A stretch of DNA of 64,000 nucleotides from Ardenticatenaceae bacterium. Lineage in GTDB: Bacteria > Chloroflexota > Anaerolineae > Promineifilales > Promineifilaceae. The first letter of the stretch is position 1. Each line of letters opens with the position of its first letter. Of this stretch, positions 1-64,000 are shown piece by piece. The translations under genes and the position numbers were made by a program. The stretch covers positions 62,001 to 126,000 of the forward strand of contig WYBM01000026.1 in assembly GCA_011525915.1 (NCBI GenBank). The letters run 5' to 3'. The notes beneath the pieces are model-generated. The model was not told the origin of the DNA and did not search any database. It worked only from the letters and a program-made list of their open reading frames with translations.

Positions 1-78
1 TAGCCTCCATTTATGTTCTTAACTAGCGGTTGACGATATTTTATACGATAAAGCGGGTTTTGGGTTGCGTGATGTTGG

Positions 79-1278
79 TCAGGTAAACGCCAAAAATGTT
101 TCTTTATCGCCGGTGAGCTCATAATAAATACGCTCATTCCCATTACGAGCCCGGATAATGCTTAAAGGGGGGACATCTACATCTGCCAGGGTGCGATTCA
201 AAAAATCTTCTTGCCCTGATATACGGTGGGTAAGGTTCATTTCCCGCCGGCTGCCGCAGTTTGGGCAGACCGCATCATGTTCATACAGACGAGCCATCTT
301 ACGAAAAATGGGAAAGGTCTGACCGCAGCCGGTACAGGTCATGGTTGTCACCAATTCGCCGTCAAATTCCAACACGGCCGTGTCGCCCAACGCTTTTTGG
401 GCAATACCCAACAAATCTGCCAGCGTGGTTTTAGCTGTGGTGGCCTCTGGTAGGGCCACAATCGGTTCTAATGTGGCATGACTCATACAACCAACCTTCA
501 CCGGGTACTCTGTAGTATATACGTCATTTGTCAGGCCGTTGATCATCACGGCTTTGCCCGGCTGTACTTCCATGTCGTGGATGAGCTTAAGCGCTTCCTG
601 TGTTTGGAAGGCGGCCACAATAGAAGCACTGGTGGGTGTGGTAGGCACTTTGCCCTGCAAAATGTTTTCCCGGGCCAACAGTGGGCACGAATAACGCAAA
701 TTGATGATCTGATAATCCAGATCGGTCAGCGTACATTCATAACACGCACCCTGGCCGGGCCAAAAGACGCGGGCGATGCCCATCAGTTCCTGAATAGCCC
801 CATCGACCCAGGGACGGTTCACAGCCCAACTGGCCCGGTTGATAGAAAGGCGCGCCTCCCGGTTATCTAGACAGCCAATAATGGCATCTACATGGCGAAA
901 CACACCCAGCCCCATTTCAAAATTGATATTGCCGTGCCAGGCCTTCACGTTAACGTCTGGGTTCAGCTCTTTGACCCGTTGGGCGGCCACATCTACCTTA
1001 CGCCGCCCTCGGTCACCTTCACGAAAGAGTACAGAGCGGCTGAGATTGCTGTCTTCGATGGTGTCAAAGTCAGCAATGAGCAGGTTGCCAATGCCCATAA
1101 GGGCCAAGTTTTTGAGGACTTCGTTACCCAAAGCCCCTGCCCCCACCACCAGGATGGTGGCGCGGCGCACGACTTCTTGCTGCCACCAGCTGATGTAGCC
1201 AAACGTATGGTAGCGATCAGCATCCGGATCTGTGATGACGATGGGCGGCGCTGTTACTTCATTTGATTCATCATGCAT
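79..1278 (-). CDS. ThiF/MoeB/HesA (E1-like) adenylyltransferase with extra zinc ribbon
   Basis: E1-like enzymes use ATP to adenylate the C-terminal Gly of a ubiquitin-like or sulfur-carrier protein. Seen: a Rossmann nucleotide-binding loop GAGALGNEV at residues 46-54, the acidic segment DFDTIEDSNLSR at 70-81 and a CYEC pair at 179-182. An additional C-terminal pair of CxxC knuckles (CTGC 315-318, CPNC 338-341) forms a zinc ribbon not needed for the core fold. At 399 aa it is longer than MoeB or ThiF (about 250 aa). The start is the ATG at 1276-1278. It is divergent from the pseudouridine synthase gene. No ubiquitin-like partner or JAB peptidase lies inside the window, so substrate and pathway (thiamine, molybdopterin, or ubiquitin-like) stay open. 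Confidence 0.85.
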   Translation of the reverse strand: MHDESNEVTAPPIVITDPDADRYHTFGYISWWQQEVVRRATILVVGAGALGNEVLKNLALMGIGNLLIADFDTIEDSNLSRSVLFREGDRGRRKVDVAAQRVKELNPDVNVKAWHGNINFEMGLGVFRHVDAIIGCLDNREARLSINRASWAVNRPWVDGAIQELMGIARVFWPGQGACYECTLTDLDYQIINLRYSCPLLARENILQGKVPTTPTSASIVAAFQTQEALKLIHDMEVQPGKAVMINGLTNDVYTTEYPVKVGCMSHATLEPIVALPEATTAKTTLADLLGIAQKALGDTAVLEFDGELVTTMTCTGCGQTFPIFRKMARLYEHDAVCPNCGSRREMNLTHRISGQEDFLNRTLADVDVPPLSIIRARNGNERIYYELTGDKETFLAFT

Positions 1279-1492
1279 AAGTTACTTACCTCATAGACCT
1301 GTCAGGTTTGGAAGTTAGAGATGTCACCGCTTTGTACGGGATTAACGGCCGTAAGTTGCATCCACCAGGATTCTACCAACAATTACCTCATTCGTGCATT
1401 CGCCCCAAATCATGATAAAAAAGGGCATGACAAGGCGGGCAGGGCGGCAGAAGATGTCATCTTCTGTTGGCCTGGCCCTAGAGGCGGCAGGC

Positions 1493-2434
1493 ATGATCGT
1501 TTCTTCTAAAGTAACAGCCGAATACAAACAGACGCCGGTGGTACATTATCTGGCGCGGCGGTTCACGTACCGGCCCCAGACGGAGTGGTTGATGTTGGTG
1601 CAAGACGGCCGTGTTTTGTGCAACGGCCGTGTATGCACCCCAGACAGCCTGGTCACCCAGGGTGACGTAGTGGCTTGCGAGCTGCCTGATGAGCCACTGC
1701 CGGACAGGTTTGATTTTAATTATCAGATCGTTTATGAAGACACATGGCTGCTGGGCATTAATAAACCGGGGCATTTACTGGTGCATGATAAACGCCGCTT
1801 TGCCCAGGCCAACCTCATCTACCACCTGCGGGTGCGGCACGAACCACCTTACCCCGAAGCGGCCCTCGTTAACCGGCTGGATAAAGATACCTCCGGCGTG
1901 GTTATCGCCGCCAGGGACAGCCAGACACTGCGTTTAATGCAGCAGCTGTTTGCCGAACAGCAGGTGACTAAAGAGTACCTGGCTGTGGTACGCGGTGTGC
2001 CCTCACCCTCATCTGGCATCATTGACCAACCCATTGGCCCGCTGCCCAGCCTGCCAGGGGTCTATCGGTTTGGTGTGACCACAGAGGGAAAAACGGCCGT
2101 GACCCATTACGAAACGCTTCAAACCTTTGGCAGCCGCTTTGCCTTGCTGCGGCTGTTCCCCAAAACTGGCCGCACCCATCAACTGCGTGTACACCTTCAG
2201 GCTATGGGCCACACTATTGTGGGTGACGTCCTGTATACCTTACCAGACGACGCCTACCTGGCCTGGTTTGAGCAGAAACAACCGTTCCCCCATGAACCCA
2301 TTACCAGGCAGGCGCTGCACTGCACGCGTGTACAGTTTGAGCATCCACACACCACACGGCCGTGTACAATTGAGGCCTCTCTACCGGCAGATATGACGTC
2401 GTTATTAAAGGTGGTGGCAAAAGCGCGAGATTAA
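1493..2434 (+). CDS. RluA-family RNA pseudouridine synthase
   Basis: It isomerises uridine to pseudouridine in rRNA or tRNA. Seen: an N-terminal S4-like RNA-binding segment (about residues 10-65 from this start, including VVHYLARRF and DGRVLCNGR) and the catalytic motif NRLDKDTSG; its Asp is residue 130 from this start. The usual His of HRLD is Asn here. The KTGRTHQLRVHL segment near the C terminus is typical of RluA. The frame stays open up to a GTG at 1394 and has other ATGs (1412, 1427, 1455). 1493 is preferred because it begins just before the S4 domain, but 1427 or 1455 are possible. The target uridine cannot be deduced. Confidence 0.85.
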   Translation: MIVSSKVTAEYKQTPVVHYLARRFTYRPQTEWLMLVQDGRVLCNGRVCTPDSLVTQGDVVACELPDEPLPDRFDFNYQIVYEDTWLLGINKPGHLLVHDKRRFAQANLIYHLRVRHEPPYPEAALVNRLDKDTSGVVIAARDSQTLRLMQQLFAEQQVTKEYLAVVRGVPSPSSGIIDQPIGPLPSLPGVYRFGVTTEGKTAVTHYETLQTFGSRFALLRLFPKTGRTHQLRVHLQAMGHTIVGDVLYTLPDDAYLAWFEQKQPFPHEPITRQALHCTRVQFEHPHTTRPCTIEASLPADMTSLLKVVAKARD

Positions 2435-2454
2435 GACACGTGCGTCTGCCCTTG

Positions 2455-3264
2455 TTATGCTCTTAACCGATTGATCTGATCACGCAGAGCCAGAGCCGCC
2501 GCCCGCGCCTTGTCTGCAAAGTCTGGCCCGCCGCCAGCATAGAGAATGCTGCGGCTGGCGTTGATGACGGGACCGGCAGTGGTATCTGGACCATAGGTCA
2601 CGGCCGTTTCCAGGCTGCCTCCCTGGGCACCAACACCCGGAATCAAAAAGTTGGCTTGCGGCGCCAGCTGTCGGGCAACAGCCATCTCTTCCGGGTAAGT
2701 AGCGCCAATGACGTACCCTTTGTGCCCGGCTGTGGGCCACGTCTGGCTCTGGCGCAGCACTTCTGCGGATAACCCTTCACCGGCCTGTAAATTCCCTTGG
2801 AAGTGGGTGGCGCTGGGGTTAGAGGTGCGGCTCAGAATGTACACCGCTTTGTCCGCTCGTTTACCAATCATGGGCAGCACGGCCTCGGCACCCACAAAAG
2901 GGTTCACCGTCACCGCGTCTACATTCCACTCGTCCAACAGTCCGGCGGCCCAGGCCGCCTGTGTATGGCCGATATCCCCCGTTTTGCAATCCAGAATGAC
3001 GGGAATATGTTGGGGGATGTAGGCGATGGTACGTTCCAGGGCAATGACCCCGGCCGCGCCCCATTGTAAGTAAAAGCCCAGGTTAGGTTTGTAGGCGCAC
3101 ACCAGGTCAGCGGTGGCATCAATAATAGCCCTGTTAAAGGGTAAAACCGGTTCATCCCATTTGAGCCACTCTACCCGCAGCTTGCCGGGGTCAGGGTCTA
3201 ACCCCACACACAGCCAGGAGTTATTGTGATCTTGAACTGTTTTGAGTTTTTCCAGGTAGGTCAT
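2455..3264 (-). CDS. pyrF: Orotidine 5'-phosphate decarboxylase
   Basis: It catalyses the last step of UMP synthesis, decarboxylating OMP to UMP. Seen: an N-terminal CVGLDPDP strand and the catalytic Asp/Lys cluster LDCKTGDIGHT near residues 91-100 from this start, the form found in the longer group-2 PyrF proteins. The phosphate-binding end reads IPGVGAQGG. The frame is open to 3300, but ATG 3262-3264 (MTYLEKLK) matches the family N terminus, giving 269 aa. It is convergent with the pseudouridine synthase gene (20-bp gap). No other pyrimidine gene is adjacent. Confidence 0.93.
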   Translation of the reverse strand: MTYLEKLKTVQDHNNSWLCVGLDPDPGKLRVEWLKWDEPVLPFNRAIIDATADLVCAYKPNLGFYLQWGAAGVIALERTIAYIPQHIPVILDCKTGDIGHTQAAWAAGLLDEWNVDAVTVNPFVGAEAVLPMIGKRADKAVYILSRTSNPSATHFQGNLQAGEGLSAEVLRQSQTWPTAGHKGYVIGATYPEEMAVARQLAPQANFLIPGVGAQGGSLETAVTYGPDTTAGPVINASRSILYAGGGPDFADKARAAALALRDQINRLRA

Positions 3265-3427
3265 AGGGCCAATTGTACTTGATGGCGCCATGTCAGGCAC
3301 ACGGCAAACGACCCCACTTGCCTGACACTTTTCCAGCCCTCCTCCACATTTTTTCCAGATTCGCGGCTACAATAGGCAGTGTATACATCTGGCAGTGTTT
3401 GGTAAACCGCTGGCCGGCTTTCAGACT

Positions 3428-4138
3428 ATGAACGAGCAGGTTTTGGTAGTTGATGATGACAAAGAGATCGTGCGGTTGGTACGCAGCTATCTGGAAAAGG
3501 CCGGGTATGTGGTGCTGACAGCGTATGATGGCCACACGGCCGTGCATACCCTGCGCCGCGAAAACCCGGACGTGATCGTGTTGGACCTGATGCTGCCAGA
3601 TATGGATGGGTGGGACATCGCCCGGCTCATTCGCGGCGATGAGCGGCTGCGCAAAACTATCATCCTGATGCTCACCGCCCGTGTTGAAGCCACAGACAAG
3701 ATCGTGGGGCTGGAAATGGGCGCCGATGACTACCTGACGAAACCGTTTAACCCGGCAGAGGTGGTGGCCCGGGTGCGGGCGCAGCTGCGGTTTAGAGCGC
3801 GTCATTCACAACCCGACGATACCTTTGCCCAGGCAGAGGTGCTGCGCTGTGGTCCCTTGATGATGGACGTGGGGCGGCGAGAGGTGCTGGTGTCAGAGAC
3901 GGCCGTAGAGCTAACCCCCACGGAATTTAACCTGCTCCACACCCTGCTGCAAAACCCCGGCTATGTTTACACCCGCAGCGAACTGATCGAGCATGGCCTG
4001 GGCCACGAATACATTGGCATGGACCGCACCCTGGACAGCCATATTAAAAATTTGCGGCGTAAAATTGAACCCGACCCTAAAAACCCCACCTATATTCAAA
4101 CTGTATACGGCATTGGCTACCGCCTGGCCGAGCCGTAG
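3428..4138 (+). CDS. OmpR/PhoB-family response regulator
   Basis: Two-component DNA-binding regulator of 236 aa. Seen: receiver domain with acidic pocket DDD at 9-11, phospho-acceptor Asp53 in VLDLMLPDMDG, Thr/Lys switch residues with Lys105 in LTKPF, then a C-terminal winged helix ending in the typical YIQTVYGIGYRL. Start at ATG 3428; the frame extends to 3395 but the receiver fold begins right at MNEQVLVVDDD. The histidine kinase follows 31 bp downstream on the same strand, so they form a cognate pair. The signal is not evident; neighbours (pyrF, arsA-like) give no clear target. Confidence 0.93.
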   Translation: MNEQVLVVDDDKEIVRLVRSYLEKAGYVVLTAYDGHTAVHTLRRENPDVIVLDLMLPDMDGWDIARLIRGDERLRKTIILMLTARVEATDKIVGLEMGADDYLTKPFNPAEVVARVRAQLRFRARHSQPDDTFAQAEVLRCGPLMMDVGRREVLVSETAVELTPTEFNLLHTLLQNPGYVYTRSELIEHGLGHEYIGMDRTLDSHIKNLRRKIEPDPKNPTYIQTVYGIGYRLAEP

Positions 4139-4169
4139 TGGACAGTAAACCGATCTACCGTTATTGAAA

Positions 4170-5270
4170 ATGAACCGCCTGCGCACCCGTTTTATTCTGG
4201 CTTTTATCGCTGTCATCATTTTGATGCTCATGTCTACCGTGGGTTTTGCGCTGTTTGCTGAATCTTTGGGATTGATGCCTGAAGACCGCCGCTTGGCCGA
4301 ACTCATCGAACAGGTATCACCGGAAATATTGGCCGAAATTGAAACGATCACCCAACGAGCCGCCCCTCGGCAGTTAGGCATATTTTTGCTCATTGGCGCG
4401 GCCAACAGCATCATCGTTGCCGTGTTGTTAAGCCGCAGTCTGACAAAACCTTTAGACGAACTGGCAACGGCCGCTCGTGACATTGGCGCCCAAAACCTGA
4501 GCCGCCGGGTGAATGTGAAAGGCAAAGATGAGATCGCCGATGTAGCCAAAGCGTTTAACGAAATGGCGGCGCAGTTGGAACAGGCAGAAACCTTACGGCG
4601 TAATTTACTGGCAGACGTAGCCCACGAACTGCGCACACCGGTGACGGTGCTTCAAGGCAATTTACGCGCCATTCTGGATGATATCTATCCTTTAGAAAAG
4701 GATGAAGTGGCACGATTGTACGAGCAGACATTGCATCTGACACGCCTGATCGATGACCTGCGTGAATTGGCTCAAGCCGAAGCCCACCAGTTACCGCTGA
4801 ATATAACTGAAGTCGATGTAGCTCGATTGGTGAAGGAAACGGCCGTGACCTTTCAACCTATGTGCGAAAGCGAAGGCCTGACCTTGCGCGCCGAGCTGTT
4901 AGGCGCCCTGCCCACCATACACGCCGACCGCGCCCGACTGCAGCAAAGCCTGAACAATTTGCTGAACAATGCTATCCGCCATACCCCTACCGGGGGCATC
5001 ATTACCATGCAGGCGGAACAACTGCCCGGCAGGCTGCATCTGCGGGTCATCGATACCGGCGAGGGCATTACCCCGGAACACCTGGCACATATCTTTGATC
5101 GCTTCTACCGCATCGATGCCGCTCGCAGCCGGGACACCGGGGGCATCGGTTTGGGCCTGGCCATCGTTAAAGCAATTGTGGAAGCGCATGGGGGGAAGGT
5201 AACGGCCGTGAGCGCCGGCAAAAACCAGGGAAGCCAGTTTATTATTCATTTACCCACTGTGGGCCAATGA
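4170..5270 (+). CDS. HAMP-containing sensor histidine kinase
   Basis: Membrane sensor partner of the preceding response regulator, 366 aa from ATG 4170; a TTG two codons upstream (4164) is possible. Seen: TM1 at about residues 8-30, a short extracytoplasmic loop of about 40 residues, TM2 at 69-88, HAMP from about 89 to 140, HisKA H-box DVAHELRTP with phospho-acceptor His152, then HATPase motifs LNNLLNNAIRHT (N box), DTGEGI (G1) and GIGLGLAIV (G2). The very small periplasmic loop suggests sensing at the membrane rather than of a soluble ligand. Confidence 0.92.
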   Translation: MNRLRTRFILAFIAVIILMLMSTVGFALFAESLGLMPEDRRLAELIEQVSPEILAEIETITQRAAPRQLGIFLLIGAANSIIVAVLLSRSLTKPLDELATAARDIGAQNLSRRVNVKGKDEIADVAKAFNEMAAQLEQAETLRRNLLADVAHELRTPVTVLQGNLRAILDDIYPLEKDEVARLYEQTLHLTRLIDDLRELAQAEAHQLPLNITEVDVARLVKETAVTFQPMCESEGLTLRAELLGALPTIHADRARLQQSLNNLLNNAIRHTPTGGIITMQAEQLPGRLHLRVIDTGEGITPEHLAHIFDRFYRIDAARSRDTGGIGLGLAIVKAIVEAHGGKVTAVSAGKNQGSQFIIHLPTVGQ

Positions 5271-5302
5271 TGACTGGTTCTAGCAGGCTTTATGAGCCAC
5301 AT

Positions 5303-6499
5303 TTAACCGCCAACCACTTCCTTTGGCCCTGAGTCTGGCGCCAGAAAGGTAATTTCCAACACCCCGTTTTGCAGCGCCCCCCCACCGGCGCGCCGCTTAG
5401 CCAAGACGGTAGGCAAAATCATCTCTCGTTTAAAATTGCCAATGGTAATAAACATCTCGTCACCACGCTTACGCAATTTCACATCACTGCCGGTGACAAA
5501 AGGCATGGACAGACGCATGATGCAGCTGCCGTCCGGCATCTCTTCAATCTCTTGCAGCATGCCTGTGTAGAAAACGCTGCCGGGATCTGCCTGGCCAAAG
5601 CAGTCAGCCGCCAACTGTGTCAGGGCCTCTATGCCTACCACTTCGTGGTCATAGTAAGGGGCGCGCCACAGAGGCAAGGGGGCAAAGTTGGCTTCGATCA
5701 TGCCCAGGTATTTGCTTTGAATCTCGCGCCGCCGCTGGTAAAACTCCCCTTCGCCCAGATTTTCAGGCAAGATGCGGTTGATGATGACGCTGTCTACCGG
5801 GTAGTTAAATAACCCCAGGTAGCTAACCGCCCGTTCCGCTTCACGCATGACCATCTTTTCCGGCTGTAAGACCACCCGGTAGCTGCTAATTTGTGGGTCG
5901 CTCAGCGTTTCGCGCAGTTCGGCGGTAGCCATGTCCAGCTTTTCCAGGGCATCCAGAATTTCCACGGGAGCGTTCAGGAAGCGGCCGGCAAACGGCCGTA
6001 TGGCCTTCATCACCCCACTGCGGTAGCGGGTCAGGTGTCCGGCATACCAGCGAAACGTATCCGGCATGGTCAGCAGGCGGATGGTCTCGCCGGTAGGGGC
6101 GGCATCAATAATCACCCGGTCAAAGTTCCGTTCTTTGGCCTGTTTGTTGATGTGCAGCAGGCTGACGATCTCATCCATACCAGGGAACGCGGAGAGCTCA
6201 TCGGCGACGACCTTGTTGATTTTTTCGCCTTCGCGAATCATATTGGAAACAAACCCTTGCAGAATGTCCCAATAATTGTAAATGTCGGCGACGACGCTGA
6301 TTTCCTGGGCCCAGAGATTGGGGGCAATTTCCAGGGGTTTGGCTTCCAAGGGGTGATCGAAGGAGTCGGCCAGGCTGTGGGCGATGTCGGTGCTGGCCAC
6401 CAGGGTTTTGTAGCCAAGTTGAGCAGAGCGCACGGCCGTGGCCGCGGCCACCGTCGTCTTGCCCACACCGCCTTTACCCAGATAAAGAATGATACGCAT
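5303..6499 (-). CDS. ArsA/Get3-type ATPase with C-terminal HSP20-like domain
   Basis: Deviant Walker A ATPase of the ArsA/TRC40 family. Seen: GKGGVGKTT at residues 8-16, the A-loop region VASTDIAHSLADSF, and the IIDAAPTGETIRLL switch segment. After about residue 310 the chain changes to a beta-rich HSP20-like module (DVKLRKRGDEMFITIG ... LEITFLAP), a known fusion in ArsA proteins of Chloroflexota and cyanobacteria. It has one ATPase half (398 aa), like Get3, not the duplicated ArsA of ars operons. No arsenical pump gene is nearby, so a chaperone or targeting role is as likely as arsenite export. RBS GGAG sits just upstream of ATG 6499. Confidence 0.85.
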   Translation of the reverse strand: MRIILYLGKGGVGKTTVAAATAVRSAQLGYKTLVASTDIAHSLADSFDHPLEAKPLEIAPNLWAQEISVVADIYNYWDILQGFVSNMIREGEKINKVVADELSAFPGMDEIVSLLHINKQAKERNFDRVIIDAAPTGETIRLLTMPDTFRWYAGHLTRYRSGVMKAIRPFAGRFLNAPVEILDALEKLDMATAELRETLSDPQISSYRVVLQPEKMVMREAERAVSYLGLFNYPVDSVIINRILPENLGEGEFYQRRREIQSKYLGMIEANFAPLPLWRAPYYDHEVVGIEALTQLAADCFGQADPGSVFYTGMLQEIEEMPDGSCIMRLSMPFVTGSDVKLRKRGDEMFITIGNFKREMILPTVLAKRRAGGGALQNGVLEITFLAPDSGPKEVVGG

Positions 6500-6843
6500 A
6501 GTTATCTCCGTTGGTCATAAGCTACTGCGAGTACGCAGGGGAATGCCGTTTTGTTGCGAGGGATTTTGCCGGCAACGGCCGTATTCGTCAAACGGCCGTG
6601 TTAAGGTAACGGGGTGACCACCTGAAGCACAACGCCTGACCACCTACATCCCTACTGATGGCGGCGGCCTCTTGTCCACAGACGCGCTTGATATAAAATG
6701 TGTCTGTTCACAGTCGGGGATGATGTCTTGAGCGCTCGTGGGGTGGCGGGCGGCCAGGGAGCCAGGCCACAACCAACGGGAACAGACCACACAAACCTGA
6801 CACCAACAACTTATCAACCTTTGTGCTTGTAAGGAAGGAAACT
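6500..6843. other. Divergent intergenic region
   Basis: This 344-bp region separates divergent genes and must carry both promoters. It contains two ACGGCCGT palindromes near 6577 and 6592 and a TATAAA at 6692-6697 that could be a -10 for the beta-helix gene, though no good -35 lies at the right distance. A strong RBS (AAGGAAGGAA, about 6831-6840) precedes ATG 6844. No RNA gene or small ORF with a good RBS is seen. Confidence 0.4.
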
Positions 6844-8649
6844 ATGAAACGTTCGCTCATTTTATTAACCGTTTTGTTCCCATTTTTGAGCCTGGTGACC
6901 CTGATGGCGGCTGCCCGGCTGCAAGCCAGCCCATCACACGCTCCGGGTGCAACCTTCACCGTTAACAACACCCTGGACGCCACCGACGCCAACCCTGGTG
7001 ACGGCGTTTGTGAGACGGCCGTTGGCAACAACATTTGTACCCTGCGTGCGGCCGTGCAAGAAACCAACGCCCTGCCCGGAGCAGACACTGTTGTATTACC
7101 TCCAGCTACATACATACTGACACTTGCAGGGGCAAATGAGGATGCAAGCATGACCGGAGATCTGGATGTAACGGATACGCTGACTATCATGGGTGAGGAT
7201 CCTGACACCACAGTGATTGATGCCAACCAGATCGACCGTGTATTCCATTTTCACGCAGCCGCTTCTGTTTCTGGTGTGGCCATCTTTAACGGGCATGTCA
7301 ACAACTTCGCGTCGGGCGGCGGCATATACGTTAATTTTAGCCGCAGCCTGAGCCTGGATAATAGCAAGGTTCTCAGCAATGCCACAACGTTTGGAAATGC
7401 CGCTGGTATTTACAATGAAGGCACGCTTACGATCACCAACAGTTCCATACTCACCAATGTGATCCACGGTAATAGCGTTTTCTTTGGTGGGGGTATTTAT
7501 AATCGGGGTGTGCTTACCTTAAATAATGCTGTTGTTCAGGGGAATGATGCCGGATTTGGATACGGGGGCGGCATCGTAAACGATTCTGAACGAACATTAA
7601 GCATTCAAAACAGTACCATTCGCCACAATCAGGCAAGTTATGGTGGCGGTATTTATGCCAGCGGGTATGTAGACATTACAACATCACAGGTTGTCAGCAA
7701 TACGGCCGTCACTGGCGCCACTGACGGAGACAAAGGGGGAGGCATTAACGTTTCTGAGTTTGGGCAAGTGGTGATCTCTGAGTCTACGATCCAGGGGAAT
7801 GATGCTGATCAGGGTGGCGGGATATTTGTTAGTGGTATGATGACAATTACAAACAGTAGTGTGAGCCATAACATGGCCTATGCATATGGCGGCGGTGTGT
7901 ATAAATACTCAGAGGGAGTGATTTTAATAGAGGATACCAGAATTAACCATAACCAGACCAACCCCTTTGGGGTAAATTCTGGTGGCGGGATTTATGTATT
8001 GGGAGGAATTATGCCGGGGCCAATGACGCTGAGGCGTGTCACTGTTGACCATAATCAGGCAGGCAGAGGCGCGGCGCTGGGTATTAGCAGCGGTAACGCT
8101 TCTATCGAAAACAGTACAATATCTGGGAATGAGACAACTGGTCCTGCCGCTGAAACCAACAGCATTTACGTAACATATGGCACCATATCTATTGTCAATA
8201 CAACGATCGCCAACAATATATCTGGTATCATTGCTGGTGACGGAGCGGTTGTGGCTGGTAATGGAGGTGTGATCACACTCACAAATTCAATTGTAGCCAA
8301 TAATATCAATGGTAACTGTCGCGAAATTGGCATGAACGTACCCGGCATTATCAATACTGCCGGGTACAATGTGGACAGTGAAGACAGCTGTGGATTTAAT
8401 GCAGAGGGTGATCTTGTCAATACCAACCCTCTTCTGGGCCCACTTCAAGATAATGGCGGCGCTACCTGGACCCATGCTTTGTTGGCTAACAGCCCGGCCA
8501 TTGATGCAGGCAACAGCGTTAGCTGCCCCCTGACCGATCAACGAGGCGTTGCTCGTCCACAGGGAGACAGTTGTGATATTGGCGCGTATGAGTTGTTTGT
8601 AGCTACAAACTTTGTCTACTTGCCTGTTATTTTGAAGCCAGGGGGCTAG
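6844..8649 (+). CDS. Secreted right-handed beta-helix (CSLREA/PMP-like) protein
   Basis: Exported surface protein of 601 aa. Seen: signal peptide at residues 1-23 (MKRS, then a hydrophobic run), a CSLREA-like segment (VCETAVGNNICTLRAAVQE) at about 48-70, then many degenerate repeats with GGGIY and N-S-x-I-x-N patterns, as in parallel beta-helix and polymorphic-membrane-protein folds. The last residues are FVYLPVILKPGG, a hydrophobic tail with a basic end that recurs at the C terminus of Chloroflexota surface proteins. RBS AAGGAAGG precedes ATG 6844; the frame is open to 6823 but the signal peptide fixes this start. No catalytic motif is recognised. Confidence 0.8.
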   Translation: MKRSLILLTVLFPFLSLVTLMAAARLQASPSHAPGATFTVNNTLDATDANPGDGVCETAVGNNICTLRAAVQETNALPGADTVVLPPATYILTLAGANEDASMTGDLDVTDTLTIMGEDPDTTVIDANQIDRVFHFHAAASVSGVAIFNGHVNNFASGGGIYVNFSRSLSLDNSKVLSNATTFGNAAGIYNEGTLTITNSSILTNVIHGNSVFFGGGIYNRGVLTLNNAVVQGNDAGFGYGGGIVNDSERTLSIQNSTIRHNQASYGGGIYASGYVDITTSQVVSNTAVTGATDGDKGGGINVSEFGQVVISESTIQGNDADQGGGIFVSGMMTITNSSVSHNMAYAYGGGVYKYSEGVILIEDTRINHNQTNPFGVNSGGGIYVLGGIMPGPMTLRRVTVDHNQAGRGAALGISSGNASIENSTISGNETTGPAAETNSIYVTYGTISIVNTTIANNISGIIAGDGAVVAGNGGVITLTNSIVANNINGNCREIGMNVPGIINTAGYNVDSEDSCGFNAEGDLVNTNPLLGPLQDNGGATWTHALLANSPAIDAGNSVSCPLTDQRGVARPQGDSCDIGAYELFVATNFVYLPVILKPGG

Positions 8650-8651
8650 GT

Positions 8652-8700
8652 AATCGGCAACAATAATTCGGAATTAAGATCGTTTTAGCTATTGCCGATT
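8652..8700. repeat. Inverted repeat with AATCGGCAA arms
   Basis: Perfect 9-bp arms AATCGGCAA (8652-8660) and TTGCCGATT (8692-8700) flank 31 bp, immediately after the beta-helix gene stop. The right arm is also the left edge of the hairpin element that follows. Confidence 0.5.
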
Positions 8701-8763
8701 CCTCGAGGAAACCGCACAAAGTGTCCGCAAGCCCAGCGCACTAGTTTTGTGCGGTTTACCTAA
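8692..8763 (+). repeat. Dispersed hairpin element, copy 1
   Basis: About 70 bp: TTGCCGATTCCTCGAG, then a 12-bp perfect stem AAACCGCACAAA (8709-8720) and TTTGTGCGGTTT (8746-8757) around a 25-nt loop, then nCCTA. A second copy lies at 56741-56812 in the opposite orientation with the same flanks and stem. There is no T-run, so a mobile REP/MITE-like hairpin is more likely than a simple terminator. Confidence 0.7.
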
Positions 8764-8778
8764 CAGCCTAAACAAAGG

Positions 8779-8821
8779 TGTTGACCTTTCGGAGGTGACT
8801 GGCACTTCCGAAAGGTCAACA
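8779..8821. terminator. 15-bp hairpin between convergent genes
   Basis: Perfect arms TGTTGACCTTTCGGA (8779-8793) and TCCGAAAGGTCAACA (8807-8821) with a 13-nt loop, placed between the ends of the beta-helix gene and the APH gene. The position suits a bidirectional terminator, but T-tracts are poor, so it may be another repeat element. Confidence 0.5.
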
Positions 8822-8824
8822 GAC

Positions 8825-9622
8825 TTAGAAAAACTCGTCCAGCAGCCGGTAGAAGGTTAGTTTGGCTTCGTCCGCCTGCAGCAGGCCGTAATGAGCCAGG
8901 AACCTGGCGTCCCAGCCGGGGCCGAAGTTGTGGGTGAGGCTGCGGGTGCAGAGGGCCAGGTCCTGGTAACGGTCGGCCACACCGGCCCGCCCCAGGTCAA
9001 TGAAGCCGGTGACACGGCCGTCCCCTACCATCACGTTGGGCAAACAATAATCCCCGTGTGTAAACACCAGGTCTTCCTGATCTGGCTGCGTCACCAGTAG
9101 TTCCTGGTAAATGTCGGCCGTTGTGCGGTCCGTATCAAAGTCACCCTCGTCAACCAAACCGGCGGCCATTCGCTGCCGGGCGGTCGCCATTTTTGCGGCC
9201 ACGCTCTGGTCAAAGGGGCAGCCTGCCATAGGGAGGCTGTGAACCAGGCGCAGCCCTTCTGCCAGCAGGCGCACGGCCGTCTCCTTCGCTTCATCAGATT
9301 TATCGTTAAAATGGGTGATGTCCGTGCCAGGCACGGCCGTCATCAGCAAAAAAGCCCGCTCACCCACCTTATCAACATGTAGACAGTGGGGCACGGGAAG
9401 TTTATTGGCCAGCCACATCATGACCGCCGCTTCAGTTTGCAGCTCATCGGCCGGGCAGCCGACGGCCGTCTTTAAATACCAGCTGCTCCCGTCCGGCCTC
9501 ACCAGTCGAAAGATGTGGGCCCCTGAGCAGCCTAAATCGTCCTTCTGCCAGCGACAATCGGCAACTCTGGCTGCCAATTCTGGGGGTAAGCTCACCAGCA
9601 TGGAATGGTTCTCAGCCTCCAT
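8825..9622 (-). CDS. Aminoglycoside 3'-phosphotransferase-like kinase
   Basis: Predicted antibiotic kinase of the APH(3') family, 265 aa, the usual length. Seen: the ATP lysine in WYLKT (Lys51), the catalytic loop THGDYCLPNVMV (Asp191, Asn196) and the metal Asp in FIDLGRAG (Asp209), followed by DRYQDLAL. These positions nearly coincide with the numbering I recall for APH(3')-IIIa (Lys44, Asp190, Asn195, Asp208). The start could also be the ATG at 9601 (MLVSLPPEL). It lies alone between convergent and codirectional chromosomal genes without IS or integron features, so it looks resident rather than recently acquired. Actual aminoglycoside activity is not shown. Confidence 0.88.
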   Translation of the reverse strand: MEAENHSMLVSLPPELAARVADCRWQKDDLGCSGAHIFRLVRPDGSSWYLKTAVGCPADELQTEAAVMMWLANKLPVPHCLHVDKVGERAFLLMTAVPGTDITHFNDKSDEAKETAVRLLAEGLRLVHSLPMAGCPFDQSVAAKMATARQRMAAGLVDEGDFDTDRTTADIYQELLVTQPDQEDLVFTHGDYCLPNVMVGDGRVTGFIDLGRAGVADRYQDLALCTRSLTHNFGPGWDARFLAHYGLLQADEAKLTFYRLLDEFF

Positions 9623-9689
9623 TCAACAAAAACACAGACGGTTTACATCCCATCCATGTTTCTTTTGCAAACGGCCGTTCCCTGCCACC

Positions 9690-10226
9690 CTACCCTGTAA
9701 TATCCATGACAATTTCCGAAGTGGCACCATCCGGTTTGCGGGTGTACGGGTAACCCATCTTATCCAAGACACGCCAGATGGCATCGTTGTCATTCAGGGC
9801 GTTACCCACCAGTTTGTGAATACCCTCCGCCCGCGCTTCGGCCACAGCCAGCCGCAGCAGCCACGTGCCCACCCCCTGCCCGTGCATATCATCGCGCACC
9901 GACATCGCTATTTCCGCCGTTTCTGCATCCAGCAACACATAGCGGGCCGCACCCACCGGAATATCGGGTAGTAAAGCCCGTTGCCAAAAAGCAATAAAGC
10001 CGCCCTGCTGTTCATCGGCCATTTGGGCGATCTTTTCCGCTTCTTCCCATACCTGTTTGGTATTAGGATTTTCCAGTGTTTGCTGAAAGCGACGGTAACG
10101 GCTTTCTGGTGACATATGCTCAAAGATGTCTACCAGGTACGGGGCGTCATAACGGGTTAATGGCCGCGCGGCGATCCGCTTGCCACTTTTTGTCTCAAAC
10201 GTTTTGTTCAGTTGTTCCATGATCAT
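9690..10226 (-). CDS. GNAT-family N-acetyltransferase
   Basis: Acetyl-CoA-dependent transferase of unknown substrate, 178 aa. Seen: a beta4-alpha3 CoA pyrophosphate-binding region MHGQGVGTWLLRLAVAEAR, and a late segment NALNDNDAIWRVLDKMGY that fits GNAT motif B. The frame is open to 10280, but AGGAGG eight bases upstream of ATG 10224-10226 (MIMEQLNK) fixes the start. This resembles the stand-alone acetyltransferases related to the C-terminal domain of protein acetyltransferase Pat (SRYRRF segment), so protein lysine acetylation is possible. Confidence 0.8.
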   Translation of the reverse strand: MIMEQLNKTFETKSGKRIAARPLTRYDAPYLVDIFEHMSPESRYRRFQQTLENPNTKQVWEEAEKIAQMADEQQGGFIAFWQRALLPDIPVGAARYVLLDAETAEIAMSVRDDMHGQGVGTWLLRLAVAEARAEGIHKLVGNALNDNDAIWRVLDKMGYPYTRKPDGATSEIVMDITG

Positions 10227-10653
10227 AAGCAACCTCCTGACGCTCTTGTAACGCAGTGCGTCATCCAGGCAGGATAACATAGGCTTGTTATGAAATCAAT
10301 GGTCTTTCATCAGAAAATCATCTACAGTATTGGGTAATTTGTCCAGTCGATGTGGCCAATTTATATCCTGTTCTATATCTCACTTCTTCCCTGCAACCTT
10401 TTCTGATCCCCCTGCGTATACACCAACGTAACCCATACTACTGGGTTGCATCATGGTGTACAATAATGACACCGCAAAAGAGAAAACCACTGAAAAGCTG
10501 ACAGGTTTTGGCACAAAAAACCAACGGTCTATCTAAACAAAAAACCTGTCAGGTCTGAACACTTACAAAGAAACCCTTGTAAACTGTATTGTGTCATAAA
10601 ATAACACATGCGCAACACGCTACGCTATATTGAATTAGGAAGGAACGCAACCC
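10227..10653. other. Divergent intergenic region with long inverted repeat
   Basis: This 427-bp AT-richer region separates the GNAT gene from the dynamin-like GTPase gene. It holds a 12-bp inverted repeat CTGACAGGTTTT (10498-10509) and AAAACCTGTCAG (10541-10552); the right arm merges into the palindrome ACCTGTCAGGT, which also occurs near 1291. A TTACAA/TTGTAA pair lies near 10562-10582. RBS AGGAAGGA is at about 10638-10645. No RNA gene recognised. Confidence 0.45.
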
Positions 10654-13308
10654 ATGTCAAAAAAAGCAGACAAGTATACAGAACTCCGCACCCAACTAGA
10701 AACGCTCCCCCATGTCAGCCCAGCACAAGTAGCACAATGGGTGCAGCTGCAGCAATCCATTGACCAGACCCGTGACTATCTCATTCGGGCTGTACCTCAG
10801 GCGCAGCAAAGCATTGACGAGGCTCAAAAAATCCTGGCCCAGCGTACTTACACCCTTATTTTCTTTGGCGGCACGGGCGTAGGCAAAAGCACGCTGATCA
10901 ACGCTTTATTGGGGCGTAATTTGCTGCCCACCGGAGCTGTCACGGCCGTGACCGGCACCATTGTCTACATTGAACAGGCCAAAGAAGGCGAAGCCGAATC
11001 TCTGGTGCTCAATTACTGGAGCAAGGATGAATTTGCCGGGCGCGTGCGCCGCCTCTGCCAGCTGGCAGACCTGCCGGCGTTTGACATCACCAACGACGGC
11101 GAACGGGAACAGGCCCGTAATGACATTAATAACATTATCACCGCCAGCGAGGGCCAGGCTAAAACCGAGCGTGATGAATATCTGGAAATTTTGCTTGACT
11201 GTATGGCCTCCTATGAAAATAACAAGGAATTGTTCAAAGCGGGAACACCACCGCCACAAAGCCTCATTCTAGATGACGAACATTCACTCAAACACCTGCG
11301 TGAAGATGGCTTTAAGGGCACAGAACAGCGGCAAATCCGCCTCATTAAGTCTGCCACCTTTAAAATTCAACCGGGCGCCGGCCAAGAAGGCCTGCTCATG
11401 AATGGCTACCTGCGCATTGTGGACGTACCCGGCCTGGGCGCGGGCATGAAGCTGCACGAGGCTATCACCCTGGAAGAGATGAAACGCGAAGACGCCATGA
11501 TCGTCCTGGTGACCGACGCCGGCCGCCAGCGTGTCGATGAAATGAAGTCACTAGCGGCCGTCAACTGGATCAAAGAAAATCGCCTCTTTGGCCTGAGCGG
11601 CGGTGATCTGGATGAAGCGGCTTCCAAGATTTTCCTGGCCGTGAACGGCGCCAACATACGCCAGGCATTTGATCGCCTAAACTCCGGCCTGCCCCAGGCA
11701 GAATTAGAAGTAAAAGAGGTGACACGCTATATCGCCCCCAGCTATTGGGAACGCTACCGCGACCGCGGCCATAACCGCCCCTACTTTCTGGTGATGGCCC
11801 CACCGGCGCTGTATGTGCAAGATCCAACCAACGCGCCTGAAGAGTTCGCCAGCGAAACCGAGCGCATCCTCAAAGTGTTCCGTGACCAGTTGGGCCAGGT
11901 GGACGCCACAGACCCATTGAACCCAGATACGGCCGAGGCTTTACTTAAACTAAGTGAAGTGCCGCTGCTGCGTGACCGTCTGGTAGCGTTCATTAAAACC
12001 GAGCGTGTGCGCAGCCAGCTGCGCGAAGCGGCCACCCGCATCCGCAATTCGCTGCAATCGTTGCGCTTCTACTATGAGAAGCAGTTGGCGCATCGTGGTG
12101 TACAGCCACCTTTTGCTACCAGTTGGGAACAACTGCAAGAACGCCGCTTTGAGAACGTGTTGGTTCGCCAGCAAAAAGAGTTACCCCGGGCCCTGCATAA
12201 CGCCATGTTAGAATTAAGCATGCGCACTAACAGCAATGAACGCTTCCGCACCTTACTGCGGCCCACCCTGAACGGTATCAGGGGCATGGTGCAAGATGCC
12301 ATACAGCGTGAGGTAGAAACCTTGTTGGAAAGTTACGGTACTGAATATTGGGACGACCGCGACGTGACGTATGACAACCTGATCTGGGGCACCAGCGGCA
12401 TTGAAATCCCCATCAAACGCATTCTCTTCCAGGTGGAATTGGTGATGCAGGATTCAGTCTCTAAGTTTATGCCCGAAGCGGCCGATGTGATTTCAACAGA
12501 GTTACAACGGACCCTGGAAGCACATGAAATCTACAGCCGCTTAGAGCGGACCAGTTACGGCCGTGACTATGCGTATGCCATCCCTGGCGTTAGCAGCACA
12601 GAAGCGCTGGATTTGCGTGCGGCCTATGATGGGCTTGTCGGCCGTATCACCCAAAACTTCCGCCATGTTTGCCAGCAGGCCACGATGTATGAACTCATGA
12701 AGCCAGAACGTTCTGTTCACCATCGCTTGGAAGCTGGCGAACGGGAACTGGCGCTGAACACCAATGAACGGCTGTTAGATGTGGCCCTGCACGGCGTTGA
12801 ACATGTACGGCAAGAGATGGCCGCCGCGCCTGCGCCGTCTACCAACAGCAATGCGCCGGCCACGGCCGTGGCTCAGCCTGAAGAGGAAATTGCTATCAAT
12901 ATCCTGGATGAGCCAGTAAGCCAGCCAGCGCCTGACTTTGACATCAGTTTCCTGGGTGAAGGTAAAGACAGCCTGGCGCCGGCCGAACTGGAAACCAGCT
13001 ATGCTGACCGCCTGGATAACATTGCCGTGAAGGTCAACCGCATCTTTGGCGACATCATTGCTGACTTGTTTAGTGATGATGAACTGCTGCCGCGCCTGCG
13101 CCGGCTCTTCTGGCTGGAAGCGACCAAAGCGGAGCGCGACTTTAATACGCACATCGTCAAGCCAATGCTGAAGAACCATGACCGCAGCTTGCAAGACCCA
13201 GAGCTGCGCACGGCGATGGAAATTGACCTGGAAAACGTCTCTGACCTGGAAGAGCTTATGCGCGTCTGGGAAGGGCTGCACCGGCTGGAAACGGGGGTGG
13301 CAATTTAA
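10654..13308 (+). CDS. Dynamin-like large GTPase
   Basis: 884-aa GTPase predicted to remodel or tether membranes. Seen: P-loop GGTGVGKST (72-80) followed by the dynamin-type ALLGRNLLPTGAVTAVTG stretch with a possible G2 Thr, and G3 motif DVPG (257-260). Most of the remainder is helical and charged, as in the stalk of bacterial dynamin-like proteins, with an Ala/Pro-rich low-complexity linker near residue 725-745. No transmembrane helix is obvious. It heads a run of four same-strand genes with gaps of 47, 72 and 26 bp; bacterial dynamins often come with partner genes. Cellular role unknown. Confidence 0.75.
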   Translation: MSKKADKYTELRTQLETLPHVSPAQVAQWVQLQQSIDQTRDYLIRAVPQAQQSIDEAQKILAQRTYTLIFFGGTGVGKSTLINALLGRNLLPTGAVTAVTGTIVYIEQAKEGEAESLVLNYWSKDEFAGRVRRLCQLADLPAFDITNDGEREQARNDINNIITASEGQAKTERDEYLEILLDCMASYENNKELFKAGTPPPQSLILDDEHSLKHLREDGFKGTEQRQIRLIKSATFKIQPGAGQEGLLMNGYLRIVDVPGLGAGMKLHEAITLEEMKREDAMIVLVTDAGRQRVDEMKSLAAVNWIKENRLFGLSGGDLDEAASKIFLAVNGANIRQAFDRLNSGLPQAELEVKEVTRYIAPSYWERYRDRGHNRPYFLVMAPPALYVQDPTNAPEEFASETERILKVFRDQLGQVDATDPLNPDTAEALLKLSEVPLLRDRLVAFIKTERVRSQLREAATRIRNSLQSLRFYYEKQLAHRGVQPPFATSWEQLQERRFENVLVRQQKELPRALHNAMLELSMRTNSNERFRTLLRPTLNGIRGMVQDAIQREVETLLESYGTEYWDDRDVTYDNLIWGTSGIEIPIKRILFQVELVMQDSVSKFMPEAADVISTELQRTLEAHEIYSRLERTSYGRDYAYAIPGVSSTEALDLRAAYDGLVGRITQNFRHVCQQATMYELMKPERSVHHRLEAGERELALNTNERLLDVALHGVEHVRQEMAAAPAPSTNSNAPATAVAQPEEEIAINILDEPVSQPAPDFDISFLGEGKDSLAPAELETSYADRLDNIAVKVNRIFGDIIADLFSDDELLPRLRRLFWLEATKAERDFNTHIVKPMLKNHDRSLQDPELRTAMEIDLENVSDLEELMRVWEGLHRLETGVAI

Positions 13309-13355
13309 TAAAATGAACAGGTTGATTGGTTGATAAACCACAAAAGGAGTCTGAT

Positions 13356-13637
13356 ATGGCTTACTTTGCCCCAATTGCGGCCGCGGCCGCGGCCGCAAAC
13401 GCTACAAAAGCCACCGGTACCATTGTCCATATGGAGCCAGAGGAATGGCTGGCTCTGGTAGATAAAATAGCGGAACCATTGGTTGTTATGGGAATCGGCG
13501 GTATTCTCAACAAACATTACCAATACTTGGTAGGGTTTAAAGGGTTGGCCTTTTTCACCAAGTCACATGAAAAACTGCCGTTACCACCCGACGCCGACCT
13601 GGTTACAGCTAAAAAGTTCTGGATGCCCGATATGTAA
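13356..13637 (+). CDS. Small conserved-looking hypothetical protein
   Basis: 93 aa from ATG 13356, preceded by AAAGGAG at a good distance; the frame extends to 13326 but lacks an RBS there. Starts MAYFAPIAAAAAAANATKATG: the Ala run comes from a GCGGCC-repeat stretch at 13378-13396. No domain recognised. It has a glycine-rich turn (VMGIGGILNKHYQYL) and no clear TM. It lies between the dynamin-like GTPase and the next hypothetical, so a joint role is likely. Confidence 0.65.
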   Translation: MAYFAPIAAAAAAANATKATGTIVHMEPEEWLALVDKIAEPLVVMGIGGILNKHYQYLVGFKGLAFFTKSHEKLPLPPDADLVTAKKFWMPDM

Positions 13638-13643
13638 TAAATA

Positions 13644-13678
13644 CCCCGGCCACGGCCTGGAAAACACGTTGGCCGGGG
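13644..13678 (+). terminator. Hairpin between 13356 and 13710 genes
   Basis: Arms CCCCGGCCA (13644-13652) and TGGCCGGGG (13670-13678) with a 17-nt loop, just after the stop of the small gene. No T-run follows, so it may be an attenuating or stabilising hairpin inside the operon rather than a full terminator. Confidence 0.4.
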
Positions 13679-13709
13679 ATTTACCACCACTGACAAGCGG
13701 AGAATTTTT

Positions 13710-14918
13710 ATGGGGGAACAGGCGTTTATCCTCATTTCCAATTATCTTGATGACCGTCATCTGGTAATTTTTGGCCAACGGCTGGCAGAATGGCTGATAG
13801 CTGATCTAAACCGTAGTGATGAGGAAGCACCAGCGTTTACGGAATCGCGGGCGAAGGCATTATTGCGGGCTTCCGGTTTTGTAGATGACCCTATGCTGCA
13901 TGATTTTGCGCGGCTGATGGAAAATGTCACGGCCGTACGTGTTGCCCTCTATGATCTACTGGGCGGTACCGGTCTGGATGAAAGCGACGGGGTTCAGGTA
14001 TTGGCGGCCACCAGCAACACCGCCGAAACGGGGGGGCCATCTTCACCCATACCCTGGTTATCTCTGGCGATTGCGGCCCATGCCTGGAAAAGCGAATATC
14101 CTCTTTATCAGTTAGACCCGGCTACACCGCCAGGTGAACACAGCCCTGCCGGGCAGCTGGTGCGGCGGTCGGCCAACTTTATGCGCCAACAGGTGCAGCG
14201 CAGCGCCACCGAGCGTGACAAATTGGGGCGAAAAGTAGCCTATGAGCCAGGCACGGCCGTGCTTCCCCCCCCTTCGCTTGACAACATGCCGCCACAACCA
14301 GAGATTGCGCCGGTGCCGCCCCACTTCCGATCACCGGTGCCGGTACGCTACCCGGAATATGCTCGCGAAACACTGACCGTAGAAACAGAAGAGCCGCCAG
14401 AGTCCGTGGACATACCACCCGTTACCCGCAACCCGGCCATTACCATTACCGAAGGGGATATCACCCCACCGCAGCCACGGCCTGTCACCATGCCGCCAAT
14501 CCAGATCACAGAAGACCAGATACCCAGGGCATCATCTGGCAGCCGGGTGGTTACGCCCTCATCGTCAGGGAGCGGCAGTAGTTTTAATACGGCCGTGCAG
14601 CAGCGCTTTGGCAGCAAAGAGCCCATGCGTGCTGTTAAACTGCGCATCATCGTTCAGGAACACCAGGATGGGCCAGGGGTCTATGGGTTGCAAGTGCGTG
14701 TGAGCTGCCAGGGGATCAAGGCGCACGTTGCGGGTACCACCAACCGTGATGGCATCTTCTTGTGTGAACTGCCAGTGCGTGTACGTTCAGGCCTGACCTA
14801 TGATGTAGACGTGACCTGGCCACGCGACTTTGGCGGCGAAACAGAGCGCAAGTCCATTACGCTGAACGTTGACCGCACTGAGTTTGTGCTGCCGTTTTAC
14901 CATCGTCTCTCAAGTTAA
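13710..14918 (+). CDS. Hypothetical protein with helical head, Pro-rich linker and beta-sandwich tail
   Basis: 402 aa; RBS GGAG precedes ATG 13710. Residues 1-160 are helical and look like a small death/effector-type or adaptor head (ISNYLDDRHLVIFGQRLAEWLI). Residues 180-300 are rich in Pro/Thr/Ser (repeated ITEGDI, ITEDQI). The last 90 residues (VKLRIIVQEHQ ... FVLPFY) resemble a carboxypeptidase-regulatory/Ig-like beta sandwich. No signal peptide. The head-linker-sandwich layout fits an adaptor for the upstream GTPase. I do not recognise the family. Confidence 0.65.
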   Translation: MGEQAFILISNYLDDRHLVIFGQRLAEWLIADLNRSDEEAPAFTESRAKALLRASGFVDDPMLHDFARLMENVTAVRVALYDLLGGTGLDESDGVQVLAATSNTAETGGPSSPIPWLSLAIAAHAWKSEYPLYQLDPATPPGEHSPAGQLVRRSANFMRQQVQRSATERDKLGRKVAYEPGTAVLPPPSLDNMPPQPEIAPVPPHFRSPVPVRYPEYARETLTVETEEPPESVDIPPVTRNPAITITEGDITPPQPRPVTMPPIQITEDQIPRASSGSRVVTPSSSGSGSSFNTAVQQRFGSKEPMRAVKLRIIVQEHQDGPGVYGLQVRVSCQGIKAHVAGTTNRDGIFLCELPVRVRSGLTYDVDVTWPRDFGGETERKSITLNVDRTEFVLPFYHRLSS

Positions 14919-14937
14919 GTCCAGGTGACACCTGGAC
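14919..14937. repeat. Short perfect hairpin
   Basis: GTCCAGGTG and CACCTGGAC around a single A, directly after the stop of the preceding gene. Possible mRNA 3' hairpin inside the four-gene run. Confidence 0.35.
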
Positions 14938-14944
14938 AGACGGC

Positions 14945-15505
14945 ATGGAGGGCCAGGCTCATAAAGATCATTGCGCACCAATGTCGGAAAAGGATGCTCC
15001 TCCCACCTATGGCCCCATAACCCCCAAAACTCTGGCAGCGCGCCTTACATCATCCCCATGGGGTTATGTGCCGCTACTGCCGGTATGGTTGGGGGTCTGG
15101 GTGTTGGTCTGGCCGGGGGTCTTTTTGTTCGGCGCCGATGAGATAGCCGGCTGGCTGCACCTCTTCCTGGGGATTATTAACCTGGAGCTGTTGTGGCGCA
15201 TCATCAACCAGTTATGGCCAGGGCAATGGTTCCGCTTTTGGCTGTTGTTGGTCAGCATGGCCATGACGACAGTGGCTGTACACATGTTAGGGGTGTTTTG
15301 GCTGGGGTTACTGTGCCCATTTATGGTGGGCACGGCCGTGTATGCCTTTCTGGAAGCCCATCTGCTTTGTTATGAAGGCCAGGCCTATGAGGCAGCCATG
15401 TTATTTGGCCTGATGTGGGGTGCGTTTTTGGGACTGGTTATCTTTGGGTTGGCCGTTTATGCCACTTTTAAGTACAGGAGGGAGGGCGACGGCCATTTCC
15501 GTTAG
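14945..15505 (+). CDS. Multi-span membrane protein, hypothetical
   Basis: 186 aa with a polar N terminus (about 40 residues) and four or five hydrophobic segments (for example LPVWLGVWVLVWPGVFLF, LLLVSMAMTTVAVHMLGVFW, AAMLFGLMWGAFLGLVIFGL), ending in a basic cytoplasmic tail. An alternative start is ATG 14981. It closes the GTPase gene run and could be the membrane anchor for it. Its stop overlaps the convergent thioredoxin gene by 4 bp. Family not recognised. Confidence 0.6.
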   Translation: MEGQAHKDHCAPMSEKDAPPTYGPITPKTLAARLTSSPWGYVPLLPVWLGVWVLVWPGVFLFGADEIAGWLHLFLGIINLELLWRIINQLWPGQWFRFWLLLVSMAMTTVAVHMLGVFWLGLLCPFMVGTAVYAFLEAHLLCYEGQAYEAAMLFGLMWGAFLGLVIFGLAVYATFKYRREGDGHFR

Positions 15506-16338
15506 AACATCACCGAGGCCAGCTCTGCGCGGTACTGTTGGGTAAGCGTGTTACTGTCACCTAATAGTTCAAACAGGCCCAGCAACACTTCTTTGGCTTC
15601 CCCTTGACGATAGCGTTTATCCTGGCGCAGTACATCAATCAGACCATCCATACCGGCTTCAAAGTTGCCGCGCCGTAACAGGCGGCCTGCCTGGTAATAT
15701 TGCACCAGTAAGGGTTCAAGATCATCGGGATCGTTGGAGGCGTTGGCTGTATCGCTGAGAAATTGGGCCAACGGCCGTAACAATTCCGCCTGCGCCAGCT
15801 CTTTACCATCCCGCACTCGCTTTAAGTAACCCACTGCTTCGCTGCCATCTCCCTGAGCCAACAGAGCGCGTGCTAACCCCAGATTGATATCAGCACGCCC
15901 AGGGCGTTCATCCTGTAGTTCACGAAAGGCAGCCTCTGCATCAGCCCAATGATGGGTGGCCAGCAAGCTTTTGGCCTCGTTGATGGCCATCTCGGCCTCG
16001 TCCGGTATTAATTCTTGCAAAAACTGGCGAATGCGTGGTTCTGGCCGTACGCCTACAAACTCAGCAACCACTTCCCCATTCACAAACCCTTTTACCGCCG
16101 GAATACCTTGTACCCTATAACGCATAGAGAGGGTAGGGTTTTCATCTACGTTCACTTTGGCTAGGACAAAGTGAAACTCTGGGTCAGAGGCCAACCGTTT
16201 TAGCACAGGGCTTAACATACGGCACGGTCCACACCAGGGCGCCCAAAAATCTACCACTACCGGAACCTGTGCGGAACGATCAATCACCTCATACTCAAAA
16301 GTAGCTTCTGATACATCAATAATGTTGTTGTTATCCAT
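15502..16338 (-). CDS. Thioredoxin-TPR co-chaperone (YbbN/CnoX-like)
   Basis: 278 aa. Residues 1-110 form a thioredoxin domain with the intact active site WAPWCGPC (Cys36, Cys39); residues 115-278 are TPR-like helices. This fusion is the YbbN/CnoX type, which protects oxidised substrates and hands them to chaperones. E. coli CnoX lacks the redox CxxC, whereas this protein keeps CGPC and may be redox active. A GAGGTGAAA RBS lies upstream of ATG 16338. Single gene. Confidence 0.88.
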   Translation of the reverse strand: MDNNNIIDVSEATFEYEVIDRSAQVPVVVDFWAPWCGPCRMLSPVLKRLASDPEFHFVLAKVNVDENPTLSMRYRVQGIPAVKGFVNGEVVAEFVGVRPEPRIRQFLQELIPDEAEMAINEAKSLLATHHWADAEAAFRELQDERPGRADINLGLARALLAQGDGSEAVGYLKRVRDGKELAQAELLRPLAQFLSDTANASNDPDDLEPLLVQYYQAGRLLRRGNFEAGMDGLIDVLRQDKRYRQGEAKEVLLGLFELLGDSNTLTQQYRAELASVMF

Positions 16339-16684
16339 AGAACTGTTTCACCTCGTCTTGCAAATTGAATGCTTAGCCGTCTAAAAATAGCTTCCTGCTT
16401 TGCCCAAAGCAAGGCGGCTTCAAGCTCGTCCATCAATACCATAACTTATTTATTTATGGGCGATCTCTTATGATTTTATCACGAACACATTCATTGTGCC
16501 TTGTACTATGTACCTATCCCTACTCACCTGCCACAAATCAAAAGAACAAGCCACAAAAGCGAGTGAAAACTCACGGAAATATCAATAAATCTTATGTGCA
16601 TGTTGACAAATTTAATATAAGTTATTAATATCTCAACTACTGGCTGGGATCTTCTGGCTGGTTATCACAAAATGGAGTGTCACT
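16339..16684. other. Divergent intergenic region
   Basis: This 346-bp AT-rich region separates the thioredoxin gene and the MFS gene. Its right part holds a well-formed promoter for the MFS gene (listed separately). Its left part must hold the thioredoxin promoter, not convincingly seen. No ORF or RNA gene recognised. Confidence 0.4.
16603..16631 (+). promoter_or_regulatory. Sigma70-type promoter of MFS gene
   Basis: TTGACA (16603-16608), 17-bp spacer, TAATAT (16626-16631). Predicted start near 16638, giving a leader of about 45 nt before ATG 16685 with GGAG just upstream. Confidence 0.7.
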
Positions 16685-18025
16685 ATGACTAGCCCTAACA
16701 AACAAACGACAGTGCCTGCGCAAAAGCGGTTGTTACGGCCGTTTCTTATCTTATGGGGCGGCCAGGCCATTTCTCTATTTGGCAGCCAGGTCGTGCAATT
16801 TGCTCTCATCTGGTGGCTAACACAGGAAACAGGGTCCGCCACCATACTGGCTATGGCCTCATTGGTAGGGTTGCTGCCACAGGTAGTGCTCGGCCCCTTT
16901 GTGGGCGTGCTGGTAGACCGGTGGAGCCGCCGCTGGACGATGTTTACGGCCGATAGCGTGGTTGCCCTGGCCTCCGTGGCGCTGGCCTATCTCTATTGGG
17001 CAGGGGGGGTACAGTTGTGGCATGTTTTTGCCTTGCTTTTTGTACGCGCGCTAGGCGGGGCATTTCATTGGCCCGCCATGCAGGCTTCTACACCGTTGAT
17101 GGTGCCGGAGGCGCAATTGACCCGCATTCAGGGACTAAACCAGATGCTTCAGGGGGGTATGAGCATTGTGGCCGCACCGTTGGGAGCCATCCTGGTAAGT
17201 GCCGTAACCATGCCGCCTTTGTTGGGCCTAGACGTGGCCACGGCGCTGTTTGCCATTGTGCCTCTACTCTTCATTTCTGTGCCCCAGCCGCCAGCAGCGG
17301 CCACGGCCGTGACCCATAGTGAGACCTCGGCACCCTCGTTCGGCGCAGACTTGCGCGCCGGTATTCGTTACGTTATTTCCTGGCCGGCCATCTTAGTGTT
17401 GATGTTAATGGCCATGTTAATCAACTTCTTGCTCACTCCCCTGGCTGCGCTGCAGCCGCTGCTGGTCACGCAGCATTTCCTGGGAGAAGCCATTCATCTG
17501 GGTGTTTTAGAAGGGGCATTTGGTGTGGGCATTGTCGCCGGGGGCATTCTGCTGGGGGTGTGGGGCGGTTTTAAGCGCCGCATTTATACATCATTGGTAG
17601 GGTTAACAGGGCTGGGTGTTGGTATGTTGTTTATGGGGTTGGCGGCAGCCAACATGTTCTGGCTGGCGGTAGGCAGTGGCTTGCTGGCCGGGGTGATGAT
17701 TTCACTCACCAACGGGCCCGTAATGGCTATTTTTCAAACGGTGATAGAGCCGGCCATGCAAGGACGTGTATTTACCCTCTTAAACAGCGCCGCCATGGCT
17801 ATGTCCCCTTTGAGCCTGATCATAGCCGGCCCATTTGCCGATCTCTTTGGCGTCCGGTCATGGTTTATATTGGGCGGGGCACTCACCATCATGGTCGCTT
17901 TAACGGGTTTTGTGAACCAGTCACTGCTCTCTATAGAAAACGGCCGCACCACCGACCAACCTGTCATCACGGCTGAAAGCTCAGAAAGGGCCACCCTGTT
18001 GGAAACGGCCGTCCACGCCGAATAA
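16685..18025 (+). CDS. MFS exporter (MefA/EntS-like)
   Basis: 446-aa, 12-helix transporter. Seen: FLILWGGQAISLFGSQV at the first helix, and the loop 2-3 motif GVLVDRWSRRWTM typical of the MFS_3 group that includes macrolide exporters and enterobactin exporter EntS. The last 35 residues are polar and cytoplasmic. It is monocistronic with its own promoter and terminator. Substrate not deducible; drug or siderophore export is inferred from family only. Confidence 0.85.
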   Translation: MTSPNKQTTVPAQKRLLRPFLILWGGQAISLFGSQVVQFALIWWLTQETGSATILAMASLVGLLPQVVLGPFVGVLVDRWSRRWTMFTADSVVALASVALAYLYWAGGVQLWHVFALLFVRALGGAFHWPAMQASTPLMVPEAQLTRIQGLNQMLQGGMSIVAAPLGAILVSAVTMPPLLGLDVATALFAIVPLLFISVPQPPAAATAVTHSETSAPSFGADLRAGIRYVISWPAILVLMLMAMLINFLLTPLAALQPLLVTQHFLGEAIHLGVLEGAFGVGIVAGGILLGVWGGFKRRIYTSLVGLTGLGVGMLFMGLAAANMFWLAVGSGLLAGVMISLTNGPVMAIFQTVIEPAMQGRVFTLLNSAAMAMSPLSLIIAGPFADLFGVRSWFILGGALTIMVALTGFVNQSLLSIENGRTTDQPVITAESSERATLLETAVHAE

Positions 18026-18109
18026 ATGCTGCCCCCAACCGGCGGCCCAAAGCACCACCTGGTCGGCAGTTTAAGCAGTCATAAACGCCACTTCCATTCT
18101 CTGTAAAGG

Positions 18110-18141
18110 CAGCCGCTGCATCTTCCACAATGCAGCGGCTG
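18110..18141 (+). terminator. Rho-independent terminator after MFS gene
   Basis: 12-bp stem CAGCCGCTGCAT (18110-18121) and ATGCAGCGGCTG (18130-18141), 8-nt loop, followed by TTCTTTT. Confidence 0.75.
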
Positions 18142-18257
18142 TTCTTTTGCACAGCAAACATCATAAGTTAGGATGCCTTAATAGAGGTATAATCACGGCC
18201 GTATTATTGCGGTGCCAGGAGCACTCAAGCCTGGCGCCATTTCATAAGGAGACACCC

Positions 18258-19640
18258 ATGCCGTCCACCAAAATTGCTATTATCGGTGCAGGCAGCGCCA
18301 GCTTTGGTCTTACAACCCTGGCTACCCTCATCCGCGAACCGCGCCTGCATGGCAGTGAATTGGCCCTGGTAGACCTGAACGAGCAGGCATTGGCCACTAT
18401 CGTCAGCGTGGCTGAACGCATGAGTGAAACCTGGGGTGCCAACATGCGTATTCGCGCCAGTACAAACCGGCGAGATGTGTTAGCCGGAATGAACTTCGTC
18501 ATCATTTCCATTGAAGTGCCACCACGGGAAACATTGTGGCGCTTGGATTGGGAAATTCCGGTCAAACATGGACTGCGCCAACCCTATGGTGAAAATGGGG
18601 GGCCGGGTGGCCTGATGCACGCCTGCCGCCAGATCCCCCCCTTTATGGAGATTGTGCGTGACATGGAAACTTTGTGTCCGGATGCCTGGCTGATCAACTT
18701 TAGTAATCCGCTGCCACGCATCACCCGCGCCGTGAGCAAATACAGTCGCATTAAAACGGTAGGTAAGTGCCACCAGATCAACGTGGGGTATGGCATCGCC
18801 GCTGCCCTGCTGCGCCACCATTACCAGATCCCGGTACCCGATGGCCTTAATCTGCACTCCGATCCTGGCAACATAGGTGTGATTCATCAGATGGCCGCCC
18901 ACGGTCGGGCCCATTTCCATATAAAATCTGCCGGGCTGAACCACTTTATCTGGCTGATGGACATTCGCGACAGGCAAACGGGGGAGGATTTGTACCCGGC
19001 GCTGCGGGCGGCGCTGGCAGAAGCCCCACCGACGCTGGAGCCGTTTTCAATGGCGCTGTTTGGTATCTTTGGCCTTTGCCCCATCGCCGGTGACAGCCAC
19101 CTGGTAGAGTACCTGCCCTGGCTGCATGACCCGCAGACACGGCCGTGGGAAACGTACCAGATTCCGCTTTACGACTGGGGTGGGAACGAGGCGGCACGTG
19201 ACTTCCTGAACACGATGATGGCCCAAATGGCCGCAGGACATATGCCGGTAGACGGCATGAAAGAAGCACACAGTGAAGGAGCCGTAGAGCTGATTGCCGC
19301 TATCGCCGGGGACGCAAACGTTTACGATGAAACCGTTAACATCCCCAACCGGGGAGCGATTACCAATCTGCCGGCAGAAACAATTGTAGAGATTCCAGCG
19401 CTGGTGAGCGGCACGGGGGTGCAAGGGGTGCACATTGGGGCCATGCCTGAGCCCGTGGCCGAACTGCTGCGGCGGGAAGCGGCACTGGTAGAGATGGTGG
19501 TAGACACGGCCGTAAGCGGTGACCGTCACCTGGCTCTGCAAACCCTACTACTTGACCCCATGATCAATGATATCGGCCGCGCCCGCGCTATTCTGGATGA
19601 TTACCTGACCACCTTCGCCCACGTTTTGCCACAGTTTTAA
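18258..19640 (+). CDS. Glycoside hydrolase family 4 (alpha-glucosidase/galacturonidase-like)
   Basis: GH4 enzymes hydrolyse glycosides through an NAD+ and Mn2+ dependent redox-elimination mechanism. Seen in this 460-aa protein: Rossmann loop GAGSASFG (10-17), Asp39 in LVDLNE at the end of beta 2, NFSNP (Asn150) and the metal-binding GKCHQI (Cys171). Start ATG 18258 is set by AAGGAG upstream; the frame is open to 18147 without support. A TATAAT at 18188-18193 is a plausible -10, with no good -35. The substrate (alpha-glucoside, alpha-galactoside or galacturonide) is not decided by what can be seen. No sugar transporter is adjacent. Confidence 0.88.
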
Positions 19641-19665
19641 GGGCTGGCGTCAACTTAATACATCT

Positions 19666-21717
19666 TTAATCCCCAGCCAACATTGTCCATAGAAAGCTGT
19701 AAACATCAGCGGCTTCTTCGATAAGTTTGGCGGTGGGTTTGCCCAGACCGTGCCCTGCTTTCATCTCCACGCGCAGCAGCAGGGGATGGATGCCAGAATC
19801 GGCAGCTTGTAAAACGGCCGCAAACTTTTTGGCGTGCATAGGCACCACACGGTCATCCGTGTCTGCGGTGGTAATGAGCAGCGGCGGGTAGTTGACGCCG
19901 GGCCTGACGTTGTGCAAAGGCGAGTAAGCCATCATAAAGTGAAAATGCTCTGGGTTTTCAGCCGCGTTGCCATATTCGCTGACCCAATAGCGGCCGGCCG
20001 TAAACCGATGGTAACGCAGCATGTCAATGACGGGTACACCGCAATGCACCGCACCGTACAAGTCAGGCCGCTGAATCATGCAGGCAGCCACCAGCAAACC
20101 GCCATTACTGCGCCCTTCAATGGCCAGTTTTTGCGGCCGGGTATAGCTATTGGCGATCAGCCACTCGGCGGCGGCAATAAAGTCATCAAAAACGTTTTGC
20201 TTGTTTTGCAGCATCCCGGCCTGATGCCACGCTTCGCCATACTCGGTACCGCCGCGCAGGTTGGCCTGGGCATAAATGCCACCACGCTCTAGCCAGGCCA
20301 GGCGGGTGGGGGCAAACATGGGCGGTACGTTAATATTAAAACCGCCATAACCATAAAGGAGCGTGGGATTATTGCCATCTAGCTTTATCCCCTTTTTGTG
20401 AGTAACGAACATGGGCACTTGTGTGCCATCTTTAGAGGGGTAAAATACCTGACGGGTTTCATAATGTGCGGGATCAAAGTCAACAACGGGTTGGTGTACG
20501 ATCGTCACTTCCTTATTTTCAAAGTTATAACGGAAGATGGTGGGCGGGTAAAGAAAGGATTGAAAGTGAATATAAAGGTCTTTATCATGCGCACGGCCGG
20601 TTAATTCTAGAATAGAGCCGGGCACAGGCAGGGGAATCTCCCCGGCAAGCGTGCCATCTTTATGGTAAAGGTAAAGCCGGTGGCTGGCATGATGCAGACG
20701 GTCAATAACCAGATGGTGGTTTACCATACGGCTCATTTCTATGACCTGTTCAGATTCGGGAATGATTTCCCGCCAATGGGCCCGCTCAGGGTTTTTAATA
20801 TCAATGGCCAGAATACGGCCGTTGGCGGCTTTATAATCCGTCTCCACATAAAAAATGGGGCCGTCATTGGCGATAAAATGGTATTTAGCTTCCATCACGT
20901 CAATGAGCCGCACAAAGCCACTGTCTGATTGCAGATCACGGTAATAAAGACGGTTGCGGGCATCGGTGCCATCCCACACCTGAAGAATGAGGTAACGGCC
21001 ATCGTCGGTGACATGGGGATGAAAGCCCAGGTCTGGTGCGTCTGGGCGGGTATAAACAAGGTCGTCTGCGGTTTGGGGCGTTCCCAGGTGATGGAAGTAG
21101 ACACGATGATGGGTGCTGGGTGGGGCGTCTGGCATCTCCTCCGGCGCCGGATAGCGCGCATAGAAAAAGCCACTATTATCAGGCAGCCAGGCAGCATCTG
21201 TAAATTTGCACCAGGCAATCACATCGTCGGTATCCTGCCCTGTATCTACCGCCCGCACGTGAATAGTCTGCCAATCAGAGCCGCTTTGGGAAAGGGAGTA
21301 CGCCAGGTAACGGCCGTCATCGGTATAGGATTGGCTAAGCAGCGCTACGGTGCCATCGTCGCTGAGCGTGTTGGGATCAAGCAGCACCTCTGGCGCGGCG
21401 CCGCCTACCTGTTTGTACAACACCGGTTGGTTTTGCAGGCCATCGTTTTTTTGGAAGAAGGACCGGCCTGGCCGCTGCACCGGCGTACTGTATTTAGGAT
21501 AGTTCCACAAGGTCAGCAGCCGTTCAACAAATTGGGTACGTACCGGCAGTTCGTCAATAAAGTGGCGGGTCAGTTCATTCTGCGCGGCTACCCAGGCCTG
21601 GGTTTCAGGTGCCTGAGGGTCTTCCAGCCAACGGTAGGGGTCAGGCACGGCCGTGCCATGATAATCATCTACAATATCATCCTGGTGGGCGGGGGGATAG
21701 TGGTATGTACGAGACAT
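19666..21717 (-). CDS. Prolyl oligopeptidase, family S9A
   Basis: Serine peptidase that cleaves short peptides after proline; cytoplasmic (no signal peptide), 683 aa as expected. N-terminal PPAHQDDIVDDYHG ... DPYRWLEDP and a beta-propeller (about 70-410) precede the alpha/beta-hydrolase catalytic domain with Ser537 in EGRSNGGLL, the Asp in ADTDDRVVP (621 or 622) and His656 in KAGHGLG. All three catalytic residues are present. Convergent with the GH4 gene (25-bp gap). Confidence 0.95.
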   Translation of the reverse strand: MSRTYHYPPAHQDDIVDDYHGTAVPDPYRWLEDPQAPETQAWVAAQNELTRHFIDELPVRTQFVERLLTLWNYPKYSTPVQRPGRSFFQKNDGLQNQPVLYKQVGGAAPEVLLDPNTLSDDGTVALLSQSYTDDGRYLAYSLSQSGSDWQTIHVRAVDTGQDTDDVIAWCKFTDAAWLPDNSGFFYARYPAPEEMPDAPPSTHHRVYFHHLGTPQTADDLVYTRPDAPDLGFHPHVTDDGRYLILQVWDGTDARNRLYYRDLQSDSGFVRLIDVMEAKYHFIANDGPIFYVETDYKAANGRILAIDIKNPERAHWREIIPESEQVIEMSRMVNHHLVIDRLHHASHRLYLYHKDGTLAGEIPLPVPGSILELTGRAHDKDLYIHFQSFLYPPTIFRYNFENKEVTIVHQPVVDFDPAHYETRQVFYPSKDGTQVPMFVTHKKGIKLDGNNPTLLYGYGGFNINVPPMFAPTRLAWLERGGIYAQANLRGGTEYGEAWHQAGMLQNKQNVFDDFIAAAEWLIANSYTRPQKLAIEGRSNGGLLVAACMIQRPDLYGAVHCGVPVIDMLRYHRFTAGRYWVSEYGNAAENPEHFHFMMAYSPLHNVRPGVNYPPLLITTADTDDRVVPMHAKKFAAVLQAADSGIHPLLLRVEMKAGHGLGKPTAKLIEEAADVYSFLWTMLAGD

Positions 21718-21764
21718 AAATCATCCATCATTCATAATCCGTAAACGGGCTACGGATTACGCAG

Positions 21765-22124
21765 TTACGCGGGTAGTTCTTCTACTTTTGACATACGGTG
21801 GGCAATAAAGCCAGGTGTGCGATCCCAGGTTTCACGCTGGACAGTACGCATGTCAACCGCCAGCATCACTTTGCCACTGGCTGGGTCATAATGGGTAATG
21901 AAGTCAGTGGGGATAAACACAGGACCACCCATTTTAACACTGTTACTTTCCAGGTATGTTTCATACATCTTTAGCGCCGGATTGATATCATGGGTCCGGT
22001 GATGCAGGCGAATGGCCTGGCCCACCGGCTTATCGTCGGCCGTCCACACTTCCGCAAATCTCTTGATGCCTTTCTCCCACAGCATGTCCGGTGCATTTTC
22101 ATTCTGCTTGTATAGATCAGACAT
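21765..22124 (-). CDS. Hypothetical 119-aa protein
   Basis: Begins MSDLYKQNENAPDMLWEKG, preceded by GGAGGAT (RBS) next to ATG 22124. Beta-rich look with segments AIRLHHRTHDINPAL and KVMLAVDMRTVQRETWDR; could be a PRC-barrel-like or small stress-type fold, but I do not recognise it. No TM or signal. It lies upstream of the prolyl oligopeptidase gene on the same strand, 47 bp from it, so co-transcription is possible. Confidence 0.65.
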   Translation of the reverse strand: MSDLYKQNENAPDMLWEKGIKRFAEVWTADDKPVGQAIRLHHRTHDINPALKMYETYLESNSVKMGGPVFIPTDFITHYDPASGKVMLAVDMRTVQRETWDRTPGFIAHRMSKVEELPA

Positions 22125-22214
22125 GATATCCTCCTTAAATCAATATGTATATGGCAGGGCCACATCTTACTTATGCTAAAAATAGCGCAATTTACCAGGT
22201 GTGCAAGTATTGCT

Positions 22215-22615
22215 TCATAACCTTTTGGCTGCCCGGTGAAACAAAACGGCCAGGGCGGCCGTTAATACAGTCACCGCACTCCCCATGCCAAAGTTAAGCA
22301 GCAAAAAGACCAATAGGTTAATTTGAAACCCATACCCCACTCCGCTCACCAGGCAGGAAAACGCATTAACCAATAAGGCGTAACGGACAATGGGCGGCAA
22401 ACGGCCGTTTGCTCAAGGGTTGCCAGCAAACACAGGTGCCAGAAACAGGGAAGACAACCCCCAAAAGAGGGTGCTGCCCAACAGGTTCATAGCAGCTATA
22501 CCGGAAAGTGGGTTGGCCTGTACCCATGGGGGCAGCCCTTCTGTCTGCCCTTGTTGAATGCTCAGCCGTACAGCAGTGCCGACCAAAACCCAATTTGAGC
22601 AGACAAATGATTCAT
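22215..22615 (-). pseudogene. Decayed small membrane protein gene
   Basis: AGGAGA and ATG 22613-22615 start MNHLSAQIGFWSALLYG, which hits TGA at 22562-22564. In another frame the chain continues as a convincing multi-span membrane protein (GIAAMNLLGSTLFWGLSSLFLAP), is cut again by an in-frame TGA at 22413-22415, and then resumes in the same frame through RYALLVNAFSCLVSG to RAAKRL. One frameshift near 22565 plus one stop break what looks like a single 130-aa integral membrane protein. The parts read smoothly when joined, so this is a recent pseudogene or contains sequencing errors. Confidence 0.6.
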
Positions 22616-22719
22616 GGGAATTTCTCCTGCATAAGACAGAGATGAGCGTAGACATAAATACATAGGATTATTAAAAATCTGCGCTATTTTTAATTTTGTT
22701 ATACTCAGGGGGTTTAGAT

Positions 22720-25700
22720 ATGTCCCGTTCCTTACGTTTCGGTCTGGCGGCAGGGGGGCTTTTTGTTCTAGCCCTTTGCCTGACCGGGTTGATCTACTTG
22801 CTTATAACCTATCCCGTTTTGACACGGCCGTCCCGCGTGAGCACGGTCGTCTCCTGGCCCCAACTCCCCGCGCCTACCGTGGTCAACACCGCCTGGCGCA
22901 GTTATACCGCGCCCCAGACCATCCGGGCCACCGCCCTCTATGATGGCCTGTTATGGGCCGCCACTGACGGCGGCGTGGTTGCCTGGGAATGGCAAACCGG
23001 GCAGGCAGTTAAATTCACCAGCGAACACGGGCTGGCCGAAAATGTGACCACGGCCGTGGCCGTTGGCCCAGATGGCGCCCTATGGTTTGGCACTGAGTCT
23101 GGCGGCATCTCCCGCTTTGACGGCATTACCTGGCAAACCTTCACGACGGCCGACGGCCTGCCGGCTGATCACATACACGATCTGGCCGTCACCGCCGACG
23201 GCTATCTCTGGGCAGCCACCGCCAACGGCATAGGGCAGTATGACGGCCGTCGCTGGTACGGCTACACACGTACCCGTAGTTTCTTCCAGTTACCTGGGGC
23301 CACAGTAAACGCCCTGGCAGTGGCCCCAGATGGCCTGACCGTGTGGGCAGCCACAGATGAAGGCGCCGCCCGCTTTAACGGCCGTCGTTGGGAATCCTTT
23401 ACCCACATCGGCAGCCAAGCCATCAATGATGTGCGTGATATCGCTGTCACCCCAGACGGCATGGTCTGGGCAGCTACGCCGGCTGGCCTGAAACGGCATG
23501 ATGGGGCAGCATGGCAGCTGTTCACCACGGCCGATGGGTTGGCCCGTGAAGACGTGCGGCACGTTACGGCCGTGGTCGATAACACTGTCTGGGTCAGCTA
23601 CGCCGACCTCGCCGCCGGGCTAACCCTCTTCGACACTACCAGCAGCATCCCAACCGCCAGCACGTTTGCCCCGACCAACCAGGTCCTTCAGGTAATGGCT
23701 GCCTTGCCTGCCGGCCCACTGCTGCATGTGCCTGGGGGTCTGTTTTACGTGGATAACAACGGCAGCGAACACACATTTACCCTGCCCACCGATTTGCCTG
23801 GCCAACAGTTGACCGGGCTGGCTGCGGCCCAGGGCAGTACATGGGTCACCGGGGCGCATGGTGTCAGCCGCTTTGACGGCACTACCTGGCAGACGTTTAC
23901 CAAGACCCACGGCCTACCTGGCACGGCCGTCGCCGCCCTGACACTTGATCGCAGCGGCCAGCCGGTCATTGCTTTTCCTGGTGCCTACCAGGGTATAGCC
24001 ACCTTTAACCCGGCCGCCAACACCTGGCAAACAACTGCCTGCCCTGTAGCTGGGCCGCCGTCCACCGCTGTCCGTACCGGTATACAAACGGCCGAGGGTA
24101 CGCTCTGGTTCGCCACCGGCCAGGGCATAGCCCGCTATGACGGCCAAACATGGCACATCTTCACCGCGGCGCATGGCTTGCCCTCTGATAACGTGCAGAC
24201 ACTTGCTGTAGATAACGAGGGCACGGTATGGGCGGGCACAGACAGGGGACTGGCTTTTTACAGCGCCGGGCGTTGGCAGCCCATGACGGCCGTAGATACC
24301 CGTGCCCTTAGCGCCGGGCCAGGGGGTGAACTCTGGTATTTTACAGACAGCGGGCTGTTTCATATGGATGCGGGCAGCAAGGTCATCACCCCCTTGCCCA
24401 CACCGCCCGTAACCTGGGTGTATGACCAACTGGCCACGACAGACGGCTTTTGGATAAGCACAGACAACGGCATACACCATTGGCCTGGCGTACGGCCGTC
24501 AGCCAGCACCACCTGGCAATCATTCACCGGCACAGACGGGCTGGTTACCCCCCGTATCACCGCCCTGGCACAAACGGCCGACGGCACACTGTGGGCCGCG
24601 GGCAGCACCGAAAACACCACCGCCAGCAGCAGCCTGTACGGTTCATATGAGGTACAGTCCACCTACCTGCACCAGTTTGACGGCCGTCACTGGCTGCCCC
24701 GGCCACTGCCCCTGGCCTATGGCCTGCTGCACCCGGTCATCACGGATATAGAAATGGCCCCAGACGGAGCCGTATGGCTGGCTACCCTGGGCGGCATCAG
24801 CCAGTTTGATGGCGACACCTGGCAGGCTTATGCGCCGGCTGATGGCCTGCCCACCGCCGAGGTGTATGATCTGGCCGTAAGCGCCCAAGGGGTATGGGCC
24901 GTGACAAAGGGCGGGTTAGCCCGGTTTGAAGGGGATGCATCCAGCCCACCCTGGCAACACGCGGCCAATGTGGAGTGGTCGGTATGGGAAAACGTCCACC
25001 TGGCGGCAGCCCCAGATGGCACGGTGTGGGCCGGTGGCGGCGCTACACTAGCCCGGTTCGATGGCCGGCAGTGGCAGGCGGTTGTCACCACCCCGCCGCA
25101 AACCGACATGCAAATCCGCGCCCTGGCTTTTGACCATGACGGGCAGTTGTGGCTGGCCGGGTATGCGCCCTCCCAACCACCGGCGGAGCGACACTTCCTG
25201 GCCCAACCCACCATACATGGGTGGGCATGGCAGCCATTGGCGCCTGTAAACCAATTCACAGCCATTAATCTGATGCGGTTTGCCCCTGACGGCCGTCTTT
25301 GGTTGGGTAATGACGCCGGTTTGTGGACAGTAGACGTACCCGGCGGTAACCTCAGCCAACCGGTGCGGGCTGCCCATACCCGTGCGCCCACAGACCTTTT
25401 GTTTCAGGCAGACGGCACTCCGCTGGCCACACAGCCATATGTCACGGCCATAACCAACCCACACACGGGCGGCGCGACAGCCATTCCCCTGATTGATGCC
25501 ACCCACACGTATGCCCTGGCTGCTGCCCCTGATGGCAGCCTATGGGTAGGTACAGACCGGGGAGCGGCCCGGTTATCCCCGGCCGGCGCCTGGGATTTGT
25601 ACCCCGTCCCTCACATCACTGATGACCAGACTATCAGCCGTCTGGCAGCCGGCGGCGGCCGCCAGGCGACCGGCGGCCGTTCGCTGCTGGTGGGGACGTT

Positions 25701-26457
25701 GGGCGGGCGGGTACTGCGTTTTGCCGATGGCCTGACCACGGCCGAAAAAGCGGTTCCGACCGGCAGCGAACGCTCTCCCGTCAGCGCCATCATCCCCGCG
25801 GCGGCAGATGATCTGTGGGCTGCCCATTTTGGCGGCGGTGTCACCCGGCAGCTTGGGGGCGTGTGGCAGCGTTTTCCCCTCAACACAAACCTGAACAACG
25901 CCCATATCAACAGCCTGGCCTGGCTGAACAACAGCGCCTGGGCAGGTACAGACATAGGGCTGCTGGTTGTTACCACCGATGATGGCAGGGTACACTGTGA
26001 ATTTGACACGGTTGGGCCACCTTCACATTGGCAGGCGATGGTGGCAGACGTCAATAACCAGGTGTGGGGCGTCAACGGTAACACGTTCTGGCGCCGGGAC
26101 GGTGAACTATGGGGGCGCCAAGGGGCGTTGGCGCTGCCGGTCACGGCCGTGGCCCCAGACGGCGCCGTGTGGGTGGTGACACAAAACGGGCTGGCCCGTT
26201 ACACCCACGGCCGTCGCCAGAATGTTAATGGGGAAGCCCTATTAGGGGAGGTTACGGCGCTGGCCATTGCCCCAGACGCTTCCCTTTGGGTGGGCACAAC
26301 AGTGGGGGTGTTTTGGTTTGACGGCCGTGAATGGCAGCACATTACCGCTGCTGACGGCCTGGCCGCCAACCATGTTACCCATATCACAGCAGCGTCTGAT
26401 GGGTCCGTATGGGCAGGTACCGCAGGAGGGATCAGCCATTACCGCCCTATACCCTGA
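22720..26457 (+). CDS. Membrane-anchored giant beta-propeller (Reg_prop repeat) protein
   Basis: 1245 aa. One N-terminal TM (about residues 6-30), then an all-beta exterior made of many about 40-residue units with the signature W-A-G/A-T-x-x-G-(I/L)-x-x-(Y/F)-D-G-x-x-W-x-x-(F/Y)-T and DGL(P/A). These are the two-component-regulator-propeller repeats, enough for two or three seven-bladed propellers. Such domains normally sense ligands in hybrid kinases, but no kinase or DNA-binding domain follows here, so it is a stand-alone surface sensor or adhesin. Start ATG 22720 follows CAGGGGG; the frame is open to 22696. It carries at least 12 ACGGCCGT sites, many read as DGR or TAV. Confidence 0.8.
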   Translation: MSRSLRFGLAAGGLFVLALCLTGLIYLLITYPVLTRPSRVSTVVSWPQLPAPTVVNTAWRSYTAPQTIRATALYDGLLWAATDGGVVAWEWQTGQAVKFTSEHGLAENVTTAVAVGPDGALWFGTESGGISRFDGITWQTFTTADGLPADHIHDLAVTADGYLWAATANGIGQYDGRRWYGYTRTRSFFQLPGATVNALAVAPDGLTVWAATDEGAARFNGRRWESFTHIGSQAINDVRDIAVTPDGMVWAATPAGLKRHDGAAWQLFTTADGLAREDVRHVTAVVDNTVWVSYADLAAGLTLFDTTSSIPTASTFAPTNQVLQVMAALPAGPLLHVPGGLFYVDNNGSEHTFTLPTDLPGQQLTGLAAAQGSTWVTGAHGVSRFDGTTWQTFTKTHGLPGTAVAALTLDRSGQPVIAFPGAYQGIATFNPAANTWQTTACPVAGPPSTAVRTGIQTAEGTLWFATGQGIARYDGQTWHIFTAAHGLPSDNVQTLAVDNEGTVWAGTDRGLAFYSAGRWQPMTAVDTRALSAGPGGELWYFTDSGLFHMDAGSKVITPLPTPPVTWVYDQLATTDGFWISTDNGIHHWPGVRPSASTTWQSFTGTDGLVTPRITALAQTADGTLWAAGSTENTTASSSLYGSYEVQSTYLHQFDGRHWLPRPLPLAYGLLHPVITDIEMAPDGAVWLATLGGISQFDGDTWQAYAPADGLPTAEVYDLAVSAQGVWAVTKGGLARFEGDASSPPWQHAANVEWSVWENVHLAAAPDGTVWAGGGATLARFDGRQWQAVVTTPPQTDMQIRALAFDHDGQLWLAGYAPSQPPAERHFLAQPTIHGWAWQPLAPVNQFTAINLMRFAPDGRLWLGNDAGLWTVDVPGGNLSQPVRAAHTRAPTDLLFQADGTPLATQPYVTAITNPHTGGATAIPLIDATHTYALAAAPDGSLWVGTDRGAARLSPAGAWDLYPVPHITDDQTISRLAAGGGRQATGGRSLLVGTLGGRVLRFADGLTTAEKAVPTGSERSPVSAIIPAAADDLWAAHFGGGVTRQLGGVWQRFPLNTNLNNAHINSLAWLNNSAWAGTDIGLLVVTTDDGRVHCEFDTVGPPSHWQAMVADVNNQVWGVNGNTFWRRDGELWGRQGALALPVTAVAPDGAVWVVTQNGLARYTHGRRQNVNGEALLGEVTALAIAPDASLWVGTTVGVFWFDGREWQHITAADGLAANHVTHITAASDGSVWAGTAGGISHYRPIP

Positions 26458-26464
26458 CACTTTC

Positions 26465-26594
26465 TGGTATCAGTTTTCAGTCATCAGTGGACAGTGTTCA
26501 GCAGGGCCTAACGCCCGTAACTGTCCACTGAACACTGGTTACTGACTACTGACTACTGACTTCTGACTTCTGACTTCTGACTACTGATAACTGG
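26465..26594. repeat. Dispersed CAGT-type repeat, copy A
   Basis: The first 78 bp match the reverse complement of 37781-37858 at about 88 percent by eye. The right part is a run of 7-bp units (CTGACTA, CTGACTT) at about 26540-26588. It lies between the propeller gene and the end of the convergent cyclase gene and fills the whole gap. Confidence 0.7.
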
Positions 26595-26596
26595 TC

Positions 26597-29500
26597 CTAG
26601 GGATTTGGTTCCAGCGAGGCTAAATAGAGGGCCACAATCTCCCGATGATAGGGCACATTCTCAAGGTAGCTGCGCTGCAGGGCAGGGTCATCAATGGCCC
26701 CGGCGCGCGCCTGCAAGATATCATAGGCTTCGGTCAAAAGGTTAGCGGCACGGCCGTCATTCACTGCCTGCAATACATGAAAGCACGTCAGGTAAACGCG
26801 CAGTGGCTCATCTGTGCCGTGCAGGTTGCCCGCTTCCAGGTGGGCCATCACGGTGTCAACGTGGGTCACGGCCGTGGTCACATCCCCCTGCGCCAGGGCG
26901 ACGCGCGCCAGGCCAGCCCTGGCTTCCTGAGCCCAATTCTTGTTACCCATTTCCTGGCACATGCCCAAGGCACAGGTGTAAGCCGCCTGGGCTTCGCTCC
27001 ACATCCCGGCGGCGGCTTGTATGTGCCCCAGATTGCGCCAGGCCAAAGCGCCCTCAGGACGCAGCCCCAGTTTGTCTGCAATAGCCAATGCCTGTTGGTT
27101 CACTGTTAAGGCCTGTGCCTGATCGCCCAATTGGTGACTCAGCAGGGACAAATACACCAGAATCTCCACTTCACTTTGCGCGTTATGGGTAGCCCGGTAC
27201 TTTTCCAGTGCCGGTTCATAATAGGCACGCGCCTGTTTGTAGTCCCCCAGGTAAAGGAAGACGGTGCCCAGGTTCAGCAGGGCCAGGTTTTCGCCGTAAC
27301 TGTCGGCCATTTCTTGCCGCAGCCGCAGCGATTTCCGTTGGTATGTCTGCGCGGCGCTGTATTGGCCCAGATGAACGGCCACCAGACCCAGATTACCCAG
27401 CACAAAACTTTCATTGCGACGGTCACCAATCTCCTTCATGATCGCTAAAGCGGCTTCATAATACCCCTGGGCTGTTTCATAATCGCTTCGAGAAAGCGCC
27501 ACTACGCCGAGGTTATTTAACAGGACACTCTCCCCACGCCGGTCACTAACATGCTGCTTAAGCGTTAGTGCTGCTTCGTAATGGCCGAGGGCCTCTGCAT
27601 AATCCCCTTTAGACCAGGAGACGTTACCCAGGTTCATCAGGCAGTCGGCGGCCAGGTTTGTCAGCCCGGCCTGCTCGGCCAGGGTGAAAGCGTGTTGGCA
27701 GCAGCGCCGCGCTTTTTCATACTCTGCCTGGCGGAAGAGCGCTCGACCCCATTGCAAGTAGGCGGCGGCTTCCTGGTCTACGCTGCGGCCCAGGCGGGCC
27801 ATGGCCAGCGCTTGCTGTGACGCTTCACTGGCCGCTTTATAATCACCGGTGATTTCAGCAAAACGCGCCTGACGTAGGGCCACTTCGGCTTCTTTACTGG
27901 CTTTGCGCAGCAAACGGGCCAATTGACTGAGGGCTTTTAAGTCAGCCTGTTGGCGCTGCCGTTCACCTTGCAGGTTATACAGCTGTTCTCGCTGCAGCAG
28001 CAGATCATAACGACGGCCGTGGTCACTTTCCGCCGTGAGCTCCAGGGCACGGGTGAAATAATCTACGGCCTCTTCATTGGCAAAACGATGGGCCGCGGCA
28101 ACACCTGCTTTTTCCAGATACTCTTGTTTTTTGGGCAGGTTTTGGCTGCGGCCGTAATGAAAAGCTAACAGGTCTACAAAGCGGTTGGTGTCTAATCGTT
28201 CGATGTACTGCGCCAATTGTTCATGCAGCATGGCCCGGGTGGCGTAGGGCAGGCTTTCATACGTCACTTCCTGCGTGACAATGTGCTTAAACATATAAAC
28301 CAGTTCCGGCTCTGGCTGGTCTATAGGGGTCAGGTCCAGCCTTTCCAATTCCAGCAAATGCGCCCGGACCTGCGCTACCTCACCAAGCTCAGGATAGTAA
28401 CCTAACAGCCAGCCAAAACGGAACAGACGCCCGATGATACTGGCGATTTTGAGGGTGAGCTTTTGGGCTTCGTTTAGCTGGTCGATGCGGCTCAGAATCA
28501 GGCTGTGCAGGCTGGTGGGCAGGTCCAGGTTCTCCAGGGCGGCCACATCTGTCAGGTCCACACCACGATCATGTAAATAATTAACCAATTCCTCTACATA
28601 AAAGGGGTTACCCTGGGCACGGGCAGTGACCTGGGTGACAAGGGTTTCGGCCACGGCCGTGGCCTGGGTAGAAAATAGTTGACGCAGCTTGGCCTGGATC
28701 AGTTCTTCCGCTTCGGCGGAAGAAAGTTCAGCCAGGCTTATGGCTGTAAAATGCGGCAAGGCCTCTAAACGAGGTTTCTGCAAGCGTACCTGTTCCGGCG
28801 GTCGATAGGCCAATACCAACAACACCGGCAAATTGGCAATAGCCCGCCCCATCCCCGTCAACAAATCGTGTGAGATAGGGTCTATCCAATGCACATCTTC
28901 AAAGATAAACACCAGCGCCGAACCGGACGCCTGTCTTTGCCGTGCCCCGGTGTGCAGGCAGGTCAGCAACAGCGCCTCAAGCGCCATCCGGCGTGATTGG
29001 GGATCGAGCGAGCGGGTGAATTCATTTTCGGCTACAGGTAAACCTAATATCCCTGCCAACAATGGCACTGCATTTTGCCTTTCGGGCGCCAGGCGGGCTA
29101 TCTGTTTTTCCATCTCCTCCACCTGCCACGCCAGGGAGTCAGTACTGTTTAGGCCCAGAAAGGCGTGCCAGATAGACAACCACACCAGGTAGGGGATGTT
29201 TGTGCCATAAGACTGGCACTCACCCAGATAAACGGGTACATTCCCTGCCTCGGCCAGTTTGTTGATCTCGGCTACCAGCCGAGACTTACCTATGCCTGCT
29301 TCACCCGTAATGCCAATGATTTGCCCCTGTCCCTGGTAAACCAGTTTTAGTTTCTGGGTGATCAGCTGCAGTTCTGCCCGCCGACCCACCAGCGGAATGT
29401 TGTATTCAGGCGCTTGTAGATAGCCAGTTTGCGGCCGCCGGCGGCGGGTAAGTGAATAAACAGGCACGGTTCCGCGCTTTCCTTTTAGAGGGATAGCCGC

Positions 29501-30730
29501 GACGGTTTCCAGGTAAAAGCCACGCCGCAGCAGCTTTTCTATCGCTTCACTTACCAGTATCTGGCCGGGGTCTGCGCGTTCCATCAGGCGCGCTGCCAGG
29601 TTTACGTCATCGCCCAACACGCCATAGGTACGCCGTTTGTGGCTGCCATAGGAACCAGCACGCATGACGCCCCGGCTCATACCAATTTGCACCGGCGCCG
29701 CCGCCAGGAAAGGCAGCTTTTCCAACTCTAAGGCGGCATTGGCCGCCCGAAATGCATCATCTTCATGGGCAATAGGTGCGCCAAATGACGCATAGAGGTA
29801 GCTGCCCTTGTCACCAATGGTGAGCTGTAGGAGCGTACCGCCATATTGGGTGAGGATATTCTGGACCCGGCGCACAAAATCATCCAGTTTAGGTCCGGCC
29901 TGAGGGTCATCTTCATAGTTAAGACCGGTGAAGCGCAGGAAAAGGGCCACGGCCGGGCGCAGCTCGGTGAGGAACTGGCCCTGGGCCATTTGCTCACGTT
30001 CATAAACGGCCGTGAGCAGCCAGGGGCGCGTTTGTGCCGGCGTCAACTGGGCGGTAGCGATGTCTGGCCAGTGGTGGGGGGCTACCGCCGGGCGCAAATC
30101 AGTGACCAGGGCAAACGGCGTCTCCGTCGTTTCATCATGTCGCCACCCGGCAATGGTTATTGTCTGAAACAAGGTATTAACGGTTGCCTGATCCACCAAC
30201 AACTCGCCTGGTTGAGCCAACTTTTCGGCCTGGGCCAGCCGGTCAATAACCTGCCCGGCCAGTGTATCTAACAGCTGAATTGCCGGATCACCTACCAGGA
30301 AACGATATGCTTTACCCGTGGTAACGGCCGTTTTCATGGCCAGGTGGGCTGTATGTCCGTCACCTAATGAAATAGTTGCAAACGCAGTCATCACCGTTTG
30401 CAAAGCCAGCGCAGCAGCCACAGCCCTGGCCGCCGCCGCTCCTTGCTGCTCATCAAACCAGCAGGTGATTGAATCTCCGGCAAAACTAATAACGCTGCCG
30501 CCATAATAATCCACCTGGGAGATCAACGCTTCGTACACCCGGTTTAAATGGCTAGACAGCTCCTCGGCGCCCCGCCGTGGGCCTAACAGGTGGGCCAACC
30601 GCTCTGTCAGGGGGGTAAACCCAGAGATGTCGGCAAAGAGCGCTGCACCTTTAGAGTGGTCGGGCAAGGAAACGCCCTGCATTAAAGCCAGACGGCGATC
30701 AACGGGAATGTAAGAGATGAAGGCATTCAT
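26597..30730 (-). CDS. sAC-like protein: two cyclase domains, AAA ATPase, TPRs
   Basis: 1377 aa from ATG 30728-30730 (MNAFISYIPV); the frame is open to 30877 without a supported start. Domains: class III cyclase domain 1 (about 28-215) with both metal Asp residues (Asp34 in FADISGF, Asp86 in FAGDS); cyclase domain 2 (about 255-430) lacking the first Asp (LFLRFTG) but having the transition-state Asn and Arg in GDDVNLAAR; AAA/STAND ATPase with P-loop GEAGIGKS (476-483) and a Walker B IFEDVHW; then many TPRs (about 960-1330). This is the order found in animal ADCY10. The two cyclase halves complement each other and could form one active site. Whether it makes cAMP is unproved. Confidence 0.85.
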   Translation of the reverse strand: MNAFISYIPVDRRLALMQGVSLPDHSKGAALFADISGFTPLTERLAHLLGPRRGAEELSSHLNRVYEALISQVDYYGGSVISFAGDSITCWFDEQQGAAAARAVAAALALQTVMTAFATISLGDGHTAHLAMKTAVTTGKAYRFLVGDPAIQLLDTLAGQVIDRLAQAEKLAQPGELLVDQATVNTLFQTITIAGWRHDETTETPFALVTDLRPAVAPHHWPDIATAQLTPAQTRPWLLTAVYEREQMAQGQFLTELRPAVALFLRFTGLNYEDDPQAGPKLDDFVRRVQNILTQYGGTLLQLTIGDKGSYLYASFGAPIAHEDDAFRAANAALELEKLPFLAAAPVQIGMSRGVMRAGSYGSHKRRTYGVLGDDVNLAARLMERADPGQILVSEAIEKLLRRGFYLETVAAIPLKGKRGTVPVYSLTRRRRPQTGYLQAPEYNIPLVGRRAELQLITQKLKLVYQGQGQIIGITGEAGIGKSRLVAEINKLAEAGNVPVYLGECQSYGTNIPYLVWLSIWHAFLGLNSTDSLAWQVEEMEKQIARLAPERQNAVPLLAGILGLPVAENEFTRSLDPQSRRMALEALLLTCLHTGARQRQASGSALVFIFEDVHWIDPISHDLLTGMGRAIANLPVLLVLAYRPPEQVRLQKPRLEALPHFTAISLAELSSAEAEELIQAKLRQLFSTQATAVAETLVTQVTARAQGNPFYVEELVNYLHDRGVDLTDVAALENLDLPTSLHSLILSRIDQLNEAQKLTLKIASIIGRLFRFGWLLGYYPELGEVAQVRAHLLELERLDLTPIDQPEPELVYMFKHIVTQEVTYESLPYATRAMLHEQLAQYIERLDTNRFVDLLAFHYGRSQNLPKKQEYLEKAGVAAAHRFANEEAVDYFTRALELTAESDHGRRYDLLLQREQLYNLQGERQRQQADLKALSQLARLLRKASKEAEVALRQARFAEITGDYKAASEASQQALAMARLGRSVDQEAAAYLQWGRALFRQAEYEKARRCCQHAFTLAEQAGLTNLAADCLMNLGNVSWSKGDYAEALGHYEAALTLKQHVSDRRGESVLLNNLGVVALSRSDYETAQGYYEAALAIMKEIGDRRNESFVLGNLGLVAVHLGQYSAAQTYQRKSLRLRQEMADSYGENLALLNLGTVFLYLGDYKQARAYYEPALEKYRATHNAQSEVEILVYLSLLSHQLGDQAQALTVNQQALAIADKLGLRPEGALAWRNLGHIQAAAGMWSEAQAAYTCALGMCQEMGNKNWAQEARAGLARVALAQGDVTTAVTHVDTVMAHLEAGNLHGTDEPLRVYLTCFHVLQAVNDGRAANLLTEAYDILQARAGAIDDPALQRSYLENVPYHREIVALYLASLEPNP

Positions 30731-31054
30731 AGGGTTTCTGCCCGACCTTAGGCAAAACTTCGTGGTCAAAACCGCCAGAGCTAAAACCTCTGAGGGAATG
30801 TTTGTGTAAATACCTATTTGTACTGCAAGCGCATGCCAATTACAACCCCGGCGAGAAACATTGATCATCAATTTCACAAGACAGGCAGGTGGAAGTGGCT
30901 AAATAAAAATAAACTGCCAGACATGGCACCATGTCTGGCAGCTTATCGGGAAGAGGCGCAGCTATTTTGAGCGCCTCACCCAATACAGTGTCACCCAAAA
31001 ATTTGCGCTTGGGATAAGGGTCGCCCAGAGTCAGGGCTTACAGCAGCAGCAAAC
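30731..31054. other. Intergenic region upstream of cyclase gene
   Basis: 324 bp between the Rieske gene stop and the start of the cyclase gene, both on the minus strand. It holds the Rieske terminator (30913-30940). The 30731-30877 part is an in-frame extension of the cyclase ORF judged non-coding, and presumably the cyclase leader. No clear promoter seen. Confidence 0.4.
30913..30940 (-). terminator. Rho-independent terminator of Rieske gene
   Basis: 12-bp stem CTGCCAGACATG (30913-30924) and CATGTCTGGCAG (30929-30940), 4-nt loop; on the minus strand it is followed by TTTATTTTTATTT. Confidence 0.85.
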
Positions 31055-32803
31055 CTAGGCAAAGAGGTGTTCGCCACGATGCAGACGCGCGGCAATCTGA
31101 TAGGTTTGACCTTGGGCGCGTACGGTGGGCGAATGGGCCGCCAGATAGCGGGCAGCGGCAATGAGCGTGTGTGTTCCTGCTTCTGTACCACGTAAGGCCT
31201 CAAACTGCTTAAAGGCGGCCTCTATGGTTTGGATGGTGTGGAAGTCACGGTCCTCACGCAGCAGCAGCCCACCCAGCATCGCCAGCATTTGGTCAGGCTC
31301 CCCGTCTGCCGCCAGATAGCGCGCTACCAATTCACCGGCTTCGTTTACCTGCTGTTGATGGTCTAGTCGGCTGGGCAGTTGAGCCAGCAGATCTGCTGGT
31401 TCAGCCATCTGCCCATTAGGGGTGGGAAGGCGTGCCGCCGGGATGTTTAAGAAACGGTCCAGGTAGATGCTCATGGCAGCGTCAAAAACACCACGCAACA
31501 ATGCCAGGGAGGGGGCGCGTTTTAGCCCTTGTTGTATGGCGTTAGCAAAGGTAAAGGTGTGCAAGGCCGTGTCCCAATCTCCAAATTCGTTGCTGGTGTG
31601 GAAGCGAGCAATGCGCAAAGCGGCGGCATAGGTCACAGCTTCCGCCAGTTGGTGCGCGGTAGCACCTTGCCGCAAAGCGTCCAGAAGAGCATGGGCGATG
31701 GCCTGCGGGTCATCGCCATGCAAGATGGGCAAAAGATCATGCCAGTGCCAGGCCGCAGTGGTTTTAGCCACGGCAACAGTCTGCAGCTGCTGGAATGCTT
31801 TATCTAAAATGGCTACCAGGTCTATGGGGTTGCGCCAGGCATTGGCTTCTTCCATGCGGTCAGCGGCGGCATAACCCGGCACCAGGCTGGTCAGCACGAT
31901 CTCAGCGTATTCCCAGCCGGCAATATCCAACGCTTCAAAGGCTTTATTGGTAAAGTCAGCCGGGTGGCCGACTTGAATATAGCGGTGGTCGGTCACGGCC
32001 GTGAACAACATATCGGCCATTTGCGATGGTGACGCTCCGGCCCGGACAGCGGAAATGATGCAGCGTTCGGCACCTTCGGCGTCACGGACCTCAATGAACT
32101 GGCGGAACCAACGTTTGAGCGTAGGCAATTCGGTGGTGGTACCGGGCAGCGGCCGTACCGGAAAGCGGGGGGCACTGCCGGAACTTTCACGGGCCACGGC
32201 CGTCAGACCATGATACAACGCTCGTGGCCGGTCAACCGCATCCAGGTAGGGCAGCAAGTCCATCAGGCAGGTGAGAATAGTTAACCCCTGCCCCCAGCCG
32301 GCCCAGCGGTACCTGGCGCCAAATTCCAGCCCAATCCGGAACGGGGCTACCGTGGCCTGGCGCTCATCTTCACCACTGGCTAACAGAGTCAGTACCGCTT
32401 TGCCGATCACCAGGGGAATATCTCGCTCCAACCCCACCTGCAAGCGCTCACGTTGATGGGCTTCAGGATCATGGGTGCGGGCCAGGTCTACCCACACATC
32501 ACCATCGCGGATGTCTACGGGGAAAGCACGCACGTCATCAGCCCATTGGTCAAACGTGCCCCCACTTTCCAGATCAAAGCGGGCATGATGCCAGTGGCAG
32601 GTGAGGATGCCATCCTTCACAGTGCCTTTTTCCAGGGGGAAACCCATGTGTGGGCAGCGATTATCCACAGCATAGACCTGCCCCCCTATATACCAGAGGC
32701 CAATGGTATGCCCACCAAGTTGAACGGTTTTGCAGGCGACAGCTTCAAGTTCAGCCAAGGGCAACGCACGGGTAAATTGAGACACGGCCGTTAACGTACT
32801 CAT
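31055..32803 (-). CDS. Rieske [2Fe-2S] protein with large helical domain
   Basis: 582 aa. Residues 5-115 form a Rieske ferredoxin-type domain with complete ligands Cys50/His52 (NRCPH) and Cys69/His72 (CHWH). The remaining 460 residues are mostly alpha-helical, with His-rich spots (TDHRYIQVGHPADF, AAWHWHDLL) that could hold a metal or cofactor. It lacks the mononuclear-iron pattern of ring-hydroxylating dioxygenases as far as I can tell. Start ATG 32803 follows AAGGAGAAGGAA. Its function may be an oxidoreductase that takes electrons through the Rieske centre; substrate unknown. It lies next to an ArsR-type regulator on the same strand. Confidence 0.75.
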   Translation of the reverse strand: MSTLTAVSQFTRALPLAELEAVACKTVQLGGHTIGLWYIGGQVYAVDNRCPHMGFPLEKGTVKDGILTCHWHHARFDLESGGTFDQWADDVRAFPVDIRDGDVWVDLARTHDPEAHQRERLQVGLERDIPLVIGKAVLTLLASGEDERQATVAPFRIGLEFGARYRWAGWGQGLTILTCLMDLLPYLDAVDRPRALYHGLTAVARESSGSAPRFPVRPLPGTTTELPTLKRWFRQFIEVRDAEGAERCIISAVRAGASPSQMADMLFTAVTDHRYIQVGHPADFTNKAFEALDIAGWEYAEIVLTSLVPGYAAADRMEEANAWRNPIDLVAILDKAFQQLQTVAVAKTTAAWHWHDLLPILHGDDPQAIAHALLDALRQGATAHQLAEAVTYAAALRIARFHTSNEFGDWDTALHTFTFANAIQQGLKRAPSLALLRGVFDAAMSIYLDRFLNIPAARLPTPNGQMAEPADLLAQLPSRLDHQQQVNEAGELVARYLAADGEPDQMLAMLGGLLLREDRDFHTIQTIEAAFKQFEALRGTEAGTHTLIAAARYLAAHSPTVRAQGQTYQIAARLHRGEHLFA

Positions 32804-32925
32804 TTCCTTCTCCTTTTCGAACAAGTCAGGCGTAACACTATCAGGTTGGATAGTTATATTTTATGGGAAACGGCCAGTAAACTCCCCCGCCAACGGCACG
32901 GCCGTGCGCCTGTACGATAGTACAG

Positions 32926-34020
32926 CTACTCTTCTAAAAGCTTACCGCTCAAGAAATTCTCCAACATAGCACAGGCACCGTCAACAGCCTCATGCCGGGC
33001 CTCATAACGACGCCCCTGGTTGCTTAGGGTAACGTGTACCAGGCGCGCCAGGCGCAGCGCATCCAGGTGATGAATCACCGTTGGCGGCCGCAGCCGCAGG
33101 CGGCGGGCCAATTCTGCCGGCGTTAGCGGCTCCTCAGCCAGATATTTCAAAATGCGTAACCGGGTGGGATCAGCCAGCGCCTTCAGTGTGTTGTAGAGCA
33201 GTTCCGGTACCATCTCTCCGGGGACCAATGACATGCCGTCTGGCCGGCCACCGTAAAGAAAGACCCATTTCTCACCACCTTGACCAATGGGGCCAAAATA
33301 GGTTAAAGGTGTCGTCCAGAATGAAGGGACCATCACCAATTCCTTCATCTGTTCCACACCTTCATAGTCAAAACGCAAACCTTGCGATAACTCATTCAAC
33401 AGTTCATCTAAAGGCAGCGTATTGCTTAAAGCTTGAGCCTTGGCTGCACTTTGGGTCAAAGCCGGTAGAATGCGCTCCTCTTCTTCGTGGAAAAAGACCT
33501 CATAATAGGATTTTAGGGCCTCCAGATAACTGTGGCCAAATTGTTCAGCATTGGCCCACACCATAAGTGTAGCTTCAACTTCTTCTTCGCTCACCTTTTT
33601 TTTGCCTTTGCCCCCTTTGCGCTGCTTTTCTACCATCAGGTTATTTAACATCCGCGCTTCAGTTTCATGCCATGTACCATGGTCGGCGACGCGGTACAAT
33701 AATTCCTTAAAGTCATCCGCCAGGTAACAGTCAGAAATTTCATGTAACCGCCGTCTGGGCGGGATTTCTTCCAGGCGATCTAAGATGGTAGCGCTGTTTT
33801 TAGGATGAGGTAAAGAGGTGAGCCAGGGTAACGGCCAGACATGATGATTTGTCAACACATCTTGCAGGAATTCACGATGTTCAATGGGCAAACGTGACCG
33901 CACCCCAGCCGCCCAATTCCCCCGCAAACCAAACCGGTCAGGATCGTGCAGAACTTCCAGACTAACAAACAGATCATGCGCTGTTCCGATGTCCCAGATG
34001 AATTGGGGTGTTGGTTTCAT
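32926..34020 (-). CDS. ArsR-type winged-helix regulator with large N-terminal domain
   Basis: 364 aa. The C-terminal 90 residues are an ArsR-family wHTH (LADPTRLRILKYLAEEPLTPAELARRL ... PPTVIHHLDALRLARLV). The 270-residue N-terminal region has a Lys-rich patch (KQRKGGKGKKKVSEEE) and resembles the DUF5937-like input part of long ArsR proteins. No metal-binding CVC motif. An inverted repeat TAATAA-N5-TTATTA at 34049-34065 just upstream may be its operator. It lies upstream of the Rieske gene on the same strand (122-bp gap), which it may regulate. Confidence 0.8.
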   Translation of the reverse strand: MKPTPQFIWDIGTAHDLFVSLEVLHDPDRFGLRGNWAAGVRSRLPIEHREFLQDVLTNHHVWPLPWLTSLPHPKNSATILDRLEEIPPRRRLHEISDCYLADDFKELLYRVADHGTWHETEARMLNNLMVEKQRKGGKGKKKVSEEEVEATLMVWANAEQFGHSYLEALKSYYEVFFHEEEERILPALTQSAAKAQALSNTLPLDELLNELSQGLRFDYEGVEQMKELVMVPSFWTTPLTYFGPIGQGGEKWVFLYGGRPDGMSLVPGEMVPELLYNTLKALADPTRLRILKYLAEEPLTPAELARRLRLRPPTVIHHLDALRLARLVHVTLSNQGRRYEARHEAVDGACAMLENFLSGKLLEE

Positions 34021-34048
34021 CTTATATCCCCTTCTGCCTGCACGCAGA

Positions 34049-34065
34049 TAATAACATGATTATTA
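34049..34065. promoter_or_regulatory. Possible operator of ArsR-type gene
   Basis: TAATAA (34049-34054) and TTATTA (34060-34065), 5-bp spacer, 29-45 bp upstream of the ArsR gene start; a longer GCCTGC/GCAGGC pair surrounds it. Confidence 0.35.
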
Positions 34066-34141
34066 GACTATACGCAGGCCGCATGTTAGTTATAGTCTGT
34101 AATTACGTTCTATGCAAACTGTCAGCAGGACAGGCAGTCTG

Positions 34142-34720
34142 CTAACGCTTACGGGCGGCCAATGCCTGGCGCACAATTTCTTGGATCTGCCCAAGATGAC
34201 TATCATCATGTGAAAGGCCAAGCATAAAACGGATCACGGCCGTCATCTTCGTGCCCCCTTCCCTGGTCTGGTACCAATTCTCCAGGTCTGGCGTATCTGG
34301 CCACATATCCAGGCTGGCCAGGCGCAGGCGGCGGCTCTCTTCCAGACGCTGGCGGCATTGGATTATCGTTGTTACCGTCTGCCACGGCACCTCGTGGCGT
34401 GACCGGCGCGACTGCACAGGCACGCCGCGTGCCAGTTCGGCAGCCAGGGCAGCACTTTCCTCCGCCGAAGCGGTGGTATGCACAATCACATGCCCCAGGG
34501 TCCAGGCCAGGTTAACGTCTTCCTCATTCGCGGCATAGGTATCCCTGGCATGGGGGTCATCCGGCACAAACACAATATCGGCGTCCGTACAATCGGCCAT
34601 ATAGCCAAGCATGGCATCTATCATTTCATGGGTCAGGTTACGCAAATCATCAACGCTAAGCCCCGCTGTAAAGTCGGCCCAACTGACTTGTTTATGACGT
34701 ACGGCCGTAAAATCCATCAT
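34142..34720 (-). CDS. DinB-family protein
   Basis: 192 aa four-helix-bundle protein of the DinB/YfiT group, many of which are metal-dependent thiol S-transferases. Seen: likely metal His residues in the GHVIVHTT and [11 protein letters not shown] segments, spaced as in the family. The second codon is also ATG (34717). Monocistronic on the minus strand. Substrate unknown. Confidence 0.8.
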
Positions 34721-34794
34721 CTTACATTACCCCTTTGTATTCCAATTATTGATCAGATTCTTCGTGAGTGTGGACATTGACTAAAAAGGGACAA

Positions 34795-34825
34795 GGGGTG
34801 TTAGTTCCCTCACAACTAACACCCC
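34795..34825 (-). terminator. Terminator of the 37573-34860 operon
   Basis: 12-bp perfect stem GGGGTGTTAGTT (34795-34806) and AACTAACACCCC (34814-34825) with a 7-nt loop, 34 bp after the stop of the HTH gene; on the minus strand TTGTCCCTTTTT follows. Confidence 0.75.
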
Positions 34826-34859
34826 AGTCCAGAGATAAGGAGGAGACTAACGACAGGCG

Positions 34860-36674
34860 TCAGTCATTGGAGGCTTGTAAAGCGGTATATAGCTCCCCTA
34901 GCAGCCTATAAAGTTCTATAAGTTCCGGTACATACAGAGCTGACCACGGGGCAAAAAACAGATCATCGGTAGCCATTTCAGCTTCCTGACGCAGTTGTTG
35001 GCCTTTTTCAGTCACGGTATAGGTGTTGTCTTTTTCCATTAATAAGCCCCGCTGGCAGCAATCTTGCAAAGCGGCCGTGTACTCGGACGCATCATAACCA
35101 CGAAATGCCAGCTTTTCAGCCACGGCCGTGGCTGTAGCCACCGGGTCACCCCATACATTTTGGCCCCATACATGGCTAAAAGCTTCCCACTGATAACCAG
35201 GCAAGCCATATGGCTGCCAGGCCGCTACATGAGCATCATCACGAAAGTTGATCACCTCTATCAGGCAGCCATTTATTCGCCAGAGAACAGGGGCCTCATC
35301 GTCTGGGCGAAAGTGACGACTGTCACTCAGTGCTGGCTTGGCCTCAGGCTGCTCTGCCGTGGCCAGCCCCTGGCAAAGCTTTTGCAACACTCCAACCAGG
35401 CGTTCCAACGCAGACAAAGGCAAAGGGGTCAGCCCGGTCAAAGTGCTTGCGGCAGCCCCCATCACGGCGGCCACAGCCGCCTGACCACGCTCTGTCGCTG
35501 TATAACCATCCGGTAGGGACCCAGTCGTAAAGCCGCGTGCGGCTGTGCCTGCCAGACGTTCCGCTACTGTTTCTGGCTTCATGTAGGGTATCACCGCCTG
35601 GACGTAACCTGGGGAGACTCCTCCAGGCATCTGGGCAGCACGCCGGGTAAGCATGAGGTCACTGACAGCAAAACCCACCTCCTCAGCTTTCTTTTGCAGG
35701 GTCGGCCAGTAACGTTGGGCTATTACCTGCTGTGTGTCAGAAAGCAGGCGCCAGACATCTTTTAGTTCTGGTGGTTTTAATGTGTCATGTAAAGCTGACA
35801 TCAAGGATTTCATTTCTGACACTTCGCCATCTGTTAAATTCCAGGGAGCAAAAAAGAGGCGATCAGTTTCCATTTCGACGGCGTCGCGTACCTGTCGGCC
35901 TTCGGCGGTGACAGTGTAACGGCCGTTTTCTGCTTCTAACCAACCGCGCTCAGCCACCTTTTGCAAAGCGCCTTCATAAGCAGCCGCATCATACCCCCGA
36001 AAACTGCTTAATTTTTCGGCCAGGGCTGCGGCCGTGGCCACCGGGTCACCAAAGACATATTCACCATGTACGTGGCTGAACGCTTCCCATTCATACCCGG
36101 CCAGATCATAAGCCTGCCAGGCGGCTATGTGAGCATCATCACGGAAAGCATTCAAATCATTGAGATAGCGGCGCAGGCGTTCCAGGGCAGGGGCATCCGG
36201 GCCAGGGTCGTAAAAGCGGCTGCGGTTCAGGTTAGGATGGGCCGGCTCGGCAGCTGATAGGCTGGCATCTACCATGCGCCGCAGTAAATGGGCCAGGTTC
36301 TCGGCATCATCCAGGGAAAGCCATTGAACCGCCTGCGCCGCTGTCACGGCCGCTGCCGGTACGGCATGGGCGATCTTTTCCCCTTTTTCCGTAAGCCGAA
36401 AGGTTTTATCTGTCACTGTTTCTAAAACGCCCCTTTCGGCGGCGCCAGAAAGCCGGGTGAGCACACTATCCGCTGATTGGTAAGGCGTTCGTTCCAGATG
36501 GACAGCCGCGGTAAGCGGCTGGGGGGCTGCCGAAAGGGCTGTTTGGGCGACTAATGTATCACCTCCCTGCACGTCCATTTCCTGAAGGAGAGGCATAATG
36601 CCCGGCAGGTAATGGTTATTGATGTCTGTGGCCAGCTGCTGGCTGGCGGCGGTATACCACTGGTAACGCTCCAT
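34860..36674 (-). CDS. Tandem-duplicated helix-turn-helix protein (SCO6745/SalK-like)
   Basis: 604 aa from ATG 36672-36674, with GGAGG upstream. Two copies of a roughly 280-residue unit. Each ends in the same pattern: FRDDAH(I/V)AAWQ, YEWEAFSHV or YQWEAFSHV, GDPVATA, EKL, FRGYDA, a winged-helix core, YTVT(A/E), then TD-(R/D)-LFFAPW. The TEKG and TAEGRQ wing segments resemble MarR/PadR-like wHTH, and the unit resembles the SCO6745 family of actinobacterial HTH proteins. The two copies would give an intramolecular dimer. It is the last gene of a three-gene operon behind the operator array at 37662-37719, so it is the best candidate for the repressor that binds there. That is inference. Confidence 0.6.
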   Translation of the reverse strand: MERYQWYTAASQQLATDINNHYLPGIMPLLQEMDVQGGDTLVAQTALSAAPQPLTAAVHLERTPYQSADSVLTRLSGAAERGVLETVTDKTFRLTEKGEKIAHAVPAAAVTAAQAVQWLSLDDAENLAHLLRRMVDASLSAAEPAHPNLNRSRFYDPGPDAPALERLRRYLNDLNAFRDDAHIAAWQAYDLAGYEWEAFSHVHGEYVFGDPVATAAALAEKLSSFRGYDAAAYEGALQKVAERGWLEAENGRYTVTAEGRQVRDAVEMETDRLFFAPWNLTDGEVSEMKSLMSALHDTLKPPELKDVWRLLSDTQQVIAQRYWPTLQKKAEEVGFAVSDLMLTRRAAQMPGGVSPGYVQAVIPYMKPETVAERLAGTAARGFTTGSLPDGYTATERGQAAVAAVMGAAASTLTGLTPLPLSALERLVGVLQKLCQGLATAEQPEAKPALSDSRHFRPDDEAPVLWRINGCLIEVINFRDDAHVAAWQPYGLPGYQWEAFSHVWGQNVWGDPVATATAVAEKLAFRGYDASEYTAALQDCCQRGLLMEKDNTYTVTEKGQQLRQEAEMATDDLFFAPWSALYVPELIELYRLLGELYTALQASND

Positions 36675-36703
36675 CGTTTTATCCTCCACATGTGACAACC
36701 TGG

Positions 36704-37333
36704 TTACATCTCCCAGGTAGCATCTCCATAAAAGTCGCCATGATCTTTGGTCAAAAAGGCTTCGATTTGAGCCCGGCGGTCCCCCAGGCGAAAGGAAGGA
36801 CCATGACCCGGGTAACAAATGGTGTCGTCGCTCCAGGTGAGTACCACGTTCCGCAGCGTTTGACAGGTGGTGTTAAACCCTTCCACCGACCAGGTTTTCC
36901 CTGGCCCACCATCAAAAATGGTGTCGCCAACAATCACACGATGGTCGTTTTCCAGGGCAAAACATACCTGGTTGCCGATATGGCCAGGGGCATAACAGAC
37001 GCGCAGCGCCTGCTTGCCTACCTGGAAAGTATCGCCGTCCTGCACTGCCTGGTCTAAACGGACGGCCTGGCCGGCCGGTTCATGAGGACCATCATGGCCT
37101 ACCACGGGCACACCCAGGTGCTGCCGCATAGCGGCCAGTGCGCCAATGTGATCAGGATGGGTATGTGTTAATAAAATGGCTACGGCCGTGCTGCCTGCCA
37201 GCATTTCTTGCAAGATTTGTGGATCATCACCAGGGTCAATAAGCACGCTTTGTTTTGTTTCCGGGCAGATAAGCGCGTAGGTGTTCATACCCCAAGGGCC
37301 CACCTGTCGGTGAATAAGTTGAAGTCTGGTCAT
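36704..37333 (-). CDS. MBL-fold metallo-hydrolase (glyoxalase II-like)
   Basis: 210 aa. Complete zinc site: HTHPDH (His57, His59, Asp61, His62), the third His in APGHIGN, the bridging Asp in IVGDTIFDG, and the last His in CYPGHGPS. Short glyoxalase-II-like form without the C-terminal extension. AGGAGG lies 5 bp before ATG 37333; a second ATG sits one codon upstream. Between a small Cys-rich gene (51 bp) and the tandem HTH gene (29 bp) in one operon. Substrate unknown; thioester or lactone hydrolysis is typical. Confidence 0.85.
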   Translation of the reverse strand: MTRLQLIHRQVGPWGMNTYALICPETKQSVLIDPGDDPQILQEMLAGSTAVAILLTHTHPDHIGALAAMRQHLGVPVVGHDGPHEPAGQAVRLDQAVQDGDTFQVGKQALRVCYAPGHIGNQVCFALENDHRVIVGDTIFDGGPGKTWSVEGFNTTCQTLRNVVLTWSDDTICYPGHGPSFRLGDRRAQIEAFLTKDHGDFYGDATWEM

Positions 37334-37384
37334 CATATCCTCCTCATATCTAAACACACAGCAGTGGCCCGTGTGTTCAGCAGA

Positions 37385-37573
37385 TTAACGTCTTACCAGA
37401 CTATAACCCAAATTGGCAAACCATTGCAGACCACGCCACATCAGGTTTTTTTGTTCCGTAACTTCGTCACAATGGCACGTCACGTTCTGGCAGGTGACGT
37501 CATCGACTGCTTCAGTAGTCTCTTCCTCTATACGTTGTGTTTTGTATCGGACGGTATCTGACAGGTAAAACAT
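37385..37573 (-). CDS. Small Cys-rich hypothetical protein
   Basis: 62 aa from ATG 37571-37573, preceded by AAGGAG at 9 bp. It has a CQNVTCHC cluster in the middle (possible metal or redox site) and a basic C-terminal amphipathic segment. First gene behind the operator-controlled promoter. No family recognised; the good RBS and operon position support it being real. Confidence 0.55.
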   Translation of the reverse strand: MFYLSDTVRYKTQRIEEETTEAVDDVTCQNVTCHCDEVTEQKNLMWRGLQWFANLGYSLVRR

Positions 37574-37661
37574 GACCCGCAACTCCTTGATGATGCCCAG
37601 ATGGAAAGATAGTGTTGATTGGGCTGGTAAACATCATCAACTTTGGTGTATACTTGTGGGC

Positions 37662-37719
37662 ATTAGATTAGTATCTAATGTATTAGATGATTGTCTAATG
37701 TATTAGATGATAATCTAAT
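37662..37719 (-). promoter_or_regulatory. Triple operator array ATTAGAT-N4-(A/G)TCTAAT
   Basis: Three 18-bp imperfect palindromes at 37662-37679, 37682-37699 and 37702-37719, exactly 20 bp apart (about two helix turns). Copy 1 reads ATTAGATTAGTATCTAAT; the half-sites TTAG/CTAA are MarR-like. Copy 3 covers the -10 box of the minus-strand promoter and copies 1 and 2 lie in the first 40 bp of the transcript, a layout typical of strong cooperative repression. Confidence 0.75.
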
Positions 37720-37735
37720 CGCCTGATTTTGTCAA
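37707..37735 (-). promoter_or_regulatory. Promoter of the small-Cys/MBL/HTH operon
   Basis: On the minus strand: TTGACA (37735-37730), 17-bp spacer, TATCAT (37712-37707). Predicted start near 37700, inside the operator array. Confidence 0.7.
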
Positions 37736-37769
37736 TACCTTTGTGGTATGCTTCGACCTGTATTAAGTA

Positions 37770-37859
37770 ATCAGAAATCAGTCACCAGTGTTCAGTGGAC
37801 AGTTACGGGCGCCAGGCCTCACTGAATACTGACCACTGATGACTGAAAACTGATACTAG
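37770..37859. repeat. Dispersed CAGT-type repeat, copy B
   Basis: Inverted copy of the repeat at 26465-26594, about 88 percent identical over 78 bp by eye. It lies between the operator-controlled promoter and the SPFH gene. A TTGACT at 37948-37953 downstream may be a -35 for the SPFH gene, with a weak TATCAG -10; the rest of 37860-38075 shows nothing else. Confidence 0.7.
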
Positions 37860-38075
37860 TACCCCAGAACTATTCACCTCTACCCCGCTTTACGAGAAAC
37901 TGTCTTTATTGATCTTATGTTTGGTTTTTGCCTGAATAGGATTACAATTGACTTAAATACGCCCATCTTATCAGCAGCTTTCAGGTACTCACTTCATACA
38001 TGCTGATGCTTAAACTAAAGAAGTTCTCAGATCTGATTTTCAGGGTGGTCTGTGGATCTCTTTTTGGAGAGGCAC

Positions 38076-39089
38076 ATGGAACAACGACAAAAAACAGCAT
38101 TCACCATTGTGGCCATCATAGCCGGTATCATTTTGTTGGCCTTGGGGTATGCGGCTGCCGGTTTGGTTGGAGCCGCTGCAGCTGGGGCCTTTGTTTTTTT
38201 GGTTTTCCTGGCAGTCAGTTATTTCCGAACCAACTATCTCATTTTAAATGAGATGGAAGTTGGGGTGGTCTTTGACCGCTTCGACAATTTTGTTTGCTTT
38301 TTAGACAACGATTACGGCCGTATCTATCCTCGTGCCGCTGGCTCTGAACCCTATAATGACGATACCATGCCGCCTAAAAGGCTCAAGCCCATCCGGCAGC
38401 ATCACATCAGCCCAGCTATAGAAGTTGTGAAAACCAGGCTGCGCAAAGGTTCATTTGATGCCAAAGGTGTAAGCAAAGATGTGCGCACCAAAGAGGGCAT
38501 TCAGGTCACCATTCCCTGGAGTGTCTCTTTCCGTGTAGAGGTGCTGCGCATTCAACCGGGCATTGAGCATAAAATGGCACGTGTACTTCCAGCATACGCC
38601 GACAAACTAGTGACCGGCCGTGTTTTACAAATTATCCAACACATCGTTGGTCAAAAACGGATCGAAGAGCTGTACGCTACCGGGGATAATGACGGCGCTA
38701 TTCAAAAACTAGAAGACGAGTTACGCACAGAACTGCTCACCCGCGCTAAAGCTGTGGGCATCACCGGTATAGCCGCCCATGATGTCAAACTTGGCCCTCT
38801 CGTTTTACCACCCCAGATCGAATCAACCCTGCGTGTTTCTCATCAACGTCAGCTGCATACAGATACGTTGGCTAAATCTTTAAAAACATTGCGGGAAGCG
38901 ATAGCCGCCTTTACACCTGAAGATATGGAGCGCCTGACCGAATTAGAACGCCTGCGCATCATTGATGAAAAAACCAAGTCGCTTACCTTAACCGAATCTT
39001 TTGCCAGAAAAGAAAACAATATCCGCATTCGAGAAGAAGATGTTGGGCCGGCCAATGGGAATGCATTAGAAGATGCCCAGCATCAATGA
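38076..39089 (+). CDS. Membrane-anchored SPFH/Band 7 protein
   Basis: 337 aa from ATG 38076 with GGAGAGG upstream (frame open to 38052). Two adjacent hydrophobic stretches (residues 12-50) anchor it; a Band 7-like domain follows (KEGIQVTIPWSVSFRVE, then VLPAYADKLVTGRVLQ), and then helical, charged coiled-coil sequence. Such proteins organise membrane microdomains or chaperone membrane complexes. Its stop overlaps the convergent LysE gene by 7 bp. No NfeD or protease partner nearby. Confidence 0.72.
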   Translation: MEQRQKTAFTIVAIIAGIILLALGYAAAGLVGAAAAGAFVFLVFLAVSYFRTNYLILNEMEVGVVFDRFDNFVCFLDNDYGRIYPRAAGSEPYNDDTMPPKRLKPIRQHHISPAIEVVKTRLRKGSFDAKGVSKDVRTKEGIQVTIPWSVSFRVEVLRIQPGIEHKMARVLPAYADKLVTGRVLQIIQHIVGQKRIEELYATGDNDGAIQKLEDELRTELLTRAKAVGITGIAAHDVKLGPLVLPPQIESTLRVSHQRQLHTDTLAKSLKTLREAIAAFTPEDMERLTELERLRIIDEKTKSLTLTESFARKENNIRIREEDVGPANGNALEDAQHQ

Positions 39090-39760
39090 GCCAGCCAACC
39101 CAGCGTTCCCTGCCAGAGCTGAAAAAGCCCAAAACCGAGTAAAGCGGCGGCTGAAAATCCGCTGAGCAGGCGGCTAATTCTGGGGTCTAACCCTTTGGCC
39201 AGAGCAAACAACACAATAAACGCAACAAGCCCCCCCACCAACATACCATAAAACCCCAAAAGAAAGCTCAGGCCATACCCGGCTGACTCTCGCCAACCCG
39301 CCAATAAGATGGGGCCGGTGATGGTAGCCCAAAAAATGTATGGGCCGGGGCTTAAGGCATTCATCAGGGCGGCCTCAAAGATATTTTGCCGCCGCACCAT
39401 CGATACTGGCTCAGGTAAGGCCACCTTTCTAAAGGCACAAAAGGCATTGTAAGCCAAATAAAGTAGAAACAAACCACCAGCCACTTGCAAACCAGTCAAC
39501 AGCCAGGTGGGTGTTTGTGTCAGCACAAGCAGCACCAGGGCAATAATAGGACCATCGCTGAGTAGAGGGGCAAAGGCAGCCAGCAGGGTGTGCCGCCAAC
39601 CGTTTTGCAGGGTTTGCGAGAGTAAATAAGCCTGAAAAGGGCCAGGTTGGGCCGCGGCCGTACCGCCAAGCAAAAGCCCTTGTGAGAAGTAGAAAAACAA
39701 CATCGCAGAATTGTAAGCGACTTGCAGCAAAAGGCCAATTGGCACGCTGTCTGTAGGCAT
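39083..39760 (-). CDS. LysE/RhtB-family exporter
   Basis: Six-helix amino-acid or small-molecule exporter of 226 aa from ATG 39758-39760. Seen: YFSQGLLLGGTAAAQPGPFQAYLL, the LysE PGP motif after TM1, and NALSPGPYIFW in the middle, the second conserved PGP. The start is uncertain: an internal ATG at the first helix (39706) also fits the family. Divergent from the F420-type reductase gene. Confidence 0.8.
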   Translation of the reverse strand: MPTDSVPIGLLLQVAYNSAMLFFYFSQGLLLGGTAAAQPGPFQAYLLSQTLQNGWRHTLLAAFAPLLSDGPIIALVLLVLTQTPTWLLTGLQVAGGLFLLYLAYNAFCAFRKVALPEPVSMVRRQNIFEAALMNALSPGPYIFWATITGPILLAGWRESAGYGLSFLLGFYGMLVGGLVAFIVLFALAKGLDPRISRLLSGFSAAALLGFGLFQLWQGTLGWLAH

Positions 39761-39817
39761 GATATAGTCCGCGGCAAATAGGCCACCCAGTCGGTCTGGC
39801 CATTGTGGACATGAAAA

Positions 39818-40318
39818 ATGCCTGAAAAAGTACAAGAAGCGTCACCGCCAACCGGCTTCACTCGCCTGATGTTTCGCGCCCCGATCTGGTTATACCGATT
39901 ACACCTGGGCTGGCTCATGGGGAGACGATTTTTACTGCTTCATCATGTGGGGCGCAAAAGCGGTCAAACGCGCCAGGCTGTTTTAGAAGTGGCTGGTCAT
40001 GACAAAACCACAAACACGTATTTTGTGGCATCTGGCTTTGGACCTCAGGCCCAATGGTATCAAAATATAAGGCAGACACCGGAGGTTATGATCCAGGTGG
40101 GGCGAAAGAAGCTGACCGTCACGGCCGTAGCCCTGTCCCCGGTTGAATCCGGCCAAAAAATGGTGGCGTACGCCCACCAGCACCCCAAAGCGGCCCAAAG
40201 CCTGATGCGCCTGTGCGGCTACCATGTTGACGGCACCGATGAAGATTATTTTATCATGGGGCGGGACCATATTCCCTTTGTGGCCTTCACACCACAAGAG
40301 GGCGCTGCTGAGAATTAA
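39818..40318 (+). CDS. Deazaflavin (F420)-dependent nitroreductase-family protein
   Basis: 166 aa. Matches the DDN/FDOR-A split-barrel family: LLLHHVGRKSGQTRQAVLEV, FVASGFGPQAQWYQNI and a terminal R-x-HIPFVAF. Members reduce quinones or nitro compounds with F420H2, which implies that the organism makes F420 (or that the protein has changed cofactor). Start ATG 39818 lacks a strong RBS. Confidence 0.8.
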   Translation: MPEKVQEASPPTGFTRLMFRAPIWLYRLHLGWLMGRRFLLLHHVGRKSGQTRQAVLEVAGHDKTTNTYFVASGFGPQAQWYQNIRQTPEVMIQVGRKKLTVTAVALSPVESGQKMVAYAHQHPKAAQSLMRLCGYHVDGTDEDYFIMGRDHIPFVAFTPQEGAAEN

Positions 40319-40526
40319 CGGAACACCGCCGAACTATAACCGTTCCGTGACCACGGCCGTTTGACGATGATGCCCTCTTTCTGCATACTTACCCGCCTGG
40401 TGGCAACCTTACAGAAATCATCACCTTTACCTGGTAAAATTATAAAAACCAACCTCCCGGAGGGGTCATTCTAGATGACCTTTGCCATGGAAGCCTGCGG
40501 GAGGGTATTGTTTAGAGGAGTTTATG

Positions 40527-40955
40527 ATGGACGCAAAAGTAACCTGGCATGAAAGCTTACATTTTACTGGAACAGCAAATGAAGCTCCCCCAATCACCCT
40601 GGATGGCAACCCGCCGGTGGACGGGCAAAAAAGAGGGATGAGCCCCATGCAGCTGCTGGCCATCAGCCTGGCAGGCTGCACGGCCATGGACGTGATTTCT
40701 ATTTTGCAGAAAATGCGGCAGGATGTGACGGGCTTTGAAGTCGCTTTTCATGGTGAACGCTCAACCGAACACCCCAAGGTGTTTACTGATATTGCCATAG
40801 AGTATATTGTCCACGGCCGTAACCTGGAACAGGACAAAATAGAAAAAGCCATTGAACTATCTATAGAGCGGTATTGCTCTGTTCAAGCCATGCTGCGGCA
40901 GGCGGCGACCATTCAGCATACCTACCGCATTGTGGCGGCTACACCTAACCTGTAA
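40527..40955 (+). CDS. OsmC/Ohr-family peroxide-reducing protein
   Basis: 142 aa. Two redox Cys in the family context: AGCTAMDV near residue 52 and RYCSVQAML near residue 117. The GMSPMQLLAISLAGC stretch is typical of OsmC-like (YhfA group) proteins, which reduce organic hydroperoxides. AGAGGAG (40514-40520) serves ATG 40524 or 40527; 40527 has the better spacing. Convergent with the large cyclase gene. Confidence 0.88.
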   Translation: MDAKVTWHESLHFTGTANEAPPITLDGNPPVDGQKRGMSPMQLLAISLAGCTAMDVISILQKMRQDVTGFEVAFHGERSTEHPKVFTDIAIEYIVHGRNLEQDKIEKAIELSIERYCSVQAMLRQAATIQHTYRIVAATPNL

Positions 40956-40971
40956 GTGGCGGCGGCTACGC

Positions 40972-43900
40972 CTAACCTGCAAGTTCACCGCTTAGCACCG
41001 TCCATAAATCGGCCAACCGACGATGCGCCGGGAAGTTTTGTAGAAACATCTCCTGGCTGTGTCGGTCTTCCAACTTTTGGGCCTTGTCTTGCAAGGCCCT
41101 GTAAGCCTGGGTCAACATGGTTTTGGCCCTTGCCTGGTCTACCTGAAATAACACCTCGCAGCATACCTGATATACCCAAAAAAGCTCCAGTTCACCAGAC
41201 AGTTTACCTGCCGTGAGATCTGCCAGAATGGCTTCTACCTGGGCAGCAGCTGCGGCCAGATCGTCCCTGGCCAACGCCAATTGGGCCAGCCCGGCCCGTG
41301 GCTCGATGGTGCGGCTGGCGCGTTGTGCTGTCTGACGAATGGCTAACGCCTGCTGGTATGCCTCTTCAGCTGCCGCCAACTGCCCTTGCAGCCGGTAGAC
41401 ATGCCCCAGGTAGAGGTATCCTTCAGACATGACGTGCTTCCCCCCCCATTCTGCCCCCATGACCACGGCCGTTTGGGCATAGGTAAGCGCTTCTGCATAG
41501 GCTCCCTGATAGACGGCCAGCAGCGCCAGGTTAGCGTTCAGGTTGGCTTCGCCACGGCGGTTGCCTGTTTCCAGGCACAACAACAATGCACGCCGGGTAA
41601 AATGCTCGGCCCGGCCAAAGTCCCCTTCTAAAAAGGCCATGATCCCTACGTTCGTGGCCCCGTTACTCTCTTCCATCTTATGCCCAATCTGGCGTGAAAG
41701 CTGGTACGCCCGTTCGTAATAGTGGCGGGCGGCCACAACATTATCCTGCATAAACGCCTGCCACCCCAGGTTATTGAGCGTGATCGTTTCCCCATAGAGG
41801 TCACCGCCCTGCTGCTGCCACATTAAGGCCTCATCATAAAAAGGACGTGCCTGTTCAAAAAAGCCTTGTTCATCCAGAGCCATGCCCAGGTTATTCAAAC
41901 AGCGGGTGATTAATGCCATGTCATCACCCATGCGTGCCAGGGTTAATGCCTGCTGTAAAGTAGCGGCGGCGGCAGCATAGTGCCGCTGCCGAAACTGCAC
42001 CATGCCCAGCCGCCGGTAAGCGTGGGCCTGCAACATGAGGCTGTCCCCAGATAAGGCCAGCGTTATCGCTTGTTTGGCAAAAGACAACGCTTTCTCCATG
42101 TTGGGCAGTATATTTTCATACCGGCTTCGGCGTAAAGCCACGGCCGTTTGCTGCTGCCAGCTTAATTGTGGCCCCAGCAGGGCCAGGGCGGTCAGGTCTT
42201 CCCGTTGTGCTGCCCGGTCGCCCTGCCAATCATGCACTTCTTCTTGAGCCAGGAGCAAATCGCCCAGCAAGGTGACATCGTCTGCGGCAGTGAGGGCCAG
42301 GGCACGGCCGTAGTAATCTAGCGCCGTCGTCGTTTCATAATGTTTGGCAGCGAACAAGCCAGCCTGGTACAGATACCATCTGGCTGACGCTTGCGCCTCA
42401 CCCTGGCCCAGCTGGAACGCCATCTCATAATGGTACGCCAGCTCGCCATAATGAGGCGCCTGGTCTTGACGGTAAACGTGAGCCAGGGCGGCAGCCGCCC
42501 GTGCGTGTAGAACACGCCGGTGGGTGCGTGGCTGCATTTCATAGGCGGCATCACGTAATAGGGCATGTTTAAACAGGTAACGTAAGTCACCCAACAACGC
42601 CCAGATATGCCGGGTTTCTGCCTGCTGTAACCTGGGTGTTACCCGTTCGTTGTCCGGCAGCATGGCTTTAAGCACCGGCACGGCAAAACTTTGCCCCAAG
42701 ACGGCAGCCGTTTGCACTACCTTTTTTGTCGGCGCGGGCAGCCTATCCAGCCGGGTAATGAGCAATGTGTTTAAACTGGCTGGCAACGTAGTTATGTCAG
42801 CCTGGACCAATGTCAGAGTGCCCGTGTCGGCAGCAGTCAGCAGGCCGCGCTCTTGCAGGTCTAGACAAAGCTGCTCAGCAAAAAAAGGGTTGCCATCGCT
42901 TTTTTCTTGGAGAAAATGGACCACGTCAGCGGCTACGGGCTGGGCTGTTAATTGGTGGCAAAGTGTGTGTAGATCTGCCGTTGTTAAGGCTGTCAGGTGG
43001 ATATGGGTTTGGGGCACGGCCGTACCTTCTGGCAGGGCATAGGTGGTGCCATCCTCCTGGTAACGGCTGGAAAGAATCATCATGACCGGGTAGTCGGCCA
43101 GACGGTGGCAGAGGTGGGCCACAAAGTGGCGTGACTCTTCATCCAGCCAATGGGCATCTTCCAGATGCAAAGCCAGCGGGCGGCAAAGGGCCTGGGCCTG
43201 TAAAAAGGTGTGCAAAGCCAGGAGTGTGTTTTCAAAACGAAGCCTGGGTTCCAACTGCTCATACAGTGATCCTGGCCAATAAATATCTACCAGTGCCGCC
43301 AGCAGTGAGTGGGTGCGGGCCAGTTCGGCCTTGACAGCGGCAGCGCGAGGATCTGCTACGGCCGTAAGCTGCTGCTGTAAATTGGCCAGCCCTTCGTCAA
43401 AGCTGCGGCGGTTCTGCACCAGGGAACGATTAGCTGTCTGGTGGAAATAAGCTTGCAGCATGGCCCGAAACGGGTTTAATGGGTGGCGCAAAATACCGTC
43501 AGCAGTACAAGTTAGCCACTGCATCTGGCTGGCCGATGTCTGCTGCCAGGCAAACAACAACCGGCTTTTACCCATACCGGCGTCGCCATGTACCCAAACA
43601 ACCCCGGCAAACTGCCCGGCGTGCAAGGGTGCGGCTGCCTGCTGCAGCCGGTTTAGCTCGGCCATACGCCCCACCATTTGCCCACGAAAGAGCAGGCTGT
43701 GGCGGACTTTACCCGTCAACAATTGATACAGTTCACGCGGACGCTGGCCTTTGAGCAGGCGCGGGCCGAGTGGGTGCAGATGGTATTCGTTTTCTAGCTG
43801 CGGCACGGCCGTACTGTCCAGCCATATCTCGCCCCATGCCGCCTGCATCGCCACATGGGCGGCCGTATTGACCACGTCGCCTAAAGTACTGTACTCACCA

Positions 43901-44937
43901 CGTTGCTCTCCGCCGCGAATACCGGCCCAAACCAGCCCTTCGGCCAGTCCGGCGCGCCAATTCATGCTCTGGCTGCTGGCTACCAGCGACGGTTGGGCTC
44001 GCAGGGCCAGTAAAAAACGGACGGCGCGAGCGGTGTTATCTTCGTAACTCAGGGGCGCCCCAAACCATAACACCACCAGCCCCCCCTTATCACCAAATTC
44101 CAGGCGGCTGAACGTGCCACCATAGGCATGGCTGAGGTGCATCACATGGGCCGCAAAGTTATGCAACCCGGCCGTGTCTGACGCTGCTTGGAAAGAGATA
44201 AAAACGGGGCAGATGACCCGAAAGTCGGCTGGTAAGGTTAGGTCCAGGACAGCCTGACCAATAAAGGGCTGCAGCGCCTCATGTGTAGCCGCCAATGGCG
44301 GGACAACCTGTGGTACGGGTGGTGATGTGCTGGGGATGGCCAGCTGCCAATAGTCAGGATGGGGTTGACCCACGGCCGTGACCCCTTCACCCAATAACCG
44401 CCGGCAGGATTCATGGGCGATCACCTGACCCTGGGCCCCTATTTTTTCTGCCTGAGCGGCCTGATCAACAGCCGGGCCACGAAAATACCAGGTATATTTG
44501 CCCGCATGGCCGGGTATACCCCAGAACACATCACCGGCCGCCAGGCCCACGTTGGCACCAATGGCAAATTGACCATAGGGGGTGGCCGCTGTGTAGGTCT
44601 GGCCATCAGGCGTCAGGTGCCGTTGAATGGCTGCGGCCGTCCACCAGGCCCTTTCGGCCGCATCTGGCGCATTGGCCGGAAACACGGCCGTAAATGCGTC
44701 GCCGCTAAAATGGGAGATGAACCCTCCCCAGGCATAAACGGCCTGGACCATGGGCTGAAACACCTGGGTCAACGTCTCGCTGAGAACTTCGGCACCATCA
44801 TGCTGATGTTGGCAGAGGGTCTCCGTCAGCGGTGTAAAACCAGAGATGTCTACAAACAGGATCAGTGACGGAAGCGTCCCATGCTCCTCCCCAGCGACAA
44901 ACTTCTCCAAAATGAAGCGGGGCACAAGGTTACGCAT
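40972..44937 (-). CDS. Second sAC-like protein: two cyclase domains, AAA ATPase, TPRs
   Basis: 1321 aa, same order as the protein at 26597-30730. Cyclase domain 1 keeps both metal Asp residues (Asp30 in FVDISGF, Asp80 in HFSGDAF). Domain 2 lacks the first Asp (FISFQAA). Its VVNTAAHV motif keeps Asn but has His where the transition-state Arg is expected, so activity is doubtful. P-loop GDAGMGKSR follows, then a STAND-type ATPase region with LEDAHWLD (Walker B) and about ten TPR units towards the C terminus. Start ATG 44935-44937 has no strong RBS. A signalling or scaffold role gated by the ATPase is inferred. Confidence 0.83.
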   Translation of the reverse strand: MRNLVPRFILEKFVAGEEHGTLPSLILFVDISGFTPLTETLCQHQHDGAEVLSETLTQVFQPMVQAVYAWGGFISHFSGDAFTAVFPANAPDAAERAWWTAAAIQRHLTPDGQTYTAATPYGQFAIGANVGLAAGDVFWGIPGHAGKYTWYFRGPAVDQAAQAEKIGAQGQVIAHESCRRLLGEGVTAVGQPHPDYWQLAIPSTSPPVPQVVPPLAATHEALQPFIGQAVLDLTLPADFRVICPVFISFQAASDTAGLHNFAAHVMHLSHAYGGTFSRLEFGDKGGLVVLWFGAPLSYEDNTARAVRFLLALRAQPSLVASSQSMNWRAGLAEGLVWAGIRGGEQRGEYSTLGDVVNTAAHVAMQAAWGEIWLDSTAVPQLENEYHLHPLGPRLLKGQRPRELYQLLTGKVRHSLLFRGQMVGRMAELNRLQQAAAPLHAGQFAGVVWVHGDAGMGKSRLLFAWQQTSASQMQWLTCTADGILRHPLNPFRAMLQAYFHQTANRSLVQNRRSFDEGLANLQQQLTAVADPRAAAVKAELARTHSLLAALVDIYWPGSLYEQLEPRLRFENTLLALHTFLQAQALCRPLALHLEDAHWLDEESRHFVAHLCHRLADYPVMMILSSRYQEDGTTYALPEGTAVPQTHIHLTALTTADLHTLCHQLTAQPVAADVVHFLQEKSDGNPFFAEQLCLDLQERGLLTAADTGTLTLVQADITTLPASLNTLLITRLDRLPAPTKKVVQTAAVLGQSFAVPVLKAMLPDNERVTPRLQQAETRHIWALLGDLRYLFKHALLRDAAYEMQPRTHRRVLHARAAAALAHVYRQDQAPHYGELAYHYEMAFQLGQGEAQASARWYLYQAGLFAAKHYETTTALDYYGRALALTAADDVTLLGDLLLAQEEVHDWQGDRAAQREDLTALALLGPQLSWQQQTAVALRRSRYENILPNMEKALSFAKQAITLALSGDSLMLQAHAYRRLGMVQFRQRHYAAAAATLQQALTLARMGDDMALITRCLNNLGMALDEQGFFEQARPFYDEALMWQQQGGDLYGETITLNNLGWQAFMQDNVVAARHYYERAYQLSRQIGHKMEESNGATNVGIMAFLEGDFGRAEHFTRRALLLCLETGNRRGEANLNANLALLAVYQGAYAEALTYAQTAVVMGAEWGGKHVMSEGYLYLGHVYRLQGQLAAAEEAYQQALAIRQTAQRASRTIEPRAGLAQLALARDDLAAAAAQVEAILADLTAGKLSGELELFWVYQVCCEVLFQVDQARAKTMLTQAYRALQDKAQKLEDRHSQEMFLQNFPAHRRLADLWTVLSGELAG

Positions 44938-44958
44938 GAAGGTAAGGGCTTGCCAGAA

Positions 44959-45283
44959 TTACTGCACTTGGTTTTTGGGGTTTGCACCTAACGTTAGTAT
45001 GAATTCTTCCACCTCCTCGCCCCGAGCATTGGAAAAACCTTTATCTTGGCCAGAAATTATGAGCCCACATTTTTCCATGACACGAACAGAGGCGATATTG
45101 TCTTTAGGTGTCATCAGCCAAAATCCTGGCCCAATGGGCCATAAAGGCCTCTCTGTCTGTCGGGTCTTTGGCCGTGAAGGCAGCCATATGGCTGCCAGCC
45201 GGGTCCATCTGCTGGGCAAAAAAGATGACCAGGTCTTCTTGGGCTACGTCACGAAGCTGCACACTGTGGATCATGCTTTCCAT
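44959..45283 (-). pseudogene. GNAT acetyltransferase remnant with internal deletion
   Basis: The N-terminal piece (MIHSVQLRDVAQEDLVIFF ... HWARILADDT) stops at TAA near 45110. The C-terminal piece of the same kind of protein (PKDNIASVRVMEKCGL ... ARGEEVEEFILTL) begins at once in the next frame. Joined they make only about 105 aa; a normal member has about 170, so the central acetyl-CoA-binding half is missing. Start ATG 45281-45283 or 45272-45274. An internal deletion with frameshift is the simplest reading. Confidence 0.75.
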
Positions 45284-45327
45284 ACATCGATGTCCTTTTT
45301 GTACTGGCATTTTAAGCCACGCACAAA

Positions 45328-45370
45328 TTGCCGGCAAACGGCCGTTTGGTAGGTGACCGTTTGCCGGCAA
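45328..45370 (-). terminator. 14-bp hairpin after the OFOR operon
   Basis: Arms TTGCCGGCAAACGG (45328-45341) and CCGTTTGCCGGCAA (45357-45370), 15-nt loop containing part of an ACGGCCGT site, 92 bp past the gamma-subunit stop. Short T-run (TTTG) on the minus strand. Likely terminator; a related hairpin is at 47365-47408. Confidence 0.5.
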
Positions 45371-45462
45371 AAAAGATGCCGCTTATGGGAAGCACGGCCA
45401 GGAGCTGATAGATACAGGTATGACCGGCGTCCTTTTGTGGGAACGTGACAGGCTGGCGGTTA

Positions 45463-46020
45463 CTACGTGTTTTCCATTGATGCCGGCATGGCCGCGCGGA
45501 AACCTGCCTGTAACACCTGTAAATTAGCTTCTATCAGGTGATGTTTGTCCGCCGGTAAATGATCACGCAGTGCCTGGGCCACGGCCGTGACCGGCAGGAC
45601 GTTGCTGCGGGCCAGCAAAGCCCCTACGGCCGCCACGTTTAACATCTTAGACGTCCCAACCGCCTCAGCCAGGGCATTGGCTGGAACGTAAACCGTTTCG
45701 ATATCGGTGCGCGCAGACACGGCCGTGACAATGCTGCTGTTCACCACCAATAAACCGCCGGGCTTCACCAGCGACTCATATTTTTCAAAAGAGGGGTGGT
45801 TTAAGACAATTGCCGCATCTGATTGGGCCACAATAGGGGCGCCAATCGGCGTGTCGGCGATAATCACGGTGCAATGCGCTGTACCACCGCGCATCTCCGG
45901 ACCATAAGAGGGGATCCAGGTCACATGCCGCCCCTGGTCCATACCGGCATATGCCAACAACTGCCCGCCAAATAATACACCTTGCCCGCCAAATCCAGCG
46001 ATGATGATTGAAGTTTCCAT
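45463..46020 (-). CDS. 2-oxoacid:ferredoxin oxidoreductase, gamma subunit
   Basis: 185 aa. FGGQGVLFGGQLLAYAG at the N terminus and SYGPEMRGGTAHCTV are the POR/KOR/VOR gamma signatures; the subunit takes part in CoA binding and assembly. It is the last gene of the minus-strand unit ferredoxin, alpha, beta, aminotransferase, gamma. It lies 59 bp after the aminotransferase gene. Confidence 0.92.
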   Translation of the reverse strand: METSIIIAGFGGQGVLFGGQLLAYAGMDQGRHVTWIPSYGPEMRGGTAHCTVIIADTPIGAPIVAQSDAAIVLNHPSFEKYESLVKPGGLLVVNSSIVTAVSARTDIETVYVPANALAEAVGTSKMLNVAAVGALLARSNVLPVTAVAQALRDHLPADKHHLIEANLQVLQAGFRAAMPASMENT

Positions 46021-46079
46021 GGTTTACTCCGAACGGTAAGGGGGCGTATGGCCTCTAATCATCGGCCATCGGCCATCCC

Positions 46080-47342
46080 TCACGCATAGGCCATTTGTGC
46101 GTTATTTTCTATCACTTCCGCTAATACCTGGCCCAGCCGTCTGATGCCTTCTTCAATTTGCGCCGGCTGAGCATTGGAGAAGTTGAGGCGGAAATGATTG
46201 TGTCCACTGCCATCGGGGAAAAAAGCTGTGCCGGGCACAAAGGCAACTTTATGCGTGATGGCCTTTTCTAACACGGCCGTGGCGTCTAGCCAGGTAGGCA
46301 AGGTCACCCACAAAAACAAGCCGCCCGCCGGCCACGTCCAGATGATGCCCGGTGGGAACTGGCGCAGCATTGTGCCAATCATAATATCCCGCCGCTCTTT
46401 GTACACCTCACGGATACGGCGTACGTGTTTGGTCAAAAACTCTTTTTTGACAACCTCATAGGCTACCATCTGCACAAAACTGCTGGTATGCAAGTCCATC
46501 CCCTGCTTAACTTGCACACACCGTCGAATGACAGATTTGGGCGCCACCATCCAGCCCAGGCGCAAGCCCGGTGCCAACGTCTTGGAGAACGTACTAAGGT
46601 AGATAACATTGCCGCGGAAAAAGCCGGCTTCATCACTGTTATGGGCACGGCCGTTGAGCTTTTCCGCATCCAATACCACCAGCGGTGGCAGATGGTTACC
46701 CTCAAAGCGCAGTTCACCATACGGGTCATCTTCAATAATGGGCACCCCGTACCGGTCTGCCATTTCAATCAACGCCTGCCGCCGGTCTAGTGAGAGTGTG
46801 ACGCCGCCCGGGTTTTGGAAGTTGGGCAGGATATACATGAACTTTGGCCCACCACACAAAGCTTCTGCCAACAAGTCAATTTGCAGGCCATCATCGTCAA
46901 TGGGCACGGTGGTAAACTCTGCCTGATACGCCCGCCACGCCTGTAAGGCTCCCAGATAGGTAGGGCTCTCTGTCAAAATCAGGTCGCCGGAATTGATCAA
47001 CAACTTGCCGATCAGGTCAAGCGCCTGCTGTGAGCCACTGGTGATCAACACATTCTCTGGTGAGGCCTGGATGCCATAGTGGCTCATCTTTTCTACAATA
47101 AACTCACGCAGCGGCAGGTAGCCCTCTGTGGTGCTATATTGCAAAGCCTGACTGCCGTGCTGCTTTAATACACGTTGGGCAGCTCGCTTAAACTCATCTA
47201 CAGGGAATAACTCCGGCGCCGGCAGCCCCCCGGCAAACGAGATCATGTCCGGTTGTTCTGTTAACTTAAGCAGTTCCCGAATCGTAGAGCTGCCCATACG
47301 CTGTGTGCGCTGTGCGTACCGTTGTTTCCATGGTGTTGTCAT
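46080..47342 (-). CDS. PLP-dependent aminotransferase (class I, LysN/MocR-type fold)
   Basis: 420 aa from ATG 47340-47342, with TGAGGAGG upstream (frame open to 47375). Seen: ISFAGGLPAPELFP (substrate arm), LITSGSQQALDLI (cofactor loop), the PNFQNPGG segment, EDDPYGELRF with the pyridine-N Asp and Tyr, and the Schiff-base Lys in STFSKTLAPGLRLGW. No HTH domain, so an enzyme rather than a MocR regulator. Members transaminate aromatic, branched or 2-aminoadipate amino acids. Placed between the beta and gamma genes of the ferredoxin oxidoreductase, it probably makes the 2-oxoacid that the complex oxidises. Confidence 0.9.
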   Translation of the reverse strand: MTTPWKQRYAQRTQRMGSSTIRELLKLTEQPDMISFAGGLPAPELFPVDEFKRAAQRVLKQHGSQALQYSTTEGYLPLREFIVEKMSHYGIQASPENVLITSGSQQALDLIGKLLINSGDLILTESPTYLGALQAWRAYQAEFTTVPIDDDGLQIDLLAEALCGGPKFMYILPNFQNPGGVTLSLDRRQALIEMADRYGVPIIEDDPYGELRFEGNHLPPLVVLDAEKLNGRAHNSDEAGFFRGNVIYLSTFSKTLAPGLRLGWMVAPKSVIRRCVQVKQGMDLHTSSFVQMVAYEVVKKEFLTKHVRRIREVYKERRDIMIGTMLRQFPPGIIWTWPAGGLFLWVTLPTWLDATAVLEKAITHKVAFVPGTAFFPDGSGHNHFRLNFSNAQPAQIEEGIRRLGQVLAEVIENNAQMAYA

Positions 47343-47364
47343 AGGATTCCTCCTCAAAGGAACG

Positions 47365-47408
47365 CTGCCGGGCAACGGCCGTTGGTCGGTAATACCGTTG
47401 GCCGGCAG
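47365..47408. repeat. Intercistronic hairpin with ACGGCCGT
   Basis: Arms CTGCCGGGCAACGG (47365-47378) and CCGTTGGCCGGCAG (47395-47408) match at 13 of 14 positions. Between the beta subunit stop and the aminotransferase RBS; similar in build to 45328-45370. Confidence 0.5.
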
Positions 47409-47413
47409 TACCT

Positions 47414-48208
47414 TTACCGCCGCCTGCGTCCGGCCAAATCGTCCACCACTTTGTAATCACCCAAAGGGTATGCAGCGACCATGTTCTCTTCTACCCATTC
47501 CAGGGATTCAACGGGGGTCAGCCCCCAATTGGTGGGACACGTAGACAACAGCTCCACCACACTGAAGCCCAACTCCATTATCTGGGCCTCAAAAGCGGTG
47601 TAAATGGCCTTCTTGGCCTGGAGCGTATGCTTGGCGTCATGCAAACTACGGCGCACACTATAGACTGTGCCTGGCAGCCCGGCTAACAGTTCCGCCATGT
47701 GTATGGGGCTGCCAGTGGTACTCACATTGCGGCCCAAGGGTGATGACGTGGTCACCTGCCCCGGCAGTGTCGTAGGGGCCATTTGCCCGCCGGTCATGCC
47801 GTAGATGGCATTGTTAATGAAGATGACGGTGATCTTTTCGCCGCGAGTGGCCGCATGGATGATTTCAGCGATGCCAATAGAAGCCATGTCACCATCCCCC
47901 TGGTACGTAAAGACAATATTGTCTGGGTTGACACGCTTGATGCCGGTGGCCATGGCTGGCGCACGGCCGTGTGCCGCTTCACATGCATCCACATCAAAAT
48001 AGTTATACGAAAAGACCGAGCAGCCGACTGAAGAGACCAAAATTGTCTTTTCGCGGATTGCCAGCTCATCAATGACTTCGGCCACCAGTCGGTGGGCTGT
48101 GCCGTGGGTACAGCCCGGACAATAATGGGTATAGGTGTCACACAGTGACTGCGGCCGTTCATAAACCAGTTTTTCTAAGGGAATTGTTTCTATGGGTTCA
48201 GTGGTCAT
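47414..48208 (-). CDS. 2-oxoacid:ferredoxin oxidoreductase, beta subunit
   Basis: 264 aa from ATG 48206-48208 with GGAG upstream. The frame is open to 48337, but that N-terminal extension is encoded by a dispersed repeat and is unlikely to be translated. Seen: YCPGCTHG, the TPP-binding GDGDMASIG followed by [12 protein letters not shown], and [16 protein letters not shown] enzyme half of KOR/VOR/IOR-like complexes. The conserved CPGC and a further Cys (SVGCS) likely bind the 4Fe-4S cluster. Confidence 0.93.
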
Positions 48209-48253
48209 GTTTTTCTCCGTAATCGATAACCGGGCAGGCATCTTATGCTTCTC

Positions 48254-48305
48254 ACCGATTACCGAATACTGGTTACCGATTACCGAATACTGGTTACCGG
48301 TTACC
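48254..48305. repeat. Tandem ACCGATT-type repeat
   Basis: Two 21-bp units (48254-48274, 48275-48295), each beginning ACCGATTACCGAATACTGG, plus a 10-bp partial unit. The stop codon and the last residues (GNR) of the alpha subunit lie inside it. On the minus strand it reads as NQYSVI repeats in the open frame upstream of the beta subunit. Confidence 0.75.
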
Positions 48306-49379
48306 AAATAGGGGGTCTTCTGCCAATACCCGTGCATACAATGCTCGTGTTGCGGCCATCACTTCTTCCGGCAGCGGAATTTGGCCACCCATACGGCCCA
48401 GAAACTCAATGGGGATGCGCCGCCCGGCAAGGCGCTGTACATCATGCAGCATTTGCCCGGCGTTCATTTCCACAACAAGCAGGGCATGGCCCGAATCGGC
48501 GATGCCGCGCAGCTCATCTTCGGGAAACGGCCAGAGGGTAATGGGGCGAAGAATGCCCACAGGCAGGCCTTCGCGGCGCAGGTGTTGCGCGGCCGTTTTA
48601 GCCACACGTGCGGCCGTGCCAAAGGCCACCAGTACAATTTCTGCGTCTTCTATGTATTGGGTTTCGTATCGTACTTCGCTTTGTTGGATAAGGGTCAACT
48701 TCTCCTGCAAGCGTTGGTTTAAGACGCCCAGGCTATCTGCCCCCATGTAAAGCGAGTTGACCAGATTGGGGTTACGGTCAACGGCACCGGTAAGCGCCCA
48801 TGACGGCCGTTCTTTAGGCAGTTCACGCATGGGCGGCAGCTCTGCCGGTTCCATCATCTGCCCAATAGCACCATCAGCAATGACAAAAACCAGTGTGCGA
48901 TACTTTTCGGCCAGGTCAAAGGCCAATACTGTCAGGTCAATGGCCTCCTGTACGGTAGCTGGGGCCAGCACAATGGGGTGAAAGTCACCATGCCCGGCCG
49001 ATTTTGTCACCTGATTATAGTCACCCTGGCTGGGCTGAATGTTGCCCAAACCCGGTCCACCACGCATGATGTCAATGATCACGGCCGGCACTTCTGAGCC
49101 GGCAATATAGCTAAACCCCTCTTGCATCAGGCTGATGCCGGGGCTGCTAGATGAGGTCATGGCGCGCACCCCGGTAGAGGCCGCCCCATACACCATGTTG
49201 ATGGCCGCCACCTCACTTTCTGCTTGCAGAAACGTACGGTCCAACGCCACCATACGCCTGGCCATATGTTCCAAAAGCTCGGTCTGCGGCGTAATAGGGT
49301 AGCCAAAGTATGCCTGGCAGCCAGCACGTACGGCCGCTTCCGCAAAGGCAACATTTCCTTTAAGCAGTTGCTTAGACAT
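48294..49379 (-). CDS. 2-oxoacid:ferredoxin oxidoreductase, alpha subunit (VorB/KorA-like)
   Basis: 361 aa. [27 protein letters not shown] is the alpha N-terminal signature, and [23 protein letters not shown] and [17 protein letters not shown] are the conserved 2-oxoacid-binding loops of branched-chain/2-oxoglutarate types. It starts 8 bp inside the ferredoxin gene end (translational coupling) and ends in a dispersed repeat. The exact 2-oxoacid cannot be settled from sequence; VorB or KorA are equally possible, and the linked aminotransferase favours amino-acid-derived acids. Confidence 0.92.
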
Positions 49380-49638
49380 GAGTCAGCGCCTCCTCCCGAA
49401 CCGGTCGTGACGGTTTTTGGGGAATATCTTTATACACGGTAATACAGCCATCGGGGCAAACGACAGCACATAAGGCACACCCGGTGCAGTTGTGGTGTGG
49501 GTCTACCAGCAAGGCCGGGCGGTACCCTTTACTATTTAATTGTTCAGCTAACACAATCACTTCCTGAGGACAGGCTTCCCGACAAATGTCACATCCTTTA
49601 CATCGTTCCAGGTCAATAACAATTCTTCCTGTGGCCAT
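49372..49638 (-). CDS. 2[4Fe-4S] ferredoxin, delta subunit of the oxidoreductase
   Basis: 88 aa from ATG 49636-49638 with GGAGG upstream. Two complete cluster motifs: [11 protein letters not shown] at 13-23 and [11 protein letters not shown] later, each followed by Pro. The first gene of the five-gene unit; overlaps the alpha subunit by 8 bp. It passes electrons from the TPP site to external ferredoxin. Confidence 0.93.
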
Positions 49639-49662
49639 AGGTATTACCTCCAAAATATAAAA

Positions 49663-49690
49663 CCAGGCATCGGCATAAGTTGATGCCTGG
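49663..49690 (-). promoter_or_regulatory. Terminator-like hairpin in the leader of the OFOR operon
   Basis: 9-bp stem CCAGGCATC (49663-49671) and GATGCCTGG (49682-49690). On the minus strand it is followed by TTTTATATTTTG, and the RBS and start codon come at once after that. No gene lies upstream on this strand, so it looks like an attenuator or leader control element. Confidence 0.5.
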
Positions 49691-49841
49691 CTGTTAACCA
49701 AACTATTCCCCTACCCGATGGCTTTTGGCCATCACCGCCGTTAAAAATAAAGACATTTTCACCTGTGACAAGTATGCCTAAGGGTAAGGTTACCCCCTAG
49801 TGATGAACTGCGGGGATCGCTGTGAAGAATGTCACGATTGG

Positions 49842-49869
49842 TTGACACACGGCCGTTAGCGGCTATAAT
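49842..49869 (+). promoter_or_regulatory. Consensus promoter of padR
   Basis: TTGACA (49842-49847), 16-bp spacer that includes an ACGGCCGT-type site, TATAAT (49864-49869). Predicted start near 49876. Confidence 0.85.
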
Positions 49870-49877
49870 TCGGCCAC

Positions 49878-49895
49878 ATAGTCAGAACTGACTAT
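49878..49895 (+). promoter_or_regulatory. PadR operator
   Basis: Perfect 8-bp inverted repeat ATAGTCAGAACTGACTAT (2-bp centre) at about +2 to +19 of the padR promoter, suited to autorepression. An ATAGTC/GACTAT half-site pair recurs at 52395-52424. Confidence 0.7.
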
Positions 49896-49910
49896 TCAGG
49901 GTTGATGTTT

Positions 49911-50432
49911 ATGGAACGAGAGTTGCTGTTATTGGGGCTGCTGCGCCGCCAGGAGATGCACGGGTATGAACTCCATGATTTCATCGAGCGGTATATGCAG
50001 ACCTGCGTCAACTTAAAAAAACCAACTGCCTATTACCTGCTCAGTAAAATGGCCAAGGCCGGGTATGTTACCGAAACGGAAGAACAAAGCGGCAACCGCC
50101 CCCCCCGCCGTATTTACCACATCACCACCGCTGGTGAGGCCCAGTTTCAAACGCTGCTGCGGGAGAACCTGGCGGCCTACCATCCAGCGCAGTTTGGCGG
50201 GCTGGTGGGGCTGGTGTTTCTAGACGAGATCGCCGGCGCTGAGGCCCGGCCGTTGTTACAACAACGGCGCACCACCCTGGCCACCACCCTGGCCACCATT
50301 CGCAGTGTGCCCCCCCATCCTGGTTCCATGCAGTTCGTCATCGCCCACCAGATCATGCACCTGGAAAACGAGTTAAACTGGCTGGACAACATTATAAAAA
50401 ATCTAAAGACGCCACCGGGGCCAAATGACTGA
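49911..50432 (+). CDS. PadR-family transcriptional regulator
   Basis: 173 aa from ATG 49911 (ATG 49905 also possible). N-terminal wHTH: ELLLLGLLRRQEMHGYELHDFIE, KKPTAYYLLSKMAKAGYV, NRPPRRIYHITTAGE; C-terminal Vir_C-like dimerisation helices. It heads a run with a small membrane protein and an MFS exporter, as PadR regulators of drug efflux (LmrR type) often do. The operator covers its own start site. Confidence 0.9.
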   Translation: MERELLLLGLLRRQEMHGYELHDFIERYMQTCVNLKKPTAYYLLSKMAKAGYVTETEEQSGNRPPRRIYHITTAGEAQFQTLLRENLAAYHPAQFGGLVGLVFLDEIAGAEARPLLQQRRTTLATTLATIRSVPPHPGSMQFVIAHQIMHLENELNWLDNIIKNLKTPPGPND

Positions 50433-50495
50433 GCTTATACCTGCACCAGTCACGTGTCATCCGGCAAATTCACTATCCAAAAAAAGGAAAATAAT

Positions 50496-50891
50496 ATGGA
50501 GATTATGCTGACCATTCACTCATATGTACGCTGGCTGGTTGTGGGCATAGGCATCATAGCCCTGGCTAAATTTCTGCTCGGCTGGCTGCGTAAGATGTCC
50601 TTCAAACCTATGGACAGAGGGCTAATGAGCGGCTTTGTGGGCCTGGTTGATTTACAGACGCTTTTGGGTATTATCCTCTTCATTCTGGGCTGGCTAGATG
50701 CTGGCCTGGTACGCTACCGTGCCGAACATGCCTTCACCATGATTCTGGCGCTGGTTTTGGCCCATCTTTCCCGTCGTTGGCGTAACGCCGATGACACCAC
50801 GCGCTTCCGTAATTATGCCCTGATCATCCTTGGTGTCTTTATTCTGGTATTTGCGGGGATTGCCATACTACCCCAGGGTTGGTTTGGATAA
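50496..50891 (+). CDS. Four-span membrane protein, hypothetical
   Basis: 131 aa from ATG 50496, preceded by AAAAGGAAA. Four hydrophobic helices with HSYVRWLVVG at the start and EHAFTMILALVLAHLSRRW in helix 3; the paired His and Arg residues near the membrane look like a cytochrome-b-like or DoxX-like bundle, but the family is not recognised. Co-located with padR and the MFS gene. Confidence 0.68.
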   Translation: MEIMLTIHSYVRWLVVGIGIIALAKFLLGWLRKMSFKPMDRGLMSGFVGLVDLQTLLGIILFILGWLDAGLVRYRAEHAFTMILALVLAHLSRRWRNADDTTRFRNYALIILGVFILVFAGIAILPQGWFG

Positions 50892-50944
50892 CAGCCATCA
50901 GGTAAACCATAGAAGGGGTGCCGGCAACACCCTTACAGGTCACC

Positions 50945-52345
50945 ATGCATACAAAAAACGTGGGCACAAACCCCGAAGAAAAGCTGGATTTTAAGAAGAT
51001 TCTGCCTATCTTTGTGATCGTCCTGGTAGATTTGCTGGGGTTGACCATTATCATCCCTTTGCTGTCATTTTATGCCACATCCTTTGGGGCAGATCCTTTT
51101 GTAGTGGGCGTGCTGGCAGCAGCGTACCCGTTGATGCAGTTTATGGGTGCGCCGGTGTTGGGACGTTTATCAGACCGCTACGGCCGTAAGCCCATCCTCG
51201 TTATCAGCCAAATTGGCACCCTTACTGGTTTCCTTATGCTGGGTTTTGCCGGATCATTGTGGCTGCTCTTCCTGTCGCGCATCATCGACGGCATCTCTGG
51301 GGCCAACATTGCCACAGCCCAGGCTGCCATTAGTGACAGCACCACCGAAAAAACACGTACCCAGGGGTTAGGTCTTATTGGGGCTGCTTTTGGCCTGGGT
51401 TTTATCATTGGCCCGGTGATTGCTTTTGTGTCACTAGAACTAAGCGGCAACAATTACGCGGTGCCTGCCTTTGTAGCCGCCGCCTGTTCGCTAGGTTCCA
51501 TCTTGTTAACCACTTTCTGGTTCACAGAAACCCTACCTCCTGAAAAACGAGGCGATGCCGGGCAGCGGTCGTCTTTTAGTGTCCGGGCTTTGTTGGCCAT
51601 TCTACGTCATCCGGCGGTGGGGCTGCTTGTTTTTCTGCTTTTTGCTCAGCAGCTGGCTTTTGGCGGTTTTGAACAGCTTTTAGCGCTGTTTACGCTGGGC
51701 CGGCTGGGGTTAAATGCCTCTGGTAACGCTATTGTTTTTGTCTTTGTCGGTGTGATTGTGGTAGCCGTTCAGGGCCGTTTTGTGGGCCAGTGGAGCCGCC
51801 ATTACGGTGACCGCCGGTTAATTTATGGTGGTCTGGGGCTGCTGGCCGTAGGCCTGATCTTGGCTGGCCTGACGCCCAGGCAAGCGGTGCCCTGGTATTC
51901 CCGCGTAGAACTGGAAGCTGAGCTAACCACCCAAGCCAGCGGTTTAACAATGGCTGAAGGCCCCGCCGCGTCTGACATTCCCATTACCCTGCCTGATGAA
52001 AGCAGCCAGAGTTGGTGGGGGTTGTTGTGGCTGCTGGCAGCCATGGTCCCTGTCGCTGTGGGCGGCGGCATTTTACATCCCACCATCAACAGCCTGATCA
52101 CCAAACGTGTTGTGCCCGGTGAAGTGGGTGGTATGTTGGGCATTTCTGCCGCTTTTTACAGCGCAGCTAATGCCGTCGCCCCGGTTATTGGCGGCTTCAT
52201 TTTTCATCGGTTTGGCCCTACCCTTTTGTTTACACTGTGGGGCTTGTTTATGGCTGTCTTACTGGCGACGGCCGTACGCTACCTGAAGCCAGGCCGCGAA
52301 GAAACAGCACAGCCCGGGTTGGCCCACGGCCGTTCCGGGCATTGA
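50945..52345 (+). CDS. MFS exporter, TetA/multidrug type
   Basis: 466 aa, 12 helices. DLLGLTIIIPLLSFY in TM1 and the loop 2-3 motif GRLSDRYGRKPILV are those of the drug:H+ antiporter-1/TetA group; GLIGAAFGLGFIIGP is motif C of exporters. A large central loop (about 325-365) sits between halves. Start ATG 50945 (frame open to 50918). Probably controlled by the PadR regulator upstream. Substrate unknown. Confidence 0.85.
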   Translation: MHTKNVGTNPEEKLDFKKILPIFVIVLVDLLGLTIIIPLLSFYATSFGADPFVVGVLAAAYPLMQFMGAPVLGRLSDRYGRKPILVISQIGTLTGFLMLGFAGSLWLLFLSRIIDGISGANIATAQAAISDSTTEKTRTQGLGLIGAAFGLGFIIGPVIAFVSLELSGNNYAVPAFVAAACSLGSILLTTFWFTETLPPEKRGDAGQRSSFSVRALLAILRHPAVGLLVFLLFAQQLAFGGFEQLLALFTLGRLGLNASGNAIVFVFVGVIVVAVQGRFVGQWSRHYGDRRLIYGGLGLLAVGLILAGLTPRQAVPWYSRVELEAELTTQASGLTMAEGPAASDIPITLPDESSQSWWGLLWLLAAMVPVAVGGGILHPTINSLITKRVVPGEVGGMLGISAAFYSAANAVAPVIGGFIFHRFGPTLLFTLWGLFMAVLLATAVRYLKPGREETAQPGLAHGRSGH

Positions 52346-52522
52346 CAGGCAGAGCCATGCCATTTGCACAAAGTCAATAACCCAATGATAATAAATAGTC
52401 CTATAGACAGTACTGGGTGACTATGCTAATTTACTCAAGCATTGTCACTTGGTGATGTCTCTTGTTCCCCATCGTTTACAACAACACACCAGAATTAAAC
52501 CAAAAAAAGCGAGGAGATTTTC
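52346..52522. other. Intergenic region before the PPC lipoprotein gene
   Basis: 177 bp. Contains ATAGTC (52395-52400) and GACTAT (52419-52424), the half-sites of the PadR operator, set 18 bp apart. RBS GAGGAG just before ATG 52523. No clear promoter. Confidence 0.35.
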
Positions 52523-54511
52523 ATGAAAAAAATGAACCGTTTGATGATTGTTTTTATCTTGTTCACCGGGCTTATACTGCTGGCAGCCTGTGGGGGCGGC
52601 GACACAACCACCCCAGAGCCAACAGCGGCACCCACCAACACGTCAGCACCAGACACGCCTGTGCCACCAACAGCCACGCCTGTGCCACCAACAGCCACCC
52701 CAGAACCCACAGCCACCCCAGATGTCACAGCCGGCTTTTCCACCTTTGAAAGCGCCGAATCGGGTGTCAAGGTTAGGTACCCGTCTGATTGGGTAAGCCA
52801 GGATGTGTTTGGCTTTTTGATGTTTGCCACCAACCAGGAGTTGTTTGACAACCCAAACTCGGTGGATGAAGGTGCGATTGCCCTGATCATCTCTGGTGAC
52901 CTGATGGATCTGGAGACAACCGACCCGATGGAAGCCTTTGACATTGCCTCGGCCGAGTTTTCTGGTGACGATCAAGTAGAAATCCTCTCCGGGCCAGATA
53001 CCGTAGAAATCAATGGCATGCAGGTAGCTAAAGCAACCATTCGCACCACCAGTGATGATGGTACGGAAATTACCGGCATCTTTGCCGTAATGATTGGTGA
53101 AGAGGCTGGCGGTGTCTTTGCCGCCTTTACCCCTTCGGCCACGGCCGAACAATACCTGCCGACGTTTGAAGCCATGTTAAGCACGGTGCAATTAAGCGCC
53201 CCCACCGTGACCGATATTGGCACGACGGATCTGCCCGAAACAGAGGGCTTCCTGCTGCCCGGTGATGTGGTGGAAAATAGTGTAGAGGATGAGGATGGTG
53301 ACACCTGGAGTTACATTGGCCTGGAAGGGGAAGTGGTAGATATCACCGTCGAGCCAACCGGGGACCTGGATGTTATTGTAGACGTGCTGGATGCCGAAGG
53401 CAATTCGATCATCGGCGGCGAACTGGATGACCAGTTTGGCACAGAAACCATTACGGCGCTGGCCTTCCCCGCTTCCGGTGACTACTACGTGGTGGTGAAA
53501 GGTTTTGCCGGGGGCACAGGTGATTACACCTTAACCATTGTGGAATCAGGCACGGGCAGCAGCGGCGGCATCACCCCAACTGGGGATCTGAGCGTTGGCA
53601 CGGCCGTGGAGGGTTCCATTACCGGCGACGAAACAGCCTCCTGGACGTTTGGGGCCCTGGAAAGTGACTTCATAGACGTGGTCGTTACGCCGCTAGATGA
53701 TGACCTGGATGTGGTGGTAGACGTGTTGGGCCCCGACGGTAAGTCACTGTTTGACGAACCCACCGATGATTCGTTTGACACCGAAATCATCCCCGTCATC
53801 ATCATCCCCGAAGATGGCCTGTATACAGTGACAGTCACCGGTTTTGAAGGCAGCGTTGGTGACTATGAACTGCTGGTGCGCGCTACCAACAACGGGGAGA
53901 CCCACACCATCTTCTTTGTGTCTGACAGCAGCATTGATGAAGCCGATGAGGAACATCAATTCCCGTTTAATGCCCTGGAAGGGGACACCGTCACCGCCAT
54001 TATTGAACCCTTAGAAACGGAATTTGATGTCGTCCTCTCCCTGTACAACGATGATACCGATGAATTGATTGAAGAAGTAGACGCTTCCTTTGGCCTGGAA
54101 TCGCACACGTTTGAGGTTCCCGAAAGTGGCAATTACTACTTCCTGGTCAACGGCTTTGACGGCAGCACCGGCACCTATGATGCCGCATTTGTGGGCTCTG
54201 AGACTGTCATTTATGAGCTGGCTGTTGGTGATGAAGTGTACGCCAAGTTTGGTGAGGGAGCGCTGCTGCAATATTACCTGGGTGGCGACCCTGGTGATAC
54301 GGTTACGATCATGATCGAACCAGATCCAGATACAGATGTGGTGCTGCGTATCACTGACCTGGATGGCAATATCCTGGTTGAGGATGTTGACCTTGGCTTC
54401 TCCGGTGAAGCCGAGACCCTGGAATATACCTTTGGTGATGAAGGTTTGGTCATCATTGAAGTGGTAGATTTCTGGGAGGTCCTGGGCACCTTCTCTTTGA
54501 CAATTGAGTAA
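52523..54511 (+). CDS. Lipoprotein with Thr/Pro linker and PPC-type repeats
   Basis: 662 aa. Signal peptide with lipobox LLAAC (Cys at about 23), followed by a Thr/Pro-rich spacer (TPEPTAAPT, TPVPPTAT repeated) to about residue 70. Next comes a PsbP/Mog1-like domain (about 75-230, VKVRYPSDWVSQDVFG), then four beta-sandwich units of 90-110 residues with the PPC pattern (WSYIGLEGEVVDITVEP ... SGDYYVVVKGF ... TGDYTLTI). PPC domains often sit on secreted peptidases, but no catalytic domain is present. Acidic throughout. Outside-facing substrate or polymer binder inferred. Terminator follows. Confidence 0.8.
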   Translation: MKKMNRLMIVFILFTGLILLAACGGGDTTTPEPTAAPTNTSAPDTPVPPTATPVPPTATPEPTATPDVTAGFSTFESAESGVKVRYPSDWVSQDVFGFLMFATNQELFDNPNSVDEGAIALIISGDLMDLETTDPMEAFDIASAEFSGDDQVEILSGPDTVEINGMQVAKATIRTTSDDGTEITGIFAVMIGEEAGGVFAAFTPSATAEQYLPTFEAMLSTVQLSAPTVTDIGTTDLPETEGFLLPGDVVENSVEDEDGDTWSYIGLEGEVVDITVEPTGDLDVIVDVLDAEGNSIIGGELDDQFGTETITALAFPASGDYYVVVKGFAGGTGDYTLTIVESGTGSSGGITPTGDLSVGTAVEGSITGDETASWTFGALESDFIDVVVTPLDDDLDVVVDVLGPDGKSLFDEPTDDSFDTEIIPVIIIPEDGLYTVTVTGFEGSVGDYELLVRATNNGETHTIFFVSDSSIDEADEEHQFPFNALEGDTVTAIIEPLETEFDVVLSLYNDDTDELIEEVDASFGLESHTFEVPESGNYYFLVNGFDGSTGTYDAAFVGSETVIYELAVGDEVYAKFGEGALLQYYLGGDPGDTVTIMIEPDPDTDVVLRITDLDGNILVEDVDLGFSGEAETLEYTFGDEGLVIIEVVDFWEVLGTFSLTIE

Positions 54512-54536
54512 ATTCTAAAACGCCAAAAGCTTAACG

Positions 54537-54570
54537 AACAGGCCGGTCTTGTACCGGCCTGTTTTTTATT
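54537..54570 (+). terminator. Rho-independent terminator
   Basis: 11-bp stem AACAGGCCGGT (54537-54547) and ACCGGCCTGTT (54553-54563), 5-nt loop, then TTTTATTT. Separates the PPC lipoprotein from the acylation cassette. Confidence 0.92.
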
Positions 54571-54597
54571 TAAGTGAGTGACGATACAATAAATTCC

Positions 54598-55626
54598 ATG
54601 CAGCGGCTTCTGGTCATTGGTGTGATGGTTATGTTTTGGGGGCTCATTATCGTGGGCATTGTGCGGCAGATGCCCGCCAGTCCCTTTGCCAACACGGCCG
54701 TGCCTACCCTGGTCACCACCTCAGAATCGGCCCTGCTGCGGCGGCCCAACCTAACCATGACACCGGCGATCCCCCCTACCTTTACGCCGCCATCTGCAGC
54801 GGCACCTGAGCCCCAAAACGGCATGGCACAGACCGTACCCTTACCTACCACCACCGCGCTGGCCAGCCTCAACGGCATTCCCCTGGCCAGCATCATTGTC
54901 ATGTCGCCGGCCGTGGTGGCCAACGCACAGGCCATTTTTGTGCAGGGGCAGACCTACGGCCGTAACTCGCACGCCTATGCCAAAGTGGGCGACAGTACCA
55001 TCCAAAACCCCCACTTCATGACCCGCTTTGATGAACCAGGTGGTTACAACCTGGGGCCTTATGCCTATTTGCAGCCTACCATCGATTATTTTGCCGGGTC
55101 ACACAGCCGCGAAGGCACGGCCGTGCGTCGGGGCCTTCACGCCTGGACAGTGCTGGACCCACTGTGGGCAGACAAAACAGTGTGCCAACCCCATGAAACG
55201 CCCATTGCCTGCGAAATCCGCCTGCATAACCCGGCCATTCTACTCATCCGGCTTGGCTCCAACGACGCCGGCGTGCCTGATAGCTTTGACCAGAATGTGC
55301 GGCAGGTAGTAACCCTGGCCGTCGCCAACGGCGTTATCCCCGTCATTGGTACCAAGGCAGACCGCTTCGAAGGTAGTAATATCAACAACGACATCTTGCG
55401 GCAGATTGCCGCCGACTACCAGGTCCCTCTATGGGATTTTGATGTAGCCGCCCAAATGATTCCAGGACGTGGTCTGGATGTGGACAACATCCACTTGAGC
55501 GCCTTTTTTGCCCACGATTACAGCTTACCAGTGGCTCTTGAGCGTGGGCATGGGGTGCACAACCTGACGGCACTGATGATGCTGCACGCCTTGTTGACCA
55601 TGGTCATGGCGCCGCAGGGTGAGTAA
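54598..55626 (+). CDS. Exported SGNH-family protein 1 of acylation cassette
   Basis: 342 aa. N-terminal TM (2-23), a Pro/Thr-rich linker to about residue 85, then an SGNH core: GDST (131-134, Ser133), LGSNDAG (block III Asn222) and DNIH (Asp296, His299). A full catalytic set is present. The C-Q-P-H-E...C pair and ADRFEGSNINND are shared with the two paralogues downstream. No SD is seen before ATG 54598; a TACAAT at 54585-54590 would start the transcript right at the ATG (leaderless). GTG 54574 is an alternative. SGNH proteins of MBOAT systems (DltD, AlgX/J, PatB) pass acyl groups to surface polymers. Confidence 0.82.
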   Translation: MQRLLVIGVMVMFWGLIIVGIVRQMPASPFANTAVPTLVTTSESALLRRPNLTMTPAIPPTFTPPSAAAPEPQNGMAQTVPLPTTTALASLNGIPLASIIVMSPAVVANAQAIFVQGQTYGRNSHAYAKVGDSTIQNPHFMTRFDEPGGYNLGPYAYLQPTIDYFAGSHSREGTAVRRGLHAWTVLDPLWADKTVCQPHETPIACEIRLHNPAILLIRLGSNDAGVPDSFDQNVRQVVTLAVANGVIPVIGTKADRFEGSNINNDILRQIAADYQVPLWDFDVAAQMIPGRGLDVDNIHLSAFFAHDYSLPVALERGHGVHNLTALMMLHALLTMVMAPQGE

Positions 55627-55652
55627 ATTTGCCACGGAGACACCAGGGTTTT

Positions 55653-56714
55653 ATGATGAAGACACATTGTTTTTGCCTGAGGCTTCAACCGCTGCCTTTA
55701 TGCCTGGCGGCAGCCATGGTGATGGGGGTTATGGTGGCAGCCTGTGGTCCCAACACGGCCGTAAGGCCAGCCACACCAACTAGCTTAAATGCAGCTACGC
55801 CTGACCTGCATAGAAAGGACACGGCCGTGCCATCATACACACCCACCACACCCACGCCGCCCCCATCGGCCACCGCGGCACCGCCCACAGCGCCGCCCAC
55901 AGCCACCACCACACCATCCCCCACCCACACACCTGCACCATCCCCCACACCATTGCCGTCTTTGAACGGCCTATTGCCTGGTGACATCTTGCTCATGGAC
56001 GAGGCCACACAAGCCAATGTGCGCCAGATTTACGCTAATGGCCAGGAATGGGGGCGTGACCCTCATCGTTTTTCTGTACTGGGTGACAGTACCGTGATGA
56101 CCCCTCATCTGATGGCCCGCTTTGAGCGCGAGGATTTAAATCTGGGTCCCTATGACTATCTACAACCCATTGTAGGCCGGTTCGCCGGCACCTGGCGCCG
56201 TTTCGGCGTGGCCACCAACTATGGCCTGCATTCCTGGTCTGTTTTTGACCCGCTGTGGGCAAACAAAAAGTGGTGTGAACCTAACGAGGATATGCTCACC
56301 TGCGAATTCCGGCTGCAAAACCCCGCTTTTTTGTTGATACGGTTGGGGTCTAATGATGCCGGCTCACCTGATGGCTTTGCCTACAACGTGCGGCAAGTAA
56401 TTGAACACGCCAGCGCCCACGGGGTTGTCCCTATCATCATCACCAAGCCAGACCGTTTTGAAGGGGACAATACCAACAACGAGATTTTGCGCCAATTGGC
56501 GGTAGACCATCATGTCCCTATTTGGGATTTGGACCGGGTGGCGGAAACGCTGCCGGGCAAAGGGCTGGACGAGGATCAGGTGCACATGCTGGAGTATACG
56601 GCTAACGATTTTACAGACCCGGCTGTTTTTACCAGCGGCCATGCCATGCAAGATTTATCAGGGCTCATGGCTCTGTATGCCGTTCTGCAAACGGTGCAAA
56701 CCCCGGCGGAATAG
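55653..56714 (+). CDS. SGNH-family lipoprotein 2 of acylation cassette
   Basis: 353 aa from ATG 55653 (a second ATG follows at once). Lipoprotein signal with lipobox VAAC (Cys31), a long Thr/Pro/Ala linker (about 40-105), then the same SGNH core as its neighbour: LGDST, LGSNDAG, and EDQVH for the Asp/His dyad. The paired Cys (KKWCEP ... LTCEFRL) is also kept. Clearly a duplicate of SGNH 1 with a lipid anchor in place of a TM. Confidence 0.85.
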   Translation: MMKTHCFCLRLQPLPLCLAAAMVMGVMVAACGPNTAVRPATPTSLNAATPDLHRKDTAVPSYTPTTPTPPPSATAAPPTAPPTATTTPSPTHTPAPSPTPLPSLNGLLPGDILLMDEATQANVRQIYANGQEWGRDPHRFSVLGDSTVMTPHLMARFEREDLNLGPYDYLQPIVGRFAGTWRRFGVATNYGLHSWSVFDPLWANKKWCEPNEDMLTCEFRLQNPAFLLIRLGSNDAGSPDGFAYNVRQVIEHASAHGVVPIIITKPDRFEGDNTNNEILRQLAVDHHVPIWDLDRVAETLPGKGLDEDQVHMLEYTANDFTDPAVFTSGHAMQDLSGLMALYAVLQTVQTPAE

Positions 56715-56740
56715 CTTATAATTCCCGGCCTGTTGGCATG

Positions 56741-56812
56741 GTAGGCAAACCGCACAAAGTTTTCGCAAATCCGGCATATTGGTTTTGTGCGGTTTCTCGA
56801 GGAATCGGCAAC
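56741..56812 (-). repeat. Dispersed hairpin element, copy 2
   Basis: Reverse-orientation copy of 8692-8763: 12-bp stem AAACCGCACAAA (56747-56758) and TTTGTGCGGTTT (56784-56795), 25-nt loop, flanked by CTCGAGGAATCGGCAA. Sits between the second SGNH gene and the small lipoprotein gene. Confidence 0.7.
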
Positions 56813-56847
56813 GCTTAAATTGATCTTAAATTTTCAGGAGAGGCTGC

Positions 56848-57222
56848 ATGAAGAAGCTACTGGTTTTGATGGCTCTGCTTACGGCCGTCATCACAGCGTG
56901 TGACAGCACTATAGGAGGGGGTGATCCTGCGGCCAGCGTGGAAACGTACCTCCAGGCCAAGGTAACTGGGGATGAAACCACCATCCGCCGCCTGCTTTGT
57001 TCTGAGATGGAACAGATAGCAGACCGCGAGATTCATACGTTTGACAGTGTGCAAGAGGTGACCATTGCCGATATGGCCTGTACCGATGGCGGCGACGGCC
57101 GTGTCACCTGTACCGGTGTCATCAAAGCCCTGTATGGCACAGAAGAGACAGAATTCCAACTCACCAACTATCGTGTCGTCCAGGAAGATGGCGAATGGAA
57201 ATGGTGCGGCGAGACTGAATGA
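56848..57222 (+). CDS. Small NTF2-like lipoprotein
   Basis: 124 aa; RBS CAGGAGAGG before ATG 56848. Signal peptide with lipobox AVITAC (Cys18). The mature part looks like an NTF2/Cdc-type cone fold (VETYLQAKVTGDETTIRRLLC ... EFQLTNYRVVQEDGEWKWC) as in DUF4878-like lipoproteins. It lies inside the acylation cassette; role unknown. Confidence 0.75.
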   Translation: MKKLLVLMALLTAVITACDSTIGGGDPAASVETYLQAKVTGDETTIRRLLCSEMEQIADREIHTFDSVQEVTIADMACTDGGDGRVTCTGVIKALYGTEETEFQLTNYRVVQEDGEWKWCGETE

Positions 57223-57269
57223 TCGGCAATCGGCTGCCGTCGACCGATGACCAATAACCGATGACCTAC

Positions 57270-57386
57270 ATGCAAAAACTATTCTCTCGTGAAAACCTGA
57301 TAGCCCTGGCCCTGTGCTTCCTGATCATCTTGTTGGTGATTGTGACCACAGACAGTGCGCCGCAGTGGATCTACCAGGGGTTTTGA
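57270..57386 (+). CDS. DltX-like 38-aa single-span protein of MBOAT cassette
   Basis: Short ORF ATG 57270 to TGA 57386. N terminus MQKLFSREN (basic), one TM (LIALALCFLIILLVIVTT, about 10-27), then an exposed tail ending DSAPQWIYQGF. By the positive-inside rule the tail is outside. The build and the C-terminal aromatic-Tyr-x-x-Phe end match DltX, the small peptide of Dlt operons. As I recall, the DltX C-terminal Tyr is the proposed intermediate acyl acceptor between DltB and DltD. It sits 11 bp before the third SGNH gene, which overlaps the MBOAT gene. No strong SD. Too short for default gene callers. Confidence 0.7.
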   Translation: MQKLFSRENLIALALCFLIILLVIVTTDSAPQWIYQGF

Positions 57387-57397
57387 GACAGGGCCGC

Positions 57398-58510
57398 GTG
57401 TTGAGGCAAACCCACGACGCTTTTTGCTTGCTGTTATGCCTGACGGCCATAATCCAGACCGCTTGTGGCCCGGCACTGCCCAACCCAACGCCCACAAGGA
57501 ACACGGCCGTATGGCTGTCACCCACGGCCGTGCCGCCATCTTTCACGCCATCACCACGGCCCGCTATCACGACCGTGCCCATCATCGTCCTGTCTCCAAC
57601 CCATCGACAGGCTGCCCACCCCATGACCCCCTCACAGCCCCCCCTCCTCCCTTCACCTTCACCTTCGCTCACCCCCTTGCCACCCTCTCGCCGCCCTTCC
57701 CCGCCACCACCCCTCCTGGTTAATGGCCTGACATTAGACGACTTCCTGATAATGGACGGCGTTACGCGCCAGAATGTACGCACCATTTACCGTCGAGGGC
57801 AGGCGCTGGGGCGTAATGCGCATGCCTTCTCAAAATTGGGCGACAGTGGGGCGTTCACCGGCCATTACCTGACACGTTTTGACTACCCACCCCATTACAC
57901 CCTGGGCGACTACGCTTATTTGCAACCAGTCATTGACCATTACAAAGATTCGTTTGAACGCTATGGGGTGGCTGTGGTCGTTGGTATCAGCTCCTGGCAC
58001 GTGCTAGACCCGGCGCGTACCAACCTGACCTGGTGCGCCCCAGAGGAGCACATGCTGGCGTGTGAAATACGGCTGCACAACCCCAGCATTCTGTTTATTC
58101 GCCTGGGTACCAATGACGCTTCCTCAGCGGAAGTGCTAGCGCGCAACCTGCAGCGCATTATCGCGTTTACGGTTGAGCAGGGCGTAATCCCCATCCTGGC
58201 TACCAAGGCCGATCGTTTTGAAGAGGCCTACAACCAGAACAACGAAGCGATCCGCCATGTGGCCGCCGATTTCCACATTCCGTTGTGGGATTTTGACCGG
58301 GTGGCCAGCACACTGCCTAATCACGGGCTGATGGCCGATCAGGTGCATCTGACCCATGCCGACCGCAACGATTACACTGACCCGGACACCTTTAGCAAAG
58401 GCTACCCGATGAACGACCTGACGGCGCTCTTTGTGCTGAAAACTATGCTGGAAACAGTCAGAGAACCAACGTATGTGGCCCCCTCTTTTCAGGAGGCTGT
58501 ACAGCCGTGA
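57398..58510 (+). CDS. SGNH-family lipoprotein 3 of acylation cassette
   Basis: 370 aa from GTG 57398; the frame is open to 57314, but this start gives a clean lipoprotein signal (lipobox IQTAC, Cys23). A Pro/Ser-rich linker follows (about 30-110). SGNH core: LGDSG, LGTNDAS (block III, Asn), and ADQVH near the C terminus. Keeps the Cys pair (LTWCAPEE ... LACEIRL). Stop overlaps the MBOAT start (GTGA), so the two are translationally coupled; this is probably the direct DltD-like partner. Confidence 0.82.
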   Translation: MLRQTHDAFCLLLCLTAIIQTACGPALPNPTPTRNTAVWLSPTAVPPSFTPSPRPAITTVPIIVLSPTHRQAAHPMTPSQPPLLPSPSPSLTPLPPSRRPSPPPPLLVNGLTLDDFLIMDGVTRQNVRTIYRRGQALGRNAHAFSKLGDSGAFTGHYLTRFDYPPHYTLGDYAYLQPVIDHYKDSFERYGVAVVVGISSWHVLDPARTNLTWCAPEEHMLACEIRLHNPSILFIRLGTNDASSAEVLARNLQRIIAFTVEQGVIPILATKADRFEEAYNQNNEAIRHVAADFHIPLWDFDRVASTLPNHGLMADQVHLTHADRNDYTDPDTFSKGYPMNDLTALFVLKTMLETVREPTYVAPSFQEAVQP

Positions 58511-60063
58511 ATGTTGATCTGGTGGTCATTGGCCTGTTTGTGGGGACGTCCCTGTTATATACTCTGCTCATTCCCGGCCGATGGCGCGGCTGGTTCCTCT
58601 TTATCGTCAGTGTACTGGCCATTTACTGGCGGCAAAGCTTTACCCCGCTTCGCTTTGCCGACTACCTCTTACAGACGATCACCATCCTGCTCACCGTGTT
58701 GACGTGGTGGGTAACAAGACCTGAACCCAACGGGGCAGCAGCAAAAGGCTGGCTAAAGCCTGACAGATCTGATGTTGTCACACTGTTGGTCTTGTTTGGG
58801 CTGGTGCTGCTGGTGGCAGGCAACCGTTATCTGGCAGTGGAATGGCGCCTGACGGCGTCACGCCCCCCGTCGCCATGGTGGGTGGCTGTTGGGCTGCTGG
58901 CAAGCGGCGGGCTGTTTGCCCTGGCCTGGCACTGGCTGCGCCGGGCAGCACGACGGCCGTTACTAACGGCCGTCATCCTGTTCATTGCCCTGCTCTTTGC
59001 CCTGCTCAAAGCGCCAGCGCTGACCACGGCCGTGGCTGCCGGCTGGCGCACCCTCACCGGCCAGCAAGCAGCCCTGGCCGCCCCCTCTGACCTGACCTGG
59101 TTGGGCTTTTCCTATGTGGCCTTTCGCCTCATTCACACCCTGCGTGATCGGCAAACAGGGCCGTTGGCGGTCACGCCGCCGCTCACACTGCGCGAATTTG
59201 TAACCTACGTCCTCTTCTTCCCCAGCTATGTCGCCGGGCCCATAGACCGGGTAGAGCGGTTTGTGGGGGATGTGCGGGAAGAGGGGAAAAGGTATTCAGT
59301 ATTCGGTATTCAGCATTCAGTGATCAGGCAAAAAGGCGATGTGCCGAACCCATCACCGCTACCGGGGACGGATTACGGATCGCGCTATTGGCAGGGCGGC
59401 GGGCGCATTCTCATCGGCCTGTTTAAGAAGTTTGTCATTGCGGACACACTGGCGTTGGGGATGTCACTGACGGCCGTCAATGCCGCCCAGGCCACCTCTA
59501 CCCTTTGGCTGTGGGTGCTGTTGTATGGGTATGCCCTGCGATTGTTTTTTGATTTTAGCGGCTATACCGATATGGCCATTGGTCTGGGCATGCTGTTTGG
59601 GGTGACCTTGCCGGAGAATTTTAAACGGCCGTACCACACCACCAACATCACCGCCTTTTGGCAAAGCTGGCACATCACCCTCAGTGCCTGGGCCCGTTTT
59701 TACGTCTTCAGCCCGCTCTCCCGCTCATGGCTGCGGCGCCGACGACGGCCGTCTAACACCATCATCCTGTTCACCGCCCACCTGGCCACCATGATCATCA
59801 TCGGTCTGTGGCATGGCCTTACAGTAAATTACTTGATCTGGGGACTGTGGCATGGGCTGGCGCTGTTTGCCCACAAACAGTGGAGCGACCGCACCCGGCA
59901 ATGGTATCAAGGTCTACAGGAAAAACCGTGGCCAAAGCGGGGCTGGACGGCCGTGACCTGGTTCCTGACCTTCCACTATGTGACCCTGGGCTGGGTGTGG
60001 TTTACCCTACCCACACCTCAACTGGCGCTGGAGACGTTTGGCAAGTTGTTGGGAATTAAGTAG
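58507..60063 (+). CDS. MBOAT-family O-acyltransferase (DltB/AlgI-like)
   Basis: 518 aa starting with GTG 58507 inside the stop of the previous gene. About ten to twelve helices. MBOAT signatures: FPSYVAGPIDRVERF, NFKRPYHTTNITAFWQSWHITLS, and the catalytic His in IIGLWHGLTVNYLIWGLWHG (about residue 436). MBOATs take an acyl group from an acyl carrier or CoA on the inside and move it through the membrane. Unusual: a 40-bp piece of the CAGT-type dispersed repeat (59290-59329) is read in frame as RYSVFGIQHSV in a cytoplasmic loop before RILIGLFKKFVIAD. The neighbouring genes supply carrier, ligase, small peptide and SGNH partners. Confidence 0.9.
   Translation: MNVDLVVIGLFVGTSLLYTLLIPGRWRGWFLFIVSVLAIYWRQSFTPLRFADYLLQTITILLTVLTWWVTRPEPNGAAAKGWLKPDRSDVVTLLVLFGLVLLVAGNRYLAVEWRLTASRPPSPWWVAVGLLASGGLFALAWHWLRRAARRPLLTAVILFIALLFALLKAPALTTAVAAGWRTLTGQQAALAAPSDLTWLGFSYVAFRLIHTLRDRQTGPLAVTPPLTLREFVTYVLFFPSYVAGPIDRVERFVGDVREEGKRYSVFGIQHSVIRQKGDVPNPSPLPGTDYGSRYWQGGGRILIGLFKKFVIADTLALGMSLTAVNAAQATSTLWLWVLLYGYALRLFFDFSGYTDMAIGLGMLFGVTLPENFKRPYHTTNITAFWQSWHITLSAWARFYVFSPLSRSWLRRRRRPSNTIILFTAHLATMIIIGLWHGLTVNYLIWGLWHGLALFAHKQWSDRTRQWYQGLQEKPWPKRGWTAVTWFLTFHYVTLGWVWFTLPTPQLALETFGKLLGIK
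59290..59329. repeat. Dispersed CAGT-type repeat fragment inside MBOAT gene
   Basis: GGTATTCAGTATTCGG and CATTCAGTGATCAG units read in frame; same sequence style as 26465-26594 and 37770-37859. Confidence 0.6.
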
Positions 60064-60076
60064 ACTCAGCTCTACC

Positions 60077-61240
60077 ATGCAAAACTGGCAAGCCATCGGC
60101 CGCATTCTGTTAAAAGCGGCCATTTTATTTGTGATAGTGAACGTAGTCATTGCGGCGCTGCGGCCATACCCTACCCTTGCGGCCGTCTCCCTCTACAATA
60201 CCGTGTATCCTGGTCGGCCGCGCCTGCCCTACGGCGAAAACCCGGCAGAAAGCTATAACCTGAGCCTGAACAGCCTGCCAGCCATGTTCGCCAGTCACAC
60301 CCTTAGCCGACCAAAAGCAGCCGATGAGTTCCGTGTCATTTTGCTAGGTGATTCAGGGGTCTGGGGTTGGTTTTTAGCGAATGAAGACACGTTGGCCGGG
60401 CAGTTAAACACGATGGGGCCCGTTATGGGTGACGGCCGTACCGTGATCGTTTATAACCTGGGCTACCCCCTCATGTCTGTGGGCAAAGATTTGCTGCTGC
60501 TGGACGAGGCGATGCAGTACAGTCCTGACCTCATCCTTTGGCCGGTGACACTGGAATCTTTGGTTCCGGCCCGGCAGCTGGACCACCCCATTTTACAGCA
60601 TAACCCGGCCCGGCTGCGCCGCCTCATAGAAGCGTATGACCTAACCCTGGACCCCTACGATCACCGTTTTGTGACGCCAGGTTTTCTGGGCCACACCCTC
60701 GTCGGCCAGCGACGTGCCCTGGCCGATTGGCTGCGTTTGCAGCAGGTAGGTGTGGCCTGGGCGGCCACCGGCATTGACCAGGTCATCCCCACAGACATCC
60801 CCCTGCGCCAATCTGACTTTGACGCCGACGTAAGCTGGCAAACGTTTGCAGCTGAAAGCAAGCTAACCACCCATGACCTGGCCTTTGACCTGCTGGCTGC
60901 CGGGGCAGCCCGCGCCGGTGATGTGCCTGTGCTGATCATCAATGAGCCTATATTTGTGAGCAATGGCCAAAACAGCCATAAGCGCTATAACCTATGGTAC
61001 CCTCGTTGGGCCTATGACCAGTACCGTGAATTGTTGGCGGCTACGGCCGTGGCTCACCAATGGCCATATCTGGACTTGTGGGATGTTATACCACCCCATG
61101 AGTTTACTGATAGCCCCGTTCACCTGACGCCCGCCGGGGTAACCCTGTTAGCAGAGAGCGTGTGGGCGGGGGTCACAGCCGGGTCTAGCCCTGGCCTTTC
61201 TATGATCTGGCCGACCACCAAGGAGCATGAAGGGCAGTAA
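60077..61240 (+). CDS. Membrane-anchored SGNH protein (DltD/AlgJ-like)
   Basis: 387 aa from ATG 60077. One N-terminal TM (about 10-27), then an outside domain with LLGDSGVWGWFL (GDS at 91-93) and a C-terminal DSPVHLTPAG (Asp/His dyad). Unlike the three other SGNH proteins it has no Pro-rich linker and no Cys pair; its central part (YSPDLILWPVTLESL) is more like the AlgJ/DltD-type families that sit next to MBOATs. Starts 14 bp after the MBOAT stop. Confidence 0.8.
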   Translation: MQNWQAIGRILLKAAILFVIVNVVIAALRPYPTLAAVSLYNTVYPGRPRLPYGENPAESYNLSLNSLPAMFASHTLSRPKAADEFRVILLGDSGVWGWFLANEDTLAGQLNTMGPVMGDGRTVIVYNLGYPLMSVGKDLLLLDEAMQYSPDLILWPVTLESLVPARQLDHPILQHNPARLRRLIEAYDLTLDPYDHRFVTPGFLGHTLVGQRRALADWLRLQQVGVAWAATGIDQVIPTDIPLRQSDFDADVSWQTFAAESKLTTHDLAFDLLAAGAARAGDVPVLIINEPIFVSNGQNSHKRYNLWYPRWAYDQYRELLAATAVAHQWPYLDLWDVIPPHEFTDSPVHLTPAGVTLLAESVWAGVTAGSSPGLSMIWPTTKEHEGQ

Positions 61241-61329
61241 CCTGCCTGCAGCGTGCCCCTGGGGAGGTTTTTTAGAGGCAAACTGTTTATAATTCTGCTT
61301 ATAAATCTCCTATAGGGAGTGGAGATACC

Positions 61330-61596
61330 ATGGACGAACAAACTATCCGCGCCAAACTACGCGCCTTTATTACCCGTGAACTTATCCGCGATGCGGGTTA
61401 CAACTTGCAAGACGATGAGGGTATCATCAGCAATGGTCTGATGGATAGTTTTGCGCTGGCAGAATTTGGCGTCTACGTAGAGCAAGAATTTAACGTCTAT
61501 ATTCCGGACGCAGACCTGACTGTAGCCAAACTGGACACGCTCAACCAGATGGTAGCCCGGATTATGCGAGATCTCGCCGTATCTGGCCAGCCCTAG
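61330..61596 (+). CDS. Acyl carrier protein (DltC-like role)
   Basis: 88 aa, acidic, four-helix ACP. The phosphopantetheine Ser is Ser40 in GLMDSFALAEF; the local motif is like DltC (GLLDSF). GGAGTGGAGA serves ATG 61330. A TATAAT at 61288-61293 could be an internal -10. Five bp before the ligase gene, so it is almost certainly the carrier for that ligase. Not a type-II FAS ACP (lacks the DSLD motif). Confidence 0.92.
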   Translation: MDEQTIRAKLRAFITRELIRDAGYNLQDDEGIISNGLMDSFALAEFGVYVEQEFNVYIPDADLTVAKLDTLNQMVARIMRDLAVSGQP

Positions 61597-61601
61597 AGAC
61601 A

Positions 61602-63302
61602 ATGCTCACCCGGCATACACGGCCGTCTTTCCACACCCTGGATGATGCTATCACACTTGCGGTCGACGATGACACACCAGACGCCATCATCTATCGGGAA
61701 ACGGGCCAGGAACCGGTATACGTTTCCCGGCGGCAGTTCCGGGCACATGTTGCTGGCTATGCGAGTGCCCTGTACGGGTTAGGTATTCAGTCAGGTGACC
61801 TGGTTATCATCGCCCATACCCAAAATCTGGAGAGCATTTACGCTTTTTGGGGGGCGATGCGGCTGGGGGCTATCCCCGCCATGTTTCCCACCCTCACCGA
61901 AAAGATGGATCCCACTATCTACCAGCGGCATATGGCTGAACTGGTGCGGCTGTCTGGCGTCAAAGCGGTGTTGACCACGGCTGAGTTTGCGCCGCATTTA
62001 CGGGCAGCGCTGCCCTGCCCGGTGTATGGCTCAACAGAGATACAAGCGAGGCCAATGGCCCCTGAAGAGCACCTTTACCCGTCAATCCCTCATGGCTATT
62101 CTCCCCATGCAAACAACATCGCTTTCTTGCAGCACTCTTCCGGCACCACAGGCCTACAAAAAGGGGTGGCGCTGTCACACACGGCCGTGCTGAACCAGAT
62201 TGCCAGCATGAGCGACGCCATTCACCTCCATAAGCAAGATGTGATCGTCAGCTGGCTGCCTCTGTACCATGACATGGGCCTCATTGCCGGCTTTTTATTG
62301 CCATTGATACAGGGCATCCCCCTGGTGCTTATGTCTCCGTTTGACTGGGTCAGCCACCCGGCGCTGCTGCTGCAGGCCATCCATGATCACCAGGGCACAC
62401 TTTGCTGGCTGCCTAACTTTGCCTACAATCACTGCGCCCGCCGCATTCGGGCGCGAGACCAGGCAGGATTATCGCTGGCCTCCATGCGCTTGTTTATCAA
62501 CTGCTCAGAGCCGGTACGGCATGACAGTCACCAGCTGTTTCTGGAGAAATTTACCTCAAATGGCGTACGACCGGAGATGTTGGGCGTGAGTTATGCCATG
62601 GCCGAAAACACCTTTGCCGTGACCCAAACGGTACCAGGACAGCCGGCCAGGTGTGACATTGTTAATGAACAGGAACTCACCACTGATGGAGTGGCCACCC
62701 CGGTAGAAAAGGAGCATCCCCAGGCCGGGGTGAAGGTTTCTTGTGGTGCGGCCATTGCCGGTACGGCCGTGTGCGTGTTGGCACCTGACGGCCGTGTCTT
62801 GCCAGACCGGCACGTGGGCGAACTGGCCATCCGCAGCAACTGTATGCTCACTGAATATTACAAACGACCTGATCTACAACCCTGCCAAAACGGTTGGTAC
62901 CACACCGGCGACCAGGGTTATATGGTAGACGGCAACGTCTTTGTCATTGGCCGGACCAGCGACCTGATCATCAACGCCGGCAAAAACATCTACCCGCAAG
63001 ACATCGAGGCCATTGTCAATACCGTGCCCGGCGTTCACGCTGGCCGTGCCGTCTGTTTTGGTGTGCCTGACGAAAAAGAAGGCACTGAACTGCTTGCCGT
63101 GGTGGCAGAAGTAAACACAGAAGACCCGGAAGTTCGCCAGGAAATCAATAAAACAATCCGGCAAGAAGTAACCCGGCATGGTGCCGTAGCTGTCAGTTAC
63201 GTTTATCTGGTTGGCCCCCGTTGGCTGCTTAAGACTTCCAGCGGCAAAATCGCCCGCGCCGCTAACCGGGACAAGTGGCTGATGGAAACAGGTAAACGGT
63301 GA
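61602..63302 (+). CDS. Acyl-AMP ligase (FAAL-like), DltA-like role
   Basis: 566 aa adenylate-forming enzyme. Seen: A3 P-loop LQHSSGTTGLQKGVALSH, A5 segment SYAMAEN, INCSEPVR (like the NGAEPVR of fatty-acyl-AMP ligases), A7-A8 YHTGDQGY and GRTSDLIINAGKNIYPQDIE, and A10 catalytic Lys in SSGKIARA. It should activate a carboxylic acid as acyl-AMP and load the adjacent carrier. The FAAL-like features favour a fatty or other non-amino acid over D-alanine, but the specificity is inferred. ATG 61602 is coupled to the ACP gene. Confidence 0.88.
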   Translation: MLTRHTRPSFHTLDDAITLAVDDDTPDAIIYRETGQEPVYVSRRQFRAHVAGYASALYGLGIQSGDLVIIAHTQNLESIYAFWGAMRLGAIPAMFPTLTEKMDPTIYQRHMAELVRLSGVKAVLTTAEFAPHLRAALPCPVYGSTEIQARPMAPEEHLYPSIPHGYSPHANNIAFLQHSSGTTGLQKGVALSHTAVLNQIASMSDAIHLHKQDVIVSWLPLYHDMGLIAGFLLPLIQGIPLVLMSPFDWVSHPALLLQAIHDHQGTLCWLPNFAYNHCARRIRARDQAGLSLASMRLFINCSEPVRHDSHQLFLEKFTSNGVRPEMLGVSYAMAENTFAVTQTVPGQPARCDIVNEQELTTDGVATPVEKEHPQAGVKVSCGAAIAGTAVCVLAPDGRVLPDRHVGELAIRSNCMLTEYYKRPDLQPCQNGWYHTGDQGYMVDGNVFVIGRTSDLIINAGKNIYPQDIEAIVNTVPGVHAGRAVCFGVPDEKEGTELLAVVAEVNTEDPEVRQEINKTIRQEVTRHGAVAVSYVYLVGPRWLLKTSSGKIARAANRDKWLMETGKR

Positions 63303-63325
63303 ACAAGGCTTGATCATCAGGAAGC

Positions 63326-64000
63326 TTAACCCTCATTGTCTTCTTCCTCTTCGCCCGATTCTTTCAAACCAGCCACAGCATCTTGCATGGTCATTTTGAT
63401 CAGCTGCCCGGCACGCTCTACTTCATTCATATCAATACGACCCCGTAAATAACTATAGGAAAACGCATAGCTGATCTGGGAAATACGGTGAATATAGGCA
63501 ATAAAGACGGTGTTGGCTGTGCCAATGTCACTCACCGATTTTTTTATTTCCAGCAGCGGATTTTTCCAGACGATGTAGATCATGGTACTTAAGCCGGTGA
63601 CAAAGGGAACACCGGCACCAAAAAAGTTGTCTATATCTAACTGCCCGGTTATGAATAACTGATAAGATTGCCAAAGCATAATGGCGCCCAGGCCAAAGAG
63701 GGTAATGCTCATCATAAGGCGCGCCACAAACCCAATCTGAGCAATGAAGATGGTCTGCCGCCAGACGCTTCTCGTTTCCTTATTTAATTCTTTAATGGGT
63801 TTTTGGAAGTAAGTTTCCAGGTTTTCTTCCAGCTGGTGCAAGATGGTTGCCAGCGCCTTTTCGCCGCCAATTTCCACACGTAGTGGCTGCAAATCGGCCT
63901 CAGATACTTCATGGGCCCTCTGGTAAGTGTCTATCCGTTCCCCGGCCACGCTCAGGCTGCTGTTGGCACTGGCAATCACCAGGGCGGCCAGGAGTGTCAC
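63326..64000 (-). CDS. Membrane protein, partial (5' end beyond window)
   Basis: 224 residues seen; the reading frame runs to the window edge, so the true N terminus is outside. Two hydrophobic segments (IGFVARLMMSITLFGLGAIMLW and FGAGVPFVTGLSTMIYIVW) lie in the middle; an N-terminal hydrophobic start (LLAALVIASANSS) precedes a helical charged region, and the C terminus is very acidic (GEEEEDNEG). Family not recognised. Convergent with the ligase gene. Confidence 0.7.
   Translation of the reverse strand: MTLLAALVIASANSSLSVAGERIDTYQRAHEVSEADLQPLRVEIGGEKALATILHQLEENLETYFQKPIKELNKETRSVWRQTIFIAQIGFVARLMMSITLFGLGAIMLWQSYQLFITGQLDIDNFFGAGVPFVTGLSTMIYIVWKNPLLEIKKSVSDIGTANTVFIAYIHRISQISYAFSYSYLRGRIDMNEVERAGQLIKMTMQDAVAGLKESGEEEEDNEG

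Follow-up and report, generated by a model that had tools for sequence, protein, structure and literature searches.

The window, that is the whole stretch of 64,000 nucleotides analysed here, carries on its forward strand a gene cluster (54536-63302) in which a very short open reading frame lies among genes for SGNH/GDSL proteins, a DltB-like MBOAT, an acyl carrier protein and a fatty-acyl-AMP ligase. The features are as follows.

54536-54564, + strand: terminator-like hairpin of 12 pairs ahead of the gene cluster, from a consensus scan, which is not evidence of function.
54574-55626, + strand: SGNH1, SGNH/GDSL protein with an N-terminal hydrophobic stretch (PF13472, 5.9e-5, below the curated cut-off).
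55629-56714, + strand: SGNH2, SGNH/GDSL lipoprotein, paralogue of SGNH1 (PF13472, 2.1e-4, below the curated cut-off).
56848-57222, + strand: LP124, lipoprotein of 124 residues (NCBIfam Rv0361_Cterm, 3.5e-5, below the cut-off), adjoining the peptide in many loci.
57270-57386, + strand: DltX-like peptide of 38 residues and putative acyl shuttle, the subject of this study (ORF, conservation, selection, tail motif).
57366-57383, + strand: codons of the C-terminal hexapeptide WIYQGF, with Tyr35 (57372-57374) as the proposed acyl acceptor (from the sequence and from the FXYXXF motif given in PMC12148441).
57398-58510, + strand: SGNH3, SGNH/GDSL lipoprotein (PF13472, 1.3e-7, 32.7 bits for a cut-off of 32.9), its GTG start being picked by eye from the lipobox.
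58507-60063, + strand: DltB-like MBOAT devoid of a C-terminal shuttle tail.
60077-61240, + strand: SGNHd, SGNH protein proposed as the transferase that stands for DltD, its N-terminal helix being predicted to anchor it in the membrane.
61330-61596, + strand: acyl carrier protein in the place of DltC (PF00550, 3e-4, 21.4 bits for a cut-off of 20.8).
61602-63302, + strand: fatty-acyl-AMP ligase in the place of DltA (PF00501, 5.2e-53; NCBIfam; PDB relatives).

The three related SGNH/GDSL proteins upstream of the MBOAT (54574-58510) vary in number among relatives and are possibly added transferases or de-acylating esterases. Relatives of LP124 occur in 43 of 80 named-genome loci (the best 80 of 377), usually directly upstream of the peptide, and also in genomes that have the peptide at a distance from the MBOAT (L142, L143); LP124 may belong to the system as well. 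Across the window, the palindrome ACGGCCGT occurs 115 times for 1.2 expected occurrences, and we take it to resemble the HIP1 repeats of cyanobacteria.

The 38-residue peptide, MQKLFSRENLIALALCFLIILLVIVTTDSAPQWIYQGF, is encoded on the + strand from the ATG at 57270 to the TGA at 57386. An alternative in-frame ATG at 57261 would yield 41 residues; in the relatives L032 and L035, the sole Met ahead of SREN is the equivalent of position 57270. The N-terminus is basic, the C-terminal end is WIYQGF, and the hydropathy profile displays one hydrophobic stretch, with the best 19-residue windows at residues 9-27 and 10-28 (mean Kyte-Doolittle value of 2.8). The peptide is predicted to lie in the membrane with one helix, and the basic N-terminus is a hint, suggestive in nature, that the C-terminal tail is outside the cell. 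The ORF is located between LP124 and SGNH3, with the MBOAT gene next after SGNH3. The basic start, the single hydrophobic stretch, the WIYQGF end and a placement between the lipoproteins and an SGNH/MBOAT pair had been put forward in a preliminary description of this DNA; all are seen in the sequence, and the flanking genes match. The same description called the peptide unannotated, which is true only in part: the relative on the plasmid of Leptolinea sp. HRD-7 is annotated as a hypothetical protein (BCY19582.1), and many of the 120 database matches listed bear the JGI label "hypothetical protein". No Pfam family was found for the peptide, and no relative by sequence in the PDB, where the single match had 13 bits and an E-value of 0.59.

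Conservation of the peptide is extensive. A database search that scored 7,994 candidates gave 3,625 protein clusters at E ≤0.001, with 120 of them listed. Identity is 58-84% among relatives and goes down to 45% in a wider set. In a count that used no profile, 80 related loci fetched by their MBOAT gave 23,221 open frames (minimum length 25 codons), of which 64 end with a [FWY]xYxxF tail, and all 64 tails read [WF][IM]YQ[GAN]F. A profile search of the fetched loci retrieved 131 copies of the peptide, 116 of them distinct. All 116 end with [W/F]-[I/M]-Y-Q-[G/A/N]-F, a count that is partly circular because such tails had gone into the profile; the frame count is the freer test. In these 116 copies, positions -8 (P), -4 (Y), -3 (Q) and -1 (F) are invariant, and position -6 is Trp in 114 copies and Phe in two. 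The transmembrane part is likewise conserved. Frequent disruption of the frame had been named beforehand as an observation that would speak against the peptide; what is found is a frame under purifying selection (pN 0.142, pS 0.677, 13 sequences). The ORF is very short and near other genes, as might be expected of an ORF arisen by chance or of a stray frame upstream, against which stand its conservation, the tail counts and the pN/pS values. Indeed, because all 64 tail-bearing frames share one motif and pN is far below pS, the ORF is not a product of chance. We rule this explanation out, its probability being practically nil: the frame at 57270-57386 is a genuine, conserved gene.

The peptide also goes together with a particular type of MBOAT. 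Among 400 Chloroflexota genomes, for which one of the two scans scored at most three candidates per genome, the peptide is present in 34 and a DltB-like MBOAT (at least 420 bits) in the identical 34 (p = 4e-50, kinship being ignored). All 34 belong to Anaerolineae, the class of the organism studied here. In 38 further genomes of the 400, only lower-scoring MBOATs (at most 202 bits) are found, and no peptide. In a set of 59 relatives, the MBOAT has a match in 27 and the peptide in 26. The same 25 relatives are in both sets once three genomes are left out, namely G007 and G040, whose MBOATs have a fused tail (L027 and L028; L057 and L058), and G049, where a marginal 25-bit peptide match lies inside a 316-codon frame without the tail. 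The absence of a similar peptide near homologous MBOAT genes had also been named as a possible refutation; the peptide accompanies the MBOAT in 64 of the 80 named-genome loci, which are the best 80 of 377 confirmed loci. Of the 16 loci with no peptide beside the MBOAT, six start less than 850 bases from a contig end. A search covered the genomes of 12 of these 16 loci and was positive for 11 and negative for that of L218; the peptide is also present in the genomes of the remaining four (L177, L178, L179 and L211, in G006, G027, G021 and G011, respectively). Hence, in 15 of the 16 cases the peptide is encoded elsewhere in the genome. In five genomes, it is found beside the fatty-acyl-AMP ligase and not beside the MBOAT. 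The titles of the best 80 of the 377 loci designate Chloroflexota groups, bar one labelled Bacteroidetes. The latter contig (L199) carries the peptide, the MBOAT, SGNHd and the carrier, and is perhaps a mis-binned Chloroflexota contig. On the Leptolinea plasmid, the peptide is accompanied by at least the MBOAT and the small lipoprotein. The genome from which the window is taken (G000, 7.46 Mb) has one MBOAT match.

The proteins encoded downstream of the peptide display the features of tyrosine-tail MBOAT-SGNH systems, namely conserved His residues in the MBOAT and catalytic Ser and His residues in the SGNH protein. One stop-containing row was removed from each alignment beforehand. His389 and His436 of the MBOAT are invariant in 20 of 20 aligned rows, and so are Ser93 (in a GDS motif) and His349 of SGNHd in 45 of 45. 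By sequence, the only PDB relatives of the MBOAT at an E-value of 0.001 are DltB structures (6bug, 8jem; best E-value 2e-34). The MBOAT and SGNH folds are taken from predicted models, and the best fold match of the MBOAT model is DltB. SGNHd falls outside Pfam DltD, and a profile search of the PDB gave for it a single match at an E-value of 4.7, which is not meaningful. The carrier protein has the carrier domain PF00550, and DltC models match it weakly, below the cut-off. Among PDB entries, the ligase is best matched by fatty-acyl-AMP ligases, over residues 40-558 of 566 (3kxw, 1.1e-56; 3pbk, 1.4e-55); its best NCBIfam model is also a fatty acyl-AMP ligase (340.8 bits, below the subfamily cut-off of 600). 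Known fatty-acyl-AMP ligases feed lipid and polyketide paths.

The MBOAT gene has a peculiarity of its own. At 59294-59320, a short repeat (ATTCAGTATTCGGTATTCAG...) lies in an extra stretch that is absent from the 19 other alignment rows, and this stretch (residues 269-287) is modelled with low confidence.

Taken as a set, these proteins recall the Dlt pathway. Like DltX (PF12459), the peptide is short and encoded on its own, is predicted to have a single membrane helix and ends with an aromatic-x-Tyr-x-x-Phe tail. As in Dlt, it is accompanied by an MBOAT of the DltB type, by a carrier protein and a ligase, and by an SGNH protein that starts with a helix. For DltX, PMC11035591 reports the tail FLYFGF, with a prediction that this tail binds the active site of DltB. 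However, the motif of the peptide generally starts with Trp in place of the Phe of FXYXXF, a fatty-acyl-AMP ligase stands for DltA, the SGNH protein is not Pfam DltD and the host belongs to Chloroflexota. PF12459 gave no match above the cut-off in eight genomes, nor a weak one at the peptide, while two of 14 control genomes pass. The DltD model PF04914 matches in none of ten peptide-bearing genomes, whereas the controls Bacillus subtilis and Lactococcus lactis do match. The DltA equivalog TIGR01734 has no above-cut-off match in the same number of peptide-bearing genomes, two of 14 controls passing; sub-cut-off matches, which are adenylation-domain matches, occur in all ten. As for the MBOAT, the DltB equivalog TIGR04091 is its best model, with 212 bits for a cut-off of 375. 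Thus, assignment of the peptide to DltX, or of the system to Dlt, was tried and rejected with PF12459, TIGR04091, PF04914 and TIGR01734. We do not file them as such because the DltX model fails and the ten genomes searched are devoid of DltD and of above-cut-off DltA. The term DltX-like of the preliminary description holds for size, predicted topology, tail and the company of a DltB-like MBOAT, and does not extend to the Pfam DltX model. By analogy, the peptide would work like DltX. In G000, 70 sub-cut-off matches to the DltA model are scattered over many contigs, many of them in frames of 1,000-4,000 codons; these large frames look like non-ribosomal peptide synthetases.

The system might still be a divergent true Dlt system, with a ligase that handles an amino acid, D-alanine or another, and a teichoic-like polymer as target. 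The proximity of the MBOAT to DltB in sequence and fold and the weak matches of the carrier to DltC models would fit, as would the teichoic and lipoteichoic acid genes reported in the genome of a Chloroflexota member, Litorilinea (PMC8793728). The teichoic polymerase family PF04464 is barely above the cut-off in three of ten peptide-bearing genomes, which would also fit, and has no match in the other seven, that of the window included, which speaks against it. Also against this reading, the ligase is nearest to fatty-acyl-AMP ligases in both NCBIfam and the PDB, and the ten genomes display the DltD and DltA results given above. We regard it as unlikely. Given the genes reported for Litorilinea, these bacteria may not be free of teichoic acids.

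A tail of the same kind is known in another setting. In PatA, acylation of the tyrosine was shown: the Tyr in a C-terminal FXYXXF tail receives an acyl group from the MBOAT, and the tail then donates this group to the SGNH serine; the same acyl-Tyr chemistry is cited there for Dlt (PMC12148441). The peptide shares the idea of the C-terminal hexapeptide with PatA/PatB-type pairs, which O-acetylate peptidoglycan, alginate or cellulose. According to the same paper (PMC12148441, JBC 2025), MBOAT acyl-Tyr relays divide into Dlt, with a carrier and a microprotein, and the others, which have the tail as part of the MBOAT, use acyl-CoA as donor and possess neither a carrier nor a DltX-like microprotein. 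Here, the system is split and has a carrier. The tyrosine hexapeptide sits on the partner peptide and is absent from the accompanying MBOAT; a separate MBOAT clade has the tail fused, while peptide-associated MBOATs are devoid of it. Fused-tail MBOATs also occur in the genus of the organism studied here, where, in two genomes, two of them lie within a few kb of each other (L059, 7262-10775; L060, 3271-6634), with tails ending PFVYQGF. A plasmid record of Priestia megaterium (Bacillota) likewise has a fused-tail MBOAT. Between the peptide and the C-terminal helix of fused MBOATs, the best tblastn E-value is 0.025, which is not significant. A relay outside teichoic-acid bacteria, as the preliminary description had it, is already published for fused tails (PMC12148441); the novelty lies in the split arrangement combined with a carrier protein. 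In the open-licence literature, we found no description of such a peptide for Chloroflexota, no report joining DltX with Chloroflexi or MBOAT with Chloroflexota, and none of a fatty acyl-AMP ligase together with an MBOAT.

Comparison of the split and fused forms also bears on what the tyrosine does. The peptide could be a structural or assembly subunit that holds the MBOAT and the SGNH protein together, Tyr35 not being acylated. DltX itself binds both DltB and DltD in one complex (PMC12148441), and conservation of the transmembrane part of the peptide is consistent with such a role. On the other hand, the Tyr is invariant, its position relative to the C-terminus is fixed, and other MBOATs bear a tail of this kind as a fusion, which makes a purely structural role highly unlikely. 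In our opinion, the peptide is quite probably a stand-alone membrane acyl shuttle, in which Tyr35 takes an acyl group from the DltB-like MBOAT and delivers it, outside the cell, to an SGNH transferase.

We infer the topology, the formation of the acyl-Tyr35, the succession of transfer steps and the nature of both cargo and acceptor, as follows. The fatty-acyl-AMP ligase (61602) would activate a carboxylic or fatty acid and load it on the carrier protein (61330). The MBOAT (58507) would then shift the acyl group from the carrier across the membrane onto Tyr35, in the outside tail of the peptide. The acylated tail would swing to the catalytic Ser of the membrane-anchored SGNHd (60077), which would esterify a surface glycopolymer. 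From the clustering of the carrier, the fatty-acyl-AMP ligase and the SGNH protein, and from the peptide lying beside the ligase in five genomes, the system therefore looks like a split relay of the Dlt type, whose cargo is likely a fatty acyl or another carboxylic acyl group and not D-alanine. The relay might also operate as proposed until its last step, with a lipoprotein or a small molecule as final acceptor instead of a surface polymer; the cluster does hold SGNH lipoproteins and one small lipoprotein. However, the known MBOAT/SGNH pairs act on polymers (PMC12148441), and we consider a non-polymer acceptor distinctly improbable.

With the shuttle as the preferred reading, the system appears to be an exception to the published rule that non-Dlt MBOAT/SGNH pathways lack a carrier and a microprotein. 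It crosses the published division, having a microprotein and a carrier, yet a fatty-acyl-AMP ligase and no recognizable DltA or DltD. The chances are about even that Anaerolineae possess a second kind of Dlt, where a lipid acyl group loaded by ligase and carrier goes to the MBOAT, then to the Tyr of a free microprotein, to the SGNH protein and to a surface polymer, the split and fused tails being two arrangements of one module within one genus. If true, this would be a carrier-fed, microprotein-borne relay exporting fatty acyl groups rather than D-alanine. It would offer a natural test of whether a microprotein accompanies carrier-bound donors generally, and of whether such a relay can export acyl groups beyond acetyl and D-alanyl. 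Finally, it points to a new modification of the cell surface in a large group of bacteria that has been little studied and that has a debated envelope chemistry.
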